NCBI RefSeq assembly: GCF_007097145.1
Contig: NZ_VJVZ01000004.1
Location: 1-64,000 of the forward strand
DNA from: Flavobacterium zepuense
GTDB taxonomy: Bacteria; Bacteroidota; Bacteroidia; Flavobacteriales; Flavobacteriaceae
Reading direction: 5' to 3'
DNA length: 64,000 nucleotides
Both the position numbers and the translations under genes were made by a program. Of this stretch, positions 1 to 64,000 are shown piece after piece. The notes under the pieces were generated by a model. That model saw nothing but the letters and a program-made list of their open reading frames with translations, ran no database searches and was not told where the DNA came from. The stretch's first letter is position 1, and each line of letters starts with the position of its first letter.

Positions 1-3000
1 CTCATCCTGGTACGTGGTCAGGTTGAATACCGCCGTGCCGTCGGTGTCGCTTGCGCCGTTGTCGCAAAGCTCGTATGGCTCTGCCGGGGTTACGGCCTCC
101 GGTACAGGGTGTACGATGAGTTGTACTTCGGCTATATCAAAGCACTCTGTTTGGTTAGAAGCAACATTAATATATAGTGTTTGCACGCCGTTGGTAGTAT
201 ATGCCTGTATATTCTCATAAGCAGCGATCTCTGCATCAGATAAAGCATTAGCACCAAAGGTTGCATCTGCTAAAGTTTCATGCACCGTTAGCACTACGGT
301 GCCTCCCATGTACGACAGTATATAATCTAAAGCTTCGTTAACATTAAATGTAGCTACATTATCATTATTAAAATCACATTCTTCTATTGGCGGAACAATT
401 GGTGCAATTGGTGCCGGCAATACGTCTAACTGCGCTGTGGTTACGGTAGCACAGCCTGTTACATTATTAATAACTTTTACATATATAGTAGCATCCGGTG
501 ATGAATACGGGCTATTTAGCGGGTTATTTCCTGTTTGTGCATCATCTAACGTAAGGTAGTAAGCAACACTAAGACCTGAAACACCGTTAGTTACTACAGG
601 AGCTATTTCGTCAAGGTTAAATATACCTTCGTTAGGCGTTTCCTCACACGCATAAAACGGTTCCATAGCTGTATTAACAGCAGGCAGCGGATTGACAACT
701 AAATTAAATGATGCTACACTTGCACAGCCAAATTGCGACGCTACCCTTACCCAAAGCGTTGCATTGCCACTTTGGAAAGTAGCAGGTGCAGCAATTTGTG
801 GTGTACCGGCTAATGCATCCTGCTGGCTTGCATAATAAGTTACAACAGCATTAGGGTCGGACGTAACATCATCATTAAGCGTAGTCAGGTCAAATACCTC
901 AACACCATCGGGCGAATTATTATCATCACACAATACATAACTGGCTATTGCAGGTATTTCCGGATTAGGATGTACAATTAGCTGTACGGGCTCTACCGTA
1001 GCACAGTTGGTTGTGGTGCCGGTTTGTATTACCCTTATATAAATTACAGGGACAGACGTGCTGCTTGTATAAGTGGCGGGCGATGTTATAGCTCCCGTAC
1101 CATTTTCGGCGGCAAGTTGCGTAGTATGGTAGGTTACCGTTAAGCCTGTTTGCCCATTAATAACTTCGGCACCGGCCACAGTAAGGTCAAACACAGCAGT
1201 GCCGTTGTTTGGCAGGCCATCACAAGCCTCAAGCGGCGTTGCAACCACAGTTACAGGACGCTCAATTACATTAAGCTGCACCGGTGCAACCGTTAAACAG
1301 CCTGTTGCATTGTTTACCACACGAACATAAACCGTAGTTGTTGCGGTAGTATAAGAAGATGCATCAAGCGCATCGGTACCGTCTTCGGCTAAAGCCTGTG
1401 TTGTATAATAGCTAAAAGTGTAGTTGGCAGGATTGGCAATAACGTTAGCATTGGCCTGGGTAAGCGTAAAAGTACCCTCGCCGTTTTCATCTTCACATAC
1501 CTGTAGCGGCGTAATTGTTGCATTTACCGGAGGCAGCGGATTAACCACAAGGTTAAACGATGCCACACTATAACAATCAAAACTATTTTGAACCCTTACC
1601 CAAATGATTTGTGGATTAGCTGTATTAGTATATGCCTGTGGGGCCGCAATGGGAGCCGTACCGGCTTCGGCTGCTGCCTGGCTGATGTAATACGAAACCT
1701 CTAAAGTAGCATCAGACCCTACAGCCTGTGCATTTTTAGTAGTTAAATCAAAAACGGTAGCCTCACCCGTGGTAGATGCATCATCACACAGCACGTAATT
1801 TGTCATAACAGGAGTGGCCGGCTTAGGATTCACAACAAGCTGAACTGTTTCTATCGCATAACAGTTTGTAGTTGTACCTGTTGGCACTACTCTTATGTAT
1901 ATAGTTTGTGTATTAACAACTTCAGACGGATAAGCATTTGGAGTAGTGATCGCGCCTGTGCCTGCTTCAGCCTCAGCCAATGATTCGTGGTAGGTAACCG
2001 TAAACCCGGTTTGCCCGTTTATAACCTGTGTGCCCGCAGGGTTAAGGTTAAAAGTGGCAAGGCCATCAAAATCATTATCACAAAGCGCTATGTCATCGGC
2101 TGTAGCCAAAACAGGAGCTCCTGCAATAGTAATATTTGCTGTGCTGCTGCCTGCCTGTAAACACATTGCAGGATTAGCCGCAACAGTATACGTAACCGTA
2201 TAAGTGCCGGGTGTACTGTTTACAACATCAATTTCGCCGGTCGCTGCATCGATGTCAAGACCCGGAGTTGACGAATATATACCACCCGCCGTAAAGCCTG
2301 TTGCAGGGGTAGGTGTAACATTAGGTGCAATATCGCAAACGGCAGCCGGCAATGTAAACGATGTTACCGTAGGGCTTGGCTCTACTATAGTTATAATAAT
2401 TTGTACCGGTACACTCTGGCAATCGTTAACGGTAACCTGCCTTACAAAATAGGTTGTACTGCCCAGCGTTGCCGTATTTATAACCGGAGGTGTTACAGAC
2501 CAGCCGTTGCCCGTTAGCCACTCTACTACATTAGTTGGGTCGTCTACCGGGATTACGGGAGCAGTAGCTGTAGTTCCCTGGCAGTATGAAACGTTTGTTA
2601 CCGTAGGGCTTGGCGGTTCGGCACCGGTAAATTCTACCTCCATGGTGCTGATACAGTTGCTTGTACCCCAATCAAAATAATAAGTTCCCGGGGTAGAGAA
2701 ATTGGATATTGTAATGTTTTGAGAGGTAGGGTCAGAAATTGTTGCCGTACCCGGATTATCGGCATGTGGTGTCCAGCTACCAATACCTGCCGACTCAACA
2801 TCTATAGACAGCATGCCACAAGGCATATAGTATGGTGTATCTGTAATAATCTGGTTTTGAGCGGTAAACTGAATAGCATCTAAGAAGTTACCGGTACTTG
2901 TATCGCCAGTAGCAGTAGATACTGCCTGAAAGTAAAAGCGTGTTACAGTTTGCCCTGCAGGAACTGTATAGGTTATGGCAGCATTAGGTGCTTCGCCATA

Positions 3001-3906
3001 GTGTACCCATGCCGCGTTTGATGTAGAAACCTGGATGATCTGGTCTAATGTGCCTCCCGGAGGCCCCGCAGATAGTTTACAAACATCTGTACCTACACGG
3101 CCACGGTGAGCAAACTTAATGGTAAACACAGTAGGCTGTGGCGTAGCATAATCCTGGTAAACGCCCATGGTGCCCTGGTTAGCATTGGCATTAAGCTCTA
3201 TAAACTGAACGCCCTGAAAAGCTGTTACACCTTCGGCCGATGGCGATGGCCAAAACTCCATTATGTGGTCATTATTGGTGGTTCTCCAACCTTGCACCGT
3301 ATAATCGTTTATAAAAGTCGGCCAGCCCGCCCCTGCCGGAGGAGCAGGAGTTTCAAAACTATAGTTGATGGTATTTATAGAACAATCTAAATTACTGCTT
3401 GCCGGTGGCGTTGTTACGCATATATTAAATGAAGTAGCAAGGCTGGGGTTGGTAAGGTTAAAATAAGTACGTAGCTTATATACTGTACCGGGTGTTAACC
3501 CACTTGCTATTATTACATTATTAGCACTGCAATACAACTGGGATAAAGCTCCGCAGCTACCCTCATATAAAACCAGCATGGTGGGCTGCGGCGTACCTGT
3601 AAAGCCCGATAAGGCAATGGTATGCGTGGTTGCTGTTGCGGTAAACTGGTACCAGATATCCTGCCCGCTGATGGTTGTACAAAGGTTACCCTCTGTAGAT
3701 GCCGTTGCAGCTGTAAACGATGCCGTAGTAGTAGCGGTACATGCTGTACCCGCATTTACGGTTAAGGTTGTTGCATTAGCACAATCATCATTTGGGGGAG
3801 CTACCAGTGTTTTTTTACCAGATTTTACCGGTGGGGTAATGTGCTTATTTGCCGATACATATTGAACAAAAAACAGCGAAATAAGCAGTAACGTAATTCT
3901 TTTCAT
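1..3906 (-). CDS. Giant secreted repeat protein, N-terminal part (C terminus beyond left edge)
   Basis: The frame opens at ATG 3906 and has no stop for 1302 codons up to base 1, so the gene continues out of the window. The first 19 residues form a signal peptide ending near VSA. Residues ~40-150 resemble a PPC-like beta domain with Cys pairs. Residues ~173-346 look like a jelly-roll adhesion or carbohydrate-binding domain. Ig-like modules follow, and from about residue 600 there are at least seven ~95-residue modules (C[DE]D..., VFDLT, TYY/TYH, IYVRV, GC, VxLxVxPxP). Such proteins in flavobacteria are usually T9SS type B cargo, adhesins or gliding-associated surface proteins. The sorting domain would lie off the window, so secretion by T9SS is inference. 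Confidence 0.85.
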   Translation of the reverse strand, partial: MKRITLLLISLFFVQYVSANKHITPPVKSGKKTLVAPPNDDCANATTLTVNAGTACTATTTASFTAATASTEGNLCTTISGQDIWYQFTATATTHTIALSGFTGTPQPTMLVLYEGSCGALSQLYCSANNVIIASGLTPGTVYKLRTYFNLTNPSLATSFNICVTTPPASSNLDCSINTINYSFETPAPPAGAGWPTFINDYTVQGWRTTNNDHIMEFWPSPSAEGVTAFQGVQFIELNANANQGTMGVYQDYATPQPTVFTIKFAHRGRVGTDVCKLSAGPPGGTLDQIIQVSTSNAAWVHYGEAPNAAITYTVPAGQTVTRFYFQAVSTATGDTSTGNFLDAIQFTAQNQIITDTPYYMPCGMLSIDVESAGIGSWTPHADNPGTATISDPTSQNITISNFSTPGTYYFDWGTSNCISTMEVEFTGAEPPSPTVTNVSYCQGTTATAPVIPVDDPTNVVEWLTGNGWSVTPPVINTATLGSTTYFVRQVTVNDCQSVPVQIIITIVEPSPTVTSFTLPAAVCDIAPNVTPTPATGFTAGGIYSSTPGLDIDAATGEIDVVNSTPGTYTVTYTVAANPAMCLQAGSSTANITIAGAPVLATADDIALCDNDFDGLATFNLNPAGTQVINGQTGFTVTYHESLAEAEAGTGAITTPNAYPSEVVNTQTIYIRVVPTGTTTNCYAIETVQLVVNPKPATPVMTNYVLCDDASTTGEATVFDLTTKNAQAVGSDATLEVSYYISQAAAEAGTAPIAAPQAYTNTANPQIIWVRVQNSFDCYSVASFNLVVNPLPPVNATITPLQVCEDENGEGTFTLTQANANVIANPANYTFSYYTTQALAEDGTDALDASSYTTATTTVYVRVVNNATGCLTVAPVQLNVIERPVTVVATPLEACDGLPNNGTAVFDLTVAGAEVINGQTGLTVTYHTTQLAAENGTGAITSPATYTSSTSVPVIYIRVIQTGTTTNCATVEPVQLIVHPNPEIPAIASYVLCDDNNSPDGVEVFDLTTLNDDVTSDPNAVVTYYASQQDALAGTPQIAAPATFQSGNATLWVRVASQFGCASVASFNLVVNPLPAVNTAMEPFYACEETPNEGIFNLDEIAPVVTNGVSGLSVAYYLTLDDAQTGNNPLNSPYSSPDATIYVKVINNVTGCATVTTAQLDVLPAPIAPIVPPIEECDFNNDNVATFNVNEALDYILSYMGGTVVLTVHETLADATFGANALSDAEIAAYENIQAYTTNGVQTLYINVASNQTECFDIAEVQLIVHPVPEAVTPAEPYELCDNGASDTDGTAVFNLTTYQDE

Positions 3907-4305
3907 CGATAGGTAATTGAGGTTTTAAAATTATGCTAATTATGTATATGAAACAACTGAGTACCCTATTTTACTACTTTTAGATTTCATTTTTATAATG
4001 TATTCAATCATAACGCATTAAATTAAATTATGTGTATTTTTTTTCATAAAATAATAAACCACTTAAAGCAACAGAACCTTTTTCAGCGAAAGAAAAAGCA
4101 TTTTAACGTAATATTAGCAATCGGTTTGGTATCGAACTGCCAAAACTTTATGGTCACGGGATATACATAATTTTATTCGACCATGCAATTCCCCATATCA
4201 CACCCATCAAAAAATATGAAAAGTAATTTATCAGGGTCAGGAACGTTAACTCAAAGTCCGAAAGTGAAATATTAACCCTATTTTGAAAGTTTTTCGGAAA
4301 TAAAA
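3907..4305. other. AT-rich intergenic region upstream of the giant surface-protein gene
   Basis: About 400 bases with no convincing coding frame. It must carry the promoter of the surface-protein gene, but I found no clear TAnnTTTG box on the minus strand. Only AT-rich runs are visible. Confidence 0.6.
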
Positions 4306-4334
4306 AAGCCCTTCCGAAAAAATCGGAAGGGCTT
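4306..4334 (-). terminator. Rho-independent terminator after ribH
   Basis: A 12-bp perfect stem (AAGCCCTTCCGA and its complement) has a 5-base loop. On the minus strand it is followed by a T-rich tail. It lies 22 bases past the ribH stop. Confidence 0.9.
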
Positions 4335-4356
4335 GGTATATAATTTCAGGATAGTA

Positions 4357-4842
4357 TTACCTGTGTTTTATCTCTGCCATTTTTATAGCCACAACAGCAG
4401 CCTCTGTACCTTTATTACCGTGAATACCACCACTGCGGTCTATTGCCTGCTGCATGGTGTTATCGGTTAACACACAGAAGATTACAGGTACATCAGTAAG
4501 TACATTAAGGTCTTTTATACCTTGTGATACCGCCTCGCATACAAAGTCAAAATGCTTGGTCTCGCCTTGTATAACGCTGCCTATTGCTATAACGGCATCT
4601 ACATTTTGGGTAGCAATCATTTTTTTAGCTGCATATACCAGCTCAAAACTGCCCGGCACACTCCAGCTAACTATATTGTTTTCAGGCACATGGTTTTCAA
4701 GAAGAGTTCCTATAGCACCTTTATACAGGCCCGATGTTATATTCTCATTCCACTCTGAAATAACAATCCCAAACCGAAAATCTTTCGCGTTTGGGATTGT
4801 GTTTTTATCGTAATCTGATAAGTTTTTATTAACTGTAGCCAT
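4357..4842 (-). CDS. ribH: 6,7-dimethyl-8-ribityllumazine synthase
   Basis: Catalyses the penultimate riboflavin step, condensing the ribitylamino-pyrimidinedione with dihydroxybutanone phosphate. The 161 residues match the family length. Visible motifs are WN (31-32), VPGSFE (62-67), GETKHFD (93-99, with the catalytic His at 97) and LTDNT (125-129). The ATG overlaps the stop of the upstream TPR gene (TAATG), so the two are translationally coupled. A terminator follows directly. Confidence 0.97.
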   Translation of the reverse strand: MATVNKNLSDYDKNTIPNAKDFRFGIVISEWNENITSGLYKGAIGTLLENHVPENNIVSWSVPGSFELVYAAKKMIATQNVDAVIAIGSVIQGETKHFDFVCEAVSQGIKDLNVLTDVPVIFCVLTDNTMQQAIDRSGGIHGNKGTEAAVVAIKMAEIKHR

Positions 4843-5636
4843 TACTCAAGCATTGCAATGTAAGAATCTATCAGTACACCTTCCTGAGAGGTGCTGAATT
4901 TTTCTTTAATTTCTTTAAAGTATTTAAGAGCCTCAGGTTTTTTGTTAAGATCTAATGCAAGTTGGCCTGCTTTAAACAAAAAGCGTGGTGCTGTAAGTGC
5001 ATTATCTGAAACTTTAGCAGCCTCATCATAAAACTTAAGAGCCTCCTCTTTGTTAGCAGGTGTACCAAGCTGAACAAAAGCATCGCCTTTAGCACCTGTT
5101 GCCCAGGCTTTTAAAACCTCATCATCAGTTTTAAACTCTTCAAGGTGTTGTACAGCCTCTTTGTATTTACCAGTATTTAGGTAAGCAGTACCCGCGCAGT
5201 ATTCTGCAAGGTTGGCAGCATCTGTACCAGGGTATTTGTCTATAATAGCTAAAAAGCCATATTTACCTTCACCGCCGTTAAGGGCAAGATTGTAAAGTGA
5301 GTCGTTTGCAGTTTGTGCGTTAACAGCCTGTGTAAGATACTGTTCTGCCTGAAACATTTCGTTAGCAGCCTCATCTTCTTTAGGAGCCACAAGAAATTTA
5401 TCGTAAAATAAATAACCAATAGTTAAAAGTGCAATAACACCAACTACTATAAAAATAGGCTTTTGGTTTTTAGCTACCCATTCCTCTGTTCTTGAGGCAC
5501 CTTCATCTAATGAATTAAAAACCTCTGCTGTTGTACTGTTCCCGTCAAAAGTATCCTCAATAGGTTCTGCAGGTAGTACATCTTTTGGTTCTTCCGGTTT
5601 AGGAGCTTTGTATCCTCTTTTATTATATGTTGCCAT
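4842..5636 (-). CDS. Membrane-anchored tetratricopeptide repeat protein
   Basis: 264 residues: an acidic, Pro-rich cytoplasmic N terminus, one membrane helix (~60-78), then an outer alpha-solenoid with TPR-like helix pairs (YLNTGKYKEA, ALKYFKEIKEK). The layout is like YfgM-type ancillary proteins, but sequence similarity to YfgM cannot be judged here. It is the first gene of a two-gene operon with ribH, sharing the TAATG overlap. A minus-strand -7 box lies ~20 bases upstream. Its role is probably as a periplasmic protein-interaction scaffold; this is inference. Confidence 0.85.
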   Translation of the reverse strand: MATYNKRGYKAPKPEEPKDVLPAEPIEDTFDGNSTTAEVFNSLDEGASRTEEWVAKNQKPIFIVVGVIALLTIGYLFYDKFLVAPKEDEAANEMFQAEQYLTQAVNAQTANDSLYNLALNGGEGKYGFLAIIDKYPGTDAANLAEYCAGTAYLNTGKYKEAVQHLEEFKTDDEVLKAWATGAKGDAFVQLGTPANKEEALKFYDEAAKVSDNALTAPRFLFKAGQLALDLNKKPEALKYFKEIKEKFSTSQEGVLIDSYIAMLE

Positions 5637-5656
5637 TTAATTTATTTTAGTGAGCG

Positions 5657-5664
5657 CAAAAATA
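5657..5664 (-). promoter_or_regulatory. -7 box (TATTTTTG) for the TPR-ribH operon
   Basis: It matches the Bacteroidota TAnnTTTG element 20 bases before the ATG. No clear -33 TTG is visible. Confidence 0.5.
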
Positions 5665-5777
5665 AAATTTTTATTGAATAATAAAATATCTTTTTGTCGT
5701 TATTTTTCAATAATTTGCAGCTTCGTTAAAAATACACCTTTATTTGTAGAAGGTTTTCATATTCAGGGCCATTAAAA

Positions 5778-6857
5778 ATGCACTTAAAGAATTTATCGCT
5801 CATTAATTACAAAAATATTGCAGAGGCCAATTACGAATTTGACCCTAAGATTAATTGTTTTGTAGGAAAAAACGGAATTGGCAAGACAAATGTGCTCGAT
5901 GCCATCTATCATTTGGCGTACGGCAAGAGTTATTTCAACCCTCTTGCATTGCAAAACATCAAACACGGCGAAGAATTTTTTGTGATAGACGGTACTTTTG
6001 AAAAAGACAACCGCACTGAGCAAGTGGTATGCAGCTTTAAAAAAGGTCTTAAAAAAGTACTTAAACGCAATGCCAAGGCCTACGATAAATTCTCTGAGCA
6101 TATTGGTTTTATATCCCTTGTTATCATATCCCCTTCTGACAACGACCTTATAGTTGAAGGCAGCGAAACCCGCCGAAAATTTTTAGATACCGTTATATCG
6201 CAGCTCGACCCGGCTTATCTTCAGGAACTTATCAACTATCAAAAAGTAGTTGCGCAGCGCAATGCCCTTTTAAAATACTTCGCCCTGAACCATACATTTG
6301 ATCGCGATACACTATTAATATACAATGAGCAGCTAAACAGTATGGCACAGCATATATTTGAAAAGCGTCGTGATTTTTTAAACAGTTTTGTGCCTATTTT
6401 TAATAAGCACCACCAAACAATTACAGACTCGGCTGAGGATGTGAGCCTGGTTTACGATAGCCACCTGCATAATAAATCGCTGGCTACATTGTTAGATGAG
6501 AACCTGCAACGCGACCGTGTGCTGCAATATACCAGCGTGGGCATACATAAAGACGACCTGCTATTTGAGATAGATGGACATCCGATAAAGAAATTCGGGT
6601 CACAGGGACAGCAAAAGTCGTTCTTAATAGCGCTTAAGCTTGCCCAGTTTGAGTTTATAAAAAAACAGAGCGGGGTGCTCCCTATCCTGTTATTTGACGA
6701 TGTTTTTGATAAACTGGATGAAACACGGGTATCTAAAATTGTACAAATGATAGACGATAAGGTTTTTGGGCAGATATTTATAAGCGACACCCACCCGGAA
6801 CGTACCGAAGCAATTATCAAAGCCACCCACCAGAGTTACAGGATTTTTAATATGTAA
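5778..6857 (+). CDS. recF: DNA replication and repair protein RecF
   Basis: SMC-like ATPase that loads RecA at gaps with RecO and RecR. The 359 residues are typical. It has Walker A (GKNGIGKT, 30-37), an ABC signature region (FGSQGQQKS, 273-281) and Walker B ([11 protein letters not shown], 304-314). It is transcribed divergently from the TPR-ribH operon and is not next to dnaA or gyrB, which is usual in this phylum. Confidence 0.96.
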
Positions 6858-6890
6858 CCGGCTTGTTAATTTGATAATTTATTGATTCGG

Positions 6891-6930
6891 TAATTTGTAA
6901 TTTGTAATTTGTAATTCATAATTCATAATT
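6891..6930. repeat. Heptad microrepeat (TAATTTG/TAATTCA)
   Basis: Three tandem copies of TAATTTG are followed by two of TAATTCA and a partial copy, in the gap between recF and the DUF2461 gene. It is a simple low-complexity repeat with no evident function. Confidence 0.85.
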
Positions 6931-6941
6931 ATCTTTAAACT

Positions 6942-7613
6942 ATGATAACAACCACTACACTTCAGTTTATTGAAGACCTAAGGAATAACAACAACCGCGA
7001 CTGGTTTCAGGGCAACCAGGACTGTTATAACGACTACAAAAAAGATTACAGGGATACCGTTGATGAATTTCTTAATGAAATGAAACCGCTGGATGACACC
7101 CTGGAGCAGCTTGAATTTAAAGATTGCTCATACCGCATCAACCGCGATATACGTTTTAGTAAAGACAAGACACCTTATAAAACCCACATGGGTATATGGA
7201 TGTGCGAAGGCAAAAAGAACACCAACCTTGCCGGTTATTATGTGCATATTGAAAACGGCGCTGCCTTTGCGGGCGGTGGCTTATATATGCCCGAAGCTTC
7301 TGAACTTAAGAAAGTGCGCCGTGAAATTGATGGTTTTTATGAAGAACTTGAAGCCATACTGGCCGACCCCGAATTTAAAAAGGTTTACGGCAGCCTTGAT
7401 ACTGATGAAGGTATGGTATTAAAATCGGCACCAAAGGATTTTGACAAAACGCACCCTGCCATTGAGTTACTAAAGTTCAAGACATTTTTAGCTACCGCAA
7501 AAATTTCACAGAAAGAGCTATTGAGTAAAAACTTCGTGAAGGATACCTCAAAAAAGCTTATTGTTTTAAAACCGCTGATAGAATTTTTAAACCGCGCACT
7601 CACTACCGAATAA
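6942..7613 (+). CDS. DUF2461 domain-containing protein
   Basis: The 223-residue protein matches the DUF2461 pattern along its length: NNRDWF near the start, the SYRINRDIRFSKDKTPYKTH core (about residues 65-85), and the GGGLYMP and REID segments. No enzymatic role is established for the family. It stands between recF and murB on the same strand. Confidence 0.9.
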   Translation: MITTTTLQFIEDLRNNNNRDWFQGNQDCYNDYKKDYRDTVDEFLNEMKPLDDTLEQLEFKDCSYRINRDIRFSKDKTPYKTHMGIWMCEGKKNTNLAGYYVHIENGAAFAGGGLYMPEASELKKVRREIDGFYEELEAILADPEFKKVYGSLDTDEGMVLKSAPKDFDKTHPAIELLKFKTFLATAKISQKELLSKNFVKDTSKKLIVLKPLIEFLNRALTTE

Positions 7614-7623
7614 GCTTAATAGC

Positions 7624-7631
7624 TTATTTTT
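7624..7631 (+). promoter_or_regulatory. -7 box (TATTTTTG) for murB
   Basis: It matches TAnnTTTG and ends 28 bases before the chosen murB ATG. It lies inside the longest open frame, which supports starting murB downstream at 7660. Confidence 0.55.
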
Positions 7632-7659
7632 GCACCAACAAATCAACTTTGTCCTTTTT

Positions 7660-8676
7660 ATGGAGATCCTTACGCAATACCCGCTAAAAAAACATAACAC
7701 CTTTGGCATGAATGCTTTTGCTAAGGAGTTTATTTCTGTTACCTCAACAAATGAACTTGCCGAAGTTTTAAGAGAAAATCAGGGTAAAAAGCTGTTTATA
7801 TTAGGCGGCGGCAGCAATATGCTCCTAACGCAGGACGTAGATGCACTTGTTATTCAGGTTGGGCTTAAAGGTATAGATGCAGTTTGGCAGAATGACGAGA
7901 AAGTACACATTAAGGCAATGGCCGGCGAAAACTGGCATGAATTTGTGCAATATTGTATTGAGCATAATTTTGGCGGGATAGAAAACCTGTCGCTTATTCC
8001 CGGTAATGTTGGCACCACACCCATACAAAATATTGGCGCCTACGGTACTGAAATTAAAGATGTAATGATTAGCTGCGAGGCTATGGAAATTACAACCGGA
8101 CAAATAACAACGTTTACTACAAGTGACTGTGAGTTTGGCTACCGCGAAAGCATTTTTAAAGGCAGACTAAAAGATCAATACATTATTACATCGGTTACTT
8201 TTGGGCTCACCAAGGCAAACCATGTAATTAACACATCCTACGGCGATATCGCCGCAGAACTTACTAAACAAAATGTTACCCTGCCCCCTACCATTAAGGA
8301 GGTTGGCGATGCTATAACAGCCATCCGCCAAAGTAAACTGCCCGACCCCAATGTATTAGGCAACAGTGGTAGTTTCTTTAAAAATCCTATTATTACTACT
8401 GAGGAGTTTGAAAAGGCATATCTTCAGCATCCGCAAATGCCGCATTATACTGTAGATGACACGCACATTAAAGTCCCCGCAGGCTGGCTAATAGAGCAGT
8501 GCGGCTTTAAAGGCAAGCGTTTTGGCGATGCCGGTGTTCATGAAAAACAGGCATTGGTATTGGTAAATTATGGCAATGCAACCGGTCAGGATTTGCTGGA
8601 GCTTTCTAAAAATATTCAGGAAACTGTTTACGAAACATTCGGGATTAAAATTGAAGCCGAGGTTAACGTAATATAG
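7660..8676 (+). CDS. murB: UDP-N-acetylenolpyruvoylglucosamine reductase
   Basis: Flavoenzyme that reduces the enolpyruvyl group to make UDP-MurNAc for peptidoglycan. It has the FAD-binding GGGSNML, the NIGAYG segment, FGYRES, GSFFKNP (catalytic Ser) and a terminal EAEV containing the conserved Glu. The frame is open from a TTG at 7630. ATG 7660 (MEILTQYPL...) gives the family's usual N terminus and 338 residues, and leaves room for the -7 box. Confidence 0.96.
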   Translation: MEILTQYPLKKHNTFGMNAFAKEFISVTSTNELAEVLRENQGKKLFILGGGSNMLLTQDVDALVIQVGLKGIDAVWQNDEKVHIKAMAGENWHEFVQYCIEHNFGGIENLSLIPGNVGTTPIQNIGAYGTEIKDVMISCEAMEITTGQITTFTTSDCEFGYRESIFKGRLKDQYIITSVTFGLTKANHVINTSYGDIAAELTKQNVTLPPTIKEVGDAITAIRQSKLPDPNVLGNSGSFFKNPIITTEEFEKAYLQHPQMPHYTVDDTHIKVPAGWLIEQCGFKGKRFGDAGVHEKQALVLVNYGNATGQDLLELSKNIQETVYETFGIKIEAEVNVI

Positions 8677-8747
8677 TGGTTAGTTATCTTTTAAATTAAG
8701 TTTCTAAAAAACTGTATACCGATTACTAAAGACTGAACAGTTTTAAC

Positions 8748-8755
8748 TAATTTTG
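8748..8755 (+). promoter_or_regulatory. -7 box (TAATTTTG) for the glycosyltransferase-sigma operon
   Basis: TAnnTTTG match ending 20 bases before the ATG at 8776. No -33 TTG at the expected distance is obvious. Confidence 0.5.
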
Positions 8756-8775
8756 CGCAAAAATTAAGAGCCTAT

Positions 8776-9882
8776 ATGCTTAACATTATTTTTTACGTTT
8801 TTGTTGCTGTTGTAGTTTTGCAAATGGTTTATTATCTGGTAATTTACGGAAAATTTGCCTTTGCCAAACCGCAGGACATCACCACTAAAAAGCTGCCGGT
8901 ATCGGTAATTGTTTGCGCTAAAAACGATTCTGAGAACGTAAAGCGACTTATACCATTGCTTGCTGCACAAAATTATCCTGATTTTGAGCTGGTACTCATA
9001 GACAACGCATCCAGCGACGATACACTTGATGTTTTTGAGGAGTTTGAACAGCAATACCTTAACATACGCCTTGTAAAAGTTGAGAATAACGAAGCTTTTT
9101 GGGGCAACAAAAAATATGCGCTTACCCTTGGTATTAAAGCCGCAAAAAAAGAATACTTGTTGTTTATAGATGCTAACTGTGTACCTAATTCACCCGAATG
9201 GATAGCCCACATGGCATCGCAGTTTACCATGAGCAAAACCATCATTCTTGGCTATGCAGCTTATGAGAAAAAGAAAAACTCGTTCCTTAATAAGATCATA
9301 CGGTATGATGGTGTGCTAAATGCCACACAATATTTTGCATGGGCAAAAGCCGGCAGGCCTTTTAATGGTAATGGCCGCAACCTTGCCTATAAAAAGGAAG
9401 AGTTCTTTAAAGTAAACGGCTACATCAACCACATGAAAATGCATATGGGCGAAGACTCTTTATTTATTAATGAGGTAGCTACCCCAAAAAATACAGCCAT
9501 TTGCTATACTCCGGAGAGCTTTACCTATCGCGAGAGTAAAAAATCGTTTAAAGGCTGGATAAAAGAAAAAAGGAAGAAAACCTATACGGCAAGCTTCTTC
9601 CGCTCGTTCGACCAGTTACAGATAAAAGCCTTTTACGTATCGCAATTAAGCTTTATTGTATTAGCTATAGTTTTGGCAGCATTACAGTTTAACTGGATGT
9701 TCCTCGTGCCTGTAATTGTATTGCGTTATATAATAAGCTGGGTAACCATGGCGCAAAGCGCTAAAAGGCTTCAGGAAAAAGATGCGGTTTACTGGTACCC
9801 TGTTATAGAAATTATTCTTATCTTCACACAGCTATATGTAAACTGTACCAATTTGTTCTCAAAGCAAGCGCATTGGAAATAA
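8776..9882 (+). CDS. Family 2 glycosyltransferase, membrane-anchored
   Basis: 368 residues: an N-terminal membrane helix (~1-24), a GT2 (GT-A fold) domain with VSVIVCAKND and the nucleotide-binding LIDNASSDDT, and two to three C-terminal hydrophobic helices (~290-365). Such enzymes transfer a sugar to a lipid or polysaccharide at the inner membrane; the substrate cannot be read. Its last 10 bases overlap the start of the sigma-factor gene, so the two are probably co-translated. Confidence 0.88.
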   Translation: MLNIIFYVFVAVVVLQMVYYLVIYGKFAFAKPQDITTKKLPVSVIVCAKNDSENVKRLIPLLAAQNYPDFELVLIDNASSDDTLDVFEEFEQQYLNIRLVKVENNEAFWGNKKYALTLGIKAAKKEYLLFIDANCVPNSPEWIAHMASQFTMSKTIILGYAAYEKKKNSFLNKIIRYDGVLNATQYFAWAKAGRPFNGNGRNLAYKKEEFFKVNGYINHMKMHMGEDSLFINEVATPKNTAICYTPESFTYRESKKSFKGWIKEKRKKTYTASFFRSFDQLQIKAFYVSQLSFIVLAIVLAALQFNWMFLVPVIVLRYIISWVTMAQSAKRLQEKDAVYWYPVIEIILIFTQLYVNCTNLFSKQAHWK

Positions 9883-10436
9883 ACTCTCAACTCATACAAA
9901 AAAACATTGAAAAGGCAAAAATGGGCGACCAGGTTGCCTTTACTTTTTTATTAGATTTTTTTTGGAATGAGGTTTACGGCTTCATGCTTAAGCGCACCCA
10001 AAACGAAACCGACACCGAAGATATTGTTATAGAAACCTTTAGCAAAGCGTTTGACAGGATAGCAACCTATAATCCTGATTATGCCTTTAACACCTGGCTT
10101 ATAGCTATTGCTAAAAATGTACACATAGACCTGTTGCGTAAAAAACGCTCCTCTTTATTTATAGAAATAACCGATGAAGAAGACAGCCGCGCCTACAACG
10201 TAGCCGACAGCTCCCCTTCTGCCGAAGATAACCTTATCAAGGAGCAAAATCTTTCGCGCCTGTTAGAATGCATTAAGCACCTTAAACCACAGTACCAGGA
10301 AGTAATACAATTGCGGTATTTTCAGGAGTTGAGTTACCAGGAAATTGCCAATCAGTTGGGTGAACCTTTAAATAACGTAAAGGTTAAACTGCTCAGGGCA
10401 AAAAAACTACTGCTTGAAATCATCACTAAAAAGTAA
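9873..10436 (+). CDS. RNA polymerase sigma-70 family (ECF-type) sigma factor
   Basis: 187 residues with a sigma-2 region (~24-92; EDIVIETFSKAFDRI, NTWLIAIAKN) and a sigma-4 helix-turn-helix (~131-183; LRYFQELSYQEIANQLG). There is no anti-sigma gene beside it. The chosen start is a TTG at 9873 inside the preceding gene, since homologous N termini precede the GDQVAF segment; an ATG at 9921 (residue 17) is the alternative. A 15-bp hairpin follows ~105 bases downstream. Confidence 0.9.
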   Translation: MEINSQLIQKNIEKAKMGDQVAFTFLLDFFWNEVYGFMLKRTQNETDTEDIVIETFSKAFDRIATYNPDYAFNTWLIAIAKNVHIDLLRKKRSSLFIEITDEEDSRAYNVADSSPSAEDNLIKEQNLSRLLECIKHLKPQYQEVIQLRYFQELSYQEIANQLGEPLNNVKVKLLRAKKLLLEIITKK

Positions 10437-10541
10437 TATTAAGGCTTAATTATCACCGATTTTTACTTTTATTGAAGTAAAACACTAAATCTGCTTCAGA
10501 TTAAATAAAAATCATCTTTATACTTCTGAATTTCAGCTTTT

Positions 10542-10575
10542 AGAACAATAAATTTTAAAGAAAATTTATTGTTCT
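10542..10575 (+). terminator. Perfect 15-bp hairpin, probable terminator
   Basis: The arm AGAACAATAAATTTT pairs perfectly with 10561-10575 across a 4-base loop (AAAG) and is followed by TTT. It is AT-rich, so it may instead be a regulatory hairpin in the leader of the downstream TonB gene. Confidence 0.55.
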
Positions 10576-10648
10576 TTTCATACTATGCGCGCCTTCTAAA
10601 TCGTTGTAGTGATATAATCTTAGTACAAACCAAAAATCACCAACAATT

Positions 10649-11482
10649 ATGTCAAAAGTAAGTGTATTCAACCACGCATGGATTGACTTAGTATTCGAAG
10701 GTCGTAATCAGGAGTACGGTGCCTATCAATTGCGCCGCCAGGACTCTAAAACAACGCTTATTGCCCTTTTTTCTGGCATAGGGCTTATGGTATGCCTCGT
10801 AGCCGTTCCTACAGCTATTAATTATTTTATACCAAAACAGGATGTAGCATCTGTAACACCTAATGATCCCGGGGTTATTGTAACATTAGATGACTTTAAA
10901 CCTCCTGTAGAAGAACCTGAGCCACCTATGCCGGAAACAGCGCCTGCGGCAGCTGCACCGCCCAGTATTACCCCTACTACAGAGTTGAAACCTATTGTAG
11001 CCACCAGTGAGCCTGTAGAATTTACAACTACTACCGAGGAGTTAAACACTGCCCCACCGGCCGCAACCACAACTGCCGGTAATGGCAGCGGTACGGTTAA
11101 TATTGGCCCGAGCGGCACAGTACCCGGCGGCACTGGTACAAATACTACCGGAACGGTTAGTGGCCCGGAAATAATTGAAAATGTTGTTGATGTAATGCCA
11201 CAATTTCCCGGAGGCTTAGAACGCTTTTACTCCGAAGTTGGAAAAAGGTTCCGCACGCCTGAGAACGACAGCGAAACAACATTAAAAGTATACGTATCGT
11301 TTGTAGTAGAGAAAGACGGCAGCATGACCAACCTTAAAGTACTGCGCGACCCCTGCAACTGTATGGGTAAAGAAGCACTAAGGGTATTAAACTCTATTAA
11401 AACCAAATGGGAGCCCGGTAAGAAAAAGGGTGTTACGGTAAGAACAGCCTACAACCTGCCCATTACGGTAAATTTAAAATAG
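10649..11482 (+). CDS. TonB-family energy transducer
   Basis: 277 residues: a cytoplasmic N terminus with the flavobacterial signature (RNQEYGAYQLRR), one membrane helix (~37-57), a Pro/Glu- and Thr/Gly-rich periplasmic spacer (~80-170), and a C-terminal TonB domain (~185-277; VYVSFVVEKDGS, L.VLRDP). It should couple the proton-motive force through ExbBD to outer-membrane receptors such as the SusC protein in this window; no exbB/exbD gene is nearby. C145-type cysteines (DPCNCMG) near the end are typical of this phylum's TonB domains. Confidence 0.9.
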   Translation: MSKVSVFNHAWIDLVFEGRNQEYGAYQLRRQDSKTTLIALFSGIGLMVCLVAVPTAINYFIPKQDVASVTPNDPGVIVTLDDFKPPVEEPEPPMPETAPAAAAPPSITPTTELKPIVATSEPVEFTTTTEELNTAPPAATTTAGNGSGTVNIGPSGTVPGGTGTNTTGTVSGPEIIENVVDVMPQFPGGLERFYSEVGKRFRTPENDSETTLKVYVSFVVEKDGSMTNLKVLRDPCNCMGKEALRVLNSIKTKWEPGKKKGVTVRTAYNLPITVNLK

Positions 11483-11489
11483 ATAACTG

Positions 11490-11507
11490 CGGCTCCACAT
11501 GGAGCCG
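11490..11507 (+). terminator. Terminator after the TonB gene
   Basis: A 7-bp GC stem (CGGCTCC/GGAGCCG) with loop ACAT is followed by TTTTCGTTT, 7 bases past the stop. Confidence 0.85.
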
Positions 11508-11586
11508 TTTTCGTTTAAATCAGTTTCTGTAATAAATAACAAAAAGTATCTTAATATACCATTTTTGGAAACCATACGTTTTAGCC

Positions 11587-11613
11587 TTGTATGCAAAATA
11601 AACCTTATCTTTG
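11587..11613 (+). promoter_or_regulatory. lipA promoter (TTG - TATCTTTG)
   Basis: TTG at 11587-11589 and TATCTTTG at 11606-11613 are 16 bases apart. The -7 box ends 20 bases before the lipA ATG. Confidence 0.65.
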
Positions 11614-11633
11614 CACTCTAAAGTTTTTACTCT

Positions 11634-12524
11634 ATGGAAACTGTATTAGATACATTAAGGCCTGTTGCTGCTAACGGCCTGCTTACTCAAAAACCAAAAT
11701 GGCTTAGGGTTAAACTACCTACCGGCCAAAAATATACTGAACTGCGCGGACTTGTAGATAAATACAAGCTTAATACCATATGTACATCGGGCAGCTGCCC
11801 AAACATGGGCGAATGCTGGGGCGAGGGTACCGCTACTTTTATGATACTGGGCAACACCTGCACCCGCTCTTGCGGCTTTTGCGGCGTTAAGACCGGAAGG
11901 CCGGAAACGGTTGACTGGGATGAGCCGGAAAAAGTGGCGCGCTCTATTAAAATAATGAATATTAAGCATGCCGTTGTTACCAGTGTAGACCGTGACGACC
12001 TTAAAGATATGGGCTCAATCATTTGGGCAGAGACCGTTAAGGCAATCCGCAGGATGAACCCTACTACCACACTTGAAACCCTGATACCGGATTTTCAGGG
12101 AATAGAACGCCACCTTGACCGTATTGTAGCTGTTGCCCCGGAAGTGGTATCACACAATATGGAAACTGTTAAAAGGCTAACCCGCGAAGTACGCATACAG
12201 GCTAAATACGAGCGTAGTTTAGAGGTGCTTAACTACCTTAAACAATCGGGTATTAACCGTACAAAAACCGGACTTATGCTTGGCCTTGGCGAAACCGAAG
12301 CCGAAGTATTGCAAACTATGGAAGACCTGCGCAATGTTAAGCTGGATGTGCTTACCATTGGCCAGTATTTACAACCAAGTAAAAAACACCTGCCTGTAAA
12401 AGAGTTTATAACTCCGGACCAGTTTAAAAAATACGAGACCATAGGCCTGGAAATGGGCTTTAGGCACGTAGAAAGCGGTGCATTGGTACGTTCATCTTAC
12501 AAGGCACAAAAGCATATTTTATAA
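11634..12524 (+). CDS. lipA: Lipoyl synthase
   Basis: Radical-SAM enzyme that inserts two sulfurs into protein-bound octanoyl groups to make lipoate. Residues C50, C55 and C61 bind the auxiliary iron-sulfur cluster. C76xxxC80xxC83 binds the SAM cluster, and the conserved RSSY is at 286-289. The 296-residue length is normal. Its partner lipB lies in this window at 55.7 kb rather than beside it. Confidence 0.98.
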
Positions 12525-12536
12525 TAGCACCCTGCA

Positions 12537-13265
12537 ATGAGGATACCGTTGCTGTACATCCCAAAAACAGGGATTAAAAAGTTTTTATATATTGATAAGC
12601 AGTATAACGCATCACGGCTTATATTACCTATAGGCTGTGATTGCCACCCTGCTTATTGCCTTCAAAAACTACACATAAGGCAACATAGTTTTCCGTTCGA
12701 CTGGCTTAATATTACACCTGTAAAAACCATAAGCTATGTGTTGGAAAACATAAATACCAATTTTATCTTTTTTCTTGAAAATTTAGCACCAAATGATGCA
12801 GGCAATATTGTTTCTGCCACCTATCCTTTTGCAGAATTCATTCACGAAAAAGACCTGGACACTAATCCTAAAACACAACAAAAATTTGTCCGTCGTCAAA
12901 AGCGCTTTTTAGAAGTTTTGGCAAACGAACCTGTAGATTTACTTTTAAATATACCAGCTTCAGAAATACAGAGTCAACAGGATGTTGATTACTTTCATCA
13001 ATCGGTAACAGATTTAGCTGCTGCTATTAAAAGCAACGACAGGATTTGCATTTATATTAGGTATGACGAAAATCTGAATGAAAACGCTGTTTTAACCAAC
13101 ACCTTTACAACACAGCTTTTAAAATTACCTAAAGTCACTATTACCCAGTACTGCCGCAGTTTTAGCCATTATGGCATCTGGGGCAACCCCAATAAATATC
13201 CGCAGATACTTGCATCGCTTGGGATTAAGCTGCAAAAAAAATTCCCTAAAATATACATCAAATAA
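12537..13265 (+). CDS. DUF1796-type putative cysteine peptidase
   Basis: 242 residues. The N-terminal segment IGCDCHPAYCLQ followed by SFPFDW (51-56) fits the DUF1796 family, predicted to be papain-like, with the Cys cluster (C34, C36, C41) as possible nucleophile. A distal FSHYGIWG could supply the His. It starts 12 bases after lipA and ends 2 bases before the GAPDH gene, so it sits in a lipA-gapA operon. Family assignment is by motif recognition only. Confidence 0.65.
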   Translation: MRIPLLYIPKTGIKKFLYIDKQYNASRLILPIGCDCHPAYCLQKLHIRQHSFPFDWLNITPVKTISYVLENINTNFIFFLENLAPNDAGNIVSATYPFAEFIHEKDLDTNPKTQQKFVRRQKRFLEVLANEPVDLLLNIPASEIQSQQDVDYFHQSVTDLAAAIKSNDRICIYIRYDENLNENAVLTNTFTTQLLKLPKVTITQYCRSFSHYGIWGNPNKYPQILASLGIKLQKKFPKIYIK

Positions 13266-13267
13266 AA

Positions 13268-14263
13268 ATGAAGATAAAAATTGCTATAAATGGTTTTGGC
13301 CGCATAGGACGGAACCTTTTCAGGCTCCTGCTCAACCACCCTGCTATAGAGGTAGCTGCTATAAATGATATTGCCGATGCCCGCACTATGGCACATCTTA
13401 TAAAATACGACAGCATACACGGCGTTTTGCCTTATGATGTGTCTCATACTGATGATGCTATCATTATAGATGAAATTTCTTACCCCTATATTTGCAAAAA
13501 AGATGTAGCTGATATAAACTGGGCTGCCCATAACATTGATATTGTTGTAGAGTCTACAGGGCGCTTTAAAACGCTTGATGATGCACAGCAGCATATTAAC
13601 TCAGGCGCTAAAAAGGTTATTTTATCTGCCCCGCCCGAAGACGACCGCATTAAAACCGTTGTTTTAGGGGTTAATGAACATATTTTAGATGGGTCTGAAA
13701 CTATTATCTCCAATGCCAGCTGTACCACCAACAATGCTGCGCCAATGATGAAGATCATTAACGAGCTGTGCGGTATAGAACAAGCCTATATTACAACGGT
13801 GCACTCCTATACTACCGACCAAAGCCTGCACGACCAGCCGCATAAAGACCTGCGCAGGGCACGTGCTGCATCGCAGTCTATTGTGCCTACTACAACTGGT
13901 GCTGCAAAAGCGCTAACGCGTATTTTTCCTGAGTTTATTGGCAAAATAGGTGGCGGTGGTATTCGTGTACCCGTGCCCGATGGCTCGCTGACCGATATTA
14001 CCTGCTACGTTAAACGCGAAGTTAGCATAGAAGAAATTAACGCCGCTTTTAGGGCCGCTGCCGATGGTTATTTAAAAGGCATACTTGCCTATACCGAAGA
14101 CCCTATTGTGAGCGTAGACGTGATAGGAAACCGCAACTCGTGCCTGTTTGACGCACAGCTAACATCGGTTATAGATAAAATGGTAAAAGTAGTAGGATGG
14201 TATGATAACGAGATTGGCTATTCATCAAGAATAATCGACCTGGTTTTGTATATGGAGCGATAG
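13268..14263 (+). CDS. gap: Type I glyceraldehyde-3-phosphate dehydrogenase
   Basis: Glycolytic enzyme oxidising glyceraldehyde 3-phosphate to 1,3-bisphosphoglycerate. It has the Rossmann motif NGFGRIGRN (8-16), Asp34 favouring NAD, catalytic Cys152 in ASCTTN and His179. The family motif ASCTTNCLAP reads ASCTTNNAAP here, so the second Cys is replaced by Asn while the catalytic Cys remains. 331 residues is a normal length. Flavobacteria often carry two GAPDH copies, so this may be the secondary one. Confidence 0.95.
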   Translation: MKIKIAINGFGRIGRNLFRLLLNHPAIEVAAINDIADARTMAHLIKYDSIHGVLPYDVSHTDDAIIIDEISYPYICKKDVADINWAAHNIDIVVESTGRFKTLDDAQQHINSGAKKVILSAPPEDDRIKTVVLGVNEHILDGSETIISNASCTTNNAAPMMKIINELCGIEQAYITTVHSYTTDQSLHDQPHKDLRRARAASQSIVPTTTGAAKALTRIFPEFIGKIGGGGIRVPVPDGSLTDITCYVKREVSIEEINAAFRAAADGYLKGILAYTEDPIVSVDVIGNRNSCLFDAQLTSVIDKMVKVVGWYDNEIGYSSRIIDLVLYMER

Positions 14264-14689
14264 GTTTATTTCGCAAAGTTTCACAAAGAAGGCACAAAGT
14301 TCCGCAAAGTTATTTGCTATTTTCACACATAGTTATTGCGAGCGTAGCGAGCTTTCTGCCTTATCTATTACTCGTTTAAATAATGAGACTGCCACGGTCG
14401 TACCTCCCTCGCAGTGACAGTACGAGAAGAAGGGAAAATCTACAATATTATTTTCTATGAAGATTCCTCAATTCCGCTGCGCCACATTCGGAAACCTAAC
14501 GTAGTGGTTCGGCTTAGCCATGAAACAAACGTTATTCCATTTCGACCGTAGGGAGAAATCTCAATTTAATAAAACATTTTTTAAGAGATTCTTCGACTTC
14601 GTTGCACTTCGCTCAGAATGACACACCATGCCTATTCAACAGCGTAAGATATGATTGTCTCACTACTGAAAACTGCGACTCCCTACTAT
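14264..14689. repeat. Gene-free region built from dispersed-repeat-like fragments
   Basis: There is no coding frame in these 426 bases. It contains several words known as intergenic repeats in Bacteroidota genomes: a CGCAAAGTTTC/GGCACAAAG stretch (~14270-14310), TTGCGAGCGTAGCGAG (~14336-14351), TTTCGACCGTAGGGAGAAATC (~14540-14562, counted as one run) and TTCGACTTCG...TCGCTCAGAATGACA (~14591-14622). No second copies occur in this window, so the repeat nature rests on prior knowledge. It separates convergent gap and the pseudouridine synthase gene. Confidence 0.5.
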
Positions 14690-15526
14690 CTAATCACTTC
14701 TCCTAAAATTATTCCTGCTGCCGGCATTGCCCGGGCGGCTTGCGGGATTTCCCGGCCTTATAACCCTGTCGCTATTTTTAACTTCAGGTTTGGGCAAGCT
14801 GGCCTCTTCGGTTTTACTTGAAGGCTCAATTAAGGTATTAAGTTCCTGTATCTCGGCCGGGGTAAGCTCGCGGTAGCGGCCAACCGGAACATCAAGCGAA
14901 ATATTTATAATACGGGTACGCTTAAGCGCGGTAACATCATATCCTAAATATTCGCACATGCGCCTTATCTGGCGGTTAAGCCCTTGGGTAAGTATTATTT
15001 TAAAGATATATTTACTTACCTGCTCTACATGGCATTTTCGGGTAACTGTGTCTAAAATAGGTACGCCATTGCTCATACGCTCAATAAACCTATCGGTTAT
15101 AGGACGGTTAACAGTAACAATATATTCTTTTTCGTGGTTGTTGCGGGCGCGGAGTATCTTATTTACAATATCACCATCATCGGTCATAAAAATAAGGCCT
15201 TCACTGGCTTTATCAAGCCTGCCTATAGGGAAGATGCGCTTAGGGTAATTTATATAGTCAACAATATTATTGTGCACCTCCAAATTAGTGGTGCACTCAA
15301 TACCCACCGGTTTGTTGAAGGCGAGATAGGTATGCCTGCCTTTTTTTTCGGTTATAAGTTTGCCATCAATACGCACTTCATCGGCAGGGGTAACTTTAGT
15401 TCCCATCTCCGGCACTATACCGTTTAGGGTAACTCGACCCTCCTCAATAAGGCGGTCGGCTTCCCTGCGCGAGCAGTAACCCGTTTCAGATATAAATTTA
15501 TTAAGGCGTTTTAACTCTTCTTCCAT
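14690..15526 (-). CDS. rluF: RluF-type 23S rRNA pseudouridine synthase
   Basis: 278 residues: an N-terminal S4 RNA-binding domain (~7-55; LNKFISETGYCSRREAD), then an RsuA/RluB/E/F catalytic domain with FNKPVG (70-75) and GRLDKASEGL (102-111, catalytic Asp105), plus RQIRRMCEYLGY. A basic, Pro/Arg/Asn-rich tail (~245-278) is added, as often seen in flavobacteria. The RluF assignment over RluB rests on the overall pattern. It is 13 bases downstream of the hydrolase gene, with a -7 box in between. Confidence 0.85.
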   Translation of the reverse strand: MEEELKRLNKFISETGYCSRREADRLIEEGRVTLNGIVPEMGTKVTPADEVRIDGKLITEKKGRHTYLAFNKPVGIECTTNLEVHNNIVDYINYPKRIFPIGRLDKASEGLIFMTDDGDIVNKILRARNNHEKEYIVTVNRPITDRFIERMSNGVPILDTVTRKCHVEQVSKYIFKIILTQGLNRQIRRMCEYLGYDVTALKRTRIINISLDVPVGRYRELTPAEIQELNTLIEPSSKTEEASLPKPEVKNSDRVIRPGNPASRPGNAGSRNNFRRSD

Positions 15527-15530
15527 ATTG

Positions 15531-15538
15531 CAAAGTTA
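15531..15538 (-). promoter_or_regulatory. -7 box (TAACTTTG) only 4 bases before rluF
   Basis: TAnnTTTG match in the 13-base gap after the hydrolase gene. Transcription would begin at or next to the ATG, giving a leaderless or near-leaderless transcript. Confidence 0.45.
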
Positions 15539-15539
15539 C

Positions 15540-16391
15540 TTATTTCCCGTCAAACAAAAACGAATAGATCCTGGTGTAAAGTTTATCATCATGCATACTG
15601 TGGCCAAGCCCTTTAGTTTGCACAAAATCGGCAGTGGGCCAGGCAGCGGCAATCTTTTTACCCTCTTTAAAGGCTACCGTTTTATCATTAACGTCATGGG
15701 CAATTAACCCTTTAATCTTAATTTTAGATGCAAACAAACTACCCGAGAACTCGTCAGTCTTAATCTTAAGATTTTCCAGAAAATGCTTGTTGAGCAACTT
15801 AAATACATTGCCATTAAGGCTTAGCAGGCCAATGTAATTATTAAGGATTGAATTAAAATCGCAAGGGGCACCCATAATCACCATTTTTTCGATACTATTA
15901 TCAGGATAATGCGACTGGTAATATAATGCTGTAGCACCACCAAGTGAATGCCCCACCATGTATTGTGGCTTTTGTTGCCTTACCAGCACATCTATAAATT
16001 CTGCATACTGCGGAATATTAAATTCAGTCCCTGATGACAACCCATGTGCAGGGGCATCCAGAGCTATAATAGTGCATCCCGCTTTTTTAAGGTAGGTAAT
16101 AAACAATTTCCAACGCGATGCGTTACTTTCCCACCCATGTACAAGGAGTACTTTGCAATCGTTTGTACCTTTCCATGTGTAGGTTTGAAAGATAAAATCG
16201 TTATGGGTAACCATTTTAGCCTCGGCCTCCCTAAGTACCGATGGCAAACTATCTTTTAAAAGCCTTCCATCCCTGGGCTCGCTAAAAAATTTGTAGGCAA
16301 GCCTGGTGGCTTTTTGCGGCGCAAGGTAACTAAGTATGTTAATGTATAGTCCTATAAGTTTGGCAAGGACAAAAGTGAGCAGTCTCTGCAT
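15540..16391 (-). CDS. Alpha/beta-hydrolase fold protein
   Basis: 283 residues with a short hydrophobic N terminus (~5-25). It has the oxyanion HGW segment (85-87), LDAPAHG, the nucleophile elbow GHSLGG (Ser149) and a C-terminal catalytic His264 in GLGHSMHDD. An Asp in AHDVND could complete the triad. The substrate is unknown; an esterase or lipase-like role is likely. A terminator separates it from the zinc-ribbon-family gene upstream. Confidence 0.88.
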   Translation of the reverse strand: MQRLLTFVLAKLIGLYINILSYLAPQKATRLAYKFFSEPRDGRLLKDSLPSVLREAEAKMVTHNDFIFQTYTWKGTNDCKVLLVHGWESNASRWKLFITYLKKAGCTIIALDAPAHGLSSGTEFNIPQYAEFIDVLVRQQKPQYMVGHSLGGATALYYQSHYPDNSIEKMVIMGAPCDFNSILNNYIGLLSLNGNVFKLLNKHFLENLKIKTDEFSGSLFASKIKIKGLIAHDVNDKTVAFKEGKKIAAAWPTADFVQTKGLGHSMHDDKLYTRIYSFLFDGK

Positions 16392-16404
16392 GGCTATTAT
16401 TAAA

Positions 16405-16426
16405 AAGCCCCGCGGGTGCGGGGCTT
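16405..16426 (-). terminator. Terminator after the coiled-coil protein gene
   Basis: A 9-bp GC-rich stem (AAGCCCCGC/GCGGGGCTT) with a 4-base loop and T-run on the minus strand, 7 bases past the stop at 16433. It lies just ahead of the hydrolase ATG. Confidence 0.9.
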
Positions 16427-16432
16427 AAAGTA

Positions 16433-17212
16433 TTATATTTTTGCAAATAATTGCTCCATTTTTTCTCTTTCCTCTTCCGCAAGCGAACTGTCTACAAGAA
16501 TCCTTCCGCTGTGCTCATCGGTAATGATTTTTTTACGGGCAGCAATTTCCATCTGGGTTTGCGGCGGTATTGTAAAGAAAGAACCTGCAGATGCGCCCCT
16601 TTCTATAGAAACCACAGCTAGCCCGTTACGAACGCTGGTCCTTATCCTGTTATAAGCAGCAAGAAGCCTTTCCTCTATTTGCGCCTGGTATTCGGCCGAT
16701 TTTTCTGCAAGAAAGTTTTCTTCTTTCTCCGTTTCCTGCATTATAGCATCAAGCTCAGATTTTTTGTGGCCAAGGTGGTTGCTCTTAGCATCAAGTTTTT
16801 CCTGGCTTTGAGCAATAGTATCTTTTTTAAAGTCTATCGAAGCCCTCATTTCTTTAATGTGCTTTTCCGCAAGCTGTATTTCAAGCTCCTGAAATTCAAC
16901 CTCTTTAGTAAGGGAGTTGAACTCACGGTTATTGCGCACATTTTTTTGCTGTTCAGTATATTTTTTTATGGCAGCTTTATGGTCTTCAATAGCAGCTTTT
17001 TTATCTTTAATCTGCTCTTCTATAGACTCAAGGTCGCTTTTTAGTTTATCAAGCCTTGTGCTCAGTCCCGCTACTTCATCTTCAAGGTCTTCAACCTCAA
17101 GCGGAAGTTCACCTCTCACGTTCCTGATCTCATCAATTCTTGAATCAATTAACTGTAAATCATAAAGTGCCCTTAATTTGTCCTCAACACTTAGTTCCTT
17201 GATATTCGCCAT
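16433..17212 (-). CDS. Zinc-ribbon-family coiled-coil protein that has lost its zinc cysteines
   Basis: 259 residues. Residues ~15-175 are a long coiled coil (heptads rich in E, K and L). The C-terminal segment IERGASAGSFFTIPPQ...TDEHSGRILVD aligns with the DUF164/C4 zinc-ribbon family (CxxC...CxxCGRIL). All four metal-ligand positions here are Ser, Ala or Thr, and the protein contains no Cys in that domain. In many bacteria the gene is beside nif3, as here. Its function is unknown. Confidence 0.85.
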   Translation of the reverse strand: MANIKELSVEDKLRALYDLQLIDSRIDEIRNVRGELPLEVEDLEDEVAGLSTRLDKLKSDLESIEEQIKDKKAAIEDHKAAIKKYTEQQKNVRNNREFNSLTKEVEFQELEIQLAEKHIKEMRASIDFKKDTIAQSQEKLDAKSNHLGHKKSELDAIMQETEKEENFLAEKSAEYQAQIEERLLAAYNRIRTSVRNGLAVVSIERGASAGSFFTIPPQTQMEIAARKKIITDEHSGRILVDSSLAEEEREKMEQLFAKI

Positions 17213-17261
17213 ATTTATATGTACTTAACTGGATTTGTATTATCTTCCTGTAAAATGATTG

Positions 17262-17294
17262 CAAAATTAGGGATTTTTTCCTTATGAAAATCAA
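17262..17294 (-). promoter_or_regulatory. Promoter of the coiled-coil protein gene (TTG - N22 - TAATTTTG)
   Basis: On the minus strand TTG (17294-17292) and TAATTTTG (17269-17262) are 22 bases apart. The -7 box ends 49 bases before the ATG. Confidence 0.55.
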
Positions 17295-17360
17295 CTAAAT
17301 ATTTTTTTGTGCTAATGCCCTTATTTTTCAATATGTAACCTTGTTACTTACTCTTACAAA

Positions 17361-18464
17361 TTACAAATAATTAACCGGATTAGTGTTTACCTGAGATAAT
17401 ACAACATTTACACCCTCAACCCTTTCTAAAATATAATCGGCAATATAGTTCATGGTATAGCGTTCGCTTTCAAAATGGCCTATATCTGCTAAAAGCAATT
17501 TATTTTCAGCTTCATAAAACTGATGGTATTTAAGGTCGGCTGTTAAGAAAACATCTGCACCGGCAGCAATGGCATTTTTAATTGCAAAGCTACCCGACCC
17601 TCCTAATACGGCAACCTTACTCACCATGTTGCCGGTAAAAGCACTATGCCTAATTCCCTGTGCATCCATTTTTTGTTTTACAAATTGCAGGAACTCAGCT
17701 TCAGGCATCGGTTTAGCTAACTCTCCCGTCATACCCAACCCGATATGCTGATGGCTATTTTCTAAAGAATAGATTTCATACGCTACCTCTTCATAAATAT
17801 GATTTGTAAATAGGGCTTTTAATATTTTGGGTTCGAGGTGTTTTTCAAAAGTAACCTCAATTTTAATTTCGGCAGCTTCTACAAATTCACCACGCTTGCC
17901 TATTTGAGGGTTGCTAAACTCATTACCACTATAAGTACCAGTACCAAGGCTGTTAAAGCTGCAATTATCATAATTACCAATACTGCCCGCCCCCGCATTA
18001 AAGAGTGCGTTACGAAGCTCTAAATGATTATCGGGCGTAGTATAAGTTACCAGCTTACGGATGAAGTTTTGTTTAGGGATCAGTACTTTGGTATTGATAA
18101 GGCCCAGTGCATCGCAAAATATTTTATTAACGCCCTGCTTATGGTTATCCAGCGCGGTATGAACTGCATAAATGGCAATATCATTTTTAATCGCTTTTAT
18201 AACAGCACGCTCAACATAATTTTTACCCGTTATTTTTTTTAGTCCAGAAAATAAAATAGGATGAAAACAAACCACCATATTACAACCTTTAGCAATTGCC
18301 TCATCAATAACAGCCCTAAGAGCATCATGGCAAACAAGTACACCAGTAACATCATCATTTGCATTACCTGTAAGCAAGCCTACATTATCAAAATCTTCGG
18401 CATAAGCTAATGGTGCCATTTGTTCTAAAACCTCTATTATATCTTTAGCTTTCATAAGTTGCAT
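17361..18464 (-). CDS. Nif3-like dinuclear metal-centre protein
   Basis: 367 residues, the long Nif3 form with a PII-like insert in the middle. Metal-ligand motifs are CFHPILF near the N terminus, VHTALDN, and KYHQFYEA with GHFESE near the C terminus. Family members form hexameric toroids that bind two metals, and the cellular role is unsettled (a GTP cyclohydrolase-like activity has been proposed for some). Start: the upstream Met is used; an internal ATG three codons on is equally plausible. Confidence 0.93.
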   Translation of the reverse strand: MQLMKAKDIIEVLEQMAPLAYAEDFDNVGLLTGNANDDVTGVLVCHDALRAVIDEAIAKGCNMVVCFHPILFSGLKKITGKNYVERAVIKAIKNDIAIYAVHTALDNHKQGVNKIFCDALGLINTKVLIPKQNFIRKLVTYTTPDNHLELRNALFNAGAGSIGNYDNCSFNSLGTGTYSGNEFSNPQIGKRGEFVEAAEIKIEVTFEKHLEPKILKALFTNHIYEEVAYEIYSLENSHQHIGLGMTGELAKPMPEAEFLQFVKQKMDAQGIRHSAFTGNMVSKVAVLGGSGSFAIKNAIAAGADVFLTADLKYHQFYEAENKLLLADIGHFESERYTMNYIADYILERVEGVNVVLSQVNTNPVNYL

Positions 18465-18491
18465 TTATATCTCAAAAATAACAATAAAAAA

Positions 18492-18512
18492 ACTGCCCCT
18501 AAAAGGGGCAGT
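18492..18512 (-). terminator. Terminator after the two-module Cys-rich lipoprotein
   Basis: A 9-bp stem ACTGCCCCT/AGGGGCAGT with a TTT loop and a TTTTTTATTG tail on the minus strand. Its core matches the terminator at 19102-19125. Confidence 0.9.
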
Positions 18513-18534
18513 CAGTATTTTATCAAACTATTAC

Positions 18535-18987
18535 CTATTGGCAAATTAAATCCTTAGTTTGTTCATAAGCGTCAATATATTGTTGATAAGGCATCTCGGT
18601 ATCCTCGTTTTCTATTACAGCAGTTCCGTTAGGACCTTTACAAATTTTTACACCGGTTCCTGCAGGAGCTCCTGCCGTAGCACACGTAACGCAATTAGTG
18701 ACAGGGATTGGAGGAGCAACAAACTCGTTACCACAAAAAAGCGAAAAATAATAATCTGCGGCTACATTAGTATTAGCGTTATCAACATACGCAATTCCGT
18801 CCTCATCTATACAAACTTCGTAATCCTGATCTATAATATCAGATGGTGGTGCATTTTCCGGTGTATCTTTAATTTCACATATCTGGCACCCTACATAGGT
18901 AACAGTTGCAACATCAGTATCGTCATCTCCACAGGCAACCAGCGTGATTCCGGCTAATAGTGCTATAGATAGTATAAGTTTTTTCAT
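18535..18987 (-). CDS. Cys-rich lipoprotein with two CxxC modules
   Basis: 150 residues. The lipoprotein signal peptide ends in VAC19. Two copies of a module follow: C34xxC37...C59...C85 and C99xxC102...C116...C149, each with a CxxxxGxAxV centre and a Y..Y segment. It appears to be a doubled version of the 73-residue lipoprotein 150 bases upstream, with which it shares the signal peptide pattern. I do not recognise a named family. The cysteines could form disulfides or bind metal. Confidence 0.8.
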   Translation of the reverse strand: MKKLILSIALLAGITLVACGDDDTDVATVTYVGCQICEIKDTPENAPPSDIIDQDYEVCIDEDGIAYVDNANTNVAADYYFSLFCGNEFVAPPIPVTNCVTCATAGAPAGTGVKICKGPNGTAVIENEDTEMPYQQYIDAYEQTKDLICQ

Positions 18988-19101
18988 TATTGAGGGTTAT
19001 TTATTTTGCGATACAGCAAAAAAAGAAAAAACGCGGGTCATATCCAAATGTTTGCGTTAAAAGTTTGCAAATATTATACATCAAGATATCGTTAAATAAA
19101 A

Positions 19102-19125
19102 AAACTGCCCCATTAGGGGCAGTTT
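19102..19125 (-). terminator. Terminator after the one-module Cys-rich lipoprotein
   Basis: A 10-bp stem AAACTGCCCC/GGGGCAGTTT with a 4-base loop and TTTTATTT tail on the minus strand, 10 bases past the stop. Confidence 0.92.
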
Positions 19126-19134
19126 CTTTAGGAA

Positions 19135-19356
19135 TTAGTCACACATTAAATCTACATATTCATCATATGCAATTCCAGAGTCTGTTCCTTGTACTGTAGC
19201 ATTTCCATTATCAGCTTTACATACTTGGTAAGTTTGACTTTGACCACCAGCACTAACTGTACAATCTACACAGTTATTTCCTTTGTCATCATCAGATGAA
19301 CAAGCAACGAATGTCATACCAGCTAATAGAGCTACAGCTAAAATAATTTTTTTCAT
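19135..19356 (-). CDS. Small Cys-rich lipoprotein, one CxxC module
   Basis: 73 residues: a lipoprotein signal peptide (MKKIILAVALLAGMTFVAC, Cys19), an acidic linker, then C29VDC32, VC46K, a GNATV strand and a terminal C72. The signal peptide is nearly the same as that of the 150-residue neighbour, so the pair arose by duplication. The gene has its own terminator, so it is a separate transcript. Function unknown. Confidence 0.82.
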   Translation of the reverse strand: MKKIILAVALLAGMTFVACSSDDDKGNNCVDCTVSAGGQSQTYQVCKADNGNATVQGTDSGIAYDEYVDLMCD

Positions 19357-19501
19357 GTTAAAAGGTGTTAATTAATTTGTGATAGCGCAAATCAATAAAA
19401 ATTTAATGTGATTTCCTAAAAATTTTGTGTTAAAGTTTAAATTTTTCTTTGTAAAGTGGAGAGTTTATCTACTTATTGATTAAAAGTTGTAAATTAGCGT
19501 A

Positions 19502-20509
19502 ATGAAAGTCTTACGATTATTACTACTCCCTATATCCTTAATATACTGGATGGCAACATCTTGCCGTAATTTGTTTTATAATTTCGGTTATTTCAAATCA
19601 TTTTCGTATTCACTGCCAATTATCGCTATTGGAAACCTAAGTACCGGTGGAACCGGCAAAACGCCACAAACTGAATACCTTATAAGACTCCTTTCCAGTC
19701 ATTTTAGCCTTGCAACATTAAGCCGTGGGTATAAAAGAAAGTCGAAAGGATTTGTTTTAGCCGACAAAAACGCCAATGCAGACATATTAGGAGATGAACC
19801 TTACCAATTTGCATCTAAATTCAGCACTATAAATGTAGCTGTTGATGTTAACCGTAAAAATGGTATTGAGCAACTTATTGCCTTAAAAAATCCGAAAATC
19901 ATACTACTTGATGATGCTTACCAGCACCGTCGTGTTAAAGCAGGTTTTTATATCCTGCTCACAGCTTATGGTGATCTTTATAGCGACGATTATATATTAC
20001 CGGCAGGTAATCTTAGAGAAGGCCGTAGTGGCGCAAAACGAGCCAATATAATTGTGGTAACTAAATGCCCGCCTCAATTATCAACTGAAGAACAGCACAA
20101 AATAACAAATAAGCTAAAACCTTTACCATCGCAAAAGGTGTTCTTTACAAGCATTGAGTATGATGCAGCGGTATATAACGGCCTAACAAGCTTAGACACA
20201 TCTGCCATTAAAAACCAGGAAAAAGTACTCGTTGCCGGTATTGCAAAGCCTAAGCCCTTTTTTGACTTTTTAAGCAACCCTAAAGACATTATAAAAAGCT
20301 ATCCCGATCATCATAATTTTAACGATAGTGAGTTGTTAGAACTAAACGAACTGGCTAAAAACAAAATTATAATTACTACTGAGAAAGATTATATGAGGTT
20401 AAAAGGAAAAGTACCGTTAGATAAGTTATTTTACCTTCCTATTAAGAGTAATTTTATAAGTAAAGGAGATGATTTTGACAGTACTATACTTAACTATGTA
20501 AATCGCTAA
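19502..20509 (+). CDS. lpxK: Tetraacyldisaccharide 4'-kinase
   Basis: Inner-membrane kinase that phosphorylates the 4' position of lipid A precursor, so the organism makes lipid A. The 335-residue protein has a hydrophobic N terminus, a P-loop GNLSTGGTGKT (44-54), SRGYKR, DDAYQHR and TEKDYMRL, all diagnostic for the family. It is transcribed divergently from the small lipoprotein gene and converges on the DUF3467 gene. Confidence 0.96.
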   Translation: MKVLRLLLLPISLIYWMATSCRNLFYNFGYFKSFSYSLPIIAIGNLSTGGTGKTPQTEYLIRLLSSHFSLATLSRGYKRKSKGFVLADKNANADILGDEPYQFASKFSTINVAVDVNRKNGIEQLIALKNPKIILLDDAYQHRRVKAGFYILLTAYGDLYSDDYILPAGNLREGRSGAKRANIIVVTKCPPQLSTEEQHKITNKLKPLPSQKVFFTSIEYDAAVYNGLTSLDTSAIKNQEKVLVAGIAKPKPFFDFLSNPKDIIKSYPDHHNFNDSELLELNELAKNKIIITTEKDYMRLKGKVPLDKLFYLPIKSNFISKGDDFDSTILNYVNR

Positions 20510-20573
20510 TAAACGAGCAGCGTGCAGATTTAGCAAAGCATTTTCGTCCATTACATCAATTAAAAGCATAAAA

Positions 20574-20599
20574 AAACCCTTTCATTACTGAAAGGGTTT
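20574..20599. terminator. Bidirectional terminator between lpxK and the DUF3467 gene
   Basis: A 10-bp stem AAACCCTTTC/GAAAGGGTTT with A-run on one side and T-rich sequence on the other, so it can end transcripts from both directions. Confidence 0.88.
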
Positions 20600-20608
20600 C
20601 TTATTTAT

Positions 20609-20920
20609 TTAAGCTTGTCCTGCAGGACCAAAACTCAGTGGAATTTGCGGTTGCTCCGTATCGCTTATCGTGCCGTGGGCAGCTTCAAAACGGTGGATGT
20701 TCTCGCCTAACGCTTTTAGCAGGCGCTTAGCATGCTGCGGCGTTAACACAATGCGTGATTTTACCTTAGCCTTGGGTATACCCGGCATAATGGCTACAAA
20801 ATCAACAACAAACTCAGACGCCGAATGGTTAATGATGGCAAGGTTACTGTACGTACCCTCAGCCGTTTTTTCATCAAGCTCTATGTTTATTTGTCCCGGT
20901 TGTTGTTTCTGGTCACTCAT
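20609..20920 (-). CDS. DUF3467 domain-containing protein
   Basis: 103 residues matching DUF3467: INIELDEKTAEGTYSN, HSASEFVVDF, MPGIPKAKVKSRIVLTP and HAKRLL. It starts 2 bases after the rpoC stop and so ends the rpoBC operon, an arrangement common in Bacteroidota. The role is unknown, but the linkage suggests a connection to RNA polymerase; that is inference. Confidence 0.92.
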   Translation of the reverse strand: MSDQKQQPGQINIELDEKTAEGTYSNLAIINHSASEFVVDFVAIMPGIPKAKVKSRIVLTPQHAKRLLKALGENIHRFEAAHGTISDTEQPQIPLSFGPAGQA

Positions 20921-20922
20921 TA

Positions 20923-23900
20923 TTAATAGTTATATTCCTCTTTAGGAGTTAACAGCTCATTATATTCTTCTTTAGAACCTACAATAATGTTATCGTAATC
21001 CCTCATACCTGTACCTGCAGGTATCCTGTGGCCCACGATTACATTTTCTTTAAGTCCTTCAAGTCCGTCAACTTTACCGGCTACTGCAGCTTCGTTTAGT
21101 ACCTTAGTAGTTTCCTGGAACGATGCCGCAGAAATGAACGATTTAGTTTGAAGCGATGCCCTTGTAATACCCTGTAGTACCGGAGTTGCCGTTGCAGGAA
21201 CAACATCTCTTGCAGATACCTGGTTTTTATCATTACGTTTAAGCAGCGAGTTCTCATCCCTTAGCTGGCGTGGCGTAATAAGCTGCCCCGGTTTAAGGTT
21301 TTCAGAATCTCCTGCATCTTCAACAACTTTCATTCCGTATAGCTTATCGTTTTCTACGATAAAGTCAGACGTATGTATTAACTGGTCTTCAAGGAAAAGG
21401 GTATCTCCCGGATCCTGAACCTGTACTTTACGCATCATCTGGCGGATAACAACTTCAAAGTGCTTATCATTGATCTTAACACCCTGAAGGCGGTATACCT
21501 CCTGAATTTCGTTTACAAGGTATTGCTGTACAGCAGATGGGCCTTGTATCCTAAGGATATCTTCTGGTGTAATTGCACCGTCTGATAATGGTAAACCGGC
21601 CTTAACGTAGTCATTTTCCTGAACAAGGATCTGGTTAGAAAGTTTAACCAAATATTTCTTGATCTCTCCAAATTTAGATTCGATAACGATCTCACGGTTA
21701 CCCCTTTTAATCTTACCGAATGATACAACACCGTCGATTTCTGATACTACAGCCGGGTTAGAAGGGTTACGCGCTTCAAGAAGCTCGGTAATCCTTGGTA
21801 AACCTCCGGTAATATCGCCGGTTTTAGATGAACGCCTTGGTATCTTAACTAAGATCTTACCAGCTTTAATCTTCTCGCCGTTATCTACAATAAGGTGGGC
21901 ACCAACCGGTAGATTGTATGAACGGATAAGTTCTCCTTCTTTTCCGTAGATCAATAAGGTTGGGATCAATTTCTTGTTCCTTGCCTCAGAGATTACTTTT
22001 TCCTGGAAACCTGTCTGCTCATCTATCTCAACCATAAATGATTGTCCTTGCTCGATGTCCTCATAAGCTACCTTACCGGTAAATTCAGAGATAATAACAC
22101 CGTTATAAGGGTCCCATTTACAGATGGTCGCTCCTTTTTCCACCACGTCGCCATCTTTAACAAAAATGCTCGAACCGTAAGGGATGTTGTGCGTATTTAA
22201 TACGATACCTGTGTTAACATCTACAAGCTTAAGCTCTGTAGAACGAGACACAACAATATCGGTCTGGTTACCTTCAGTATCCTCACCTACAACAGTTTTA
22301 AGATCTTCAATTTCAAGCCTACCTGCAAAACGGGTAACAATGCTTGATTCTTCAGATATACCACCCGCAACACCACCAACGTGGAATGTACGAAGTGTAA
22401 GCTGTGTACCAGGCTCACCAATAGATTGTGCAGCAATTACACCAACAGCCTCACCCCTTTGGGTCATTTTGCCGGTTGCAAGGTTACGACCATAACATTT
22501 GGCACATATACCTTTTCTTGCCTCACATGTAAGCGGAGAACGTACTTCTACCCTCTCTATAGGTGCAGCGTTTATAGCTTTAACTTCTGCTTCTTTAATT
22601 TGCTCGCCGGCATGTACAAGAATTTCATTATTAAGCGGGTTAATAACATCCTGTAACGCCACACGGCCTAATATTCTTTCACCAAGAGTCTCAACGATCT
22701 CTTCGTTCTTTTTAAGTGCACTAACCTCAATACCCCTAAGTGTACCACAATCTACAGAGTTTACAATAACGTCCTGAGAAACGTCGTGCAGCCTCCTTGT
22801 AAGGTACCCGGCATCAGCCGTTTTAAGAGCCGTATCCGCAAGACCTTTACGGGCACCGTGAGTAGAGATAAAGTACTCAAGGATCGATAGGCCTTCTTTA
22901 AAGTTAGAAAGGATCGGGTTTTCAATAATCTCACCACCACCGGCAGTTGATTTTTTAGGCTTAGCCATCAAACCACGCATACCTGTAAGCTGACGAATCT
23001 GTTCCTTAGAACCCCTCGCTCCGGAGTCAAGCATCATGTACACCGAGTTAAAGCCCTGTTGGTCTTCGCGGATGTTTTTCATGGCAAGCTCTGTAAGCAA
23101 TGCGTTGGTTGATGTCCAAACGTCAATTACCTGGTTGTAACGCTCATTATTGGTAATAAGCCCCATGTTATAGTTAACAGAGATAGCATCTACCTGCTCG
23201 TTAGCATCGGCAATAAGCTCCTGCTTTCTTGCAGGGATAATGATATCCCCAAGGCTGAATGACAAACCACCACGGAAGGCGAATTTGTAACCCATATCCT
23301 TCATATTATCAAGGAATGCAGCTGTTGTAGGCACATCGGTAACACTTAAAATCTTACCAATAATATCCCTTAGGGATTTCTTAGTAAGTACCTCATTGAT
23401 GTAACCCGCAGCTTCCGGAACTACTTCGTTAAACAATACCCTACCAGCCGTAGTCTGGATGATCTTGTAAACAAGCTCTCCTGCATCATTAAAGTCTTTA
23501 GCACGAATTTTAACACGGGCATTAAGCTCAAGTCGTCCTTCGTTTAGTGCTATGTTAACTTCTTCTGCAGAATAGAAAGTAAGGTCCTGTCCTAAAATTT
23601 TAAGCGTATCTGTAGACAAACGTTCTTTGGTCATGTAGTACAGACCAAGTACCATGTCCTGAGAAGGTACCGTAATAGGCGCACCGTTAGCAGGGTTAAG
23701 GATATTGTGCGATGCAAGCATTAACAACTGTGCCTCAAGTATAGCCTCAGGCCCTAACGGAAGGTGTACCGCCATCTGGTCACCATCAAAATCCGCATTA
23801 AATGCCGTACATACCAATGGGTGAAGCTGGATAGCTTTTCCTTCGATAAGTTTTGGCTGGAATGCCTGTATACCAAGCCTGTGAAGGGTTGGAGCCCTGT

Positions 23901-25221
23901 TTAATAGTACCGGGTGCCCTTTAATTACGTTTTCAAGGATATCCCAAACTACAGGTTCTTTTTTGTCTATTATTTTCTTAGCCGATTTCACCGTTTTAAC
24001 GATACCGCGCTCTATAAGCTTACGGATAACAAACGGTTTGTAAAGCTCGGCAGCCATATCTTTTGGCAAACCGCACTCAAACAATTTCATCTCTGGCCCA
24101 ACAACAATTACCGAACGCGCAGAATAGTCAACACGTTTACCCAATAGGTTTTGACGGAATCGTCCTTGTTTACCTTTTAATGAATCGGATAGTGATTTAA
24201 GCGGCCTGTTAGATTCTGTTTTAACAGCAGAAGCTTTCCTTGTGTTATCAAAAAGTGAATCTACAGATTCCTGTAGCATACGCTTTTCGTTACGAAGGAT
24301 AACTTCAGGAGCTTTAATCTCCATTAACCTTTTTAAACGGTTATTACGGATGATAACCCTCCTGTAAAGGTCGTTTAGATCGGAAGTTGCAAAACGTCCA
24401 CCATCAAGCGGCACCAATGGCCTAAGTTCCGGCGGGATAACCGGGATAACTTTAAGGATCATCCACTCTGGGCGGTTTTCCCTGTTAAAGTTAGACTCAC
24501 GGAAAGACTCTACAACCTGTAGCCTTTTAAGAGCCTCAGTTTTACGTTGTTTAGACGTTTCGTTATTGGCACTGTGGCGCAGTTGATAAGACAATTCGTC
24601 TAAGTCTATCCTTGCAAGCAGGTCCATAATACACTCTGCACCCATTTTAGCGATAAACTTGTTAGGGTCATTATCGTCAAGATATTGGTTTTCTGCAGGA
24701 AGTGTATCTAATATATTAAGATATTCTTCTTCGGTTAAAAAGTCTAACCTTTTAAGGCTTTCGCCATCCGGTCCTTTAGCAATACCGGCTTGTATAACCA
24801 CATACCTTTCATAGTATATGATCATGTCTAATTTTTTAGACGGAAGGCCAAGTATATAACCAATTTTGTTAGGCAGCGAACGAAAATACCAAATGTGGGC
24901 AATAGGCACTACAAGATTGATGTGGCCTACCCTGTCACGTCGAACTTTCTTCTCAGTAACTTCAACACCGCATCGGTCACAAACAATCCCTTTATATCGA
25001 ATCCTTTTGTATTTACCGCAGGCACATTCAAAATCCTTTACAGGGCCAAAAATACGCTCGCAGAAAAGGCCGTCCCTTTCCGGTTTGTGGGTACGATAGT
25101 TAATGGTTTCCGGTTTTAAAACCTCACCCCTTGATTCAGCAAGAATAGATTCCGGCGAAGCCAGGCCTATTGATATCTTGTTAAATCTTTTTACGGTATT
25201 TTTATCTTTTAATCTTGTCAT
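20923..25221 (-). CDS. rpoC: DNA-directed RNA polymerase beta' subunit
   Basis: 1432 residues, the usual Bacteroidota length. It has the N-terminal zinc-binding [20 protein letters not shown], the catalytic Mg-binding [12 protein letters not shown], the trigger-loop region and the second zinc site ([13 protein letters not shown]). It forms the active site of RNA polymerase together with RpoB. It lies 68 bases after rpoB with a hairpin in the gap. Confidence 0.99.
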
Positions 25222-25257
25222 GATATGTAATCTACCAATTTATTAAAAAGTATAGAA

Positions 25258-25281
25258 GGGAACGGCCGCTAAGCCGTTCCC
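25258..25281 (-). promoter_or_regulatory. Hairpin between rpoB and rpoC
   Basis: A 9-bp stem GGGAACGGC/GCCGTTCCC with a 6-base loop, starting 8 bases past the rpoB stop. On the minus strand the T tract is interrupted (TTCTATACTTTTT), so it is a partial terminator or an mRNA processing or stability element. Confidence 0.6.
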
Positions 25282-25289
25282 GTGGTAAT

Positions 25290-28200
25290 TTATTCTTCTA
25301 ATCTGATGTCAAGACCAAGGCCTTTAAGTTCATGCATTAATACATTGAACGATTCTGGCAATCCTGGTTCCGGCATGGTTTCACCCTTAACGATAGCTTC
25401 GTAAGTTTTAGCCCTACCAATTACGTCATCCGATTTAACAGTCAGTATCTCCCTTAGTGTACTCGATGCACCGTAGGCCTCAAGTGCCCAAACCTCCATC
25501 TCTCCAAAACGCTGGCCACCAAACTGAGCTTTACCTCCAAGAGGCTGTTGCGTGATAAGCGAGTATGGACCGATTGAACGTGCGTGCATCTTATCGTCTA
25601 CCATGTGGCCCAGTTTAAGCATGTAGATAACACCTACAGTTGCCGGCTGGTGGAAACGCTCTCCGGTACCACCATCGTATAAATACGTATGGCCAAACCT
25701 TGGGATTCCTGCCTCATCAGTTAACTCATTAATCTGGTCAAGAGATGCACCGTCAAAAATAGGGGTAGCAAACTTGCGTCCTAAATTCATACCAGCCCAT
25801 CCAAGAACCGTTTCGTAAATCTGCCCGATGTTCATACGGGATGGTACACCAAGCGGGTTAAGTACGATATCTACAGGAGTACCATCCTCAAGGAACGGCA
25901 TATCTTCATGGCGAACAATTTTAGCAACAATACCTTTGTTACCGTGGCGTCCTGCCATTTTATCACCTACTTTAAGCTTACGTTTTTTAGCAATGTAAAC
26001 TTTAGCAAGTTTTAAGATTCCTGACGGAAGTTCGTCTCCAACCGTAATGGTAAACTTCTCTCTTCTTAGAGCACCCTGAAGGTCGTTCAGCTTAATCTTA
26101 TAGTTGTGGATAAGGTCGTTAACCATTGCATTGGTATCATCGTCCGTAGTCCACTGGCCTTTAGTTAAGTGAGCAAAATCTTCAACGGCATAAAGCATTT
26201 TCTGGGTGTATTTCTTACCTTTTGGTAATACTTCCTCACCAAGATCATTCATAACACCCTGAGAAGTTTTTCCGTTAACAATATTAAACAACTTGTCAAT
26301 TAACTTGTCTTTAAGCTCTACGAACTTAACTTCAAAATCACCTTCAAGTTTGCCTAAATCGTCTTTATCTTTAGTACGTTTACGTTTGTCCTTAACGGCA
26401 CGTGCAAACAGTTTCTTATCAAGAACCACGCCATGAAGTGATGGAGACGCTTTTAACGAAGCATCCTTGACATCGCCTGCTTTATCACCAAAGATGGCGC
26501 GAAGCAGTTTTTCTTCCGGTGTAGGGTCAGATTCTCCTTTAGGAGTAATCTTACCAATAAGGATGTCGCCAGGTTTAACCTCGGCACCAATCCTTATCAT
26601 ACCATTCTCATCAAGATCTTTAGTAGCCTCTTCAGATACGTTAGGAATATCGTTAGTTAACTCTTCGTTACCTAACTTAGTATCCCTTACCTCAAGAGAG
26701 TAATCATCAACGTGAATAGATGTAAAGATATCATCACGAACCACTTTTTCTGAGATAACAATTGCATCCTCAAAGTTATAACCTTTCCAGGGCATGAACG
26801 CCACTTTAAGGTTACGGCCAAGAGCAAGCTCACCGTTTTGTGTAGCATAACCTTCACAAAGAACCTGGCCTCTTACAACCCTGTCGCCCCTTCTTACAAT
26901 TGGCTTAAGGTTAATGCTGGTACTCTGGTTAGTTTTCCTAAATTTAATAAGCTGGTATGTTTTCTCATCCGGATCAAAGCTAATGCTCCTCTCACGGTCG
27001 GTCCTGTCATATTTAATAGTAATCTGGTTAGCATCTACATACTCTACGGTACCACTACCTTCGGCATTAATAAGTACACGAGAGTCAGAAGCTACCTGGC
27101 GCTCCAATCCTGTACCCACAATTGGGGCTTCCGGACGTAAAAGAGGAACCGCCTGGCGCATCATGTTAGATCCCATCAACGCACGGTTAGCATCATCATG
27201 TTCCAGGAACGGGATAAGCGAAGCCGATATCGATGCGATCTGGTTAGGTGCAACGTCTGTATAATGTACTACAGAAGGATCTACAACCGGGAAGTCGCCT
27301 TCCTCACGCGCAATAACCTTATCTGCAGTAATGTTACCATCGGCATCCATCTGAATGTTTGCCTGGGCAATCATTTTGCCTTCTTCTTCTTCGGCGCTTA
27401 AATAAATTGGTTCCGACTCTAAATCTACCCTACCTTCAGTAACCTTACGGTAAGGAGTTTCTATAAAGCCCATTCCGTTTACTTTAGCATAAACGCCAAG
27501 AGACGAGATTAGACCAATGTTTGGACCCTCCGGAGTTTCGATAGGACACAAACGACCGTAGTGCGTATAGTGAACATCTCGAACCTCAAAACCTGCTCTT
27601 TCACGCGATAAACCACCTGGTCCAAGTGCCGATAGCCTACGCTTGTGCGTAATCTCTGCAAGAGGGTTAGTCTGGTCCATAAACTGAGAAAGCTGGTTGG
27701 TACCAAAGAACGAGTTGATTACCGAAGACAATGTCTTAGCGTTGATAAGGTCAATCGGTGTAAACACCTCATTATCCCTAACATTCATACGCTCCCTGAT
27801 AGTCCTGGCCATACGGGCAAGACCTACACCAAACTGAGCTGATAACTGCTCTCCTACCGTTCTAACACGACGGTTAGAAAGGTGGTCGATATCATCAATC
27901 TCTGCTTTAGAGTTTATAAGCTCTATAAGGTATTTTACAATGGTAATAATATCTTCTTTGGTAAGCACCTGCTTTTCCATCGGGATATCAAGACCAAGTT
28001 TTTTGTTCATCCTGTAACGGCCTACATCACCTAAGTTGTAACGCTGGTCTGAAAAGAACAATTTATCTATAATGCCACGAGCTGTTTCCTCATCAGGTGG
28101 TTCTGCATTACGCAGCTGACGGTAAATGTGCTCTACAGCCTCTTTTTCTGAGTTAGTAGGGTCTTTTTGCAGCGTATTGTGGATAATACCATAATCTGCC

Positions 28201-29102
28201 TGGTTGTTATCCTCTTTATGAAGCAGTATCGTTTTTACGTTAGAATCAATGATCTCTTCAACATTATCTTTATCAATAATGGTATCCCTGTCTAATATAA
28301 TCTCGTTACGCTCAATAGATACAACCTCGCCAGTATCTTCATCCACAAAATCCTCATGCCATGTGTTTAGCACACGTGCAGCAAGCCTTCTGCCAATATA
28401 TTTTTTAAGTCCTGTTTTAGAAACTTTAATTTCTTCGGCAAGGTCAAAAATCTCAAGGATATCTTTATCTCTTTCAAAACCAATGGCACGGAAAAGCGTT
28501 GTAACAGGTAGTTTTTTCTTCCTGTCAATATAAGCATACATAACACTGTTAATGTCTGTAGCAAACTCAATCCACGAACCTTTAAAAGGAATTACCCTTG
28601 CAGAGTATAGTTTAGTTCCGTTTGCGTGGAACGACTGGCCAAAGAATACACCGGGAGACCTGTGAAGCTGTGATACAACTACACGCTCTGCACCGTTGAT
28701 AACAAAAGTACCACTTGGTGTCATGTATGGGATAGTACCCAGGTAAACATCCTGTACAATTGTCTCAAAATCTTCATGTTCAGGATCAGTACAGTACAGC
28801 TTTAAACGCGCTTTAAGCGGCACGCTGTACGTAAGGCCCCTGTCTATACACTCTTCAATTGTATAACGTGGCGGATCAACAAAGTAATCAAGGAACTCCA
28901 ATACAAACTGATTTCTGGTATCAGTAATCGGAAAGTTTTCCATGAAGGTGTTATAAAGACCTTCGTTGCCTCTTTCATCCGATTTGGTTTCAAGCTGGAA
29001 AAAATCCCTGAAGGACTTTACCTGTATATCCAGAAAATCCGGATAGCTTGGGATGTTTTTTGTTGAGGCAAAATTTAATCTTTCAGTCTGATTTGTTATC
29101 AT
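25290..29102 (-). CDS. rpoB: DNA-directed RNA polymerase beta subunit
   Basis: 1270 residues. Recognisable segments include the rifampicin-region [10 protein letters not shown] and [18 protein letters not shown] and the C-terminal [23 protein letters not shown]. The rifampicin core appears wild type by eye. The frame is also open from a TTG one codon upstream; the ATG at 29102 is used. It is preceded by a hairpin separating it from rplL. Confidence 0.99.
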
Positions 29103-29177
29103 CAATGGACAAAATTTTGATTAAAAAAAGTAATATAGAAACGTATAAAACGTATAAAATGTTATTATACGAAAAAT

Positions 29178-29215
29178 GGTTTAGGCCTTTGAGAGTTCTT
29201 CTCAAGGCCTAAACC
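29178..29215 (-). promoter_or_regulatory. Hairpin (probable attenuator) between rplL and rpoB
   Basis: A 15-16-bp stem with one bulge, GGTTTAGGCCTTGAG pairing across a short loop. On the minus strand it is followed by ATTTTTCG, a terminator-like tail. It starts 23 bases past rplL. An attenuator in the same position is known in E. coli. Confidence 0.75.
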
Positions 29216-29238
29216 TGGGTTTTAAAACCTATGTTAGC

Positions 29239-29613
29239 TTATTTAAGCTCAACAACAGCTCCGGCTTCTTCTAATGATTTTTTAAGACCTTCAGCCTCAT
29301 CTTTAGAGATACCTTCTTTTACGTTTGCAGGAGCACCGTCTACAAGATCTTTAGCTTCTTTAAGACCTAAGCCTGTAAGTTCTTTTACTGCTTTAACAAC
29401 AGCAAGTTTAGAAGCACCAGCATCTTTAAGTACTACTGTAAATTCTGTTTGCTCTTCAGCAACCGGTGCATCACCACCAGCAGCAGGACCAGCAACTACT
29501 GCAGCAGCAGCAGGCTCGATTCCGTACTCATCTTTAAGTATTGTAGCAAGTTCGTTAACTTCTTTAACTGTAAGGTTAACTAATTGTTCTGCGAATTGTT
29601 TCAAATCTGCCAT
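29239..29613 (-). CDS. rplL: 50S ribosomal protein L7/L12
   Basis: 124 residues: an N-terminal dimerisation helix, an Ala/Gly-rich hinge ([20 protein letters not shown]) and a C-terminal domain with [16 protein letters not shown]-type sequence ([10 protein letters not shown]) and [15 protein letters not shown]. It forms the stalk that recruits elongation factors. It follows rplJ after 68 bases and precedes an attenuator-like hairpin. Confidence 0.98.
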
Positions 29614-29681
29614 TTTTTCTATCGTTTTAAATAGTTTGTAATATATAATTCATTAAGTGCGTTCGTCGCGTATTACCTGGA

Positions 29682-30197
29682 TTATTTCTCAGATAATGTT
29701 TTAAGGATACCTGCAATTTTGCCACCACCCGATTTAAGGGCAGAAACAACATTTTTAGCAGGAGACTGAAGTAGGCCAATGATTTCGCCAATAACTTCAT
29801 CCTTAGATTTAAGAGATACAAGAGCATCAAGCTGGTTGTCGCCAATAAATACTGCTTCAAAAATGTAAGCACCTTTTAATACAGGCTTATCAGATTTTTT
29901 ACGGAATTCTTTGATGATCTTAGCAGGAGCGTTACCGTTCTCTGATATCATTATAGAAGTGTTTCCTTTAAGTATGGTAGGTAAATCACCATAGTTATTG
30001 TCAGAACTTTCCATAGCTTTTTCAAGCAATGTGTTCTTAACCACTTCAAGTTTTATACCTGCTTTAAAGCAAGCCCTTCTTAAGTCTGAAGTAACTGTTG
30101 CGTTAAGACCGCTAATATCTGCCACATAGACAACATTAGAACCGGTTAATTGCGCAGTTAAATCTTCAATAACTTTTGATTTTTCTTCTTTGGTCAT
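29682..30197 (-). CDS. rplJ: 50S ribosomal protein L10
   Basis: 171 residues with the L10 start (MTKEEKSKVIEDL) and the core YRGLTV-like region (VADISGLNATVTSDLRR), FKAGIKLEVVKNTL. It anchors L12 dimers to the ribosome and in other bacteria autoregulates the rplJL mRNA. It lies 23 bases after rplA. Confidence 0.97.
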   Translation of the reverse strand: MTKEEKSKVIEDLTAQLTGSNVVYVADISGLNATVTSDLRRACFKAGIKLEVVKNTLLEKAMESSDNNYGDLPTILKGNTSIMISENGNAPAKIIKEFRKKSDKPVLKGAYIFEAVFIGDNQLDALVSLKSKDEVIGEIIGLLQSPAKNVVSALKSGGGKIAGILKTLSEK

Positions 30198-30220
30198 AAT
30201 AAAAACTTTTTAACTACCAA

Positions 30221-30910
30221 TTATACCGCCTTAGGATCTAGGGCAATAGCAGGGCTCATAGTACTAGAGATATGAATACTCTTAATATATGTACCTTTAG
30301 CTGCAGTTGGTTTTAATTTGATTAATGTCTGAATAATTTCGTGAGCATTCTCAGTTATCTTGTCAGCCTCAAAAGAGATCCTTCCAATACCTGCATGAAC
30401 GATACCGGTTTTATCAACTTTAAAGTCAATTTTACCAGCTTTAACCTCAGTAACAGCTTTAGCCACATCCATAGTAACTGTACCTGTTTTAGGGTTTGGC
30501 ATTAAACCACGAGGACCTAATATCCTACCTAAAGGTCCTAATTTACCCATAACTGCAGGCATTGTGATGATAACATCAACATCTGTCCAACCGTCTTTAA
30601 TTTTTTGAAGGTAGTCATCTAAACCTACAAAGTCTGCACCGGCAGCTGTAGCTTCAGCTTCTTTATCAGGAGTTACAAGGGCAAGAACCCTTACATCTTT
30701 ACCTGTACCGTGAGGAAGTGTTACTACACCCCTTACCATTTGGTTTGCTTTTCTTGGATCTACACCCAGACGCACTGAGATATCAACCGATTCGTCAAAT
30801 TTTGCAGATGCAACTGTTTTGATCAATGCAGATGCATCTTTCAAAGAGTACAGTTTGTTCTTCTCAATTTTAGAAGCAGCCTCTTTTTGTTTTTTTGTCA
30901 ATTTTGCCAT
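30221..30910 (-). CDS. rplA: 50S ribosomal protein L1
   Basis: 229 residues with [53 protein letters not shown] and [13 protein letters not shown]. It forms the L1 stalk at the E site, and represses the L11 operon in other bacteria. It lies 18 bases after rplK. Confidence 0.98.
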
Positions 30911-30928
30911 TTCTTTGTCTTTTTACGA

Positions 30929-31366
30929 TTAAAAAGGAGCAGCTCCTGATACGGTTATACCCATAGACCTTGCTGTTCCTGCAATCATGCTCATTGCTTT
31001 CTCTATAGTGAAAGCATTAAGGTCAACGATTTTGTCTTCAGCAATAGCCCTGATCTGATCCCAGGTAACGCTAGCTACTTTCTTACGATTTGGTTCTCCT
31101 GAACCCGACTTTAGTTTGGCAGCATCCAATAACTGAATAGCAGCCGGTGGCGTTTTAACAACAAACTCGAAAGATTTGTCTTTATACACAGTAATTTGTA
31201 CTGGTAATACTTTACCGGGTTTATCCTGGGTTCTTGCATTAAATTGCTTACAGAATTCCATGATATTAACACCAGCAGCCCCCAAAGCAGGTCCAACCGG
31301 TGGCGACGGATTCGCAGCACCTCCCTTAACTTGTAGTTTAACTACTTTACTAATTTCTTTAGCCAT
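30929..31366 (-). CDS. rplK: 50S ribosomal protein L11
   Basis: 145 residues with [31 protein letters not shown] and the C-terminal [12 protein letters not shown]. Binds 23S rRNA at the GTPase centre. It lies downstream of nusG in the standard secE-nusG-rplKAJL order. Confidence 0.98.
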
Positions 31367-31434
31367 TTCTTTAAAAGATTTAGCACATCTTCATTGGAAG
31401 CGAATGATGTGGTTTTATAATAAGTGTAACAAAA

Positions 31435-31986
31435 TTATACTTTTTCTACCTGCATAAAGCTTAATTCCAGCGGGGTCTTTCTTCCAAAGATCTTCACCAT
31501 AACTTCAAGCTTACGCTTTTCTTCATTTACTTTCTCTACAGTACCGTTAAAGCCGTTAAAAGGCCCGTCTGTAACTTTTATCGTTTCGCCAATTGTAAAT
31601 GGTATAGAAACGTTATCAGTTTTTACCGAAAGCTCATCTACTTTGCCCAGCATCCTGTTCACTTCAGAAAGCCTTAAAGGCACGGCGTCTCCACCTTTAG
31701 TTTCACCAAGAAAACCAATAACACCTGTTATAGATTTAATTATGTGAGGTATTTCGCCGGTTAGGTTAGCTTCTACCATTACATAGCCCGGAAAGTAAAC
31801 CCTGTCTTTACTGATTTTTTTACCATCACGCACCTGTACAACTTTTTCAGTTGGCACCAGTACCTGAGAGATATAATCACTCATACCCAGCCTGCTTATT
31901 TCTGTTTCGATGTAGTTTTTAACTTTATTTTCCTGACCGCTTACCGCTCTAACCACATACCACTTTTTGACACTGTTATCAGTCAT
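31435..31986 (-). CDS. nusG: Transcription termination/antitermination protein NusG
   Basis: 183 residues: an NGN domain (KKWYVVRAVSGQENKVK) and a KOW domain (VTDGPFNGFNGTVEKVN). It bridges the RNA polymerase clamp and couples with Rho or the ribosome. It starts 10 bases after secE. Confidence 0.98.
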   Translation of the reverse strand: MTDNSVKKWYVVRAVSGQENKVKNYIETEISRLGMSDYISQVLVPTEKVVQVRDGKKISKDRVYFPGYVMVEANLTGEIPHIIKSITGVIGFLGETKGGDAVPLRLSEVNRMLGKVDELSVKTDNVSIPFTIGETIKVTDGPFNGFNGTVEKVNEEKRKLEVMVKIFGRKTPLELSFMQVEKV

Positions 31987-31996
31987 TGCAATAAAA

Positions 31997-32194
31997 TTAA
32001 TTTTTTAAGAAACTGTACACTTTTGCAACAAGAACTTCAAAGCCCTTGTCTACACCAAAGGTTATCAACGCAAATATTACCGAAAAAACAGCTACAATTA
32101 TGGTTAAGCGTTGCACTTCTGCCCACTCCGGCCATGTTACATTGTCTTTCAGCTCTGTAAACGCATCTGATATATAGTTGGTAATCTTTGCCAT
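31997..32194 (-). CDS. secE: Preprotein translocase subunit SecE
   Basis: 65 residues, the short form with a single membrane helix (~30-55) after the conserved amphipathic ELKDNVTWPEW segment. It clamps SecY in the translocon. It lies between tRNA-Trp and nusG. Confidence 0.96.
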   Translation of the reverse strand: MAKITNYISDAFTELKDNVTWPEWAEVQRLTIIVAVFSVIFALITFGVDKGFEVLVAKVYSFLKN

Positions 32195-32210
32195 TGTCTT
32201 TGCTTTTTTG

Positions 32211-32281
32211 CACGGGTGGAGGGATTCGAACCCCCATCAACGGTTTTGGAGACCGCTATTCTACCCTTGAACTACACCCGT
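32211..32281 (-). tRNA. tRNA-Trp (CCA)
   Basis: 71 nt. The acceptor ACGGGTG/CACCCGT pairs perfectly. The D stem GTTC/GAAT, the anticodon stem GCGGT/ACCGT with loop CTCCAAA, and the TTCGAAT loop all fold. The discriminator is G and CCA is not encoded. It lies between tuf and secE, a position conserved in many bacteria. Confidence 0.97.
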
Positions 32282-32292
32282 TTGTTAATAAA

Positions 32293-32325
32293 AGCCAGCC
32301 GGTACACTAAAGCACCGTGCTGGCT
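32293..32325 (-). terminator. Hairpin between tuf and tRNA-Trp
   Basis: The stem AGCCAGC/GCTGGCT is extended by CGGT/ACCG with a one-base bulge, 17 bases past the tuf stop. On the minus strand it is followed by a weak T-rich tail (TTTTATTAAC). It is a partial terminator or a processing site. Confidence 0.65.
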
Positions 32326-32341
32326 CTATATAATTTAAATA

Positions 32342-33526
32342 CTATAGGATCTCAGTAACCTGACCTGCACCTACTGTACGACCACCTTCACGGATAGCGA
32401 AACGTAGACCTACGCTTAGAGCGATTGGACTAAGTAGCGTTACCTCAATAGTAAGGTTATCGCCCGGCATAACCATCTCTACACCTGCTGGAAGAGTGAT
32501 AGTACCAGTTACATCCGTTGTACGAACGTAAAACTGAGGACGGTAGTTATTGTGGAATGGAGTGTGACGTCCACCTTCTTCTTTTTTAAGGATATAAACC
32601 TCTGCATTGAAGTGAGCGTGTGGTTTAACAGATCCCGGTTTAACGATTACCATACCCCTTTTGATATCAGCTTTATCGATACCACGAAGTAATAGACCTA
32701 CGTTATCTCCAGCTTCACCACGGTCAAGGATTTTACGGAACATTTCAACACCTGTAATAGTAGATGTAAGTTTTTCAGCACCCATACCAATGATTTCAAC
32801 TGCGTCACCTGTGTTAGCAATACCAGTTTCGATACGACCTGTAGCAACAGTACCACGACCAGTGATAGTGAATACGTCTTCAACAGGCATAAGGAATGGT
32901 TTCTCAACGTCACGTACCGGCATCTCGATCCAGCTATCAACAGCAGCCATAAGAGCTAAAACTGTATCAACCCACTGAGGCTCACCGTTAAGTGCACCAA
33001 GAGCAGAACCTTGAATAACTGGTCCGTTATCTCCATCATACTGATAGAAAGATAGTAGGTCACGGATTTCCATTTCAACCAGCTCTAAAAGCTCAGCATC
33101 ATCAACCATATCTACTTTATTCATGAAAACAACCATTCTTGGAACACCAACCTGGCGACCTAGAAGGATGTGCTCACGAGTTTGTGGCATAGGACCATCT
33201 GTTGCAGCAACTACAAGGATAGCACCGTCCATCTGAGCAGCACCAGTAACCATGTTCTTAACGTAATCCGCGTGACCTGGACAGTCAACGTGAGCGTAGT
33301 GACGGTTAGCAGTAGCATACTCTACGTGAGAAGTATTAATAGTAATACCCCTTTCTTTTTCTTCAGGAGCGTTATCAATTTGGTCAAATGATTTAGCTTC
33401 AGAATAACCTGCATCAGATAATACTTTAGTTATCGCTGCAGTTAATGTTGTTTTACCGTGGTCAACGTGCCCAATTGTACCTATGTTAAGGTGTGGCTTC
33501 GACCTATCAAAAGTTTCCTTTGCCAT
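32342..33526 (-). CDS. tuf: Elongation factor Tu
   Basis: 394 residues. The G domain carries GHVDHGKT (19-26), [11 protein letters not shown] and NKVDMVD; domains 2 and 3 include [11 protein letters not shown] and GGRHTPF. It delivers aminoacyl-tRNA to the ribosome. It sits directly downstream of a Thr-Tyr-Thr tRNA cluster, as tufB does in E. coli. Confidence 0.99.
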
Positions 33527-33581
33527 GATTTAATAATTTAATCTTAGTTTATAATTAGTGTTCAAATTCTTCTAAACTTTG

Positions 33582-33653
33582 AGCCAATGACGGGAATTGA
33601 ACCCGTGACCTCTTCCTTACCAAGGAAGCACTCTACCCCTGAGCTACACCGGC
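33582..33653 (-). tRNA. tRNA-Thr (GGT)
   Basis: 72 nt with acceptor GCCGGTG/CATTGGC (two G-T pairs). The anticodon arm CTTCC-TTGGTAA-GGAAG gives anticodon GGT. It has a TTCAATT loop and discriminator T. It is the tRNA nearest to tuf. Confidence 0.96.
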
Positions 33654-33686
33654 TGGTTCCACAAACTCAATTAGCCTGCTGTTTTG

Positions 33687-33767
33687 TGGGGAGAGAAGGA
33701 TTCGAACCTTCGAAGGTTTCCCAACGGATTTACAGTCCGTCCTCGTTGGCCGCTTGAGTATCTCCCC
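33687..33767 (-). tRNA. tRNA-Tyr (GTA)
   Basis: 81 nt class II tRNA with long variable arm. Acceptor GGGGAGA/TCTCCCC; the anticodon arm ACGGA-CTGTAAA-TCCGT gives GTA. Discriminator A. Confidence 0.96.
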
Positions 33768-33808
33768 TAACCTTTACTTTTTCAGATGCTTATCAAAAAA
33801 CAATTTTG

Positions 33809-33882
33809 AGCCGATAGAGGGACTCGAACCCACGACCTGCTGATTACAAATCAGCTGCTCTAGCCAGCTGAGCTACACCGGC
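33809..33882 (-). tRNA. tRNA-Thr (TGT)
   Basis: 74 nt. Acceptor GCCGGTG/TATCGGC; the anticodon arm GCTGA-TTTGTAA-TCAGC gives TGT. The T stem GTGGG/CCCTC has one T-T mismatch. The 5' acceptor and D arm are nearly identical to the tRNA-Thr (GGT) copy. Confidence 0.95.
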
Positions 33883-33973
33883 ATCTTCAATAAAAAAGTC
33901 CGCTATTTCTAACGGACTGCAAATGTATATAATTTATTTTTTAATCAAAACATTTTCCTAAAAAAATTTTAAA

Positions 33974-34276
33974 TTAAGAATGCGCCCTGATTTTTTGTTT
34001 TCTTTTCATTAGCAAGCGCTCCATAGAATCTGCCGCGAGCTCTACCGCCTCTTCAAATGTTTTACATTGTTTTTTTACTATAAATTCATCCCCCGGGACG
34101 ATTAGCTTAATTTCAGCGATCTTATTCTGTTTCTCACTCGTATTATCCAGTTTAAAGTACACATCAGAGTTTACAACCTTGTCATAATACTTTTCAAGCC
34201 TATCCAATCTTTCCTGAACATAGCCAACCAATTTCCTGTCAACATTAAAGTTAACTGCATGAACATTTACTTTCAT
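33974..34276 (-). CDS. hpf: Ribosome hibernation-promoting factor, short form (HPF/RaiA family)
   Basis: 100 residues of the S30AE fold: KVNVHAVNFNVDRKLVGYVQERLDRLEKYYDKV, then acidic and basic strands ending in the RLLMKRKQKIRAHS tail. It has no long C-terminal dimerisation domain, so it is a short HPF or YfiA type. It binds idle ribosomes in stationary phase. It is 26 bases downstream of xerC and just upstream of the tRNA cluster. Confidence 0.92.
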   Translation of the reverse strand: MKVNVHAVNFNVDRKLVGYVQERLDRLEKYYDKVVNSDVYFKLDNTSEKQNKIAEIKLIVPGDEFIVKKQCKTFEEAVELAADSMERLLMKRKQKIRAHS

Positions 34277-34302
34277 AATAAAAACGTTTTATGGTTTAAC
34301 AT

Positions 34303-35205
34303 TTAGGATTTACCCTGGTTACGCGGGTGCGCATCCTTATACACCTTTTTTAGTTCGGCAAGACTGCTGTGGGTATATATTTGTGTAGATGATAAACTCG
34401 CGTGACCCAGTAACTCCTTTACTGAATTTAAATCGGCCCCGTTGTTTAATAAGTGTGTTGCAAAAGTGTGCCGCAAAACGTGTGGGCTCTTTTTTACCTT
34501 ACCGGAGACAATACTAAAGTAACTATTTATTAACCTGTACACAAAAGATTCGCTTATTTTTTTGCCCTGCAAACTCACAATTAACATATCGGTGTTTGCA
34601 ACCGCACCAAGCTCCCGTTTTTTATCAAGATACTTATCAACAAGCACCGCAGTGCAATCCAGCACCGGCAATATACGCTCTTTGTTGCGCTTACCCAACA
34701 CCTTTAGGGTTTTACCTGCCCTGTCGTAACTTGCCAGGGTTAAACCAATAAGTTCTGCACGACGCATACCGGTAGTGTACAGCAACTCAATAATAAGGCG
34801 GTTACGGATACCCTCAAAATCATCAGGATAGTCATTAAAATCGATAACATCCAGCAATTCTTTTTCCGAGAACGGCACCTGCACCTTTTTCTCAGTTTTA
34901 AGTGACTTGTGTTTTTGCAGCGGGTTGATCTCTATTTGCTTAGACTTAAGCAAAAATTTGTAGAATGATTTTAGAGAAGACATTTTTCGGTTAACCGATG
35001 TATTGGCTATACCAGCCTCTACAAGCGCTACGATCCAGCTGCGTACCTGGCTGTAATTAACCTCTTCCAGCGTAGCGCCATCGTCGTGCTGCTGTATAAA
35101 GACCTCAAATGCAGTTACATCATCTAAATAAGCACGCAGGGTTAACAGGGAATAATTTTTTTCCTTGTGAAGGTAATCGCGGTATGCCTCTTTGCTATTT
35201 GCCAT
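34303..35205 (-). CDS. xerC: XerC/XerD-type tyrosine recombinase
   Basis: 300 residues: an N-terminal SAM-like core-binding domain (~1-90) and a catalytic domain with R148 (TGMRRAEL), HVLRHTF (His242, Arg245), GHAS (His268) and nucleophile Tyr277. It resolves chromosome dimers at dif with its partner. The start is ATG 35205, which directly abuts the T-run of the rpsU terminator. XerC versus XerD cannot be told with certainty. Confidence 0.92.
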   Translation of the reverse strand: MANSKEAYRDYLHKEKNYSLLTLRAYLDDVTAFEVFIQQHDDGATLEEVNYSQVRSWIVALVEAGIANTSVNRKMSSLKSFYKFLLKSKQIEINPLQKHKSLKTEKKVQVPFSEKELLDVIDFNDYPDDFEGIRNRLIIELLYTTGMRRAELIGLTLASYDRAGKTLKVLGKRNKERILPVLDCTAVLVDKYLDKKRELGAVANTDMLIVSLQGKKISESFVYRLINSYFSIVSGKVKKSPHVLRHTFATHLLNNGADLNSVKELLGHASLSSTQIYTHSSLAELKKVYKDAHPRNQGKS

Positions 35206-35211
35206 AAAAAA

Positions 35212-35249
35212 ACCGTTAACAGCAAAGATAAACTTTTGCTGCTAACGGT
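35212..35249 (-). terminator. Terminator after rpsU, abutting the xerC start
   Basis: Arms ACCGTTA.CAGCAAA and TTTGCTG.TAACGGT pair with one A-C mismatch. On the minus strand it is followed by seven T residues that run straight into the xerC ATG. Confidence 0.88.
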
Positions 35250-35275
35250 AATATTTTAAAAACCTAAGAAATTAA

Positions 35276-35470
35276 TTAGTTCTCTACAGAGTCCCTTAAT
35301 CCTTGTATGTAGGCTGCTTTTTGTACTTGAGCTCTTCTTTTAACAGATGGCTTCGTGAAAGCCGTACGGCTCCTAAGCTGACGCACAGTTCCGGTTTTGT
35401 CGAATTTACGTTTGTAACGCTTAAGCGCCCTATCGATATTTTCTCCGTCTTTAATTGGTATAATCAACAT
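35276..35470 (-). CDS. rpsU: 30S ribosomal protein bS21
   Basis: 64 residues (MLIIPIKDGENIDRALKRYKRK-type start, with a basic middle RRAQVQKAAY). The frame is open 20 codons further, but that part contains the promoter and Shine-Dalgarno site, so ATG 35470 is the start. In Bacteroidota, bS21 with bS18 and bS6 shields the 16S anti-Shine-Dalgarno tail, and its own gene is one of few with a strong site. A terminator follows. Confidence 0.97.
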   Translation of the reverse strand: MLIIPIKDGENIDRALKRYKRKFDKTGTVRQLRSRTAFTKPSVKRRAQVQKAAYIQGLRDSVEN

Positions 35471-35478
35471 AAGTATAA

Positions 35479-35486
35479 CACCTCCT
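35479..35486 (-). promoter_or_regulatory. Strong Shine-Dalgarno site of rpsU (AGGAGGTG)
   Basis: An 8-base perfect complement of the 16S 3' end (CACCUCCU), 8 bases before the rpsU ATG. Other genes here lack such sites, for example rplK and tuf. It fits known translational autoregulation of rpsU in Flavobacteriia. Confidence 0.93.
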
Positions 35487-35499
35487 CTCGTTAAGGGTG

Positions 35500-35530
35500 C
35501 AAACTTATAACTATTTTTTATACCCACCAA
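35500..35530 (-). promoter_or_regulatory. rpsU promoter (TTG - N20 - TAAGTTTG)
   Basis: TTG at 35530-35528 and TAAGTTTG at 35507-35500 on the minus strand, at near-ideal spacing. The leader would be ~25 bases and contain the Shine-Dalgarno site. Confidence 0.8.
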
Positions 35531-35545
35531 AATTATTATACAATT

Positions 35546-36922
35546 TTATTTTGGCGACCAAATGGTGTACCCGTGTGGCGGTGCCTGTACTTTTACCCAG
35601 GTATCACCCTGCGTTACAGGCTCCCAAGTAGAGCTGCCGGTATAATCTTTAATAGTGGTGCTTGCCCAGTTGGTATCTACCCAGCGCTCCTGCCACGAGT
35701 TACTGTTATTAATATATACAATTATACCCGGAGCACCGTTGCGGCGTGCTACATACTCATCATTATCTGCAAATAAATATGTAGTGTTGCCAAAGGCTTT
35801 GTTATTGTGTATCCAGATAAGGTTGTTGAGCTTATTCTTGTCCAGCCACTCTTCATAATCCCTGTAAAAGATACACGGGTAGCCCTCGTGAGTTAAAATA
35901 TAGGCATAGGCCAGTATTTTATTAGTGTAAATCTCATCGGTATCATGGTTTGCCACAAAAGTTACAGCACGGTAAGCGTTGCGTTTAAGCAGCATATCGC
36001 CGTTAAGCTGGGTAAGGTCGTTATTGGCAAGGGCATCGCGCATTTTATAGTAGCAGGCAAAATCGAACGCGCTAGCCTCGGCACTATTGGCCCAGGTTTC
36101 TAGCGTGGCGGCATTACCGTCCCAATATTCGCCCACTGTAAAGCCGCCTACGGCATTTTTAAAATTTTTAACCACCCAGGGTTCAAAACCTTTTACCATA
36201 TCAAAGCGCCAGCCATCAAAGCCCATAGTGTTCTTGTAGTACTTAGCTATTGAGTTACTGTTGTTGTATAGCCAGTCCTGCACCCAGGTTTTATCATGGC
36301 ACAAATCCGGGAAACCGCCAAAGGTTCCCGCATCAGATGCATGTACATTATTGGGATGGAAATCGTTATACGAACGTGCAAACAGCCCAGATGCCGGCTG
36401 AAAGTTAGTGTAGGTGTTGCTGCCCGTGTAGGGGTTAGCCTGCGATGCACCGCCGCTGCAATGGTTTACTACAATATCGGCAATTACACTCAGGTCGTTA
36501 TTGTGCGCTGTTGTAATGAGCGACTGTATTTCGGCAAGCGAACCAAAACGCGTCTCGGTGCTGCCCATTTGATTGTAATTTCCAAAATCAAAATAATCAA
36601 ACGGGTCATAACCCATAGAGTAGCCCCCACTCTGCCCTTTAGTTGCCGGTGGCAGCCATATAGCATCGATACCCGCGCTTGCCCACGACGGTACTTTGCC
36701 CGATATTGTATTCCACCAGGTACCGCTACCGGGAACATCCCAGTAAAAGGCCTGCATCATAACCTTTGTACCTGCCGAGCGTGCCGCATGCATAGGGTTA
36801 TTAAAATTAGTAGTGTCAGCAACACTTTGAGGATTTTCAGCAGCCTGAGGCGCCACCTCCATCTCGTTTGCGCAGCCCCACAGCAAAAATGCAGCAGCTG
36901 CCATTGTAAATATGTATTTCAT
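35546..36922 (-). CDS. Secreted lipoprotein alpha-amylase (GH13)
   Basis: 458 residues from ATG 36922 (the frame is open 23 codons more, but only this start gives the lipoprotein signal ending in LLWGC17). It hydrolyses alpha-1,4-glucan. GH13 regions are visible: DIVVNH (149-154), GWRFDMVKG (nucleophile Asp241), GEYWDG (acid Glu265) and ANHD (Asp327). The C-terminal beta domain ends in GYTIWSPK. It is not in a Sus-type cluster. A -7 box lies ~45 bases upstream. Confidence 0.93.
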   Translation of the reverse strand: MKYIFTMAAAAFLLWGCANEMEVAPQAAENPQSVADTTNFNNPMHAARSAGTKVMMQAFYWDVPGSGTWWNTISGKVPSWASAGIDAIWLPPATKGQSGGYSMGYDPFDYFDFGNYNQMGSTETRFGSLAEIQSLITTAHNNDLSVIADIVVNHCSGGASQANPYTGSNTYTNFQPASGLFARSYNDFHPNNVHASDAGTFGGFPDLCHDKTWVQDWLYNNSNSIAKYYKNTMGFDGWRFDMVKGFEPWVVKNFKNAVGGFTVGEYWDGNAATLETWANSAEASAFDFACYYKMRDALANNDLTQLNGDMLLKRNAYRAVTFVANHDTDEIYTNKILAYAYILTHEGYPCIFYRDYEEWLDKNKLNNLIWIHNNKAFGNTTYLFADNDEYVARRNGAPGIIVYINNSNSWQERWVDTNWASTTIKDYTGSSTWEPVTQGDTWVKVQAPPHGYTIWSPK

Positions 36923-36967
36923 AAATAAAAGGGATTGGTTTCTACCTAATTTATAAAAAAACATATT

Positions 36968-36975
36968 CAAAATTA
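36968..36975 (-). promoter_or_regulatory. -7 box (TAATTTTG) for the amylase gene
   Basis: TAnnTTTG match 45 bases before the amylase ATG; the -33 element is unclear. Confidence 0.45.
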
Positions 36976-37034
36976 CCGATTCGATAATCACAACACCACT
37001 ACAACGTTATAGTGTTGATAAGTAAAACAAAAAA

Positions 37035-37058
37035 GGCCTCCTGCCTAAGCAGAAAGCC
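37035..37058 (-). terminator. Terminator after the acyl-CoA dehydrogenase gene
   Basis: On the minus strand GGCTTTCTGC pairs with GCAGGAGGCC (10 bp, including two G-U pairs) across TTAG and is followed by TTTTTTGTTTT. Confidence 0.9.
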
Positions 37059-37087
37059 CCAAAGTTGAGTTAGTTAAGATTTAAATA

Positions 37088-38230
37088 TTAGTCTTTAAGC
37101 AAGTTACGCGAAATTACAAGCTTCTGAATCTCGGTTGTACCCTCGCCAATAGTACATAATTTTGCATCCCTGTAAAATTTCTCTACAGGATAATCTTTAG
37201 TATAGCCGTAGCCACCATGAATTTGCACGGCTTCGTTAGCCACTTTTACACATACTTCAGATGAGTACATTTTGCCCATTGCACCTGCCAGTGTAACGGG
37301 TTTATGGTTGTTTTTAAGAAACGCCGCTTTGTGCAGTAAAAGCTCTGATGCTTCAATCTCAGTAGCCATATCGGCAAGTTTAAAGGCAATACCCTGAAAA
37401 CTGCTTATTGGCTGGCCAAACTGGTGGCGTTCTTTAGAGTATTTAAGGGCCGCTTCATAAGCGCCTTTAGCAATACCCAACGACAATGCGCCGATAGATA
37501 TACGCCCGCCATCCAGAACTTTCATTGCCTGTATAAAGCCCTCGCCTACTTCGCCCAGCCTGTTGGCATCGGGTATGCGGCAATTATCAAATACAAGCTC
37601 GGCAGTTTCGCTGGCGCGCATGCCTAATTTATTTTCTTTCTTGCCGCTGCTAAAGCCCGGCATTCCTTTTTCAAATACAAAAGCGGTCATACCGCGGGAG
37701 TCGCCTTTATCGCCGGTGCGCACAATTACTACGGCAATGTCGCCCGATTTGGCATGTGTAATAAAGTTCTTGGCTCCGTTAACAACCCAATGGTCGCCAT
37801 CTTTAACGGCAGTGGTGTTCATACCGCCTGCATCGCTACCGGTGTTATGCTCTGTAAGGCCCCACGCACCAATATGTTCGGCCGTGGCAAGCTTAGGCAG
37901 CCATTTCTTTTTTTGTTCTTCGTTACCGAAGGTTAAAATGTGATTGGTACAAAGCGAATTGTGTGCCGCTACCGATAACCCAATTGAAGGATCTACTTTA
38001 GATATCTCCTCAATAACGGTAATGTATTCGTGGTAGCCAAGGCCGGAGCCACCATATTCTTCCGGAACGAGTACACCCATATAGCCCATCTCGCCAAGTT
38101 GTTTAAATAAATCTACCGGAAAATGCTGGCTCTCGTCCCACTCCATAATGTTAGGACGGATATTCTTTTCTGCAAACTCCCTGATCGATTCGGCGATCAT
38201 GTTTTGCGTTTCATTATAATCAAAGTTCAT
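37088..38230 (-). CDS. Acyl-CoA dehydrogenase
   Basis: 380-residue FAD enzyme introducing the 2,3 double bond of acyl-CoA in beta-oxidation or branched-chain amino acid breakdown. Motifs: WGLTEHNTGSDAGG, NGAKNFITHA, LGMRASETAEL, ERHQFGQPI, QIHGGYGYTKDYPVEKFYRDAK and a C-terminal GEGTTEIQ with the catalytic Glu363. It resembles the short/branched-chain group; exact substrate unresolved. It begins 16 bases after the helix-hairpin-helix gene, whose 3' end holds a -7 box (TATATTTG, 38263-38256). Confidence 0.95.
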   Translation of the reverse strand: MNFDYNETQNMIAESIREFAEKNIRPNIMEWDESQHFPVDLFKQLGEMGYMGVLVPEEYGGSGLGYHEYITVIEEISKVDPSIGLSVAAHNSLCTNHILTFGNEEQKKKWLPKLATAEHIGAWGLTEHNTGSDAGGMNTTAVKDGDHWVVNGAKNFITHAKSGDIAVVIVRTGDKGDSRGMTAFVFEKGMPGFSSGKKENKLGMRASETAELVFDNCRIPDANRLGEVGEGFIQAMKVLDGGRISIGALSLGIAKGAYEAALKYSKERHQFGQPISSFQGIAFKLADMATEIEASELLLHKAAFLKNNHKPVTLAGAMGKMYSSEVCVKVANEAVQIHGGYGYTKDYPVEKFYRDAKLCTIGEGTTEIQKLVISRNLLKD

Positions 38231-38246
38231 TTTAACTGCTTAATTT

Positions 38247-39146
38247 TTAGAATTCCAAATATAAGCGAATTATTTTTGACTTATAATTAAAAATATCATT
38301 AATTTTTGACAATTCGTCAAAATTAACGATTTTACCCGTCATACTGCGTTGTGTAATGATGGCTTTTGCAATATCGCGATTAAAGTAAGGAAATCGCGTT
38401 AATTGCTGTAATGACGCGGTGTTTACATTAATTGTAGTAACCCGTGGGTTAGCATTAACCAAAAAAATTTTCTTTAATCCGGCAATAGCTTCAGGCGAAA
38501 AATCTTTAAAGTCTTCCATCTGATCCATGCTTACAAAAGCACCAAGATCGGCACGGCGGCGCAGTATCTTTTTAGCAAAAGCGGGCCCTATGCCATATAC
38601 GGCAACAAGGTCTTCCTCTACCGCAGTGTTGATATCCAAAGCCGGTTTAACGGCTTCTTTTTTATCAGGATAGGTATTGGTTTGCTTTTCAGCAGAAGCA
38701 TATTGTTGGTCCGGCTGCTTTTTATTAACCCAGCCGGGAAATTTAAAATATGGGGATATTTTATTCAGCACGCTATCATGCACTCCCGTTACTTTTTGAA
38801 AATCGGCAGCTGTGTTAATGAATTTTCCGCTTTTATGAAAGGCATGCAAACGGTCTATCTGCGCCACGGTCATACCCAGCATATAACCTCTATAATCGGA
38901 TATGTAATTGGGATTAAACGGGTAAAGCTTGTATTCTTTACTGCCCTGTTTTGCTTTTAGCGCATCAATTTCAGTTTGATGGGCAAGCCATTCTTTTTCA
39001 GCCTGAGATTGTTGTGCTTCCGATGAAAGATCATACCGGGATGTCACAAAGTAAAACACCTGCACCATTATGATAACCAGGCACAATGCCATAATGCCTT
39101 TTCGCTGGCTTTTTGTAAAGCGGTAAAAAAATTGTGATAGGGGCAT
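38247..39146 (-). CDS. Helix-hairpin-helix (ComEA-like) protein with membrane anchor
   Basis: 299 residues: a basic N terminus, one membrane helix (~18-33), a charged linker, then a series of HhH motifs (YRGYMLGMTVAQI..., DINTAVEEDLVAVYGIGPAFAKKIL, INVNTASLQQLTRFPYFNRDIAKAI). ComEA-type proteins bind DNA during uptake; here the anchoring and multiple HhH units suggest periplasmic DNA binding, which is inference. Confidence 0.88.
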   Translation of the reverse strand: MPLSQFFYRFTKSQRKGIMALCLVIIMVQVFYFVTSRYDLSSEAQQSQAEKEWLAHQTEIDALKAKQGSKEYKLYPFNPNYISDYRGYMLGMTVAQIDRLHAFHKSGKFINTAADFQKVTGVHDSVLNKISPYFKFPGWVNKKQPDQQYASAEKQTNTYPDKKEAVKPALDINTAVEEDLVAVYGIGPAFAKKILRRRADLGAFVSMDQMEDFKDFSPEAIAGLKKIFLVNANPRVTTINVNTASLQQLTRFPYFNRDIAKAIITQRSMTGKIVNFDELSKINDIFNYKSKIIRLYLEF

Positions 39147-39192
39147 TTAGGAAGATGCTTAGATTTTTAGATTGTTGGATTGTCAGATATCA

Positions 39193-39420
39193 CTATAGAT
39201 CAAAAACCGAACTACGTTTGGTGTATATCATGTCTTTTAGCTTTAGCCAGAAGGCCAGCGTTAGGTATACCCCAAACCATAACCCTGCGGTTACAAAGGT
39301 TATGTATATAAAAAACAGGCGCACGTTAGTGGCACGCATGCCCAGCTTATCGGCAAAGCGTGAGGCTACTTCAAAGCCGTGCTTTTCAAAAAAGTGCCTT
39401 ATGTTGGTTATCAGGGACAT
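39193..39420 (-). CDS. Small PspC-domain protein
   Basis: 75 residues with the PspC pattern (FADKLGMRATNVRLFFIYITFVTAGLWFGVYLTLAFWLKLKD) and two close hydrophobic segments (~34-60). PspC proteins sense envelope stress with PspA in other bacteria; no pspA is nearby. It lies between the DUF2851 gene and the HhH gene on one strand. Confidence 0.85.
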   Translation of the reverse strand: MSLITNIRHFFEKHGFEVASRFADKLGMRATNVRLFFIYITFVTAGLWFGVYLTLAFWLKLKDMIYTKRSSVFDL

Positions 39421-39427
39421 CTATGTA

Positions 39428-39455
39428 GTTTCAGGTTTAAAGTTTCAGGTTTAAA
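39428..39455. repeat. Tandem 14-bp repeat (GTTTCAGGTTTAAA x2)
   Basis: Two perfect adjacent copies in the 69-base gap between the DUF2851 and PspC genes. A low-complexity intergenic repeat of a type common in flavobacterial genomes. Confidence 0.85.
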
Positions 39456-39489
39456 GTTCTCACTCAGTCCCTAAATACAAAGTTAGCAA

Positions 39490-40758
39490 TTATCTTTTTA
39501 AAAGCTCTAAGCCTAAGGCGCATTGCATACATCGTTTATGATTGCAGTACTCATTTTTAAGCTGAAGGAGCGACTGTGTATCATAAGCCGACTGCGGTGC
39601 TATCTTAAAACTACGGAACTTATCTATAATGGCGTTCTTTTCCGGGGCTGCCTGGCGCATAAAGTTAATCAGCTCCTCGGTATTGTCTTTACCCATGCTT
39701 TTGGCATAGGCAAATTTAAACGGGATGATCGTGTTGATGACCAACAGGTCTATAAACGATGTTGAAAGGCCCTTACGTTTTTTTGGACTTTCCTTATCAA
39801 AACGGTAATGGGTATTCCAATACGGCGCTGCCGAAATATTAAACAGCGCATACAACTCGGCAAAAGTGGTCGCAACGATCAATTTCGAAAACAAATTGTG
39901 AAATATATGGTACAATTGCCCCAGTTGCGACAGCCTAATTGTAGGAAAATTATCCGGGCGATGTTTAAAATATTCTACACTATCTATATGCACCGGCTCC
40001 AACCTATGTTTATATGTAATGTATTGATAACGTGCCTGTAGGTCTTTAGCATACACATCTTCAAACTCCCCGTTTAAAATCCCTGCCCTGCCCATAAGCA
40101 AAGCTTCGATATTCTCAGGCTCAAAACTTTCTTTACGTACAATACTAAATGGCAATGATTTAGCTACATTGAAAAACACTTCACCATTGGTATTGAGTCC
40201 AAAGTTCTTTGCTAAAAAGCAAAATAGTACCGCTTCCCAGTCGCCATTTGTCTCTTTTGCCAGTTGCAAGATGGGTTGGGCCTTACGCTCCAGGCGCTCA
40301 AAGAACAGGCGTTCCTTCCAGTTCTCTATCACAAAACTGTTCATGTGCTCCAGTTCTTTCTCGCAGTAAATCCATGTCTTAGCCACAGCAAGGGTATTGT
40401 AGTTTTCAAGCACCTTAGGGTCAACGTAGTGCTTAAGCTCTAAAACGGGTATTTCTGAATTGTCTTTACGCATCACCTCAATGTCATGTTCCCAAACCAC
40501 ATGCAGTATCACGCTATCATAATTACTGTCGCGCTCATGGTTGTGCAGGTACCAGTCAGACGATTTTATGTGGATCTCTACATTGCCCGCCCACTTTTGG
40601 CCGCCTATAATAATCTGGGCGTTAAAGAAGTCCGGGCCTGCCAGTTGAAGGTATTGCCCCGCATTAACGATTTGCACATCATCGCCCTGCACAGTGGTTA
40701 AACCCTGCACGTTGAACTTTTTAAACTGCCAGATGTAGTGAAGAAAATCCTCTTTCAT
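39490..40758 (-). CDS. DUF2851 family protein
   Basis: 422 residues from the MKEDFLHYIW start; an ATG 10 codons upstream (40788) is also possible. It matches DUF2851: VQGDDVQIVNAGQYLQLAGPDFFNAQI, GNVEIHIKSSDWYLHNH and a C-terminal Cys cluster (YCNHKRCMQCALG) that could bind metal. No function is established. It probably heads an operon with the PspC, HhH and acyl-CoA dehydrogenase genes, and is divergent from the PNGase-like gene. Confidence 0.9.
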   Translation of the reverse strand: MKEDFLHYIWQFKKFNVQGLTTVQGDDVQIVNAGQYLQLAGPDFFNAQIIIGGQKWAGNVEIHIKSSDWYLHNHERDSNYDSVILHVVWEHDIEVMRKDNSEIPVLELKHYVDPKVLENYNTLAVAKTWIYCEKELEHMNSFVIENWKERLFFERLERKAQPILQLAKETNGDWEAVLFCFLAKNFGLNTNGEVFFNVAKSLPFSIVRKESFEPENIEALLMGRAGILNGEFEDVYAKDLQARYQYITYKHRLEPVHIDSVEYFKHRPDNFPTIRLSQLGQLYHIFHNLFSKLIVATTFAELYALFNISAAPYWNTHYRFDKESPKKRKGLSTSFIDLLVINTIIPFKFAYAKSMGKDNTEELINFMRQAAPEKNAIIDKFRSFKIAPQSAYDTQSLLQLKNEYCNHKRCMQCALGLELLKR

Positions 40759-40813
40759 AGCCTTATATAGCGGTGGACTAATGTACATAAATTTCAGATA
40801 ATTCTAAACTCCT

Positions 40814-40821
40814 TATATTTG
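40814..40821 (+). promoter_or_regulatory. -7 box (TATATTTG) 4 bases before the PNGase-like gene
   Basis: Perfect TAnnTTTG match whose last base is 4 bases from the ATG, predicting a leaderless or very short-leader mRNA. No TTG at the -33 position. Confidence 0.5.
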
Positions 40822-40825
40822 CTGC

Positions 40826-42496
40826 ATGAAAACATTTATTGCCTTACTGCTTGCCCTGCCTTTATTATGTTTTGCCCAAAAACAGCCCAAAGCTATAAAA
40901 GTAACCTACCAAAAATCGTATTTAGGCAGAGTTACTGATGCTGATAATCCTGTGGTTATTTTCTCCGACATTAACAAAACAATGATAACCAGCACTGCTA
41001 TTTTAGCAAAGAAGGCTATCTTGCCTGCCGAACAAACTGTTGTAAGCCATAGTGATGAATCGTATATTCAGTTAGCAGAATTGGGTACAGGCAAATTTAT
41101 AAGCACTAAGGACAGCACCTCAATAAAAAAGCAGCAGCTTGAATTATTGCCCGATACCAAAACAATTTTGGGCTATACATGCCATAAGGCGAAAACTGTA
41201 ATAAATTCCAATACTATTGAAATTTGGTACACAAACGATTTAGGCATTAAAGGCGCACCCAGCGTTTTAGGCATAGGATTAGGACTTGTATTAGAGACCG
41301 TTCGCAACAATAACTTTGTTGTAACCGCCACTAAGGTTGAAAAACTTAAAGATGGCAAAACGCATTATACCATACCATCCGGCATAAAAATTACCGATGC
41401 TCTTAGCTACCGCGACCAGCTTTGGAAATCGCGTTTTACAACCATTAGCGTTTTTAAAGATGAAGTGATTAACTTTTCGGGCGAATCAGCATCCAACGAC
41501 AGTGTAGTTCGGTTTGCTAACGGAACCGTTATCCTTAGAAAAATAAATTTCCCCGAAATTAAACCCGGCAACCAGGTTTTTGTAGACCTCACCGAGCAAT
41601 CTAACGGCGATGCTTACGATCGTACGGGTTCAGTATTCATCATTCCCCAAGGTGAGAAACAATCCTTTTTAGACGGACTTAAAAACGGCGTAAATAAACT
41701 ACCGCTTTATGATAACGGTAATGGCAAAAAATACCAGGGCATTGCAAAAGTTACGGGTTACATGCCTCTTTTAGAACTCATGCGTTTCTTTACCCCGTTT
41801 GGCGTTAAGCAATACAATTACCTACAATTAAAAGACAAAACATGGCAGGAGGCAGTGCCGTACCGCCAGGATATATCAGAGCTTGCACCGTCATTCAGTA
41901 ATAAAGAAGTTTGGGTGGGTGTGTTTATAGGCAATTATGATAAAGGCGGCCATAAGATCAGCATGAACCTAACCATCCATAAAGACGAGGTTCAGTACAA
42001 TAAAGACACTACCGTGCTACCGCTATTTAACACGGTTAATGTTATGGAGATGGCCGGACAGGAATACGGCATGCTATTTAGTTCGCCTAAAGGTTTGGAG
42101 GTACATTTTACGTTGCAGAAAGACCTTAAAAATGCCCGCTTACGTTATATTACTACCGGCCACGGTGGCTGGGAAAACGGCGATGAATACCTACCCAAAA
42201 AGAACACGATTACACTCGATGGTAAAACGGCTTTTGCATTTGTACCCTGGAGGCAGGACTGTGGCACCTACCGGCTTTATAATCCGGCATCGGGTAACTT
42301 TGAGAATGGATTGTCGTCATCCGATTACAGCCGAAGCAACTGGTGTCCAGGCACGGTTACCAATCCGGAATATATAGACTTAGGCGATTTAAAAGCCGGA
42401 GGGCACATCATAACCATTACCATACCTATGGGTGCACCCGAAGGCACTAACTTTAGCGCATGGAATATATCCGGGGTTTTATTGGGGAGGGAGTAA
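40826..42496 (+). CDS. Secreted PNGase F-like glycoamidase (type II architecture)
   Basis: 556 residues with signal peptide (1-17). Residues ~20-200 include a GLPGLI-like stretch (IWYTNDLGI.., GIGLGLVLE). Residues ~205-390 resemble the PNGase F N-terminal domain and contain AYDRTGSV, aligning Asp265 with catalytic Asp60 of Elizabethkingia PNGase F. The C-terminal domain holds GGWENGDEY (Glu454), PWRQDCGTYR and SRSNWCPG (Arg503, Trp506). PNGase F releases N-glycans from Asn. An additional N-terminal domain is also found in PNGase F-II. Activity is inferred, since the counterpart of Glu118 is not obvious. Confidence 0.75.
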   Translation: MKTFIALLLALPLLCFAQKQPKAIKVTYQKSYLGRVTDADNPVVIFSDINKTMITSTAILAKKAILPAEQTVVSHSDESYIQLAELGTGKFISTKDSTSIKKQQLELLPDTKTILGYTCHKAKTVINSNTIEIWYTNDLGIKGAPSVLGIGLGLVLETVRNNNFVVTATKVEKLKDGKTHYTIPSGIKITDALSYRDQLWKSRFTTISVFKDEVINFSGESASNDSVVRFANGTVILRKINFPEIKPGNQVFVDLTEQSNGDAYDRTGSVFIIPQGEKQSFLDGLKNGVNKLPLYDNGNGKKYQGIAKVTGYMPLLELMRFFTPFGVKQYNYLQLKDKTWQEAVPYRQDISELAPSFSNKEVWVGVFIGNYDKGGHKISMNLTIHKDEVQYNKDTTVLPLFNTVNVMEMAGQEYGMLFSSPKGLEVHFTLQKDLKNARLRYITTGHGGWENGDEYLPKKNTITLDGKTAFAFVPWRQDCGTYRLYNPASGNFENGLSSSDYSRSNWCPGTVTNPEYIDLGDLKAGGHIITITIPMGAPEGTNFSAWNISGVLLGRE

Positions 42497-42502
42497 CTGT
42501 TG

Positions 42503-42790
42503 TTATTCCCAATCTTCGGGAGAGCGGCTTGTATGAAATACGGATAGTATATGAATGGTACTGTTGTCTAATATATAATGAATACCGAACTCAAATTTCT
42601 TAAGAAATTTTACTCTGACATCTTTATATCTGACTTGAAAGTTCTCAGGATTTTTTTGAACTAATGTTATTGTTGCATCTAAATCTCTTAAAAATTCTAT
42701 TTCGAGTCCAAGCTTTTTTTGCTTAAACCATTCAGCAGATTGTTCAATCTCAATTAATGCTCTCTTTCTAATTTTTATAGAATACCCCAT
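42503..42790 (-). CDS. RelE/ParE-family toxin
   Basis: 95 residues with the ParE-type fold pattern: an N-terminal strand, helix pair (ALIEIEQSAEWFKQKKLGLEIEFLRDLD), RYKDVRVKFLKKFEFGIHYIL and a final VFHTSRSPEDW. ParE toxins poison gyrase and RelE toxins cleave mRNA; sequence favours the ParE-like branch. Its ATG overlaps the stop of the antitoxin gene by one base. It ends 6 bases from the convergent PNGase-like gene. Confidence 0.9.
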   Translation of the reverse strand: MGYSIKIRKRALIEIEQSAEWFKQKKLGLEIEFLRDLDATITLVQKNPENFQVRYKDVRVKFLKKFEFGIHYILDNSTIHILSVFHTSRSPEDWE

Positions 42791-43011
42791 TAAGAACCAA
42801 ACTTATCAAATAGTGTTTTTTTTACGCTATTCCAATCAGTATATTCAGCCGTACCGTTTTGATGTTCTTCTAAATAAACATCAAGCCTATCTTTTTGCCA
42901 TTGAGGCAAATCATCGTTTTTTTCAAGGCGAATAAAATCAAGTGTTTGTATAAAATTTAAAAAAGCCTTAGCCTTTTCATTATTTTCATCAAGCGAAAGT
43001 ACAATTTTCAT
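42790..43011 (-). CDS. Cognate antitoxin of the RelE/ParE-type toxin
   Basis: 73 residues, acidic, with a C-terminal segment (PQWQKDRLDVYLEEHQNGTAEYTDWNSVKKTLFDKF) of the addiction-module type that wraps the toxin. Antitoxin precedes toxin with a TAATG overlap, the normal order. No clear DNA-binding domain is seen, so how it represses is unclear. Confidence 0.82.
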   Translation of the reverse strand: MKIVLSLDENNEKAKAFLNFIQTLDFIRLEKNDDLPQWQKDRLDVYLEEHQNGTAEYTDWNSVKKTLFDKFGS

Positions 43012-43060
43012 AATCTGACTTTTTAGCTAATTTACGAAATATAATATCTAAAATAAACTT

Positions 43061-43576
43061 TTACACTTTAAGCTTTACCTGTCCATCATGCAGTAAATAC
43101 AACTTAGCGCAGGCGCGGGCATCTGAAAGTGCTTCGTGGTGGTTTAGCTCAATGTCGTGGCGGTCGCAGCACGCACGCAGATTTGCCGGCTTATATCCTT
43201 TGGCGCGGTATATTTTTACGGTACATTCCCACTTATCGGCAATTTCCAGTTCATCATAATAGAGTCCGTAATATCGCATGGTCTTAGCAAGTACGCCACG
43301 GTCAAAAGCTTCGTTATGGGCAACTATTTTCCTGCCGAAAAGGCGCTTATGAATTTCAGGGAACAGTGTATCAAAAGTAGGCACCCGTAACGTATCGGCA
43401 GGCTTAATACCGTGCACCATAATATTACGATACCAATATTCATTCTCGGGCGGTTGAATAAGCGTGTGGTATTCTTCGGTAATTATCCCGTCTTCAACGG
43501 TAATAATTCCAACAGCGCAGGCGCTGTGGCTGTATCCTGTGGCAGTTTCAAAATCTATGGCAGTAAACGTCATCAA
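43061..43576 (-). CDS. DEDDh-family 3'-5' exonuclease
   Basis: 171 residues with ExoI (IDFETA: Asp8, Glu10), ExoII (AHNEAFDRG: Asp92) and ExoIIIe (HHEALSDA: His147, Asp152), the complete acidic set of a DnaQ/epsilon-like nuclease. It is a stand-alone domain, like many small Exo proteins. Likely degrades nucleic acid 3' ends; substrate not assignable. Confidence 0.92.
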   Translation of the reverse strand: MMTFTAIDFETATGYSHSACAVGIITVEDGIITEEYHTLIQPPENEYWYRNIMVHGIKPADTLRVPTFDTLFPEIHKRLFGRKIVAHNEAFDRGVLAKTMRYYGLYYDELEIADKWECTVKIYRAKGYKPANLRACCDRHDIELNHHEALSDARACAKLYLLHDGQVKLKV

Positions 43577-43632
43577 TCAATTGCATTAAGTTTCAAATAT
43601 ATAAAGAAATTAGCAAACCACCATAAATAACA

Positions 43633-43654
43633 AACCCTGCCGTTAAGCAGGGTT
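43633..43654 (-). terminator. Terminator after the cystathionine beta-synthase gene
   Basis: An 8-bp stem AACCCTGC/GCAGGGTT with a 6-base loop, followed on the minus strand by TGTTATTT. Confidence 0.85.
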
Positions 43655-43673
43655 AAGTAATTATTTGAGCCTA

Positions 43674-45035
43674 TTATTTAATAGAACTGATAATATCGTG
43701 CTTGGTAATAATATGGTGCCTTCCATCGCCCAAATCTACCAACACAGCCTGATTGTCTTTATTGATAAGTTTAGAAATTTCTTCTATCGAAGTATTGGCC
43801 TGAACAATTGGGTATGGTTTGCCCATAATATCTTTAATAGGCTTCTCGGCAATATCTTTATCTTCAACGTAGCTCCTAAACAAGTCGGTTTCATCAATAG
43901 AACCTACAAAGCCTTCTACATCTATAACCGGAATTTGTGATATTTTATATTTACGAAGCCTGTCGATAGCGTGGCTAACCAGTTCTTCGGTACGCACCAC
44001 AATAAGTGGCTTATCGCTATGGTCTTTAATAAGGTCTTCGGCTTTAGTTATCTCATCATCCAGGTAACCCCGCTCACGCATCCAGTCGTCGTTAAACATT
44101 TTACCTACATATCGGCTGCCACTATCGTGGAATAATACCACAACCACGTCTTCCGGCTTAAAATGCTCTTTAAGCTGCAGCACACCTTTAATGGCAGCTC
44201 CGGCCGAGTTACCCACAAAGATACCTTCTTCCAGCGCCAGCCTTCTTGTATACACAGCTGCATCCTTATCGGTTACTTTGGTAAAGCCATCAATAAGCGA
44301 AAAGTCAACGTTTTTAGGAAGGATGTCCTCGCCTATACCCTCGGTAACATATGAGTAAATTTCGTTCTCATCAAAAATACCCGTTTCATGGTATTTTTTA
44401 AATACCGATCCATAAGTATCTATACCCCATATTTTAACATCAGGGTTGCGTTCTTTTAAATATTTCGCCACACCGCTAATCGTTCCTCCCGTACCCACGC
44501 CTACTACAAAATGCGTTATTTTGCCCTCGGTCTGTTCCCAAATTTCCGGGCCGGTTTGTTCATAATGCGCAGCGGTGTTGCTTAAGTTATCATATTGGTT
44601 TACGTACCAAGAGTTAGGTGTTTCCTGGGCAAGACGTTTGGAAACCGAATAATACGAACGCGGATCGGTAGGCTCTACATCGGTAGGGCAAACCACTACC
44701 CTTGCGCCTACGGCACGCAATATATCCATCTTTTCTTTGCTCTGCTTGTCAGATATTACACAAACAAGCTTATAACCCTTTACAATAGCACCAAGGGCAA
44801 GGCCCATGCCGGTATTGCCCGATGTACCTTCTATAATTGTTCCGCCCGGTTTAAGTCGGCCATCTGCTTCGGCGTCCTCAATCATTTTAACCGCCATACG
44901 ATCTTTAACCGAATTGCCGGGATTAAATGTTTCTACCTTGGCAAGCACAAGTGCATCTATACCTGCGGTTAACTTATTTAATTTTACCATTGGCGTATTG
45001 CCAATAGTTTCTAGTATATTTTTTGCGTATTTCAT
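43674..45035 (-). CDS. Cystathionine beta-synthase-type PLP enzyme with CBS domain pair
   Basis: 453 residues. The catalytic domain (~1-320) has NPGNSVKDR with PLP Lys44, EGTSGNTG and GVGTGGTISG. A linker leads to two CBS domains (~335-453). The layout is that of cystathionine beta-synthase (serine plus homocysteine to cystathionine) rather than plain cysteine synthase. The CBS pair may bind an adenosyl ligand, such as SAM. A -7 box (TATCTTTG) lies 36 bases upstream. Confidence 0.9.
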   Translation of the reverse strand: MKYAKNILETIGNTPMVKLNKLTAGIDALVLAKVETFNPGNSVKDRMAVKMIEDAEADGRLKPGGTIIEGTSGNTGMGLALGAIVKGYKLVCVISDKQSKEKMDILRAVGARVVVCPTDVEPTDPRSYYSVSKRLAQETPNSWYVNQYDNLSNTAAHYEQTGPEIWEQTEGKITHFVVGVGTGGTISGVAKYLKERNPDVKIWGIDTYGSVFKKYHETGIFDENEIYSYVTEGIGEDILPKNVDFSLIDGFTKVTDKDAAVYTRRLALEEGIFVGNSAGAAIKGVLQLKEHFKPEDVVVVLFHDSGSRYVGKMFNDDWMRERGYLDDEITKAEDLIKDHSDKPLIVVRTEELVSHAIDRLRKYKISQIPVIDVEGFVGSIDETDLFRSYVEDKDIAEKPIKDIMGKPYPIVQANTSIEEISKLINKDNQAVLVDLGDGRHHIITKHDIISSIK

Positions 45036-45071
45036 TTAAAATAAGGTTATGGCCGTTGCCAATACGTTATG

Positions 45072-45079
45072 CAAAGATA
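45072..45079 (-). promoter_or_regulatory. -7 box (TATCTTTG) for the cystathionine beta-synthase gene
   Basis: TAnnTTTG match 36 bases before the ATG; no clear TTG at -33. Confidence 0.55.
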
Positions 45080-45113
45080 TTAGTTATAGCTTTAATAAAA
45101 TAGTTAAATGCTA

Positions 45114-47099
45114 TTACGAGAAGAAATTCCACACGATACCAAAGCGCACAGTGAAATCCCTGTACGGCGTATTGGGTGCCGAATAATAGTTATAGCCGGT
45201 AAAGCTGGAATTAAAATGCTCTGCTTTTAAGAATAGCCTAAACTCCTGTATCTTCATATTAAGAAAAAAATCGATCATAGGAAAATCGCCAAATTTCTTA
45301 TTATCCTGAACATAAAACTCACCAAGCAATGGATTATAATCGTTGCCGTAATATTTAGAAAAATACTGAAACGTAAATCCGGTTTGTATAAGCAATGCCC
45401 TTTTAAATAAATGGTCGGTATAGTAAAGTGTATTACGGGTTACAAAGCTTGGTACATTAAGTATGTTATCAGTCTGCTCCACATTTTGGTATAAAAGTGT
45501 ATTATCCAATGCCAGCTTCCACCATTTAAATTCTTTACTTACTTTTAACGACAGGTAGTTAATGGTACCGGCATATTGCTTTGGGCTTACCATTAACGAA
45601 TCGTAAACAGATGTATCCTCGCTACCTGCCCAGTCATTGCTAAAATAAAGATGATCTTTTAAAATAGTGTATTGTAATGATGCAGTTGCCCATTTGGTTT
45701 TTGCTTCAACTTCCAGACTATTAATTTTTTCGTTATTAAAATTATTAGACCAATTGTAAAATTTATAATCACTTTGGTAAAGGTTATAATTATGATTGGG
45801 AAGCTTGTTCATATTTTGATAAAGGACCGAAATTACATTCTGTTCATCAAAACTGTATCGTGCCTGCAAGTCGATATTTGTTAAGGACTGGTCGGTAATA
45901 GAATTTGAAATTAACGCAGTACCCTTCCACTTATCTTTATGGTACGTATAACGGGCTCCATAATTATCAATCCTGTCGTTTAAAGCATTGGGTATGGCTA
46001 CCACTCCGCCACTATTTAAAACTGTTGTATAATAAAAGTAATTATACTTAAAATCTTCAAGGTAAAATTCAATAGTACCTATGGTTTTATTAGCGTAAGC
46101 AGCCCCAATAAGGTTGTACATCCTATTGTATCGCGTTTTATTATCAATAGATGTTGTGTAGGCCTCCCCAAACTTGCTGCTAACAGTAGGCTGTGTGAAA
46201 GTAAAATACTCATTCTCAAAATTAAACTGGTGATGAAACACCAGGCTGTTAGGATTGCTTTTACTTAACCTAAATGTGTGGTCTATAAAATAACGGTTAC
46301 CCTTTAAAAACGATTCAGCATCTCTAAAATAAACGTCCAGTTTTTCCCTGTCGGTATATAAGGGGTCGCCCGTATCAAACAAATTAGTATCTATAATACC
46401 ACCATTTTCCTGATTTGTAAAATCCTGACCTGTAAAATGCAGTTTTAAAAAATAACGTTTGTCTTTTGTATTATAGCTCCCACCGATTTTAAAGTTACCG
46501 TTGCTGGACCTGGCATTAATATACTTACCGATAGATCTGACACCTTTGTAACCCACAAAAAGGTTAAGGTTGGGCGATGTATTAACCGTGAATAGCGCGC
46601 TTAATATTTGCCCCTGCCGCTGGACCGACCTATACATTAAATCAGTGTATGGTGTTGCAACTTCATAATAATTAATATCATCTACACGTTCGTATGCCGA
46701 ATGTTTAGCTGTAAAACCAAACTCCGGAAAGGGATTAAATTTGGTTAATCCATAATCAAGCACATTATAGGTTTGCCCATCATTAGGAAAAGCCAATAGC
46801 CCGAAATTATCCCTCTTTAAATAATTTACTTCATATTCCTTTTGTATGGTTAAGGTAGTGTCCACAAGGATGGTATCACGTTGTAGCGTGATAATTTTGT
46901 ACATATCTATAGTAGCAATAGTATCTGCTGCCGAAGTTATCGTATCTTTTTTTGAACCTGTACTACGATCAGGCAAACTCTGTACATTGTTAGCAATGTT
47001 ACCAGAAGAACGCACTTTTTTTTCAGGGCGAACCTGTGAAAATAAAATCTCCGGTAATAACAATAAAACAATTATTCCAATATTTTTCAGCATATGCAA
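45114..47099 (-). CDS. Putative porin (Porin_10-like outer-membrane beta barrel)
   Basis: 661 residues with a signal peptide (1-22). A short disordered Ser/Lys-rich region (~23-60) precedes about 550 residues of alternating aromatic/polar strands, ending in a Phe-rich C terminus (VRFGIVWNFFS). This is the flavobacterial putative porin family. No substrate is known. A -7 box lies 12 bases before the start; an ATG at the third codon is an alternative. Confidence 0.85.
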   Translation of the reverse strand: MHMLKNIGIIVLLLLPEILFSQVRPEKKVRSSGNIANNVQSLPDRSTGSKKDTITSAADTIATIDMYKIITLQRDTILVDTTLTIQKEYEVNYLKRDNFGLLAFPNDGQTYNVLDYGLTKFNPFPEFGFTAKHSAYERVDDINYYEVATPYTDLMYRSVQRQGQILSALFTVNTSPNLNLFVGYKGVRSIGKYINARSSNGNFKIGGSYNTKDKRYFLKLHFTGQDFTNQENGGIIDTNLFDTGDPLYTDREKLDVYFRDAESFLKGNRYFIDHTFRLSKSNPNSLVFHHQFNFENEYFTFTQPTVSSKFGEAYTTSIDNKTRYNRMYNLIGAAYANKTIGTIEFYLEDFKYNYFYYTTVLNSGGVVAIPNALNDRIDNYGARYTYHKDKWKGTALISNSITDQSLTNIDLQARYSFDEQNVISVLYQNMNKLPNHNYNLYQSDYKFYNWSNNFNNEKINSLEVEAKTKWATASLQYTILKDHLYFSNDWAGSEDTSVYDSLMVSPKQYAGTINYLSLKVSKEFKWWKLALDNTLLYQNVEQTDNILNVPSFVTRNTLYYTDHLFKRALLIQTGFTFQYFSKYYGNDYNPLLGEFYVQDNKKFGDFPMIDFFLNMKIQEFRLFLKAEHFNSSFTGYNYYSAPNTPYRDFTVRFGIVWNFFS

Positions 47100-47111
47100 G
47101 TATAACTAGGG

Positions 47112-47119
47112 CAAAGATA
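47112..47119 (-). promoter_or_regulatory. -7 box (TATCTTTG) for the porin gene
   Basis: TAnnTTTG match 12 bases before the porin ATG. No -33 TTG at the expected place. Confidence 0.5.
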
Positions 47120-47160
47120 TATCTTTTGATAAAAAGTATACTATAGTATAGACAACAAAA

Positions 47161-47188
47161 AGCAGGGCTGCCAAAAGGCAGCCCTGCT
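47161..47188 (-). terminator. Terminator of the SusC-SusD-lipoprotein operon
   Basis: A 12-bp perfect stem AGCAGGGCTGCC/GGCAGCCCTGCT with a 4-base loop and a T-run tail on the minus strand, 23 bases past the lipoprotein stop. Confidence 0.94.
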
Positions 47189-47211
47189 ATATAAACAAAT
47201 AAATAGTTTAA

Positions 47212-48048
47212 TTATTGTTGCGGAGTGTATACAGAAACACCATTTTCTCCATAACCAACAGCTGTCCACGAAATAGTGATTACACCTGTTTGTTCATTAT
47301 AAGAGTTAACAGCACCTGCGGTAGGAACAACATCTCCCCACGGATCTACTTCACCAGACCAAGAAATGCTACCACAGCTTACATTAAAGGTAAGATCCCT
47401 TTGTGCCGCAGGAGCAGTATTAGTACCATAGTTTGTAGCATAAGGACCTGTAGAATATAAACCTCCTGTGAAATCCAGCACTTTATAATTATTATCACCC
47501 GATGCATCAGTAACCTCAACAGTCATAGTGTTTTGAGGGTATTCTGCAAGGAAATCATGGAAACCATATACCGTAGTTACACTGTAAGTTCCTGCAAGAT
47601 CTGTAGGACAAGACCTGAAGATACTTACGATGTGGAAACTTTTTTCATCAAGAATCTGAACCTGAGACTGATCTAAAGTTAAAATTAACTGTAGAGTTTC
47701 TCCATCAGGAATATTAGCAAGGTTACCTTGTAGAACGATTTTACCAATAAATTCGCCAGCAGGAATAACAAGAGTTGCAGGTTCGATAGTATATTGCGCA
47801 GTTGTAGCTGTAGAAGTCGCATCAATATTAATAGGGATTGTCCTATCCACATCAGCACGAGATGTAACACCTACTTCAATAGTATCGGTAAAAGTTTCAG
47901 TGCCAACTGCTAAATCTGAAGCAGCCTCATTAAAAGACCACAAGTTAGTACCGTTATCCGGGTTTAGTGAAACCCTGTCTTCATCACAGCTTGTTAAAGC
48001 AGCAGCAAAAACACACACCAAGCCAAGTTTATAAAAAATATTTTTCAT
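47212..48048 (-). CDS. Surface lipoprotein of the SusCD operon
   Basis: 278 residues with a lipobox ending in LTSC. The N-terminal half (~40-150) looks like a Calx-beta-type Ig-like domain (RTIPINIDATSTATTAQYTIEPATLVIPAGE). The C-terminal half is a lipocalin-like or beta-sandwich region. It lies 19 bases after susD, so it probably serves as a substrate-binding surface protein with the SusC-SusD pair. The family name is not certain. Confidence 0.78.
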   Translation of the reverse strand: MKNIFYKLGLVCVFAAALTSCDEDRVSLNPDNGTNLWSFNEAASDLAVGTETFTDTIEVGVTSRADVDRTIPINIDATSTATTAQYTIEPATLVIPAGEFIGKIVLQGNLANIPDGETLQLILTLDQSQVQILDEKSFHIVSIFRSCPTDLAGTYSVTTVYGFHDFLAEYPQNTMTVEVTDASGDNNYKVLDFTGGLYSTGPYATNYGTNTAPAAQRDLTFNVSCGSISWSGEVDPWGDVVPTAGAVNSYNEQTGVITISWTAVGYGENGVSVYTPQQ

Positions 48049-48067
48049 GTTATTTTTTTAATTAAGA

Positions 48068-49588
48068 TTAATAGCCAGGATTTTGTTGTGACCTTATAGC
48101 CGCGTTACCGTTAAGCTCATCCAAAGGAATTGGCAAAGTAAACCTGTAATCAGTTACAGGAAGATCGCAAGATGAATAAGGAGTACAATCTCTGGTATAC
48201 CTTTGAACACCCGGAACACCTGCAAGAGTACCTAAACGCTTAAGATCGATATAACGGTGGCCTTCAAAACTAAGTTCCATCCTTCTTTCATCAAGGATAG
48301 CTTTCCATGCTTGTTGTGCATTCTCAAATGCAGGCAAAGCAGTTGCTTTCCTTTTTTCCCTAACAAAATTAATTGTAGTTAGAGCACCTGCTAAATCACC
48401 GGCAGCAACCTGTGCCTCTGCTTTAATAAAGTGCATTTCTACAAACCTCATTACTTTAATATTGTTATTTAACGGCAGGTTTTGCGCAGTATTACCGGGA
48501 TATTTATCAATAACTATTACATCGGCATTTTTATAATCAAACACAGTAGTGTAATCTTCTGCTATAAGACTTGAATTATCAACAAAAACCCTCAATCTAA
48601 CGTCGTTATTTTCTACAAGCTGATTGTAAAGAGACCTGCTCATATCAAGGAAAGGACCACCAGCTAAAGAAGCACCATTAAAAAACCAGTTACCTACAAT
48701 ACCGGTTTTACCTGTAGGCCTTGTTAATGTAAATATAACTTCTGAAACAATGTTAGTATCTGTCCAAACACCCCTATAGGCAGTGGTGGCTGCTGTTAAA
48801 GTTTCTCCAGTAACCAGGCCATTACCCTGAACAATATCCAAAGTTTGCTGTGCATAAGCAAGCGCCTCTGGGTATAAACCGCGGTATGCAGCAATACGAG
48901 CCCTTAAACCTAAGATAAATTGTGGTTTAATAAGTACTACACCATTATTTGCAAGTGTACTAAAATTTTCCTGAGCATAATCAAGATCCTGATCAATAAA
49001 TGCAAACAATTCTCCATTTGTAGACCTTGGCAATTGCTCAAGGTTTGGTGGTGAAGATGGAACGTGATCCATTAAAATAACACCTAAAGCGCTGTCATTT
49101 TTAAGATCTGTAGAAAAGTAAGTTAATAACTGGAAGTGGCTGAAAGCTCTTATAACGCGAGCTTCAGTTAAAATCCTTGTTTTCTCTTGTAACTGATCTT
49201 CAAAATCATCTGCTAATGTATCTAACACAACATTATCAGAAGCTTCAATAAGCCTGTTAGCGTAGTTAATAACCCTGTAGTTATCTAACCAAATGCTACT
49301 TGCATAACCGTTATTAGCAAAAACCTGGAATCTATACTCATCAAGGTTTTGTCCTCCATTTTCGTTACCTATAGCCGCTTCATCGGTAAAAACACTTGTA
49401 AAACCAATAATATCTTCGCCTGATATATTATCATATACCTCAGACAGAGCTAAATTCATATCTGCAAGGGTTAATATAGCAACATCTTCGGCATATTCTC
49501 CCGGCTGTATAATTTCGTAAGCATCATCACAAGAGTATATAGCTCCTGCAATCAACGTTAGTAAAAATATCTTCTTTAAATTTTTCAT
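48068..49588 (-). CDS. RagB/SusD-family outer-membrane lipoprotein
   Basis: 506 residues with a lipoprotein signal (Cys20 in AIYSC). It has TPR-like helices (ARVIRAFSHFQLLTYFS) and the C-terminal SusD signature (RRMELSFEGHRYIDLKRLG), ending in LDELNGNAAIRSQQNPGY. It is the lid of the SusC channel and captures ligand at the cell surface. It lies 12 bases after the susC stop. Confidence 0.95.
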   Translation of the reverse strand: MKNLKKIFLLTLIAGAIYSCDDAYEIIQPGEYAEDVAILTLADMNLALSEVYDNISGEDIIGFTSVFTDEAAIGNENGGQNLDEYRFQVFANNGYASSIWLDNYRVINYANRLIEASDNVVLDTLADDFEDQLQEKTRILTEARVIRAFSHFQLLTYFSTDLKNDSALGVILMDHVPSSPPNLEQLPRSTNGELFAFIDQDLDYAQENFSTLANNGVVLIKPQFILGLRARIAAYRGLYPEALAYAQQTLDIVQGNGLVTGETLTAATTAYRGVWTDTNIVSEVIFTLTRPTGKTGIVGNWFFNGASLAGGPFLDMSRSLYNQLVENNDVRLRVFVDNSSLIAEDYTTVFDYKNADVIVIDKYPGNTAQNLPLNNNIKVMRFVEMHFIKAEAQVAAGDLAGALTTINFVREKRKATALPAFENAQQAWKAILDERRMELSFEGHRYIDLKRLGTLAGVPGVQRYTRDCTPYSSCDLPVTDYRFTLPIPLDELNGNAAIRSQQNPGY

Positions 49589-49600
49589 ATAATTTTTTTT

Positions 49601-52600
49601 TTAGAATTGTAAGTCAACACCAAAAGAAAATACGCGTGGTGTAGGGTAGCCTCCAAATGTACTTGCTGCATTACTTTCAGGATCAAATCCTCTCCATTTA
49701 GTCCATGTAAGGAAGTTTTCTGCCTGAGCATAAACCCTAACACTGCTTAAGAAAGTCTGATCTAAGAATTTAGAAGGAACATTGTAACCTACTGTGGCAT
49801 ATTTAAGCCTTAAGTAAGAAGAATCACGTAAAAACCTGTCTGATAACGCATCATTTGCTGTATTTGTAGCAAATATTGATGGAATATCTGTATTTGGATT
49901 ATCCGGTGTCCAAGCCCTGTTCTGGTCTGTAGATTGCGGGAATGTACCAATAGATGTTGGATCCTGAAGGTTTTGTAAATCGTAATCGAACCTCCAAACA
50001 TCAGCTACAAATGTAAATTGAGCACTTGCATAAAAACCTTTGTAATCAGCATTAAAGCCAAAACCACCCTGATAAACCGGTATTGGAGATTTACCTGTAG
50101 CAACCCTATCAGCAGCCACAGAGTTCTCTGTAAGTGTACCATTTGCATCATAGTAAAGAGCGTTACCATTAGATGGGTTTACACCTGCATATCTAACTGT
50201 GTAATACTGGAAAGCAATTTGGTCATTACTTTGTATTTGAACATCGCCAAGGAACTGATTTTCTGTAGGCTGATTTTTAAGCCTGTTCCTGTTGTAAGAA
50301 CCGTTAGCACTAATAGTAAGGTTAAAATCCTGGCCTTTAACAATATCATAAGCAAGTAATGCCTCGATACCTTTATTCTCCATATTACCATAGTTACTAT
50401 TTAACAGGTACTGACCATTAATAGCTGATACAGGAACACCCTGGAAAAGATCTTTAGTATATTTCCTGTACACATCTACTGTACCCCTAACACGCTTGTT
50501 CCAAACAAAGTCAACACCTATATTAGCCTGGCTTGTAGTTTCCCACTGTATAGTAGGGTTAGCTAACTGAGATATAACTAAACCTGGCTGGTTATTATAT
50601 CCTGTTGTAGTAGAATATAAAGCCCTTGAAAGGTTTGGAAGAGCATAAGGACTCTCACCACCGATGTTCTGGTTACCGGCAGTACCAATAGATCCCCTAA
50701 GTTTTAGCTCTGTAATTGTAGAACCTTCCATGAATTTCTCCCTGTCAAGATTCCACCTACCTGATACTGACCAGAAGGTACCCCACTGATTATCCTGTAC
50801 GAACCTGTAAGAAGCATCCCTACGAACAGAAACACCTAAACCATATTTAGAGTCGTAATCATAATCAAACATACCAAAGTACGAGAATAAACCAGCTTCT
50901 AATTTAGAAGAGTTAACTGTACGGTTAAAAAGGTTAGGAGTAGCTGCACTAAACGGAACATAACCAGTACCTGAACCAGGAGCATAAGTCCTGCTGTTAA
51001 GACCTATTGTTGTAAAACCATTAGCTTTATAGTGTGCTTTGTAGTACTCTGTCATTAATGACGCATCAATTGTATGCTTATCTGCAATAACTTTATTATA
51101 GTTTAACCTTGCATTACCGTTAAAGCTAAAATCCCTTGTAGTACTTTGAGTTTCAAGACCCGGGAAATCAGCATATCCTCCAGCTTCAGCAGAAACTATA
51201 GCAAGGTACGATTGTGGAAGCCTTGCAAATACACGCTGGTTTTCAGTAAAATCGATACCACCATTAACACCCGCAGTTAAATCATCTGTTAATTTATAGC
51301 TCGCAGACCCATTAAATAATAATTTAACCTCATTATATTGGTTATAAATATTTTTAATGTAATCCATAAGCATATATGGAGTAGCACCAAAAGATGGCTG
51401 ACCAAAATCGTCAAACAACTGACGGCCGTTTTGATAAACCGCAGGATCAAGATATGGAAGCGAAGAAAGCATACCCTGAAGTGGGTTTTGAAGCACGTTA
51501 CCTGCAAAAGTAGGATCTGTTTGAGACCTTGTTTCTGCTTCTAATTCATTACGCCTTGAATAACCTGCATAAAGGTTTGTAGTATAGTTAAATTTCTCGT
51601 TTGAACTTTTACCAGTAAAGTTAGACCTTAACGATATCCTTTTAATATCTGTGTTAGGCACAATACCATCCTGCTCAAAATAACCAAGAGACACAAAAGA
51701 GTTAGTATTTTTACTACCCTGGCTAAAGCTTAAACTATGATCCTGAGAGATACCTGTTCTAAAGAACACATCCTGCCAGTTTGTATTAGGAGCAGCTGCA
51801 ATTTCCGCATCTGTCATTGGTGTATTATCAACACCACCTGTAGCACCTAAGCCAGAACCTTTTAACCTTTCAAGGGTTAATAATTGCTGACCACTCATTA
51901 TTTGGTAGTGGTGATCCTGAAGTGTTGTAAAACCTGTAACTCCTGAGTACCTGATTTTTAAACCAGAATCAAAAGAACCTCTTTTAGTTTTAACAACGAT
52001 AACACCATTTGCACCCCTGTTACCATAAACCGAAGTAGCACCTGCATCTTTAAGAACCGAAACCGACTCTATATCATTACCATTGATAGTCCTGAAGTTA
52101 AGTAAGTTTGAAGGAACACCATCAATAACATACAAAGGCTCAGTATTACCACTTAATGAACCAAGACCCCTTAAAATAACACTAGTTTGAGCAGAACCTG
52201 GTGATCCTGAACCTGTAGATATATTTAAACCCGGGATTTGGCCCTGAAGCGACTGGATGAACGAAACGTTTGGCCTGCCCTCGATAGTTTCTGAACTTAT
52301 CGTAGTTACCGCAACGTTAGATCTTGGCCTGGCTGTAGTTCTATAACCTTCTACAACTACACCCCCCAAATCAATACCTGATTTAAGTACAACCGGAGGT
52401 ATTGTAGAGCCTGCGCCTACAGTTACAACCTGATCATTCATACCTACGTATGTAATAACCAATTTTTGGCCGGCAGAAGCCTGGATGGAAAATTTACCAT
52501 CAAAATCAGTCTGAACTCCGTTAGAAGAGCCTTCAACCTTTACATTAGCTCCCGGAACCGGCATGTTGGCATCATCAACAACAGTACCTGTAACGGTCTT

Positions 52601-52672
52601 CTCCTGTGCAAAGGAAAACTGAATAAAAAACGCCAGTAAAAGCGTAAAAATCCAAGTAAACTTTGATTTCAT
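49601..52672 (-). CDS. SusC/RagA-family TonB-linked outer-membrane protein
   Basis: 1023 residues: a signal peptide (1-22), a CarboxypepD_reg-like domain (~24-100; VTGTVVDDANMPVPGANV), a plug (LGSLSGNTEPLYVIDGVP, GATSVYGNRGANGVI) and a 22-strand barrel ending in FSFGVDLQF. It imports SusD-delivered ligand using TonB energy. No glycosidase is in the operon. The neighbouring secreted protease suggests peptides as a possible substrate; this is inference. Confidence 0.96.
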   Translation of the reverse strand: MKSKFTWIFTLLLAFFIQFSFAQEKTVTGTVVDDANMPVPGANVKVEGSSNGVQTDFDGKFSIQASAGQKLVITYVGMNDQVVTVGAGSTIPPVVLKSGIDLGGVVVEGYRTTARPRSNVAVTTISSETIEGRPNVSFIQSLQGQIPGLNISTGSGSPGSAQTSVILRGLGSLSGNTEPLYVIDGVPSNLLNFRTINGNDIESVSVLKDAGATSVYGNRGANGVIVVKTKRGSFDSGLKIRYSGVTGFTTLQDHHYQIMSGQQLLTLERLKGSGLGATGGVDNTPMTDAEIAAAPNTNWQDVFFRTGISQDHSLSFSQGSKNTNSFVSLGYFEQDGIVPNTDIKRISLRSNFTGKSSNEKFNYTTNLYAGYSRRNELEAETRSQTDPTFAGNVLQNPLQGMLSSLPYLDPAVYQNGRQLFDDFGQPSFGATPYMLMDYIKNIYNQYNEVKLLFNGSASYKLTDDLTAGVNGGIDFTENQRVFARLPQSYLAIVSAEAGGYADFPGLETQSTTRDFSFNGNARLNYNKVIADKHTIDASLMTEYYKAHYKANGFTTIGLNSRTYAPGSGTGYVPFSAATPNLFNRTVNSSKLEAGLFSYFGMFDYDYDSKYGLGVSVRRDASYRFVQDNQWGTFWSVSGRWNLDREKFMEGSTITELKLRGSIGTAGNQNIGGESPYALPNLSRALYSTTTGYNNQPGLVISQLANPTIQWETTSQANIGVDFVWNKRVRGTVDVYRKYTKDLFQGVPVSAINGQYLLNSNYGNMENKGIEALLAYDIVKGQDFNLTISANGSYNRNRLKNQPTENQFLGDVQIQSNDQIAFQYYTVRYAGVNPSNGNALYYDANGTLTENSVAADRVATGKSPIPVYQGGFGFNADYKGFYASAQFTFVADVWRFDYDLQNLQDPTSIGTFPQSTDQNRAWTPDNPNTDIPSIFATNTANDALSDRFLRDSSYLRLKYATVGYNVPSKFLDQTFLSSVRVYAQAENFLTWTKWRGFDPESNAASTFGGYPTPRVFSFGVDLQF

Positions 52673-52700
52673 ATTTAATTAATTTGAGTTAGTTAAGTTG

Positions 52701-52730
52701 CAAAGCTATCAATTTATTTTTATATAACAA
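52701..52730 (-). promoter_or_regulatory. Promoter of the SusC operon (TTG - N19 - TAGCTTTG)
   Basis: On the minus strand TTG at 52730-52728 and TAGCTTTG at 52708-52701, ideal spacing. The -7 box ends 28 bases before the susC ATG. Confidence 0.82.
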
Positions 52731-52841
52731 ACTTTTAACATTGCATTATCAATAAAACATAACTATTTGCCGATATAAATAAAATATCCACAACATATTT
52801 GAATTTATTGCTATCATAATAGAAAAATTAGTTAAAATGAT

Positions 52842-52869
52842 AAACGCCGGTTAAAAAAAACCGGCGTTT
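52842..52869 (-). terminator. Terminator after the S8 peptidase gene
   Basis: An 11-bp perfect stem AAACGCCGGTT/AACCGGCGTTT with a 6-base loop, lying between the peptidase stop and the SusC promoter. Confidence 0.85.
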
Positions 52870-52940
52870 ATTTATAGATACTATTTTTGTATTATGGTTG
52901 CGTAAATAATGCTATTTTTTTATCATTATTTAAATAAAAA

Positions 52941-54860
52941 CTATTTATTTACAACAACTTTCTTAACTTGTTGTTTTGCACCTTGTGTAACCTTTACCAT
53001 ATAAACCCCTGCGCTTAAATTATTTGTATTTATTACACTTAGGCTTTGTGAAAGCTCACGCACTAATACTTCCCTTCCCTGAATGTCATAAAAAGCAACA
53101 GTTGCAGGTGCAGAAGAATCCTGCACAAGGTTAATATTAACCTCTGAGTTTGCCGGGTTAGGCCATACAGCAAATAGGTTAAATTTAAAATCATCGGCAC
53201 CAAGAGCTTCTGTAGCATTAGTTACAATTAAAGAATATTCCTGAGGGCCAGATGTAAGAGAACCTTCATGATCTATAGTAATGGTATAAGTACCTGATGC
53301 ATTAGGTATATCAATACGCTCAATATTATCTACATCATTATCTCCTTTTACAGATGGCGAACCATTAGTTGTAGCCAATTTCCATGGCAAATAACTTGTA
53401 CCGCCTTTAGTAACTTCTACATCAAGATCATTCTTAAGCCTTGGAACAGTAGAATCTGCCGATGAGCTTACGTTTCCTGCAGGATCTGTCCAGCAGATAC
53501 TAACCTGAAGCTGTTGCCCGGCTATAGCAGTAACATCAAATGAGTAGCTTGCACCCTGAGATAGCGAACGCTCCTCTATAATAGATGTAGTACCGTTGTT
53601 TGTAATTGCCTGAGCCGCTTTTTTTGCATCAAATAAGCCCCAGCCAAATCGTGCATCCGGCCCATCCCAGTCTCCGGCTTCATCTGCCGTATGACAAATA
53701 AGACCCCTTAGTGTTGCAGAACGCATATAAGCACCGTTTACGTTATGATAATGCTGCTGCAATAAAAGTGCACCGCCTGCTACTACAGGAGATGCCATAG
53801 ATGTACCGCTTTCTGCCCCATAGCTTGAGTTATTATCATCAATAGATGATATAACGCTCACACCTTTTGCAGCAATATCCGGCTTAACCCTTTTATCATC
53901 TGTAGGCCCGTAGCTACTAAATGAAGACATTAAAACATCGCTTGGCTCAGAATACTCTGAAGTAAGGCCAACAACCGCAGCAACTATCAATGAGTTTTTA
54001 GCTGTTTTAGCATTATTTATAAGATCATACCCTCCTTTTGTAGGGTTATACACCTGTCCGTTATCATTCCTGTCATTACCTGCAGCCTGAACTATAAGAT
54101 AATTTTTTGCAAGAAAAGCAACATTATCATACTCCTGAGACTGGCTGGTATATGCGCCAAAAGTACCTACAGATACTTGCCCGGCTATAGCACCGTAAGA
54201 GTGGTTAGAAACAAGTAAACCGCTTGAAGCAGCAAGCCCCATCTCTACAGTATCGCTATTCCAGTCGTAAGCATTACCAGTAGCAAGAGGTGCCATACCC
54301 TTAGCACTCGCATTTGGGTTTCCGTTGCTTCCTGTATTGCCGTTACCTATAATAGTACCAAAAACGTGGGTAGAGTGTGTTGCCTGCACAGTGGCCGCAT
54401 CCTGTATGCTTAGCCTTTGGCCTATTGTACCACTAAAGGTGTTATGTGTTGCTCTTGGCCTATCCTGGTCCCAAATAGCAGCAAGCATACCCTGCCCATC
54501 TACCGTTAACCCTAAGCTACCACCAGTATTAAGAGAGGTTATACCCGATGTAAATGCAGCATTAGCATTTAGTGTTTGATAATATAACGGTTTGCCATCA
54601 TCCTGCAAACCTACAAGCTCTGCATGGTTACCCTCCTCTGTTACAAACTTGGTTGGCCAGCCATTTAACGCTGCAAGACGGTAAGCTTCATCTCTATTTT
54701 TCTTAGTCTTTTCAGTTTGTTCGTTAATAAATTTTGTTAACGCCGCCTGATCGTAATCTTTTGTGATAATTCTCCTCTCTTCTTCAGTTTGTGCTTTAGC
54801 AGAAAATCCTCCCGCAAGCAACAATCCAAGAACAAGCATAGAAACAGTATTTTTTTTCAT
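52941..54860 (-). CDS. Secreted subtilisin-like (S8) serine protease with T9SS type A signal
   Basis: 639 residues. It has a signal peptide (1-23), then a peptidase domain with catalytic Asp (DQDRPRATHN, about 131-133), His162 (THSTHVFGTI), oxyanion Asn262 (AAGNDRND) and Ser354 (GTSMASP). A beta-sandwich P-like domain (~425-545) follows, and finally a T9SS type A sorting domain (~555-639; WPNPANSEVNI, SAGVYMVKV, QVKKVVVNK). It degrades protein outside the cell. It is upstream of, and on the same strand as, the SusC operon, with its own terminator. Confidence 0.93.
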   Translation of the reverse strand: MKKNTVSMLVLGLLLAGGFSAKAQTEEERRIITKDYDQAALTKFINEQTEKTKKNRDEAYRLAALNGWPTKFVTEEGNHAELVGLQDDGKPLYYQTLNANAAFTSGITSLNTGGSLGLTVDGQGMLAAIWDQDRPRATHNTFSGTIGQRLSIQDAATVQATHSTHVFGTIIGNGNTGSNGNPNASAKGMAPLATGNAYDWNSDTVEMGLAASSGLLVSNHSYGAIAGQVSVGTFGAYTSQSQEYDNVAFLAKNYLIVQAAGNDRNDNGQVYNPTKGGYDLINNAKTAKNSLIVAAVVGLTSEYSEPSDVLMSSFSSYGPTDDKRVKPDIAAKGVSVISSIDDNNSSYGAESGTSMASPVVAGGALLLQQHYHNVNGAYMRSATLRGLICHTADEAGDWDGPDARFGWGLFDAKKAAQAITNNGTTSIIEERSLSQGASYSFDVTAIAGQQLQVSICWTDPAGNVSSSADSTVPRLKNDLDVEVTKGGTSYLPWKLATTNGSPSVKGDNDVDNIERIDIPNASGTYTITIDHEGSLTSGPQEYSLIVTNATEALGADDFKFNLFAVWPNPANSEVNINLVQDSSAPATVAFYDIQGREVLVRELSQSLSVINTNNLSAGVYMVKVTQGAKQQVKKVVVNK

Positions 54861-54995
54861 GACTGTTGTTATAAATATTTAGTAGTTAATAGATTTTTTT
54901 AAGAACAAATATGTATTTGCTATTAAAAAAGATTAGCAAAAATATAAAATCCTGTAAATTAAACACCATCAATTTTAAATTTAACTATATACTTT

Positions 54996-55003
54996 TATAT
55001 TTG
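54996..55003 (+). promoter_or_regulatory. -7 box (TATATTTG) for rnhB
   Basis: TAnnTTTG match in the 185-base gap between divergent genes. It lies inside the longest open frame of rnhB, supporting the ATG at 55046 as the start. Confidence 0.5.
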
Positions 55004-55045
55004 TTACTTTATAATATTACGTTAATTTTTAAAATACGGTTTAAA

Positions 55046-55657
55046 ATGCTGCTGTTAAAATATTCTGATCTATTATACGAAACCGGTACCGATGAGGCCG
55101 GAAGGGGGTGCCTTGCAGGCCCGGTAACAGCGGCTGCCGTTATTTTACCGGATAATTTTGAGCTGGATCTTTTAAATGACTCCAAACAATTATCGGAAAA
55201 AACAAGGGAGCACCTTCGCCCGCTGATACAAAAACAGGCGATTTGTTATCATATAGTACATATTGAACCTGAAATTATAGACGAGATTAATATCCTGAAT
55301 GCTTCTATTCGTGCCATGCAGGAGTGTATCGTTAAGTTAGCCCCCTCTCCCCACTATATAATTGTAGATGGCAACCGCTTTAAACCGGTAGGAGATATAC
55401 CGCACAGCTGTATTGTAAAAGGCGACAGCAAATACCTTAGCATAGCGGCGGCATCGGTGCTGGCAAAAACACACAGGGATGACTATATGAACAGGCTGCA
55501 TGAAGAGTACCCTATGTACAACTGGAAAAGCAATAAGGGCTACCCAACTTTAGAGCACCGTGAAGCAATAAGAAAATACGGAATTACAAAATACCACCGC
55601 AAAACATTCAGGCTATTGCCCGAACAATTAGAAATGGATTTAGAATTTTGTGAGTAG
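55046..55657 (+). CDS. rnhB: Ribonuclease HII
   Basis: 203 residues from ATG 55046; an upstream ATG at 54911 would add 45 hydrophobic, low-complexity residues and is rejected. It has [14 protein letters not shown] (Asp16, Glu17), DSKQLS, VDGNRF and [17 protein letters not shown], the RNase HII set that binds the two metal ions. It removes RNA from RNA-DNA hybrids, including single ribonucleotides. Confidence 0.97.
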
Positions 55658-55662
55658 TATAT

Positions 55663-55713
55663 ATATTAAGGAGTAAAAAACATAAAATCATTTACTTTTT
55701 CACTCCTTAATAT
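55663..55713. terminator. Long hairpin between convergent rnhB and lipB
   Basis: Arms ATATTAAGGAGT and ACTCCTTAATAT (12 bp) flank an AT-rich loop with A-run and T-run. It can serve both directions and reaches the lipB stop codon. Confidence 0.75.
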
Positions 55714-56444
55714 TATAGCAGTTGCTTTTCGGTTACAGGATTTTCCACCACAATTTCAGCTTCAAATAGCTGCGCAAAGTATTTTAGTAATTTTGCCTTT
55801 ACTTCTGCCTCATCTACCTTATCTACACCAAGCTCGGCATTTAAAGATGCTACTGCCTTACCACGGATACCACACGGTATGATATTATCAAAATATCCCA
55901 GGTTAGCATTTACATTAAGTGCAAAGCCGTGCATGGTTACCCAGCGTGAAGCCCTAACCCCCATTGCACATATTTTTCGGGCAAATGGTGTACCGGCATC
56001 CAGCCACACCCCGGTTTCGCCATCGCTTCGGGTTCCGGTAATGCCATAATCGGCCAGGGTAAGTATTACCATTTCTTCAAGAAAACGAAGGTATTTATGT
56101 ATATCGGTAAAAAAATTCTCTAGGTCTAAAATAGGGTAGCCAACTATCTGGCCGGGGCCGTGATAAGTAATATCGCCACCACGGTTAACTTTATAGTAAA
56201 CTGCATTTTTAGCAGCCAGCTGTTTCTCGTTTATTAAAAGATTCTCTATATCTCCGCTTTTACCAAGGGTATATACATGCGGATGCTCTACAAACAGTAA
56301 ATGATTGGGCATTTCCAGCGTAAGCTCTTCTCTCCTGTTGCGTATTTTTAAGTCTACCGTTTCCTGAAAAAGTTGTTCCTGGTACTCCCACACTTCTTTA
56401 TAATCCCTCAAACCCAGGTCGCGAAACCAAATTTTTTTGTTCAT
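55713..56444 (-). CDS. lipB: Octanoyl-[acyl-carrier-protein]-protein N-octanoyltransferase
   Basis: 243 residues with VNRGGDITYHGPGQIVGYP (87-104), KICAMGVR (catalytic Lys157) and the nucleophile Cys191 in CGIRGKAV. It transfers octanoyl from ACP to lipoyl domains, the step before lipA. It has a -7 box (TAAATTTG) 26 bases upstream. Confidence 0.96.
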   Translation of the reverse strand: MNKKIWFRDLGLRDYKEVWEYQEQLFQETVDLKIRNRREELTLEMPNHLLFVEHPHVYTLGKSGDIENLLINEKQLAAKNAVYYKVNRGGDITYHGPGQIVGYPILDLENFFTDIHKYLRFLEEMVILTLADYGITGTRSDGETGVWLDAGTPFARKICAMGVRASRWVTMHGFALNVNANLGYFDNIIPCGIRGKAVASLNAELGVDKVDEAEVKAKLLKYFAQLFEAEIVVENPVTEKQLL

Positions 56445-56470
56445 CGCTTTAATTATCTAATATTATGCTA

Positions 56471-56478
56471 CAAATTTA
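56471..56478 (-). promoter_or_regulatory. -7 box (TAAATTTG) for lipB
   Basis: TAnnTTTG match on the minus strand, with a TTG at 56497-56495 sixteen bases further upstream. Confidence 0.5.
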
Positions 56479-56552
56479 CAAAACTTATTGCCACCAATTA
56501 CCGCATAAAAAACCGGACAATATAGCCCGGTTTAGATGTATTGTTCAAGGAT

Positions 56553-57281
56553 TTACTTTTCAAATTCTACCTGCAAGCCCAACTGCGTAGGGTTTTCCAG
56601 ATATTCAACCAAATCGTAGGTGATGCTAACCGTTTTTTTATCAGCACCAATAATTGCAGCCGGGTTAGATACTTTTGCCACCTTTTTAGGGAACTTATAT
56701 TTTAGCGTGTAAGTAGACCCTTCCATCATTGGCTTATACATATTTAAACTATCCGAAACCGGCGCTGCTGTTTTATCGGGAACCACATTTCTTTTAAAGG
56801 TTTTGCCATCATAAGCATAGCTAACTACCGAATGATTGTTTAAAAAACTCAGCGCTTCCGCCTTTTTAGCATCGCCGGTACCGGCCAATTCCCTAAAATT
56901 CTTCATCACATCTGTAACATCGCCAATTTTCTTAAAGTTATCTATAATATCAACGTTTAACTGGCCCTCTTCGGCATTCATCAACACCTTTAGCGACAGG
57001 TTTTCCAACGCTTTAAGCCTGTCCTGCTCTGCTTTAGGCAGTTTTGCAATACTGTCTTTTTTAGCCGCAAAAACCTCTTTAAAGGTAATTGTTGAGTCAA
57101 TTTTTTTATTGGCAGCCTCGCCCATTTGTCCAGCACCTAATGCCATAAGCTGCGATGCATCCATATTAATTGTTGCCATACCGCTGCCATCAGGGTTCAC
57201 GGTAATATTCTCGGTAAAATTGCACGATGTGGCAAAAAAAGCAAGCAGCAAGCCCAGTACAGGCACCATTAATGATTTCAT
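56553..57281 (-). CDS. Lipoprotein of unknown function
   Basis: 242 residues. The signal peptide ends in the lipobox TSC (Cys20). The body has an Ala/Lys-rich helical middle (~60-140), then beta-rich C-terminal strands (VVSYAYDGKTFKRN, TVSITYDLVEYL). I do not recognise a named family; it resembles the many flavobacterial envelope lipoproteins with NPDGSG near the N terminus. It is divergent from lysS. Confidence 0.7.
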   Translation of the reverse strand: MKSLMVPVLGLLLAFFATSCNFTENITVNPDGSGMATINMDASQLMALGAGQMGEAANKKIDSTITFKEVFAAKKDSIAKLPKAEQDRLKALENLSLKVLMNAEEGQLNVDIIDNFKKIGDVTDVMKNFRELAGTGDAKKAEALSFLNNHSVVSYAYDGKTFKRNVVPDKTAAPVSDSLNMYKPMMEGSTYTLKYKFPKKVAKVSNPAAIIGADKKTVSITYDLVEYLENPTQLGLQVEFEK

Positions 57282-57346
57282 ATTTTTTTGTTTTTAGGTA
57301 TATTTTTATTAGACGGAAGTATGCTTATTTTGTTACAACTGCCAAA

Positions 57347-57376
57347 TTGCTTATTTGTTAAATATCATTATCTTTG
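57347..57376 (+). promoter_or_regulatory. lysS promoter (TTG - N19 - TATCTTTG)
   Basis: TTG at 57347-57349 and TATCTTTG at 57369-57376, ideal spacing for the Bacteroidota housekeeping sigma factor. The -7 box ends 22 bases before the chosen lysS ATG. Confidence 0.88.
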
Positions 57377-57398
57377 CAGGCTTAAAAACATAATAACC

Positions 57399-59093
57399 AT
57401 GCAGCTTTCAGAACAAGAAATCATTCGCAGAGAAAAACTGGACACGCTGAGAAACCTCGGCATTAATCCGTACCCCGCTAACCTGTTTCCGGTAGACCAT
57501 ACCTCTAAGCAGGTAAAGGAAGATTTTTCTGAAAGCAAGAAGGTAGTTGTTGCCGGCCGTTTAATGTCAATCCGCGTTCAGGGTAAGGCAGCTTTTGCTG
57601 AATTACAGGACAGCGAAGGCCGTGTACAAATATACGTTAACCGCGATGAAATTTGTCCGGGCGAAGATAAAACCCTTTACAACGAGGTGTTTAAAAAACT
57701 GATTGACCTTGGCGATTTTGTAGGTGTTAAAGGTGAGCTTTTTACTACGCAGGTAGGTGAAAAATCAATCCGTGTGCATGAGTTGTCGCTACTTAGCAAA
57801 ACACTACGCCCACTGCCAATGCCTAAAACAGACGCAGATGGTAAAGTATTTGACAGCTTTAGCGACCCCGAACTGCGTTACCGCCAGCGTTATGTAGACC
57901 TTGTGGTTAACCCGCACGTTAAAGAGGTTTTTGTAAAAAGAACCAAACTATTTAATGCCATGCGTAGCTTTTTTAACGATAAAGGCTATTTTGAGGTAGA
58001 AACGCCAGTATTACAACCTATACCGGGCGGCGCCGCTGCAAGGCCTTTTGTTACCCACCACAACTCGCTGGATATACCGCTTTACATGCGTATTGCCAAC
58101 GAATTGTACCTAAAACGCCTTATTGTAGGTGGTTTTGACGGTGTGTATGAGTTTTCTAAGAATTTTAGGAATGAGGGTATGGACAGGACACATAATCCTG
58201 AATTTACCGCCATGGAAATATATGTAGCTTATAAAGACTACAACTGGATGATGGAGTTTACTGAAAACCTGCTGGAGCATTGCGCCCTTGCGGTTAACGG
58301 CACTGCAGATGTTACTTTTGGAGAGCACCATGTAAGCTTTAAAGCACCTTATGCACGTGTTACCATGACCGATGCTATTAAACAATTTACAGGTTTTGAT
58401 ATTACAGGCAAAACCGAACAAGAATTGTTTGAAGCCGCTAAAGGCATGGGCATTGCCGTAGACGATACTATGGGTAAAGGCAAGCTTATTGATGAGATTT
58501 TTGGCGAAAAATGCGAGGGTAACTTTATACAGCCTACGTTTATTACCGATTACCCTAAGGAGATGAGTCCGCTTTGTAAAGAGCATCGCGATAACCCTGA
58601 ACTTACTGAGCGTTTTGAACTTATGATTTGTGGTAAAGAGGTGGCGAATGCTTACTCTGAACTTAATGACCCGATAGACCAGCGCGAGCGTTTTGAGGCT
58701 CAATTAAAGCTGTCTGAGCGTGGCGATGTTGAAGCTGCGCAATTTATTGATAATGACTTTTTACGTGCCCTGGAGTACGGTATGCCGCCTACAAGTGGCC
58801 TTGGTATTGGTATGGACAGGCTTATTATGTTCTTAACCAACAATGCATCGATACAAGAGGTGTTATTCTTCCCGCAAATGAGGCCGGAGAAAAAACAGGT
58901 AGAACTTACTGAGGATGAAAAAGCTATTGCCGAGATACTTAAAGTGAGCAGCCAGCTTGCGCTTGATGCCCTTAAAACACAGGCAGGACTAAGCGGTAAA
59001 AAGTGGGATGCAGCCATGAAAGGCCTTGCTAAACACGGCCTTGTTAAAGTAACCCTTGAGGGCGAGACTAAAACTGTTGAGTTTAAAGGATAA
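57399..59093 (+). CDS. lysS: Lysyl-tRNA synthetase, class II
   Basis: 564 residues from ATG 57399; the frame is open to 57288, but that stretch carries the promoter. It has the OB-fold anticodon domain (VVAGRLMSIRVQGKAAFAELQD), motif 2 (FRNEGMDRTHNPEFT) and motif 3 (GLGIGMDRLIMFLT). A C-terminal extension of ~65 residues after the catalytic core (DALKTQAGLSGKKWDAAMKGLAKHGLV) looks like a winged-helix add-on that is common in this phylum. A strong terminator follows. Confidence 0.97.
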   Translation: MQLSEQEIIRREKLDTLRNLGINPYPANLFPVDHTSKQVKEDFSESKKVVVAGRLMSIRVQGKAAFAELQDSEGRVQIYVNRDEICPGEDKTLYNEVFKKLIDLGDFVGVKGELFTTQVGEKSIRVHELSLLSKTLRPLPMPKTDADGKVFDSFSDPELRYRQRYVDLVVNPHVKEVFVKRTKLFNAMRSFFNDKGYFEVETPVLQPIPGGAAARPFVTHHNSLDIPLYMRIANELYLKRLIVGGFDGVYEFSKNFRNEGMDRTHNPEFTAMEIYVAYKDYNWMMEFTENLLEHCALAVNGTADVTFGEHHVSFKAPYARVTMTDAIKQFTGFDITGKTEQELFEAAKGMGIAVDDTMGKGKLIDEIFGEKCEGNFIQPTFITDYPKEMSPLCKEHRDNPELTERFELMICGKEVANAYSELNDPIDQRERFEAQLKLSERGDVEAAQFIDNDFLRALEYGMPPTSGLGIGMDRLIMFLTNNASIQEVLFFPQMRPEKKQVELTEDEKAIAEILKVSSQLALDALKTQAGLSGKKWDAAMKGLAKHGLVKVTLEGETKTVEFKG

Positions 59094-59114
59094 TTCCTAT
59101 TAGATATTTTATTA

Positions 59115-59141
59115 AAAGCTGCTATAAATTATAGCAGCTTT
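59115..59141 (+). terminator. lysS terminator
   Basis: A 12-bp perfect stem AAAGCTGCTATA/TATAGCAGCTTT with a 3-base loop, then TTTTTTGTTTT, 21 bases past the stop. Confidence 0.95.
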
Positions 59142-59196
59142 TTTTGTTTTAAACAATCTATAATTAATATCTTAGAAAAACATTTAAAACCATGAT

Positions 59197-59445
59197 ATGG
59201 CTATAAGCAACGAATATACATACTGGCATTTAACACCGCACGGCTGGGTAGACGGCAACTCTAAAACCGACTCCGGGAGCTGGTCAAAATCGGTGCCGTT
59301 TGATACTTTTGTTACTGTAAGGTATGAAGAGGTTTTAGAAGATGATTTCAGCATTTCCAAAAACATTGGACGTGTAGAAGTACGTAATGATGCTGCCCGT
59401 ATACAGGAGCTCGAAGCTAAATTTCCGTTTGAATTTCATATATAA
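59197..59445 (+). CDS. Small conserved-looking protein of unknown function
   Basis: 82 residues (MAISNEYTYWHLTPHGWVDG start) rich in aromatic residues, with an acidic middle (YEEVLEDDFSISK) and no signal peptide or membrane helix. It is bounded by the lysS terminator and a perfect palindromic terminator, so it is probably a real monocistronic gene. No family recognised. Confidence 0.65.
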   Translation: MAISNEYTYWHLTPHGWVDGNSKTDSGSWSKSVPFDTFVTVRYEEVLEDDFSISKNIGRVEVRNDAARIQELEAKFPFEFHI

Positions 59446-59480
59446 ACTAAAGGCTGCCCATGGGCAGCCTTTAGTTTATA
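59441..59480. terminator. 40-base perfect palindrome, bidirectional terminator
   Basis: Two 20-base arms, TATAAACTAAAGGCTGCCCA and its exact complement, with no spacer. It overlaps the stop codon of the 82-residue gene and ends 9 bases before the stop of the convergent membrane-protein gene. Confidence 0.9.
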
Positions 59481-59488
59481 ATAATGTA

Positions 59489-60253
59489 TTATCTAAAAAC
59501 ATCTTCATCTAATGTATCCTTCTGCTTTATCTTAACAACCAGCTCTGTAATGGCTATAAGCAGGAACACGTACCCAAAGGTCTGCACGTATTCAATCAGC
59601 ATTTCGCCAAAGCTTCCCGGCATCTCATTTAAGTGTGAGTGCATAAATACATCATCGTTAAAAAAGTAAGGCAGCAGTACTATAGTAAGTATTGCAAAGC
59701 AGGCAACGCCGTAACTTTTGGTTTTAAAGTACATTTCAAAATCATGTGCCAGGAACAGCCTGTTCCTGTACAGCTGCAATAGCGTAAAGGATATAATTCC
59801 TGTGGCTATTGCCGACCAGATGGTGTAATCAAAATCGCTTACAAAGTAGGTGCCTTGCTCTACAAGAAGCACATAAGCCGATACGCAAAATAACAGCGCG
59901 AATATGCTCTGAAAACTATCCGCACGCTTAGAAAGGCTGTATCTTAACGCCGCAAGGCAGCAAATTATAAGCACGATGCTTTGCATGGCATCTATAAGCG
60001 AATGCCCGGATGCTGCCTGTCCTGAAAATGCCAGTACCGCATCTTCTTTTATAAAATAGATGGCCATAAATATAAGCAGCATGTAAAATATAGCTTTCTC
60101 AATATTCTGGACGGCCTGCTTTCGCGTATCTATTAATCTATCTGAATATGTGGTTTTTTCCTTGGCCCCTGCTTTTGTAGCAGTAATGGTTTCTTTAGTA
60201 ACAACAGTTTTGTCTTTACTTACCGAAACCTTAGTAATAACCCTGGTAGCCAT
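59489..60253 (-). CDS. Six-helix membrane protein of unknown function
   Basis: 254 residues. A basic cytoplasmic N terminus (~1-50; Thr/Lys-rich) precedes about six membrane helices (~52-68, 88-105, 115-132, 145-161, 182-199, 222-241). The tail is acidic and lysine-rich. No recognisable family motif; length and layout do not match a standard transporter. No neighbour suggests a role. Confidence 0.7.
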   Translation of the reverse strand: MATRVITKVSVSKDKTVVTKETITATKAGAKEKTTYSDRLIDTRKQAVQNIEKAIFYMLLIFMAIYFIKEDAVLAFSGQAASGHSLIDAMQSIVLIICCLAALRYSLSKRADSFQSIFALLFCVSAYVLLVEQGTYFVSDFDYTIWSAIATGIISFTLLQLYRNRLFLAHDFEMYFKTKSYGVACFAILTIVLLPYFFNDDVFMHSHLNEMPGSFGEMLIEYVQTFGYVFLLIAITELVVKIKQKDTLDEDVFR

Positions 60254-60369
60254 AGTATTAGTTAATATTTAGTATGTTAAATTGGTAGTGCAAAGATAAC
60301 CAATATTACACTACGTTAACAAAAACCTAACACAACTATACTATTAGATAGCCACCTTAAAAATTGCTG

Positions 60370-61341
60370 TTAGAGGCTGTAATTAAGGTTAACCGACCAA
60401 CGATAATTTGCTTCTACCCTACCGCCCGTAAGGTTTTGGCTTATAGGGAGCATTCCGTTTAACCCTATAGAGAAATTACCCAAACCGGCCTCTACCCCTA
60501 TCTTGCCAAAAAGTATATCGCCTTTGGTATCGGGCAGTTCTTCGTTAAACTGCCTGTTAGTTGCATATACCTCACCCGCAATGCCAAGCTGGGGCACAAG
60601 GGTAAGCTTGTTAGCCTGTATATGGTAAAATAAAGTACCGGCATAATTAAACTGGTTGCCAAACTGGTAATGCTGGCTGTTCTCTGTCTTAAAAACATAG
60701 TTAGCCATAGCGTTTAACCCCAGATTGCCATGTTGAATAACATATTCGGCTGCCAGGATATAATCCCAACTGCCGGTACCCACCTGAAAGCTTGGGTTAA
60801 CACTGCCGTTGTTGGCGCCATCATACTTACCTGTAGGTGCCTTTACACCCCCGCCCACCTGCAGGGTATGGGTAAATGACGTGCTATCGGTTTGGGTTTG
60901 AAAGGCAGTGTATAGCCCTAAAACGGTTATATCGCCCAAGCCGTTAATTTCCTGATGCCCTGTGGACAGGTCGCGGTTGTGAAAATGGTATGGCACCTGC
61001 GCCGACACTTGTATTTTTTTAGTTACCGGCACCCTTGCCCAAACCTGCATGGTGTTGAAGTTTTCGTCTATCCACGGAGAGTTCCTAAAAATACCGTCGC
61101 GGCTGGTATAGCTTTGGTAAAAATAGCGCACTCCAACAAAATTTTTATCTATCATAGAGCTAAAGCCCATGCCCCCGCCGCTTGCCGAGCAGCCACAGGC
61201 ATCGCAATCGTCAAATTCATACAGGTACTTGGAAAAATTGGGTGGTAGTGTAAGGGTGTCTTTATCGGCAGCAGCTAAAACCTGCAAGGCGGTAAGGGCT
61301 ATAAGCAAGCCCATTACCGTTTTTACAAAATTAGTCTGCAT
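60370..61341 (-). CDS. Outer-membrane transporter-type protein with CxxCxC cluster
   Basis: 323 residues from ATG 61341 (an ATG at 61368 would only add nine residues and enlarge the overlap). The signal peptide is followed by CDACGC (C46, C49, C51) and a Gly-rich GGGMGF, then a beta-barrel-like body ending in YRWSVNLNYSL. It resembles the MetA-pathway/transporter outer-membrane family. The Cys cluster could bind metal. Its start overlaps the 3' end of the MbnP-type gene by 11 bases, so the two form one unit. Confidence 0.75.
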   Translation of the reverse strand: MQTNFVKTVMGLLIALTALQVLAAADKDTLTLPPNFSKYLYEFDDCDACGCSASGGGMGFSSMIDKNFVGVRYFYQSYTSRDGIFRNSPWIDENFNTMQVWARVPVTKKIQVSAQVPYHFHNRDLSTGHQEINGLGDITVLGLYTAFQTQTDSTSFTHTLQVGGGVKAPTGKYDGANNGSVNPSFQVGTGSWDYILAAEYVIQHGNLGLNAMANYVFKTENSQHYQFGNQFNYAGTLFYHIQANKLTLVPQLGIAGEVYATNRQFNEELPDTKGDILFGKIGVEAGLGNFSIGLNGMLPISQNLTGGRVEANYRWSVNLNYSL

Positions 61342-62158
61342 GCTCTGTACCGCTTTCGTTATGTACATGGTCTACACTAAAAACAGCATCTGTATTTCCC
61401 GCTATTTTTACCAAATTGTCGCCGCCATCAATAACAGCAGCCGAGCCATCAGCAGTAAGATTATTAGCCAGTACAATTTTATTCGCACCATCTAAAAACA
61501 GGCTTACATCGGTTTTAAAATGTATGCTGGGTGCAATATCATGCCTTACACGTGCGGTGTTGGGCAGGTTAAATGTAATTTCATTGTAGTTATCGTTCCC
61601 GTTAGTATTTTGCTGATACATACTAAAGGCCTTAGCCAGTGGTACTGTGGCCGATGTAAACGTACCCTCTGTATTTACAAAACGGTAACCATTAGCCCAA
61701 ACCGATGCCATGTTATTGGTTATCGCCAGACTCCAGAAGTCCTGCTGGGCTTCCAGACCCAACTGGTATTGAGCAGTATCTACCCCTACCCCAAACCTAA
61801 CTTTAGTATAATCGCCGGCAGGCAATTGCTCTAAGTGCACTGTAAAGCTTCCGGCTTCTTCACTCACAATAAAGTAACTATCGGCTTTAGGGTATGTATA
61901 TTCGGTACCATCAGCCTTAATAAATACCACATTACTAATAATGTAGTTAAGCCTGTTAATGGTAATGGTTTCGCCATTACCGTTAATATAAGGAGCACCG
62001 AGGTTAAATTCATTTCCGGCAAATCCGTTTTCAAAGAAAAGCTCTGCATCGCCAAAAGTACCTTCTAAATTTTGTGAGCTATCATCATCATCATTACACG
62101 ATACCAAAGAAGCAGCCATGGCCATAACAGCCACAATATGTTGTAGTTTAAATTTCAT
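61331..62158 (-). CDS. MbnP-family lipoprotein (putative copper-binding)
   Basis: 275 residues with a lipobox LVSC (Cys21) and an Asp-rich linker. The body matches the MbnP pattern: INRLNYIISNVVFIKADG, FGVGVDTAQY, and an aromatic-rich FWSLAITNNMASVWANGYRF region. It ends in a His-rich tail (VDHVHNESGTEH). In methanotrophs MbnP binds copper and is partnered by a heme protein; no MbnH is in view here. It overlaps the downstream CxxCxC outer-membrane protein, implying a shared metal role, which is inference. Confidence 0.8.
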   Translation of the reverse strand: MKFKLQHIVAVMAMAASLVSCNDDDDSSQNLEGTFGDAELFFENGFAGNEFNLGAPYINGNGETITINRLNYIISNVVFIKADGTEYTYPKADSYFIVSEEAGSFTVHLEQLPAGDYTKVRFGVGVDTAQYQLGLEAQQDFWSLAITNNMASVWANGYRFVNTEGTFTSATVPLAKAFSMYQQNTNGNDNYNEITFNLPNTARVRHDIAPSIHFKTDVSLFLDGANKIVLANNLTADGSAAVIDGGDNLVKIAGNTDAVFSVDHVHNESGTEHAD

Positions 62159-62264
62159 TTTTGTTTGAGAATTATTAATTAAAGTATAGTTATGCGCATG
62201 CTTTACTGTAAAGCAGGCATGAGTGTATTGATAGAATTATCCATCAATAAAAAACCGAATTACT

Positions 62265-62636
62265 TTAAGAAATAATGAGCGGGGGATGAAAAACCGCGCT
62301 GCAATTTAACTTAGAATATAAATTGCTGTACACGGGCAGGTTTTGTTTTGTGGCTGCGGGTAAATAACAGGCAAAGCTATAATGCGCAACAGCCTGGCAA
62401 AACAAGACCTCTACCTCTGTGTGTACTGATTTTTTTTCAGATAATGGCTTTTCCTGCTCGGCGGCTTTGGCAAGCTCTTTCATTAAATGGCACTTACCGT
62501 TGCAGTGCATTTGCGGCTTTGCCTTATTTACACAAAGCTCTTTTGCTATATACTCATAATTAACAACGTAGCTAACAACCGGCAGTACCGGCTTTAGTAA
62601 CATTAAAAGGGCAATTAGGGTTATAAGCTTTTTCAC
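62265..62636 (-). CDS. Small HCNGKC-motif protein, copy 1
   Basis: 123 residues from a GTG start (MKKLITLIALLMLL...). The frame is open further upstream but that part overlaps a -7-like box (62648-62641). An N-terminal hydrophobic segment (signal or anchor, ~3-25) is followed by C35VNK, then C45NGKC49HLMKELAKAAE, and a non-conserved C-terminal region. The CxxxC centre and context suggest metal binding. It is a close paralogue of the protein at the right edge. Confidence 0.78.
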   Translation of the reverse strand: MKKLITLIALLMLLKPVLPVVSYVVNYEYIAKELCVNKAKPQMHCNGKCHLMKELAKAAEQEKPLSEKKSVHTEVEVLFCQAVAHYSFACYLPAATKQNLPVYSNLYSKLNCSAVFHPPLIIS

Positions 62637-62845
62637 AGGGCAAAAGTAGTAAGCCAAAAGGGTATGATTATTATTGCGGCCTACCTATTGCAGTGCCTTT
62701 TACGAAAAGCAAAACAAATAGATTGATTATCTAAACCGATAGTGACTCCATACATATAACACTGCATCTAATATTTTTTTACCACTAATACACAAAGTAT
62801 AATCCATCACCAAAACACAAAAGGCACAAGGCTTTGTGGTTAACT

Positions 62846-63712
62846 TTAAGCATTTTGGCTACGGCGGAACATCTCCGGGGTTTGATGGGTTTGCTTTTTA
62901 AAGAAGGTCACAAAATAAGAGGCATGCCCAAAACCCAGCTTATCGGCCACCTCATTTACCGAATAATTGGTGTAATGCAGCAGCCTGCGGGCTTCGGTTA
63001 TAATGTGCCGGCGTATGATGTCGCCTGCGGTTTGCCCGGTTTCTTCCTTACATATCTTATTAAGGTAATTGGGGCTTACGTTAAGCATACCGGCATAGTC
63101 TGACGGAAGTTTCTTTTCCTTAAAATTCCGGTCGATCAGTTTTTGGAACAGGTGCATCTTTTCCTGCCGCAGCGTGGGGCTTTTGGTTTCCTGTAGCGGA
63201 TTGTACAGCCGCTCCATCTCAAACAAAAAGATGTTAAGGTACGAACGCATTACTTTTTCGCTCTCCCTTCGCTCCTCTAAAAATTCGCCTGAGAGGAACT
63301 CCAACAGTTTTTGCAAATGGCTGTGCTGATGGTGCGTAAGTGCAATATCAGGTTGGGCATCCCTGTTTAAGAAAGAAAACTGACTAAGGATATTATTGTT
63401 ATAGCGCAGCGAGAAAAACTCTTCGGCAAAGCATATCAGCGTTCCTGTGGTATCTTCTGTGAGCGCAAAACTACTAATGCAACCCGGTTTTATTATAGCA
63501 ATCATTGTATTGCCCACGGCAACGGCCTGCCCGTCTATGCGTACTTCTCCACCGGCATTATCCAGTATCAAAAACGTGTAAAAATCGTGCTTGTGCGGCT
63601 TTGCCATGATGGGGTACTGCTGTGTGATATTGCGCAGGCTGCCCATCCAGAACTTTTTTGAATGATTACCAAATATACCAAGGTTGCAAACGGGTACTTG
63701 TACTGTTTGCAT
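62846..63712 (-). CDS. AraC-family transcriptional regulator
   Basis: 288 residues: an N-terminal cupin-like effector domain (~15-140) and a C-terminal pair of helix-turn-helix motifs (~185-285; LPSDYAGMLNVSPNYLNKICKEETG, VNEVADKLGFGHASYFVTFFKKQTHQTPEMFR). It lies between the two HCNGKC paralogues and may control them or the MbnP pair; the ligand is unknown. Confidence 0.92.
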   Translation of the reverse strand: MQTVQVPVCNLGIFGNHSKKFWMGSLRNITQQYPIMAKPHKHDFYTFLILDNAGGEVRIDGQAVAVGNTMIAIIKPGCISSFALTEDTTGTLICFAEEFFSLRYNNNILSQFSFLNRDAQPDIALTHHQHSHLQKLLEFLSGEFLEERRESEKVMRSYLNIFLFEMERLYNPLQETKSPTLRQEKMHLFQKLIDRNFKEKKLPSDYAGMLNVSPNYLNKICKEETGQTAGDIIRRHIITEARRLLHYTNYSVNEVADKLGFGHASYFVTFFKKQTHQTPEMFRRSQNA

Positions 63713-63750
63713 ATAATAGGTATTAGTTAATGTTTTAAAACGTATGTGTT

Positions 63751-64000
63751 TTATACATTAACCGGCGGCCTGAAAACAGCAGATAAATTTTGCGAGGTAT
63801 AGAAATTGCTATACACTCCCACGCTGCTTTTATTATTAAAAACAACTGGCAGGACTTTAAAAGTATATTCAATATCAAAAGTAAAAAACAAAACTTCAGC
63901 CTGTTGGGCAGCCGTTTTTTTATCGGAGTCAGATTTTTCTTTTTCGGCGGCTTTGGCAAGTTCTTTCATTAAATGGCACTTACCGTTGCAGTGCATTTGG
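63751..64000 (-). CDS. Small HCNGKC-motif protein, copy 2 (N terminus beyond right edge)
   Basis: The frame enters from the right edge in phase (codon CAA before HCNGKC, as in copy 1) and stops at 63751. The visible 82 residues begin MHCNGKCHLMKELAKAAEKEKSD and share the motif with copy 1; the last ~25 residues (VYSNFYTSQNLSAVFRPPV) also align. The DNA encoding the motif is almost identical to copy 1 over about 50 bases, so the duplication is fairly recent or under strong constraint. Confidence 0.8.
   Translation of the reverse strand, partial: QMHCNGKCHLMKELAKAAEKEKSDSDKKTAAQQAEVLFFTFDIEYTFKVLPVVFNNKSSVGVYSNFYTSQNLSAVFRPPVNV

Follow-up and report, generated by a model that had tools for sequence, protein, structure and literature searches.

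An extended Shine-Dalgarno sequence before rpsU in Flavobacterium zepuense, its probable role in bS21 autoregulation, and additional bS21 genes lacking it in Flavobacteriaceae

Why does the gene for ribosomal protein bS21 carry a very strong Shine-Dalgarno (SD) sequence in a genome where such sequences are otherwise rare? The question is raised by rpsU of Flavobacterium zepuense, seen in the first 64,000 nucleotides of contig NZ_VJVZ01000004.1 (hereafter the window). The gene lies at 35276..35470 on the minus strand and encodes a 64-residue protein matching Pfam family PF01165 (Ribosomal_S21) with 65.2 bits and the NCBIfam S21p entry with 55.8 bits. It is the single bS21 match across its own genome assembly, in which a bS18 gene was also found, and its product has a tyrosine at position 54 (Tyr54). 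The longest open frame through rpsU begins at a TTG at 35530, upstream of the promoter box discussed below. However, an in-frame stop is only one codon away from the same ATG in 25 of 110 Flavobacterium-group loci, so that homology favours the ATG at 35470..35468 (minus) over the longer TTG frame. The position 35471 used in an earlier annotation of the locus from its sequence (the original prediction) is one base 5′ of the A. Its further claim, that the longest frame would mislead automatic start calling, is not supported as stated.

This assembly yielded a single 16S gene (L002, whose end reads GGAACACCTCCTTTCTAG); its tail is GGAACACCUCCUUUCU, with an intact anti-SD, and the sequence preceding the rpsU ATG is ACGAGAGGAGGTGTTATACTT. 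The original prediction described an eight-base SD, and this core, AGGAGGTG at 35479..35486 on the minus strand, is indeed present eight bases 5′ of the ATG. The complementarity is nevertheless longer than stated: the extended SD GAGAGGAGGTGTT (35477..35489, minus) forms 13 contiguous pairs with the 16S tail, 12 of them Watson-Crick and one G-U. Pairing of GAGAGGAGGUGUU (35489..35477, minus) with 16S AACACCUCCUUUC yields −22.8 kcal/mol, while pairing restricted to the eight bases CACCUCCU yields −13.9 kcal/mol. The earlier observation is confirmed and was an understatement. A published criterion for autoregulation is a pairing of the rpsU leader with its own 16S tail stronger than −13 kcal/mol, and the window's leader, at −22.8 kcal/mol against its own tail, lies beyond this value; our energies come from ViennaRNA duplexfold and those of the published work from free_scan (PMC9976891), so that the numbers are only roughly comparable.

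A promoter had also been proposed just before the SD. The consensus of the −7 promoter element is TAnnTTTG, and a candidate matching it, TAAGTTTG, is found at 35500..35507 on the minus strand; by the spacing rule for −33 and −7 elements, the TTTG at 35528..35531 (minus), which precedes the −7 box by 20 nt, is a candidate −33 element. The proposed box is therefore there, but a single box alone is not significant: TAnnTTTG occurs 105 times in the window against 86.7 expected, a count reached by 2 of 100 shuffles, so that a lone box tells little. If the transcript starts as predicted for the rpsU mRNA of F. johnsoniae (PMC9976891), the leader would be 25 nt long and lie at 35471..35495 (minus).

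The strength of the rpsU SD was set against that of other genes in about 0.37 Mb of the 4.76-Mb genome plus the window. Among 2010 ATG contexts on both strands of the window, that of rpsU ranks first, and the second strongest (−18.1) falls within the EF-Tu frame. A sample of 242 ORFs of at least 100 residues, drawn from the window and from twelve genome stretches of 20 kb each, the one carrying the S10 gene among them, has a median first-ATG energy of −2.0, with none at −13 or below; when the best ATG among the first 60 codons is considered instead, one of the 242 ORFs reaches −14.0.

Could the AGGAGGTG match simply be a chance occurrence in a purine-rich leader? Taken alone, the 8-mer is indeed not significant, with 0.97 occurrences expected per shuffled window. 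Similarly, AGGAGGT followed by ATG after 4 to 10 bases occurs at 45 sites in the whole genome and at 49 in a reversed control, showing no excess. Chance does not account for so long a pairing at a suitable spacing from the rpsU ATG, nor for its conservation, to which we return below.

The same genome-wide list gave occasion to consider a wider SD regulon, an idea dropped as the 45 sites do not surpass the control. The strongest site after rpsU (L097, −20.4) was also discarded, being inside a long frame with 505 codons open upstream. Besides rpsU, three of the 45 sites (−11.6, −17.3 and −17.3) open an ORF of at least 40 residues preceded by no more than ten open codons; they represent one ORF of 69 residues and a 50-residue ORF present twice. 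Sites with longer upstream open frames may be further starts, for example one (L110) at −14.0 before a possible ORF of 228 residues. The 50-residue ORF, with AGGAGGTG four bases 5′ of its ATG, is near-identical in the loci L109 and L111 (position 1513), on contigs C7 and C8 of the same assembly. No NCBIfam entry matches the copy in L109, and a frame overlapping its end is possibly recombinase-like, as judged by eye.

Conservation was assessed in 110 Flavobacterium-group loci, namely the window, the best 80 named loci obtained with its bS21 as query (72 carry Flavobacterium in their title) and 29 from the window's genus. The genus and phylum sets each contributed 29 new loci, one of 30 being already included, and the genus, order and phylum loci are best-scoring matches rather than a random draw. 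The 110 loci may include the same genome twice, 106 being distinct in their 80 upstream bases. All 110 have an SD pairing of −19.2 to −24.7 kcal/mol, an ATG start, a TAnnTTTG ending 27–31 nt 5′ of that ATG and a Tyr54 in bS21. In a mock region 25–45 nt upstream, −13 was never reached in these loci. The bases before the ATG differ slightly, being GTGTTATACTT in the window and GTGTCTATATT in many relatives.

Outside the genus, the pairing is seen to change together with the 16S tail. A family of the same order (f5), which appears to be Chryseobacterium-like by the published UCUCA tail, has the 16S tail GGAACAUCUCAUUUUA and the rpsU leader AAAATGAGATGT. In all ten of its genomes with the UCUCA tail, the pairing energy is −14.9 when the genome's own tail is used and −4.8 with the Flavobacterium tail, and nine more loci of the family, in which only leaders were compared, show the same leader bases. 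This covariation of anti-SD and rpsU in Chryseobacterium-type Flavobacteriales is credited to Jha et al. 2021 in the report of McNutt et al. 2023 (PMC9976891); the logic of rpsU-16S pairing there is that of the window, which differs in having the canonical CCUCC tail. A chance match is thus rejected, because the 13-bp pairing lies at a functional distance, is conserved in all 110 loci and shifts in step with the 16S tail in all ten of these genomes, and we give it a negligible probability.

A strong SD on rpsU is nonetheless not universal. In 22 genomes whose own tail could be used (eight others gave no 16S match), 14 pair at −14.9 or stronger, comprising the ten of the Chryseobacterium-like family plus G066, G161, G208 and G449, and eight pair weakly, at −0.7 to −8.3 (G062, G067, G071, G073, G075, G097, G145 and G247). 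In two samples of best-scoring loci from the order, 9 of 30 and 4 of 19 reach −13 or below with the Flavobacterium tail, which was used for all loci outside the genus in this comparison and understates the energies for lineages with other tails; in the phylum sets, many of the starts are guesses at TTG or GTG. Closer to the window, a single-copy genome of its own family with the Flavobacterium tail (G098, locus L148) has a bS21 gene without an SD (−0.9). The existence of this genome and of the weakly pairing ones shows that bS21 can be expressed without the loop considered next.

How might the SD function in the window? McNutt et al. 2023 studied F. johnsoniae with rpsU′-gfp reporters, strains in which bS21 was depleted, truncated or altered by Y54A, and purified ribosomes (PMC9976891). 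As reported there, rpsU′-gfp expression rises 3- to more than 4-fold upon bS21 depletion, truncation or mutation of Tyr54, while reporters without the SD show no rise upon bS21 loss. Initiation on rpsU is faster with purified ribosomes deficient in bS21, although in one of the assays this rate advantage on rpsU mRNA is gone at 37 °C. The same report predicts a native leader of 25 nt for a gene transcribed alone, and describes Flavobacteriales as typically having a single very strong SD, that on rpsU. The window resembles this system in genus, in gene, in the extended SD matched to the 16S tail, in Tyr54 and in the rarity of other SDs; it may also share the short leader, as predicted, and a gene transcribed alone. 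It differs in belonging to another species and in being known from sequence, the F. johnsoniae system having been established by experiment.

These likenesses, along with the long pairing, its rank, conservation and covariation, and the single strong copy of the multi-copy genomes described below, argue that the window's rpsU is an autoregulated rpsU of a Flavobacterium, to which we assign a probability of nearly nine in ten. Normally, the 16S 3′ tail of the ribosome would be held by bS21 together with bS18 and bS6, and most mRNAs would be read without an SD. In a ribosome without bS21 the freed tail would form 13 pairs with the leader of rpsU, leading to bS21 synthesis, and the newly made protein would complete the ribosome and so close the loop. 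That such a loop operates in this species, as well as the position of the transcription start, we infer by analogy. The original prediction had proposed just this autoregulation by bS21-lacking ribosomes; the proposal is supported by its demonstration in F. johnsoniae and by the agreement of the window with the sequence features tested. The reading, covariation included, has already been published for F. johnsoniae (PMC9976891).

The same leader could be viewed as a signal for strong, constitutive initiation, as would suit an abundant ribosomal protein, with no feedback involved. A short-leader rpsU reporter is generally around 6-fold brighter in F. johnsoniae (PMC9976891), so that this leader works efficiently also when bS21 is there. 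Yet no SD is seen before the ORFs of at least 100 residues around the S10 gene, which by sequence encode ribosomal proteins, every one being at −6.3 or weaker by its first ATG. The response of the F. johnsoniae reporters to bS21 loss, seen only with the SD, equally speaks against a signal without feedback, as does the presence of a strong SD on only one bS21 copy in each of the 34 multi-copy genomes described below. We therefore hold a purely constitutive signal to be improbable.

Another possibility is that the SD is secondary and that the main regulator is some other element of the leader, be it the choice of transcription start, a structure or a leader-binding protein. Relatives also resemble one another in the leader bases beyond the SD, the 110 loci having just 34 distinct 25-nt leaders. 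The predicted leader, however, is only about 25 nt long and has little predicted structure (two stretches were folded, with z-scores of 0.11 and 1.14), which leaves little room for another element, and the pattern across F. johnsoniae strains is reported to be virtually equal with leaders of 178 and 25 nt (PMC9976891). Such an element is very improbable as the main regulator, and SD-based autoregulation remains our preferred reading.

The surroundings of the gene are compatible with a monocistronic rpsU. An alpha-amylase gene is situated in front of it, and behind it a terminator-like hairpin of the intrinsic type, with 15 pairs, an 8-nt loop and a following T-run, occupies 35212..35249 on the minus strand; the 61-nt stretch containing it has a folding energy of −22.8 kcal/mol (z −6.8). 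Then comes a xerC-like tyrosine recombinase gene (34303..35205, minus; Pfam Phage_integrase, 124 bits; top NCBIfam match XerC, below cut-off), whose ATG directly adjoins the T-run. A possible −7 box, TATCTTTG, can be seen inside the hairpin at 35223–35230 (minus), and the rpsU terminator and the xerC promoter may thus be a single element. In a narrow search, a TAnnTTTG within such a hairpin, with an ATG at most 12 nt away, was found in 5 of 81 loci including the window. Two genes behind rpsU, after xerC, lies a hibernation-factor-like gene (Pfam Ribosomal_S30AE; 33974–34276, minus), and another locus (L305) has rpsU, xerC and hpf in the same order, with a similar 100-residue ORF.

The single bS21 gene of the window's genome is typical of its genus, where none of the 58 genomes with a match (61 searched) has more than one. 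Across Flavobacteriaceae, by contrast, a hand count found more than one bS21 gene in 154 of 396 genomes, 140 having two and 14 having three. We took 34 multi-copy genomes from 33 genera (loci L134–L142 and L285–L344), 30 of them picked from the 154 mostly for their few contigs, plus four others, and scored their leaders with the Flavobacterium 16S tail throughout. In all 34, exactly one bS21 copy is at −17.5 or stronger. The remaining 35 copies, including a second copy in G642 that is below the Pfam cut-off, are at −12.0 or weaker with a median of −1.4, and when scored with the UCUCA tail are still at −4.3 or weaker. Six multi-copy genomes lie outside the 34, G152 and G181 from the same order and G239, G292, G331 and G433 from other orders. 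Both copies are weak with the Flavobacterium tail in G181 and G239, so that the rule of one strong copy is limited to the family.

The two kinds of copy also differ in their neighbours, as identified by sequence motifs. A xerC-like gene follows the strong copy in 33 of 34 cases, as it does rpsU in the window, and follows a weak copy in none of 35. A sigma-70 (rpoD-like) gene directly precedes 19 of the 35 weak copies and none of the 34 strong ones; the one sigma gene scanned has RpoD models as its top matches, below curated cut-offs. Tyr54 is present in 34 of 34 strong copies and 33 of 35 weak ones. A palindrome, TTTAGGATAGTCCTAAA, before many of the SD-less paralogues was considered as a metal-regulator box and rejected, its left half being the last codons of the rpoD-like gene. 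A single origin of the SD-less paralogues was likewise abandoned: the tree, built from 64 columns and accompanied by long-branch warnings, places 28 of the 35 in one clade (support 100/100) and seven in another (99/90), so that they probably arose at least twice.

Genomes with several bS21 genes, and so potentially with different ribosomes, are known from Francisella and other phyla, in a list in PMC9976891 that does not name Flavobacteriaceae. The Flavobacteriaceae paralogues differ from those in comprising one copy with the SD and others without it; the window's genome, with one bS21 gene, stands apart from both. Neither this pattern nor that of the phage genes below was found in a full-text literature search, including the accessible text of PMC9976891, PMC10783764 and PMC9723584, and the occurrence of extra bS21 copies without a strong SD in Flavobacteriaceae looks new.

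Viral contigs too contain bS21 genes. From 143 candidates the best 80 were taken (L345–L424), and 79 were used, L406 being left out as its match does not start at residue 1; they correspond to 35 distinct protein/leader pairs. Among these best 80 of 143, none of the 35 distinct loci has a strong SD with respect to the Flavobacterium tail, the best being at −9.7. One locus, L346, has the leader of the Chryseobacterium-type family and reaches −14.9 with the UCUCA tail, so that it is not an SD-less case; it may be host DNA. With that tail the other 78 loci used from the best 80 are at −8.1 or weaker.

Taken with the paralogues, these genes allow a further, tentative reading, which we think possible but rather unlikely. 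The strong SD would be a sensor of bS21-lacking ribosomes, and Flavobacteriaceae would have evolved bS21 genes which feed that sensor without obeying it. Since the circuit would sense ribosomes without bS21, a bS21 gene with no SD would escape it, and complete ribosomes would translate both the SD-less paralogues and the SD-less genes of viral contigs. If the product of such a gene can cap the 16S tail, as Tyr54 in 33 of the 35 paralogues would allow, more of it would silence the SD copy and change which bS21 the ribosome pool contains; occupation of the site by an SD-less bS21 would, in other words, switch the SD copy off. The window's genome has the SD copy only, so that for this organism the bypass would concern invading genes alone.

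For F. zepuense itself, the window would be one more well-formed case of the published example of specialised ribosomes in bacteria. For the family, the pattern seen in 34 of 34 multi-copy genomes would outweigh that single case in importance: it may amount to a natural experiment, in which the feedback signal is retained by one bS21 gene of two or three, and would offer a directly testable route for a cell, or a phage, to replace the bS21 in its ribosomes.
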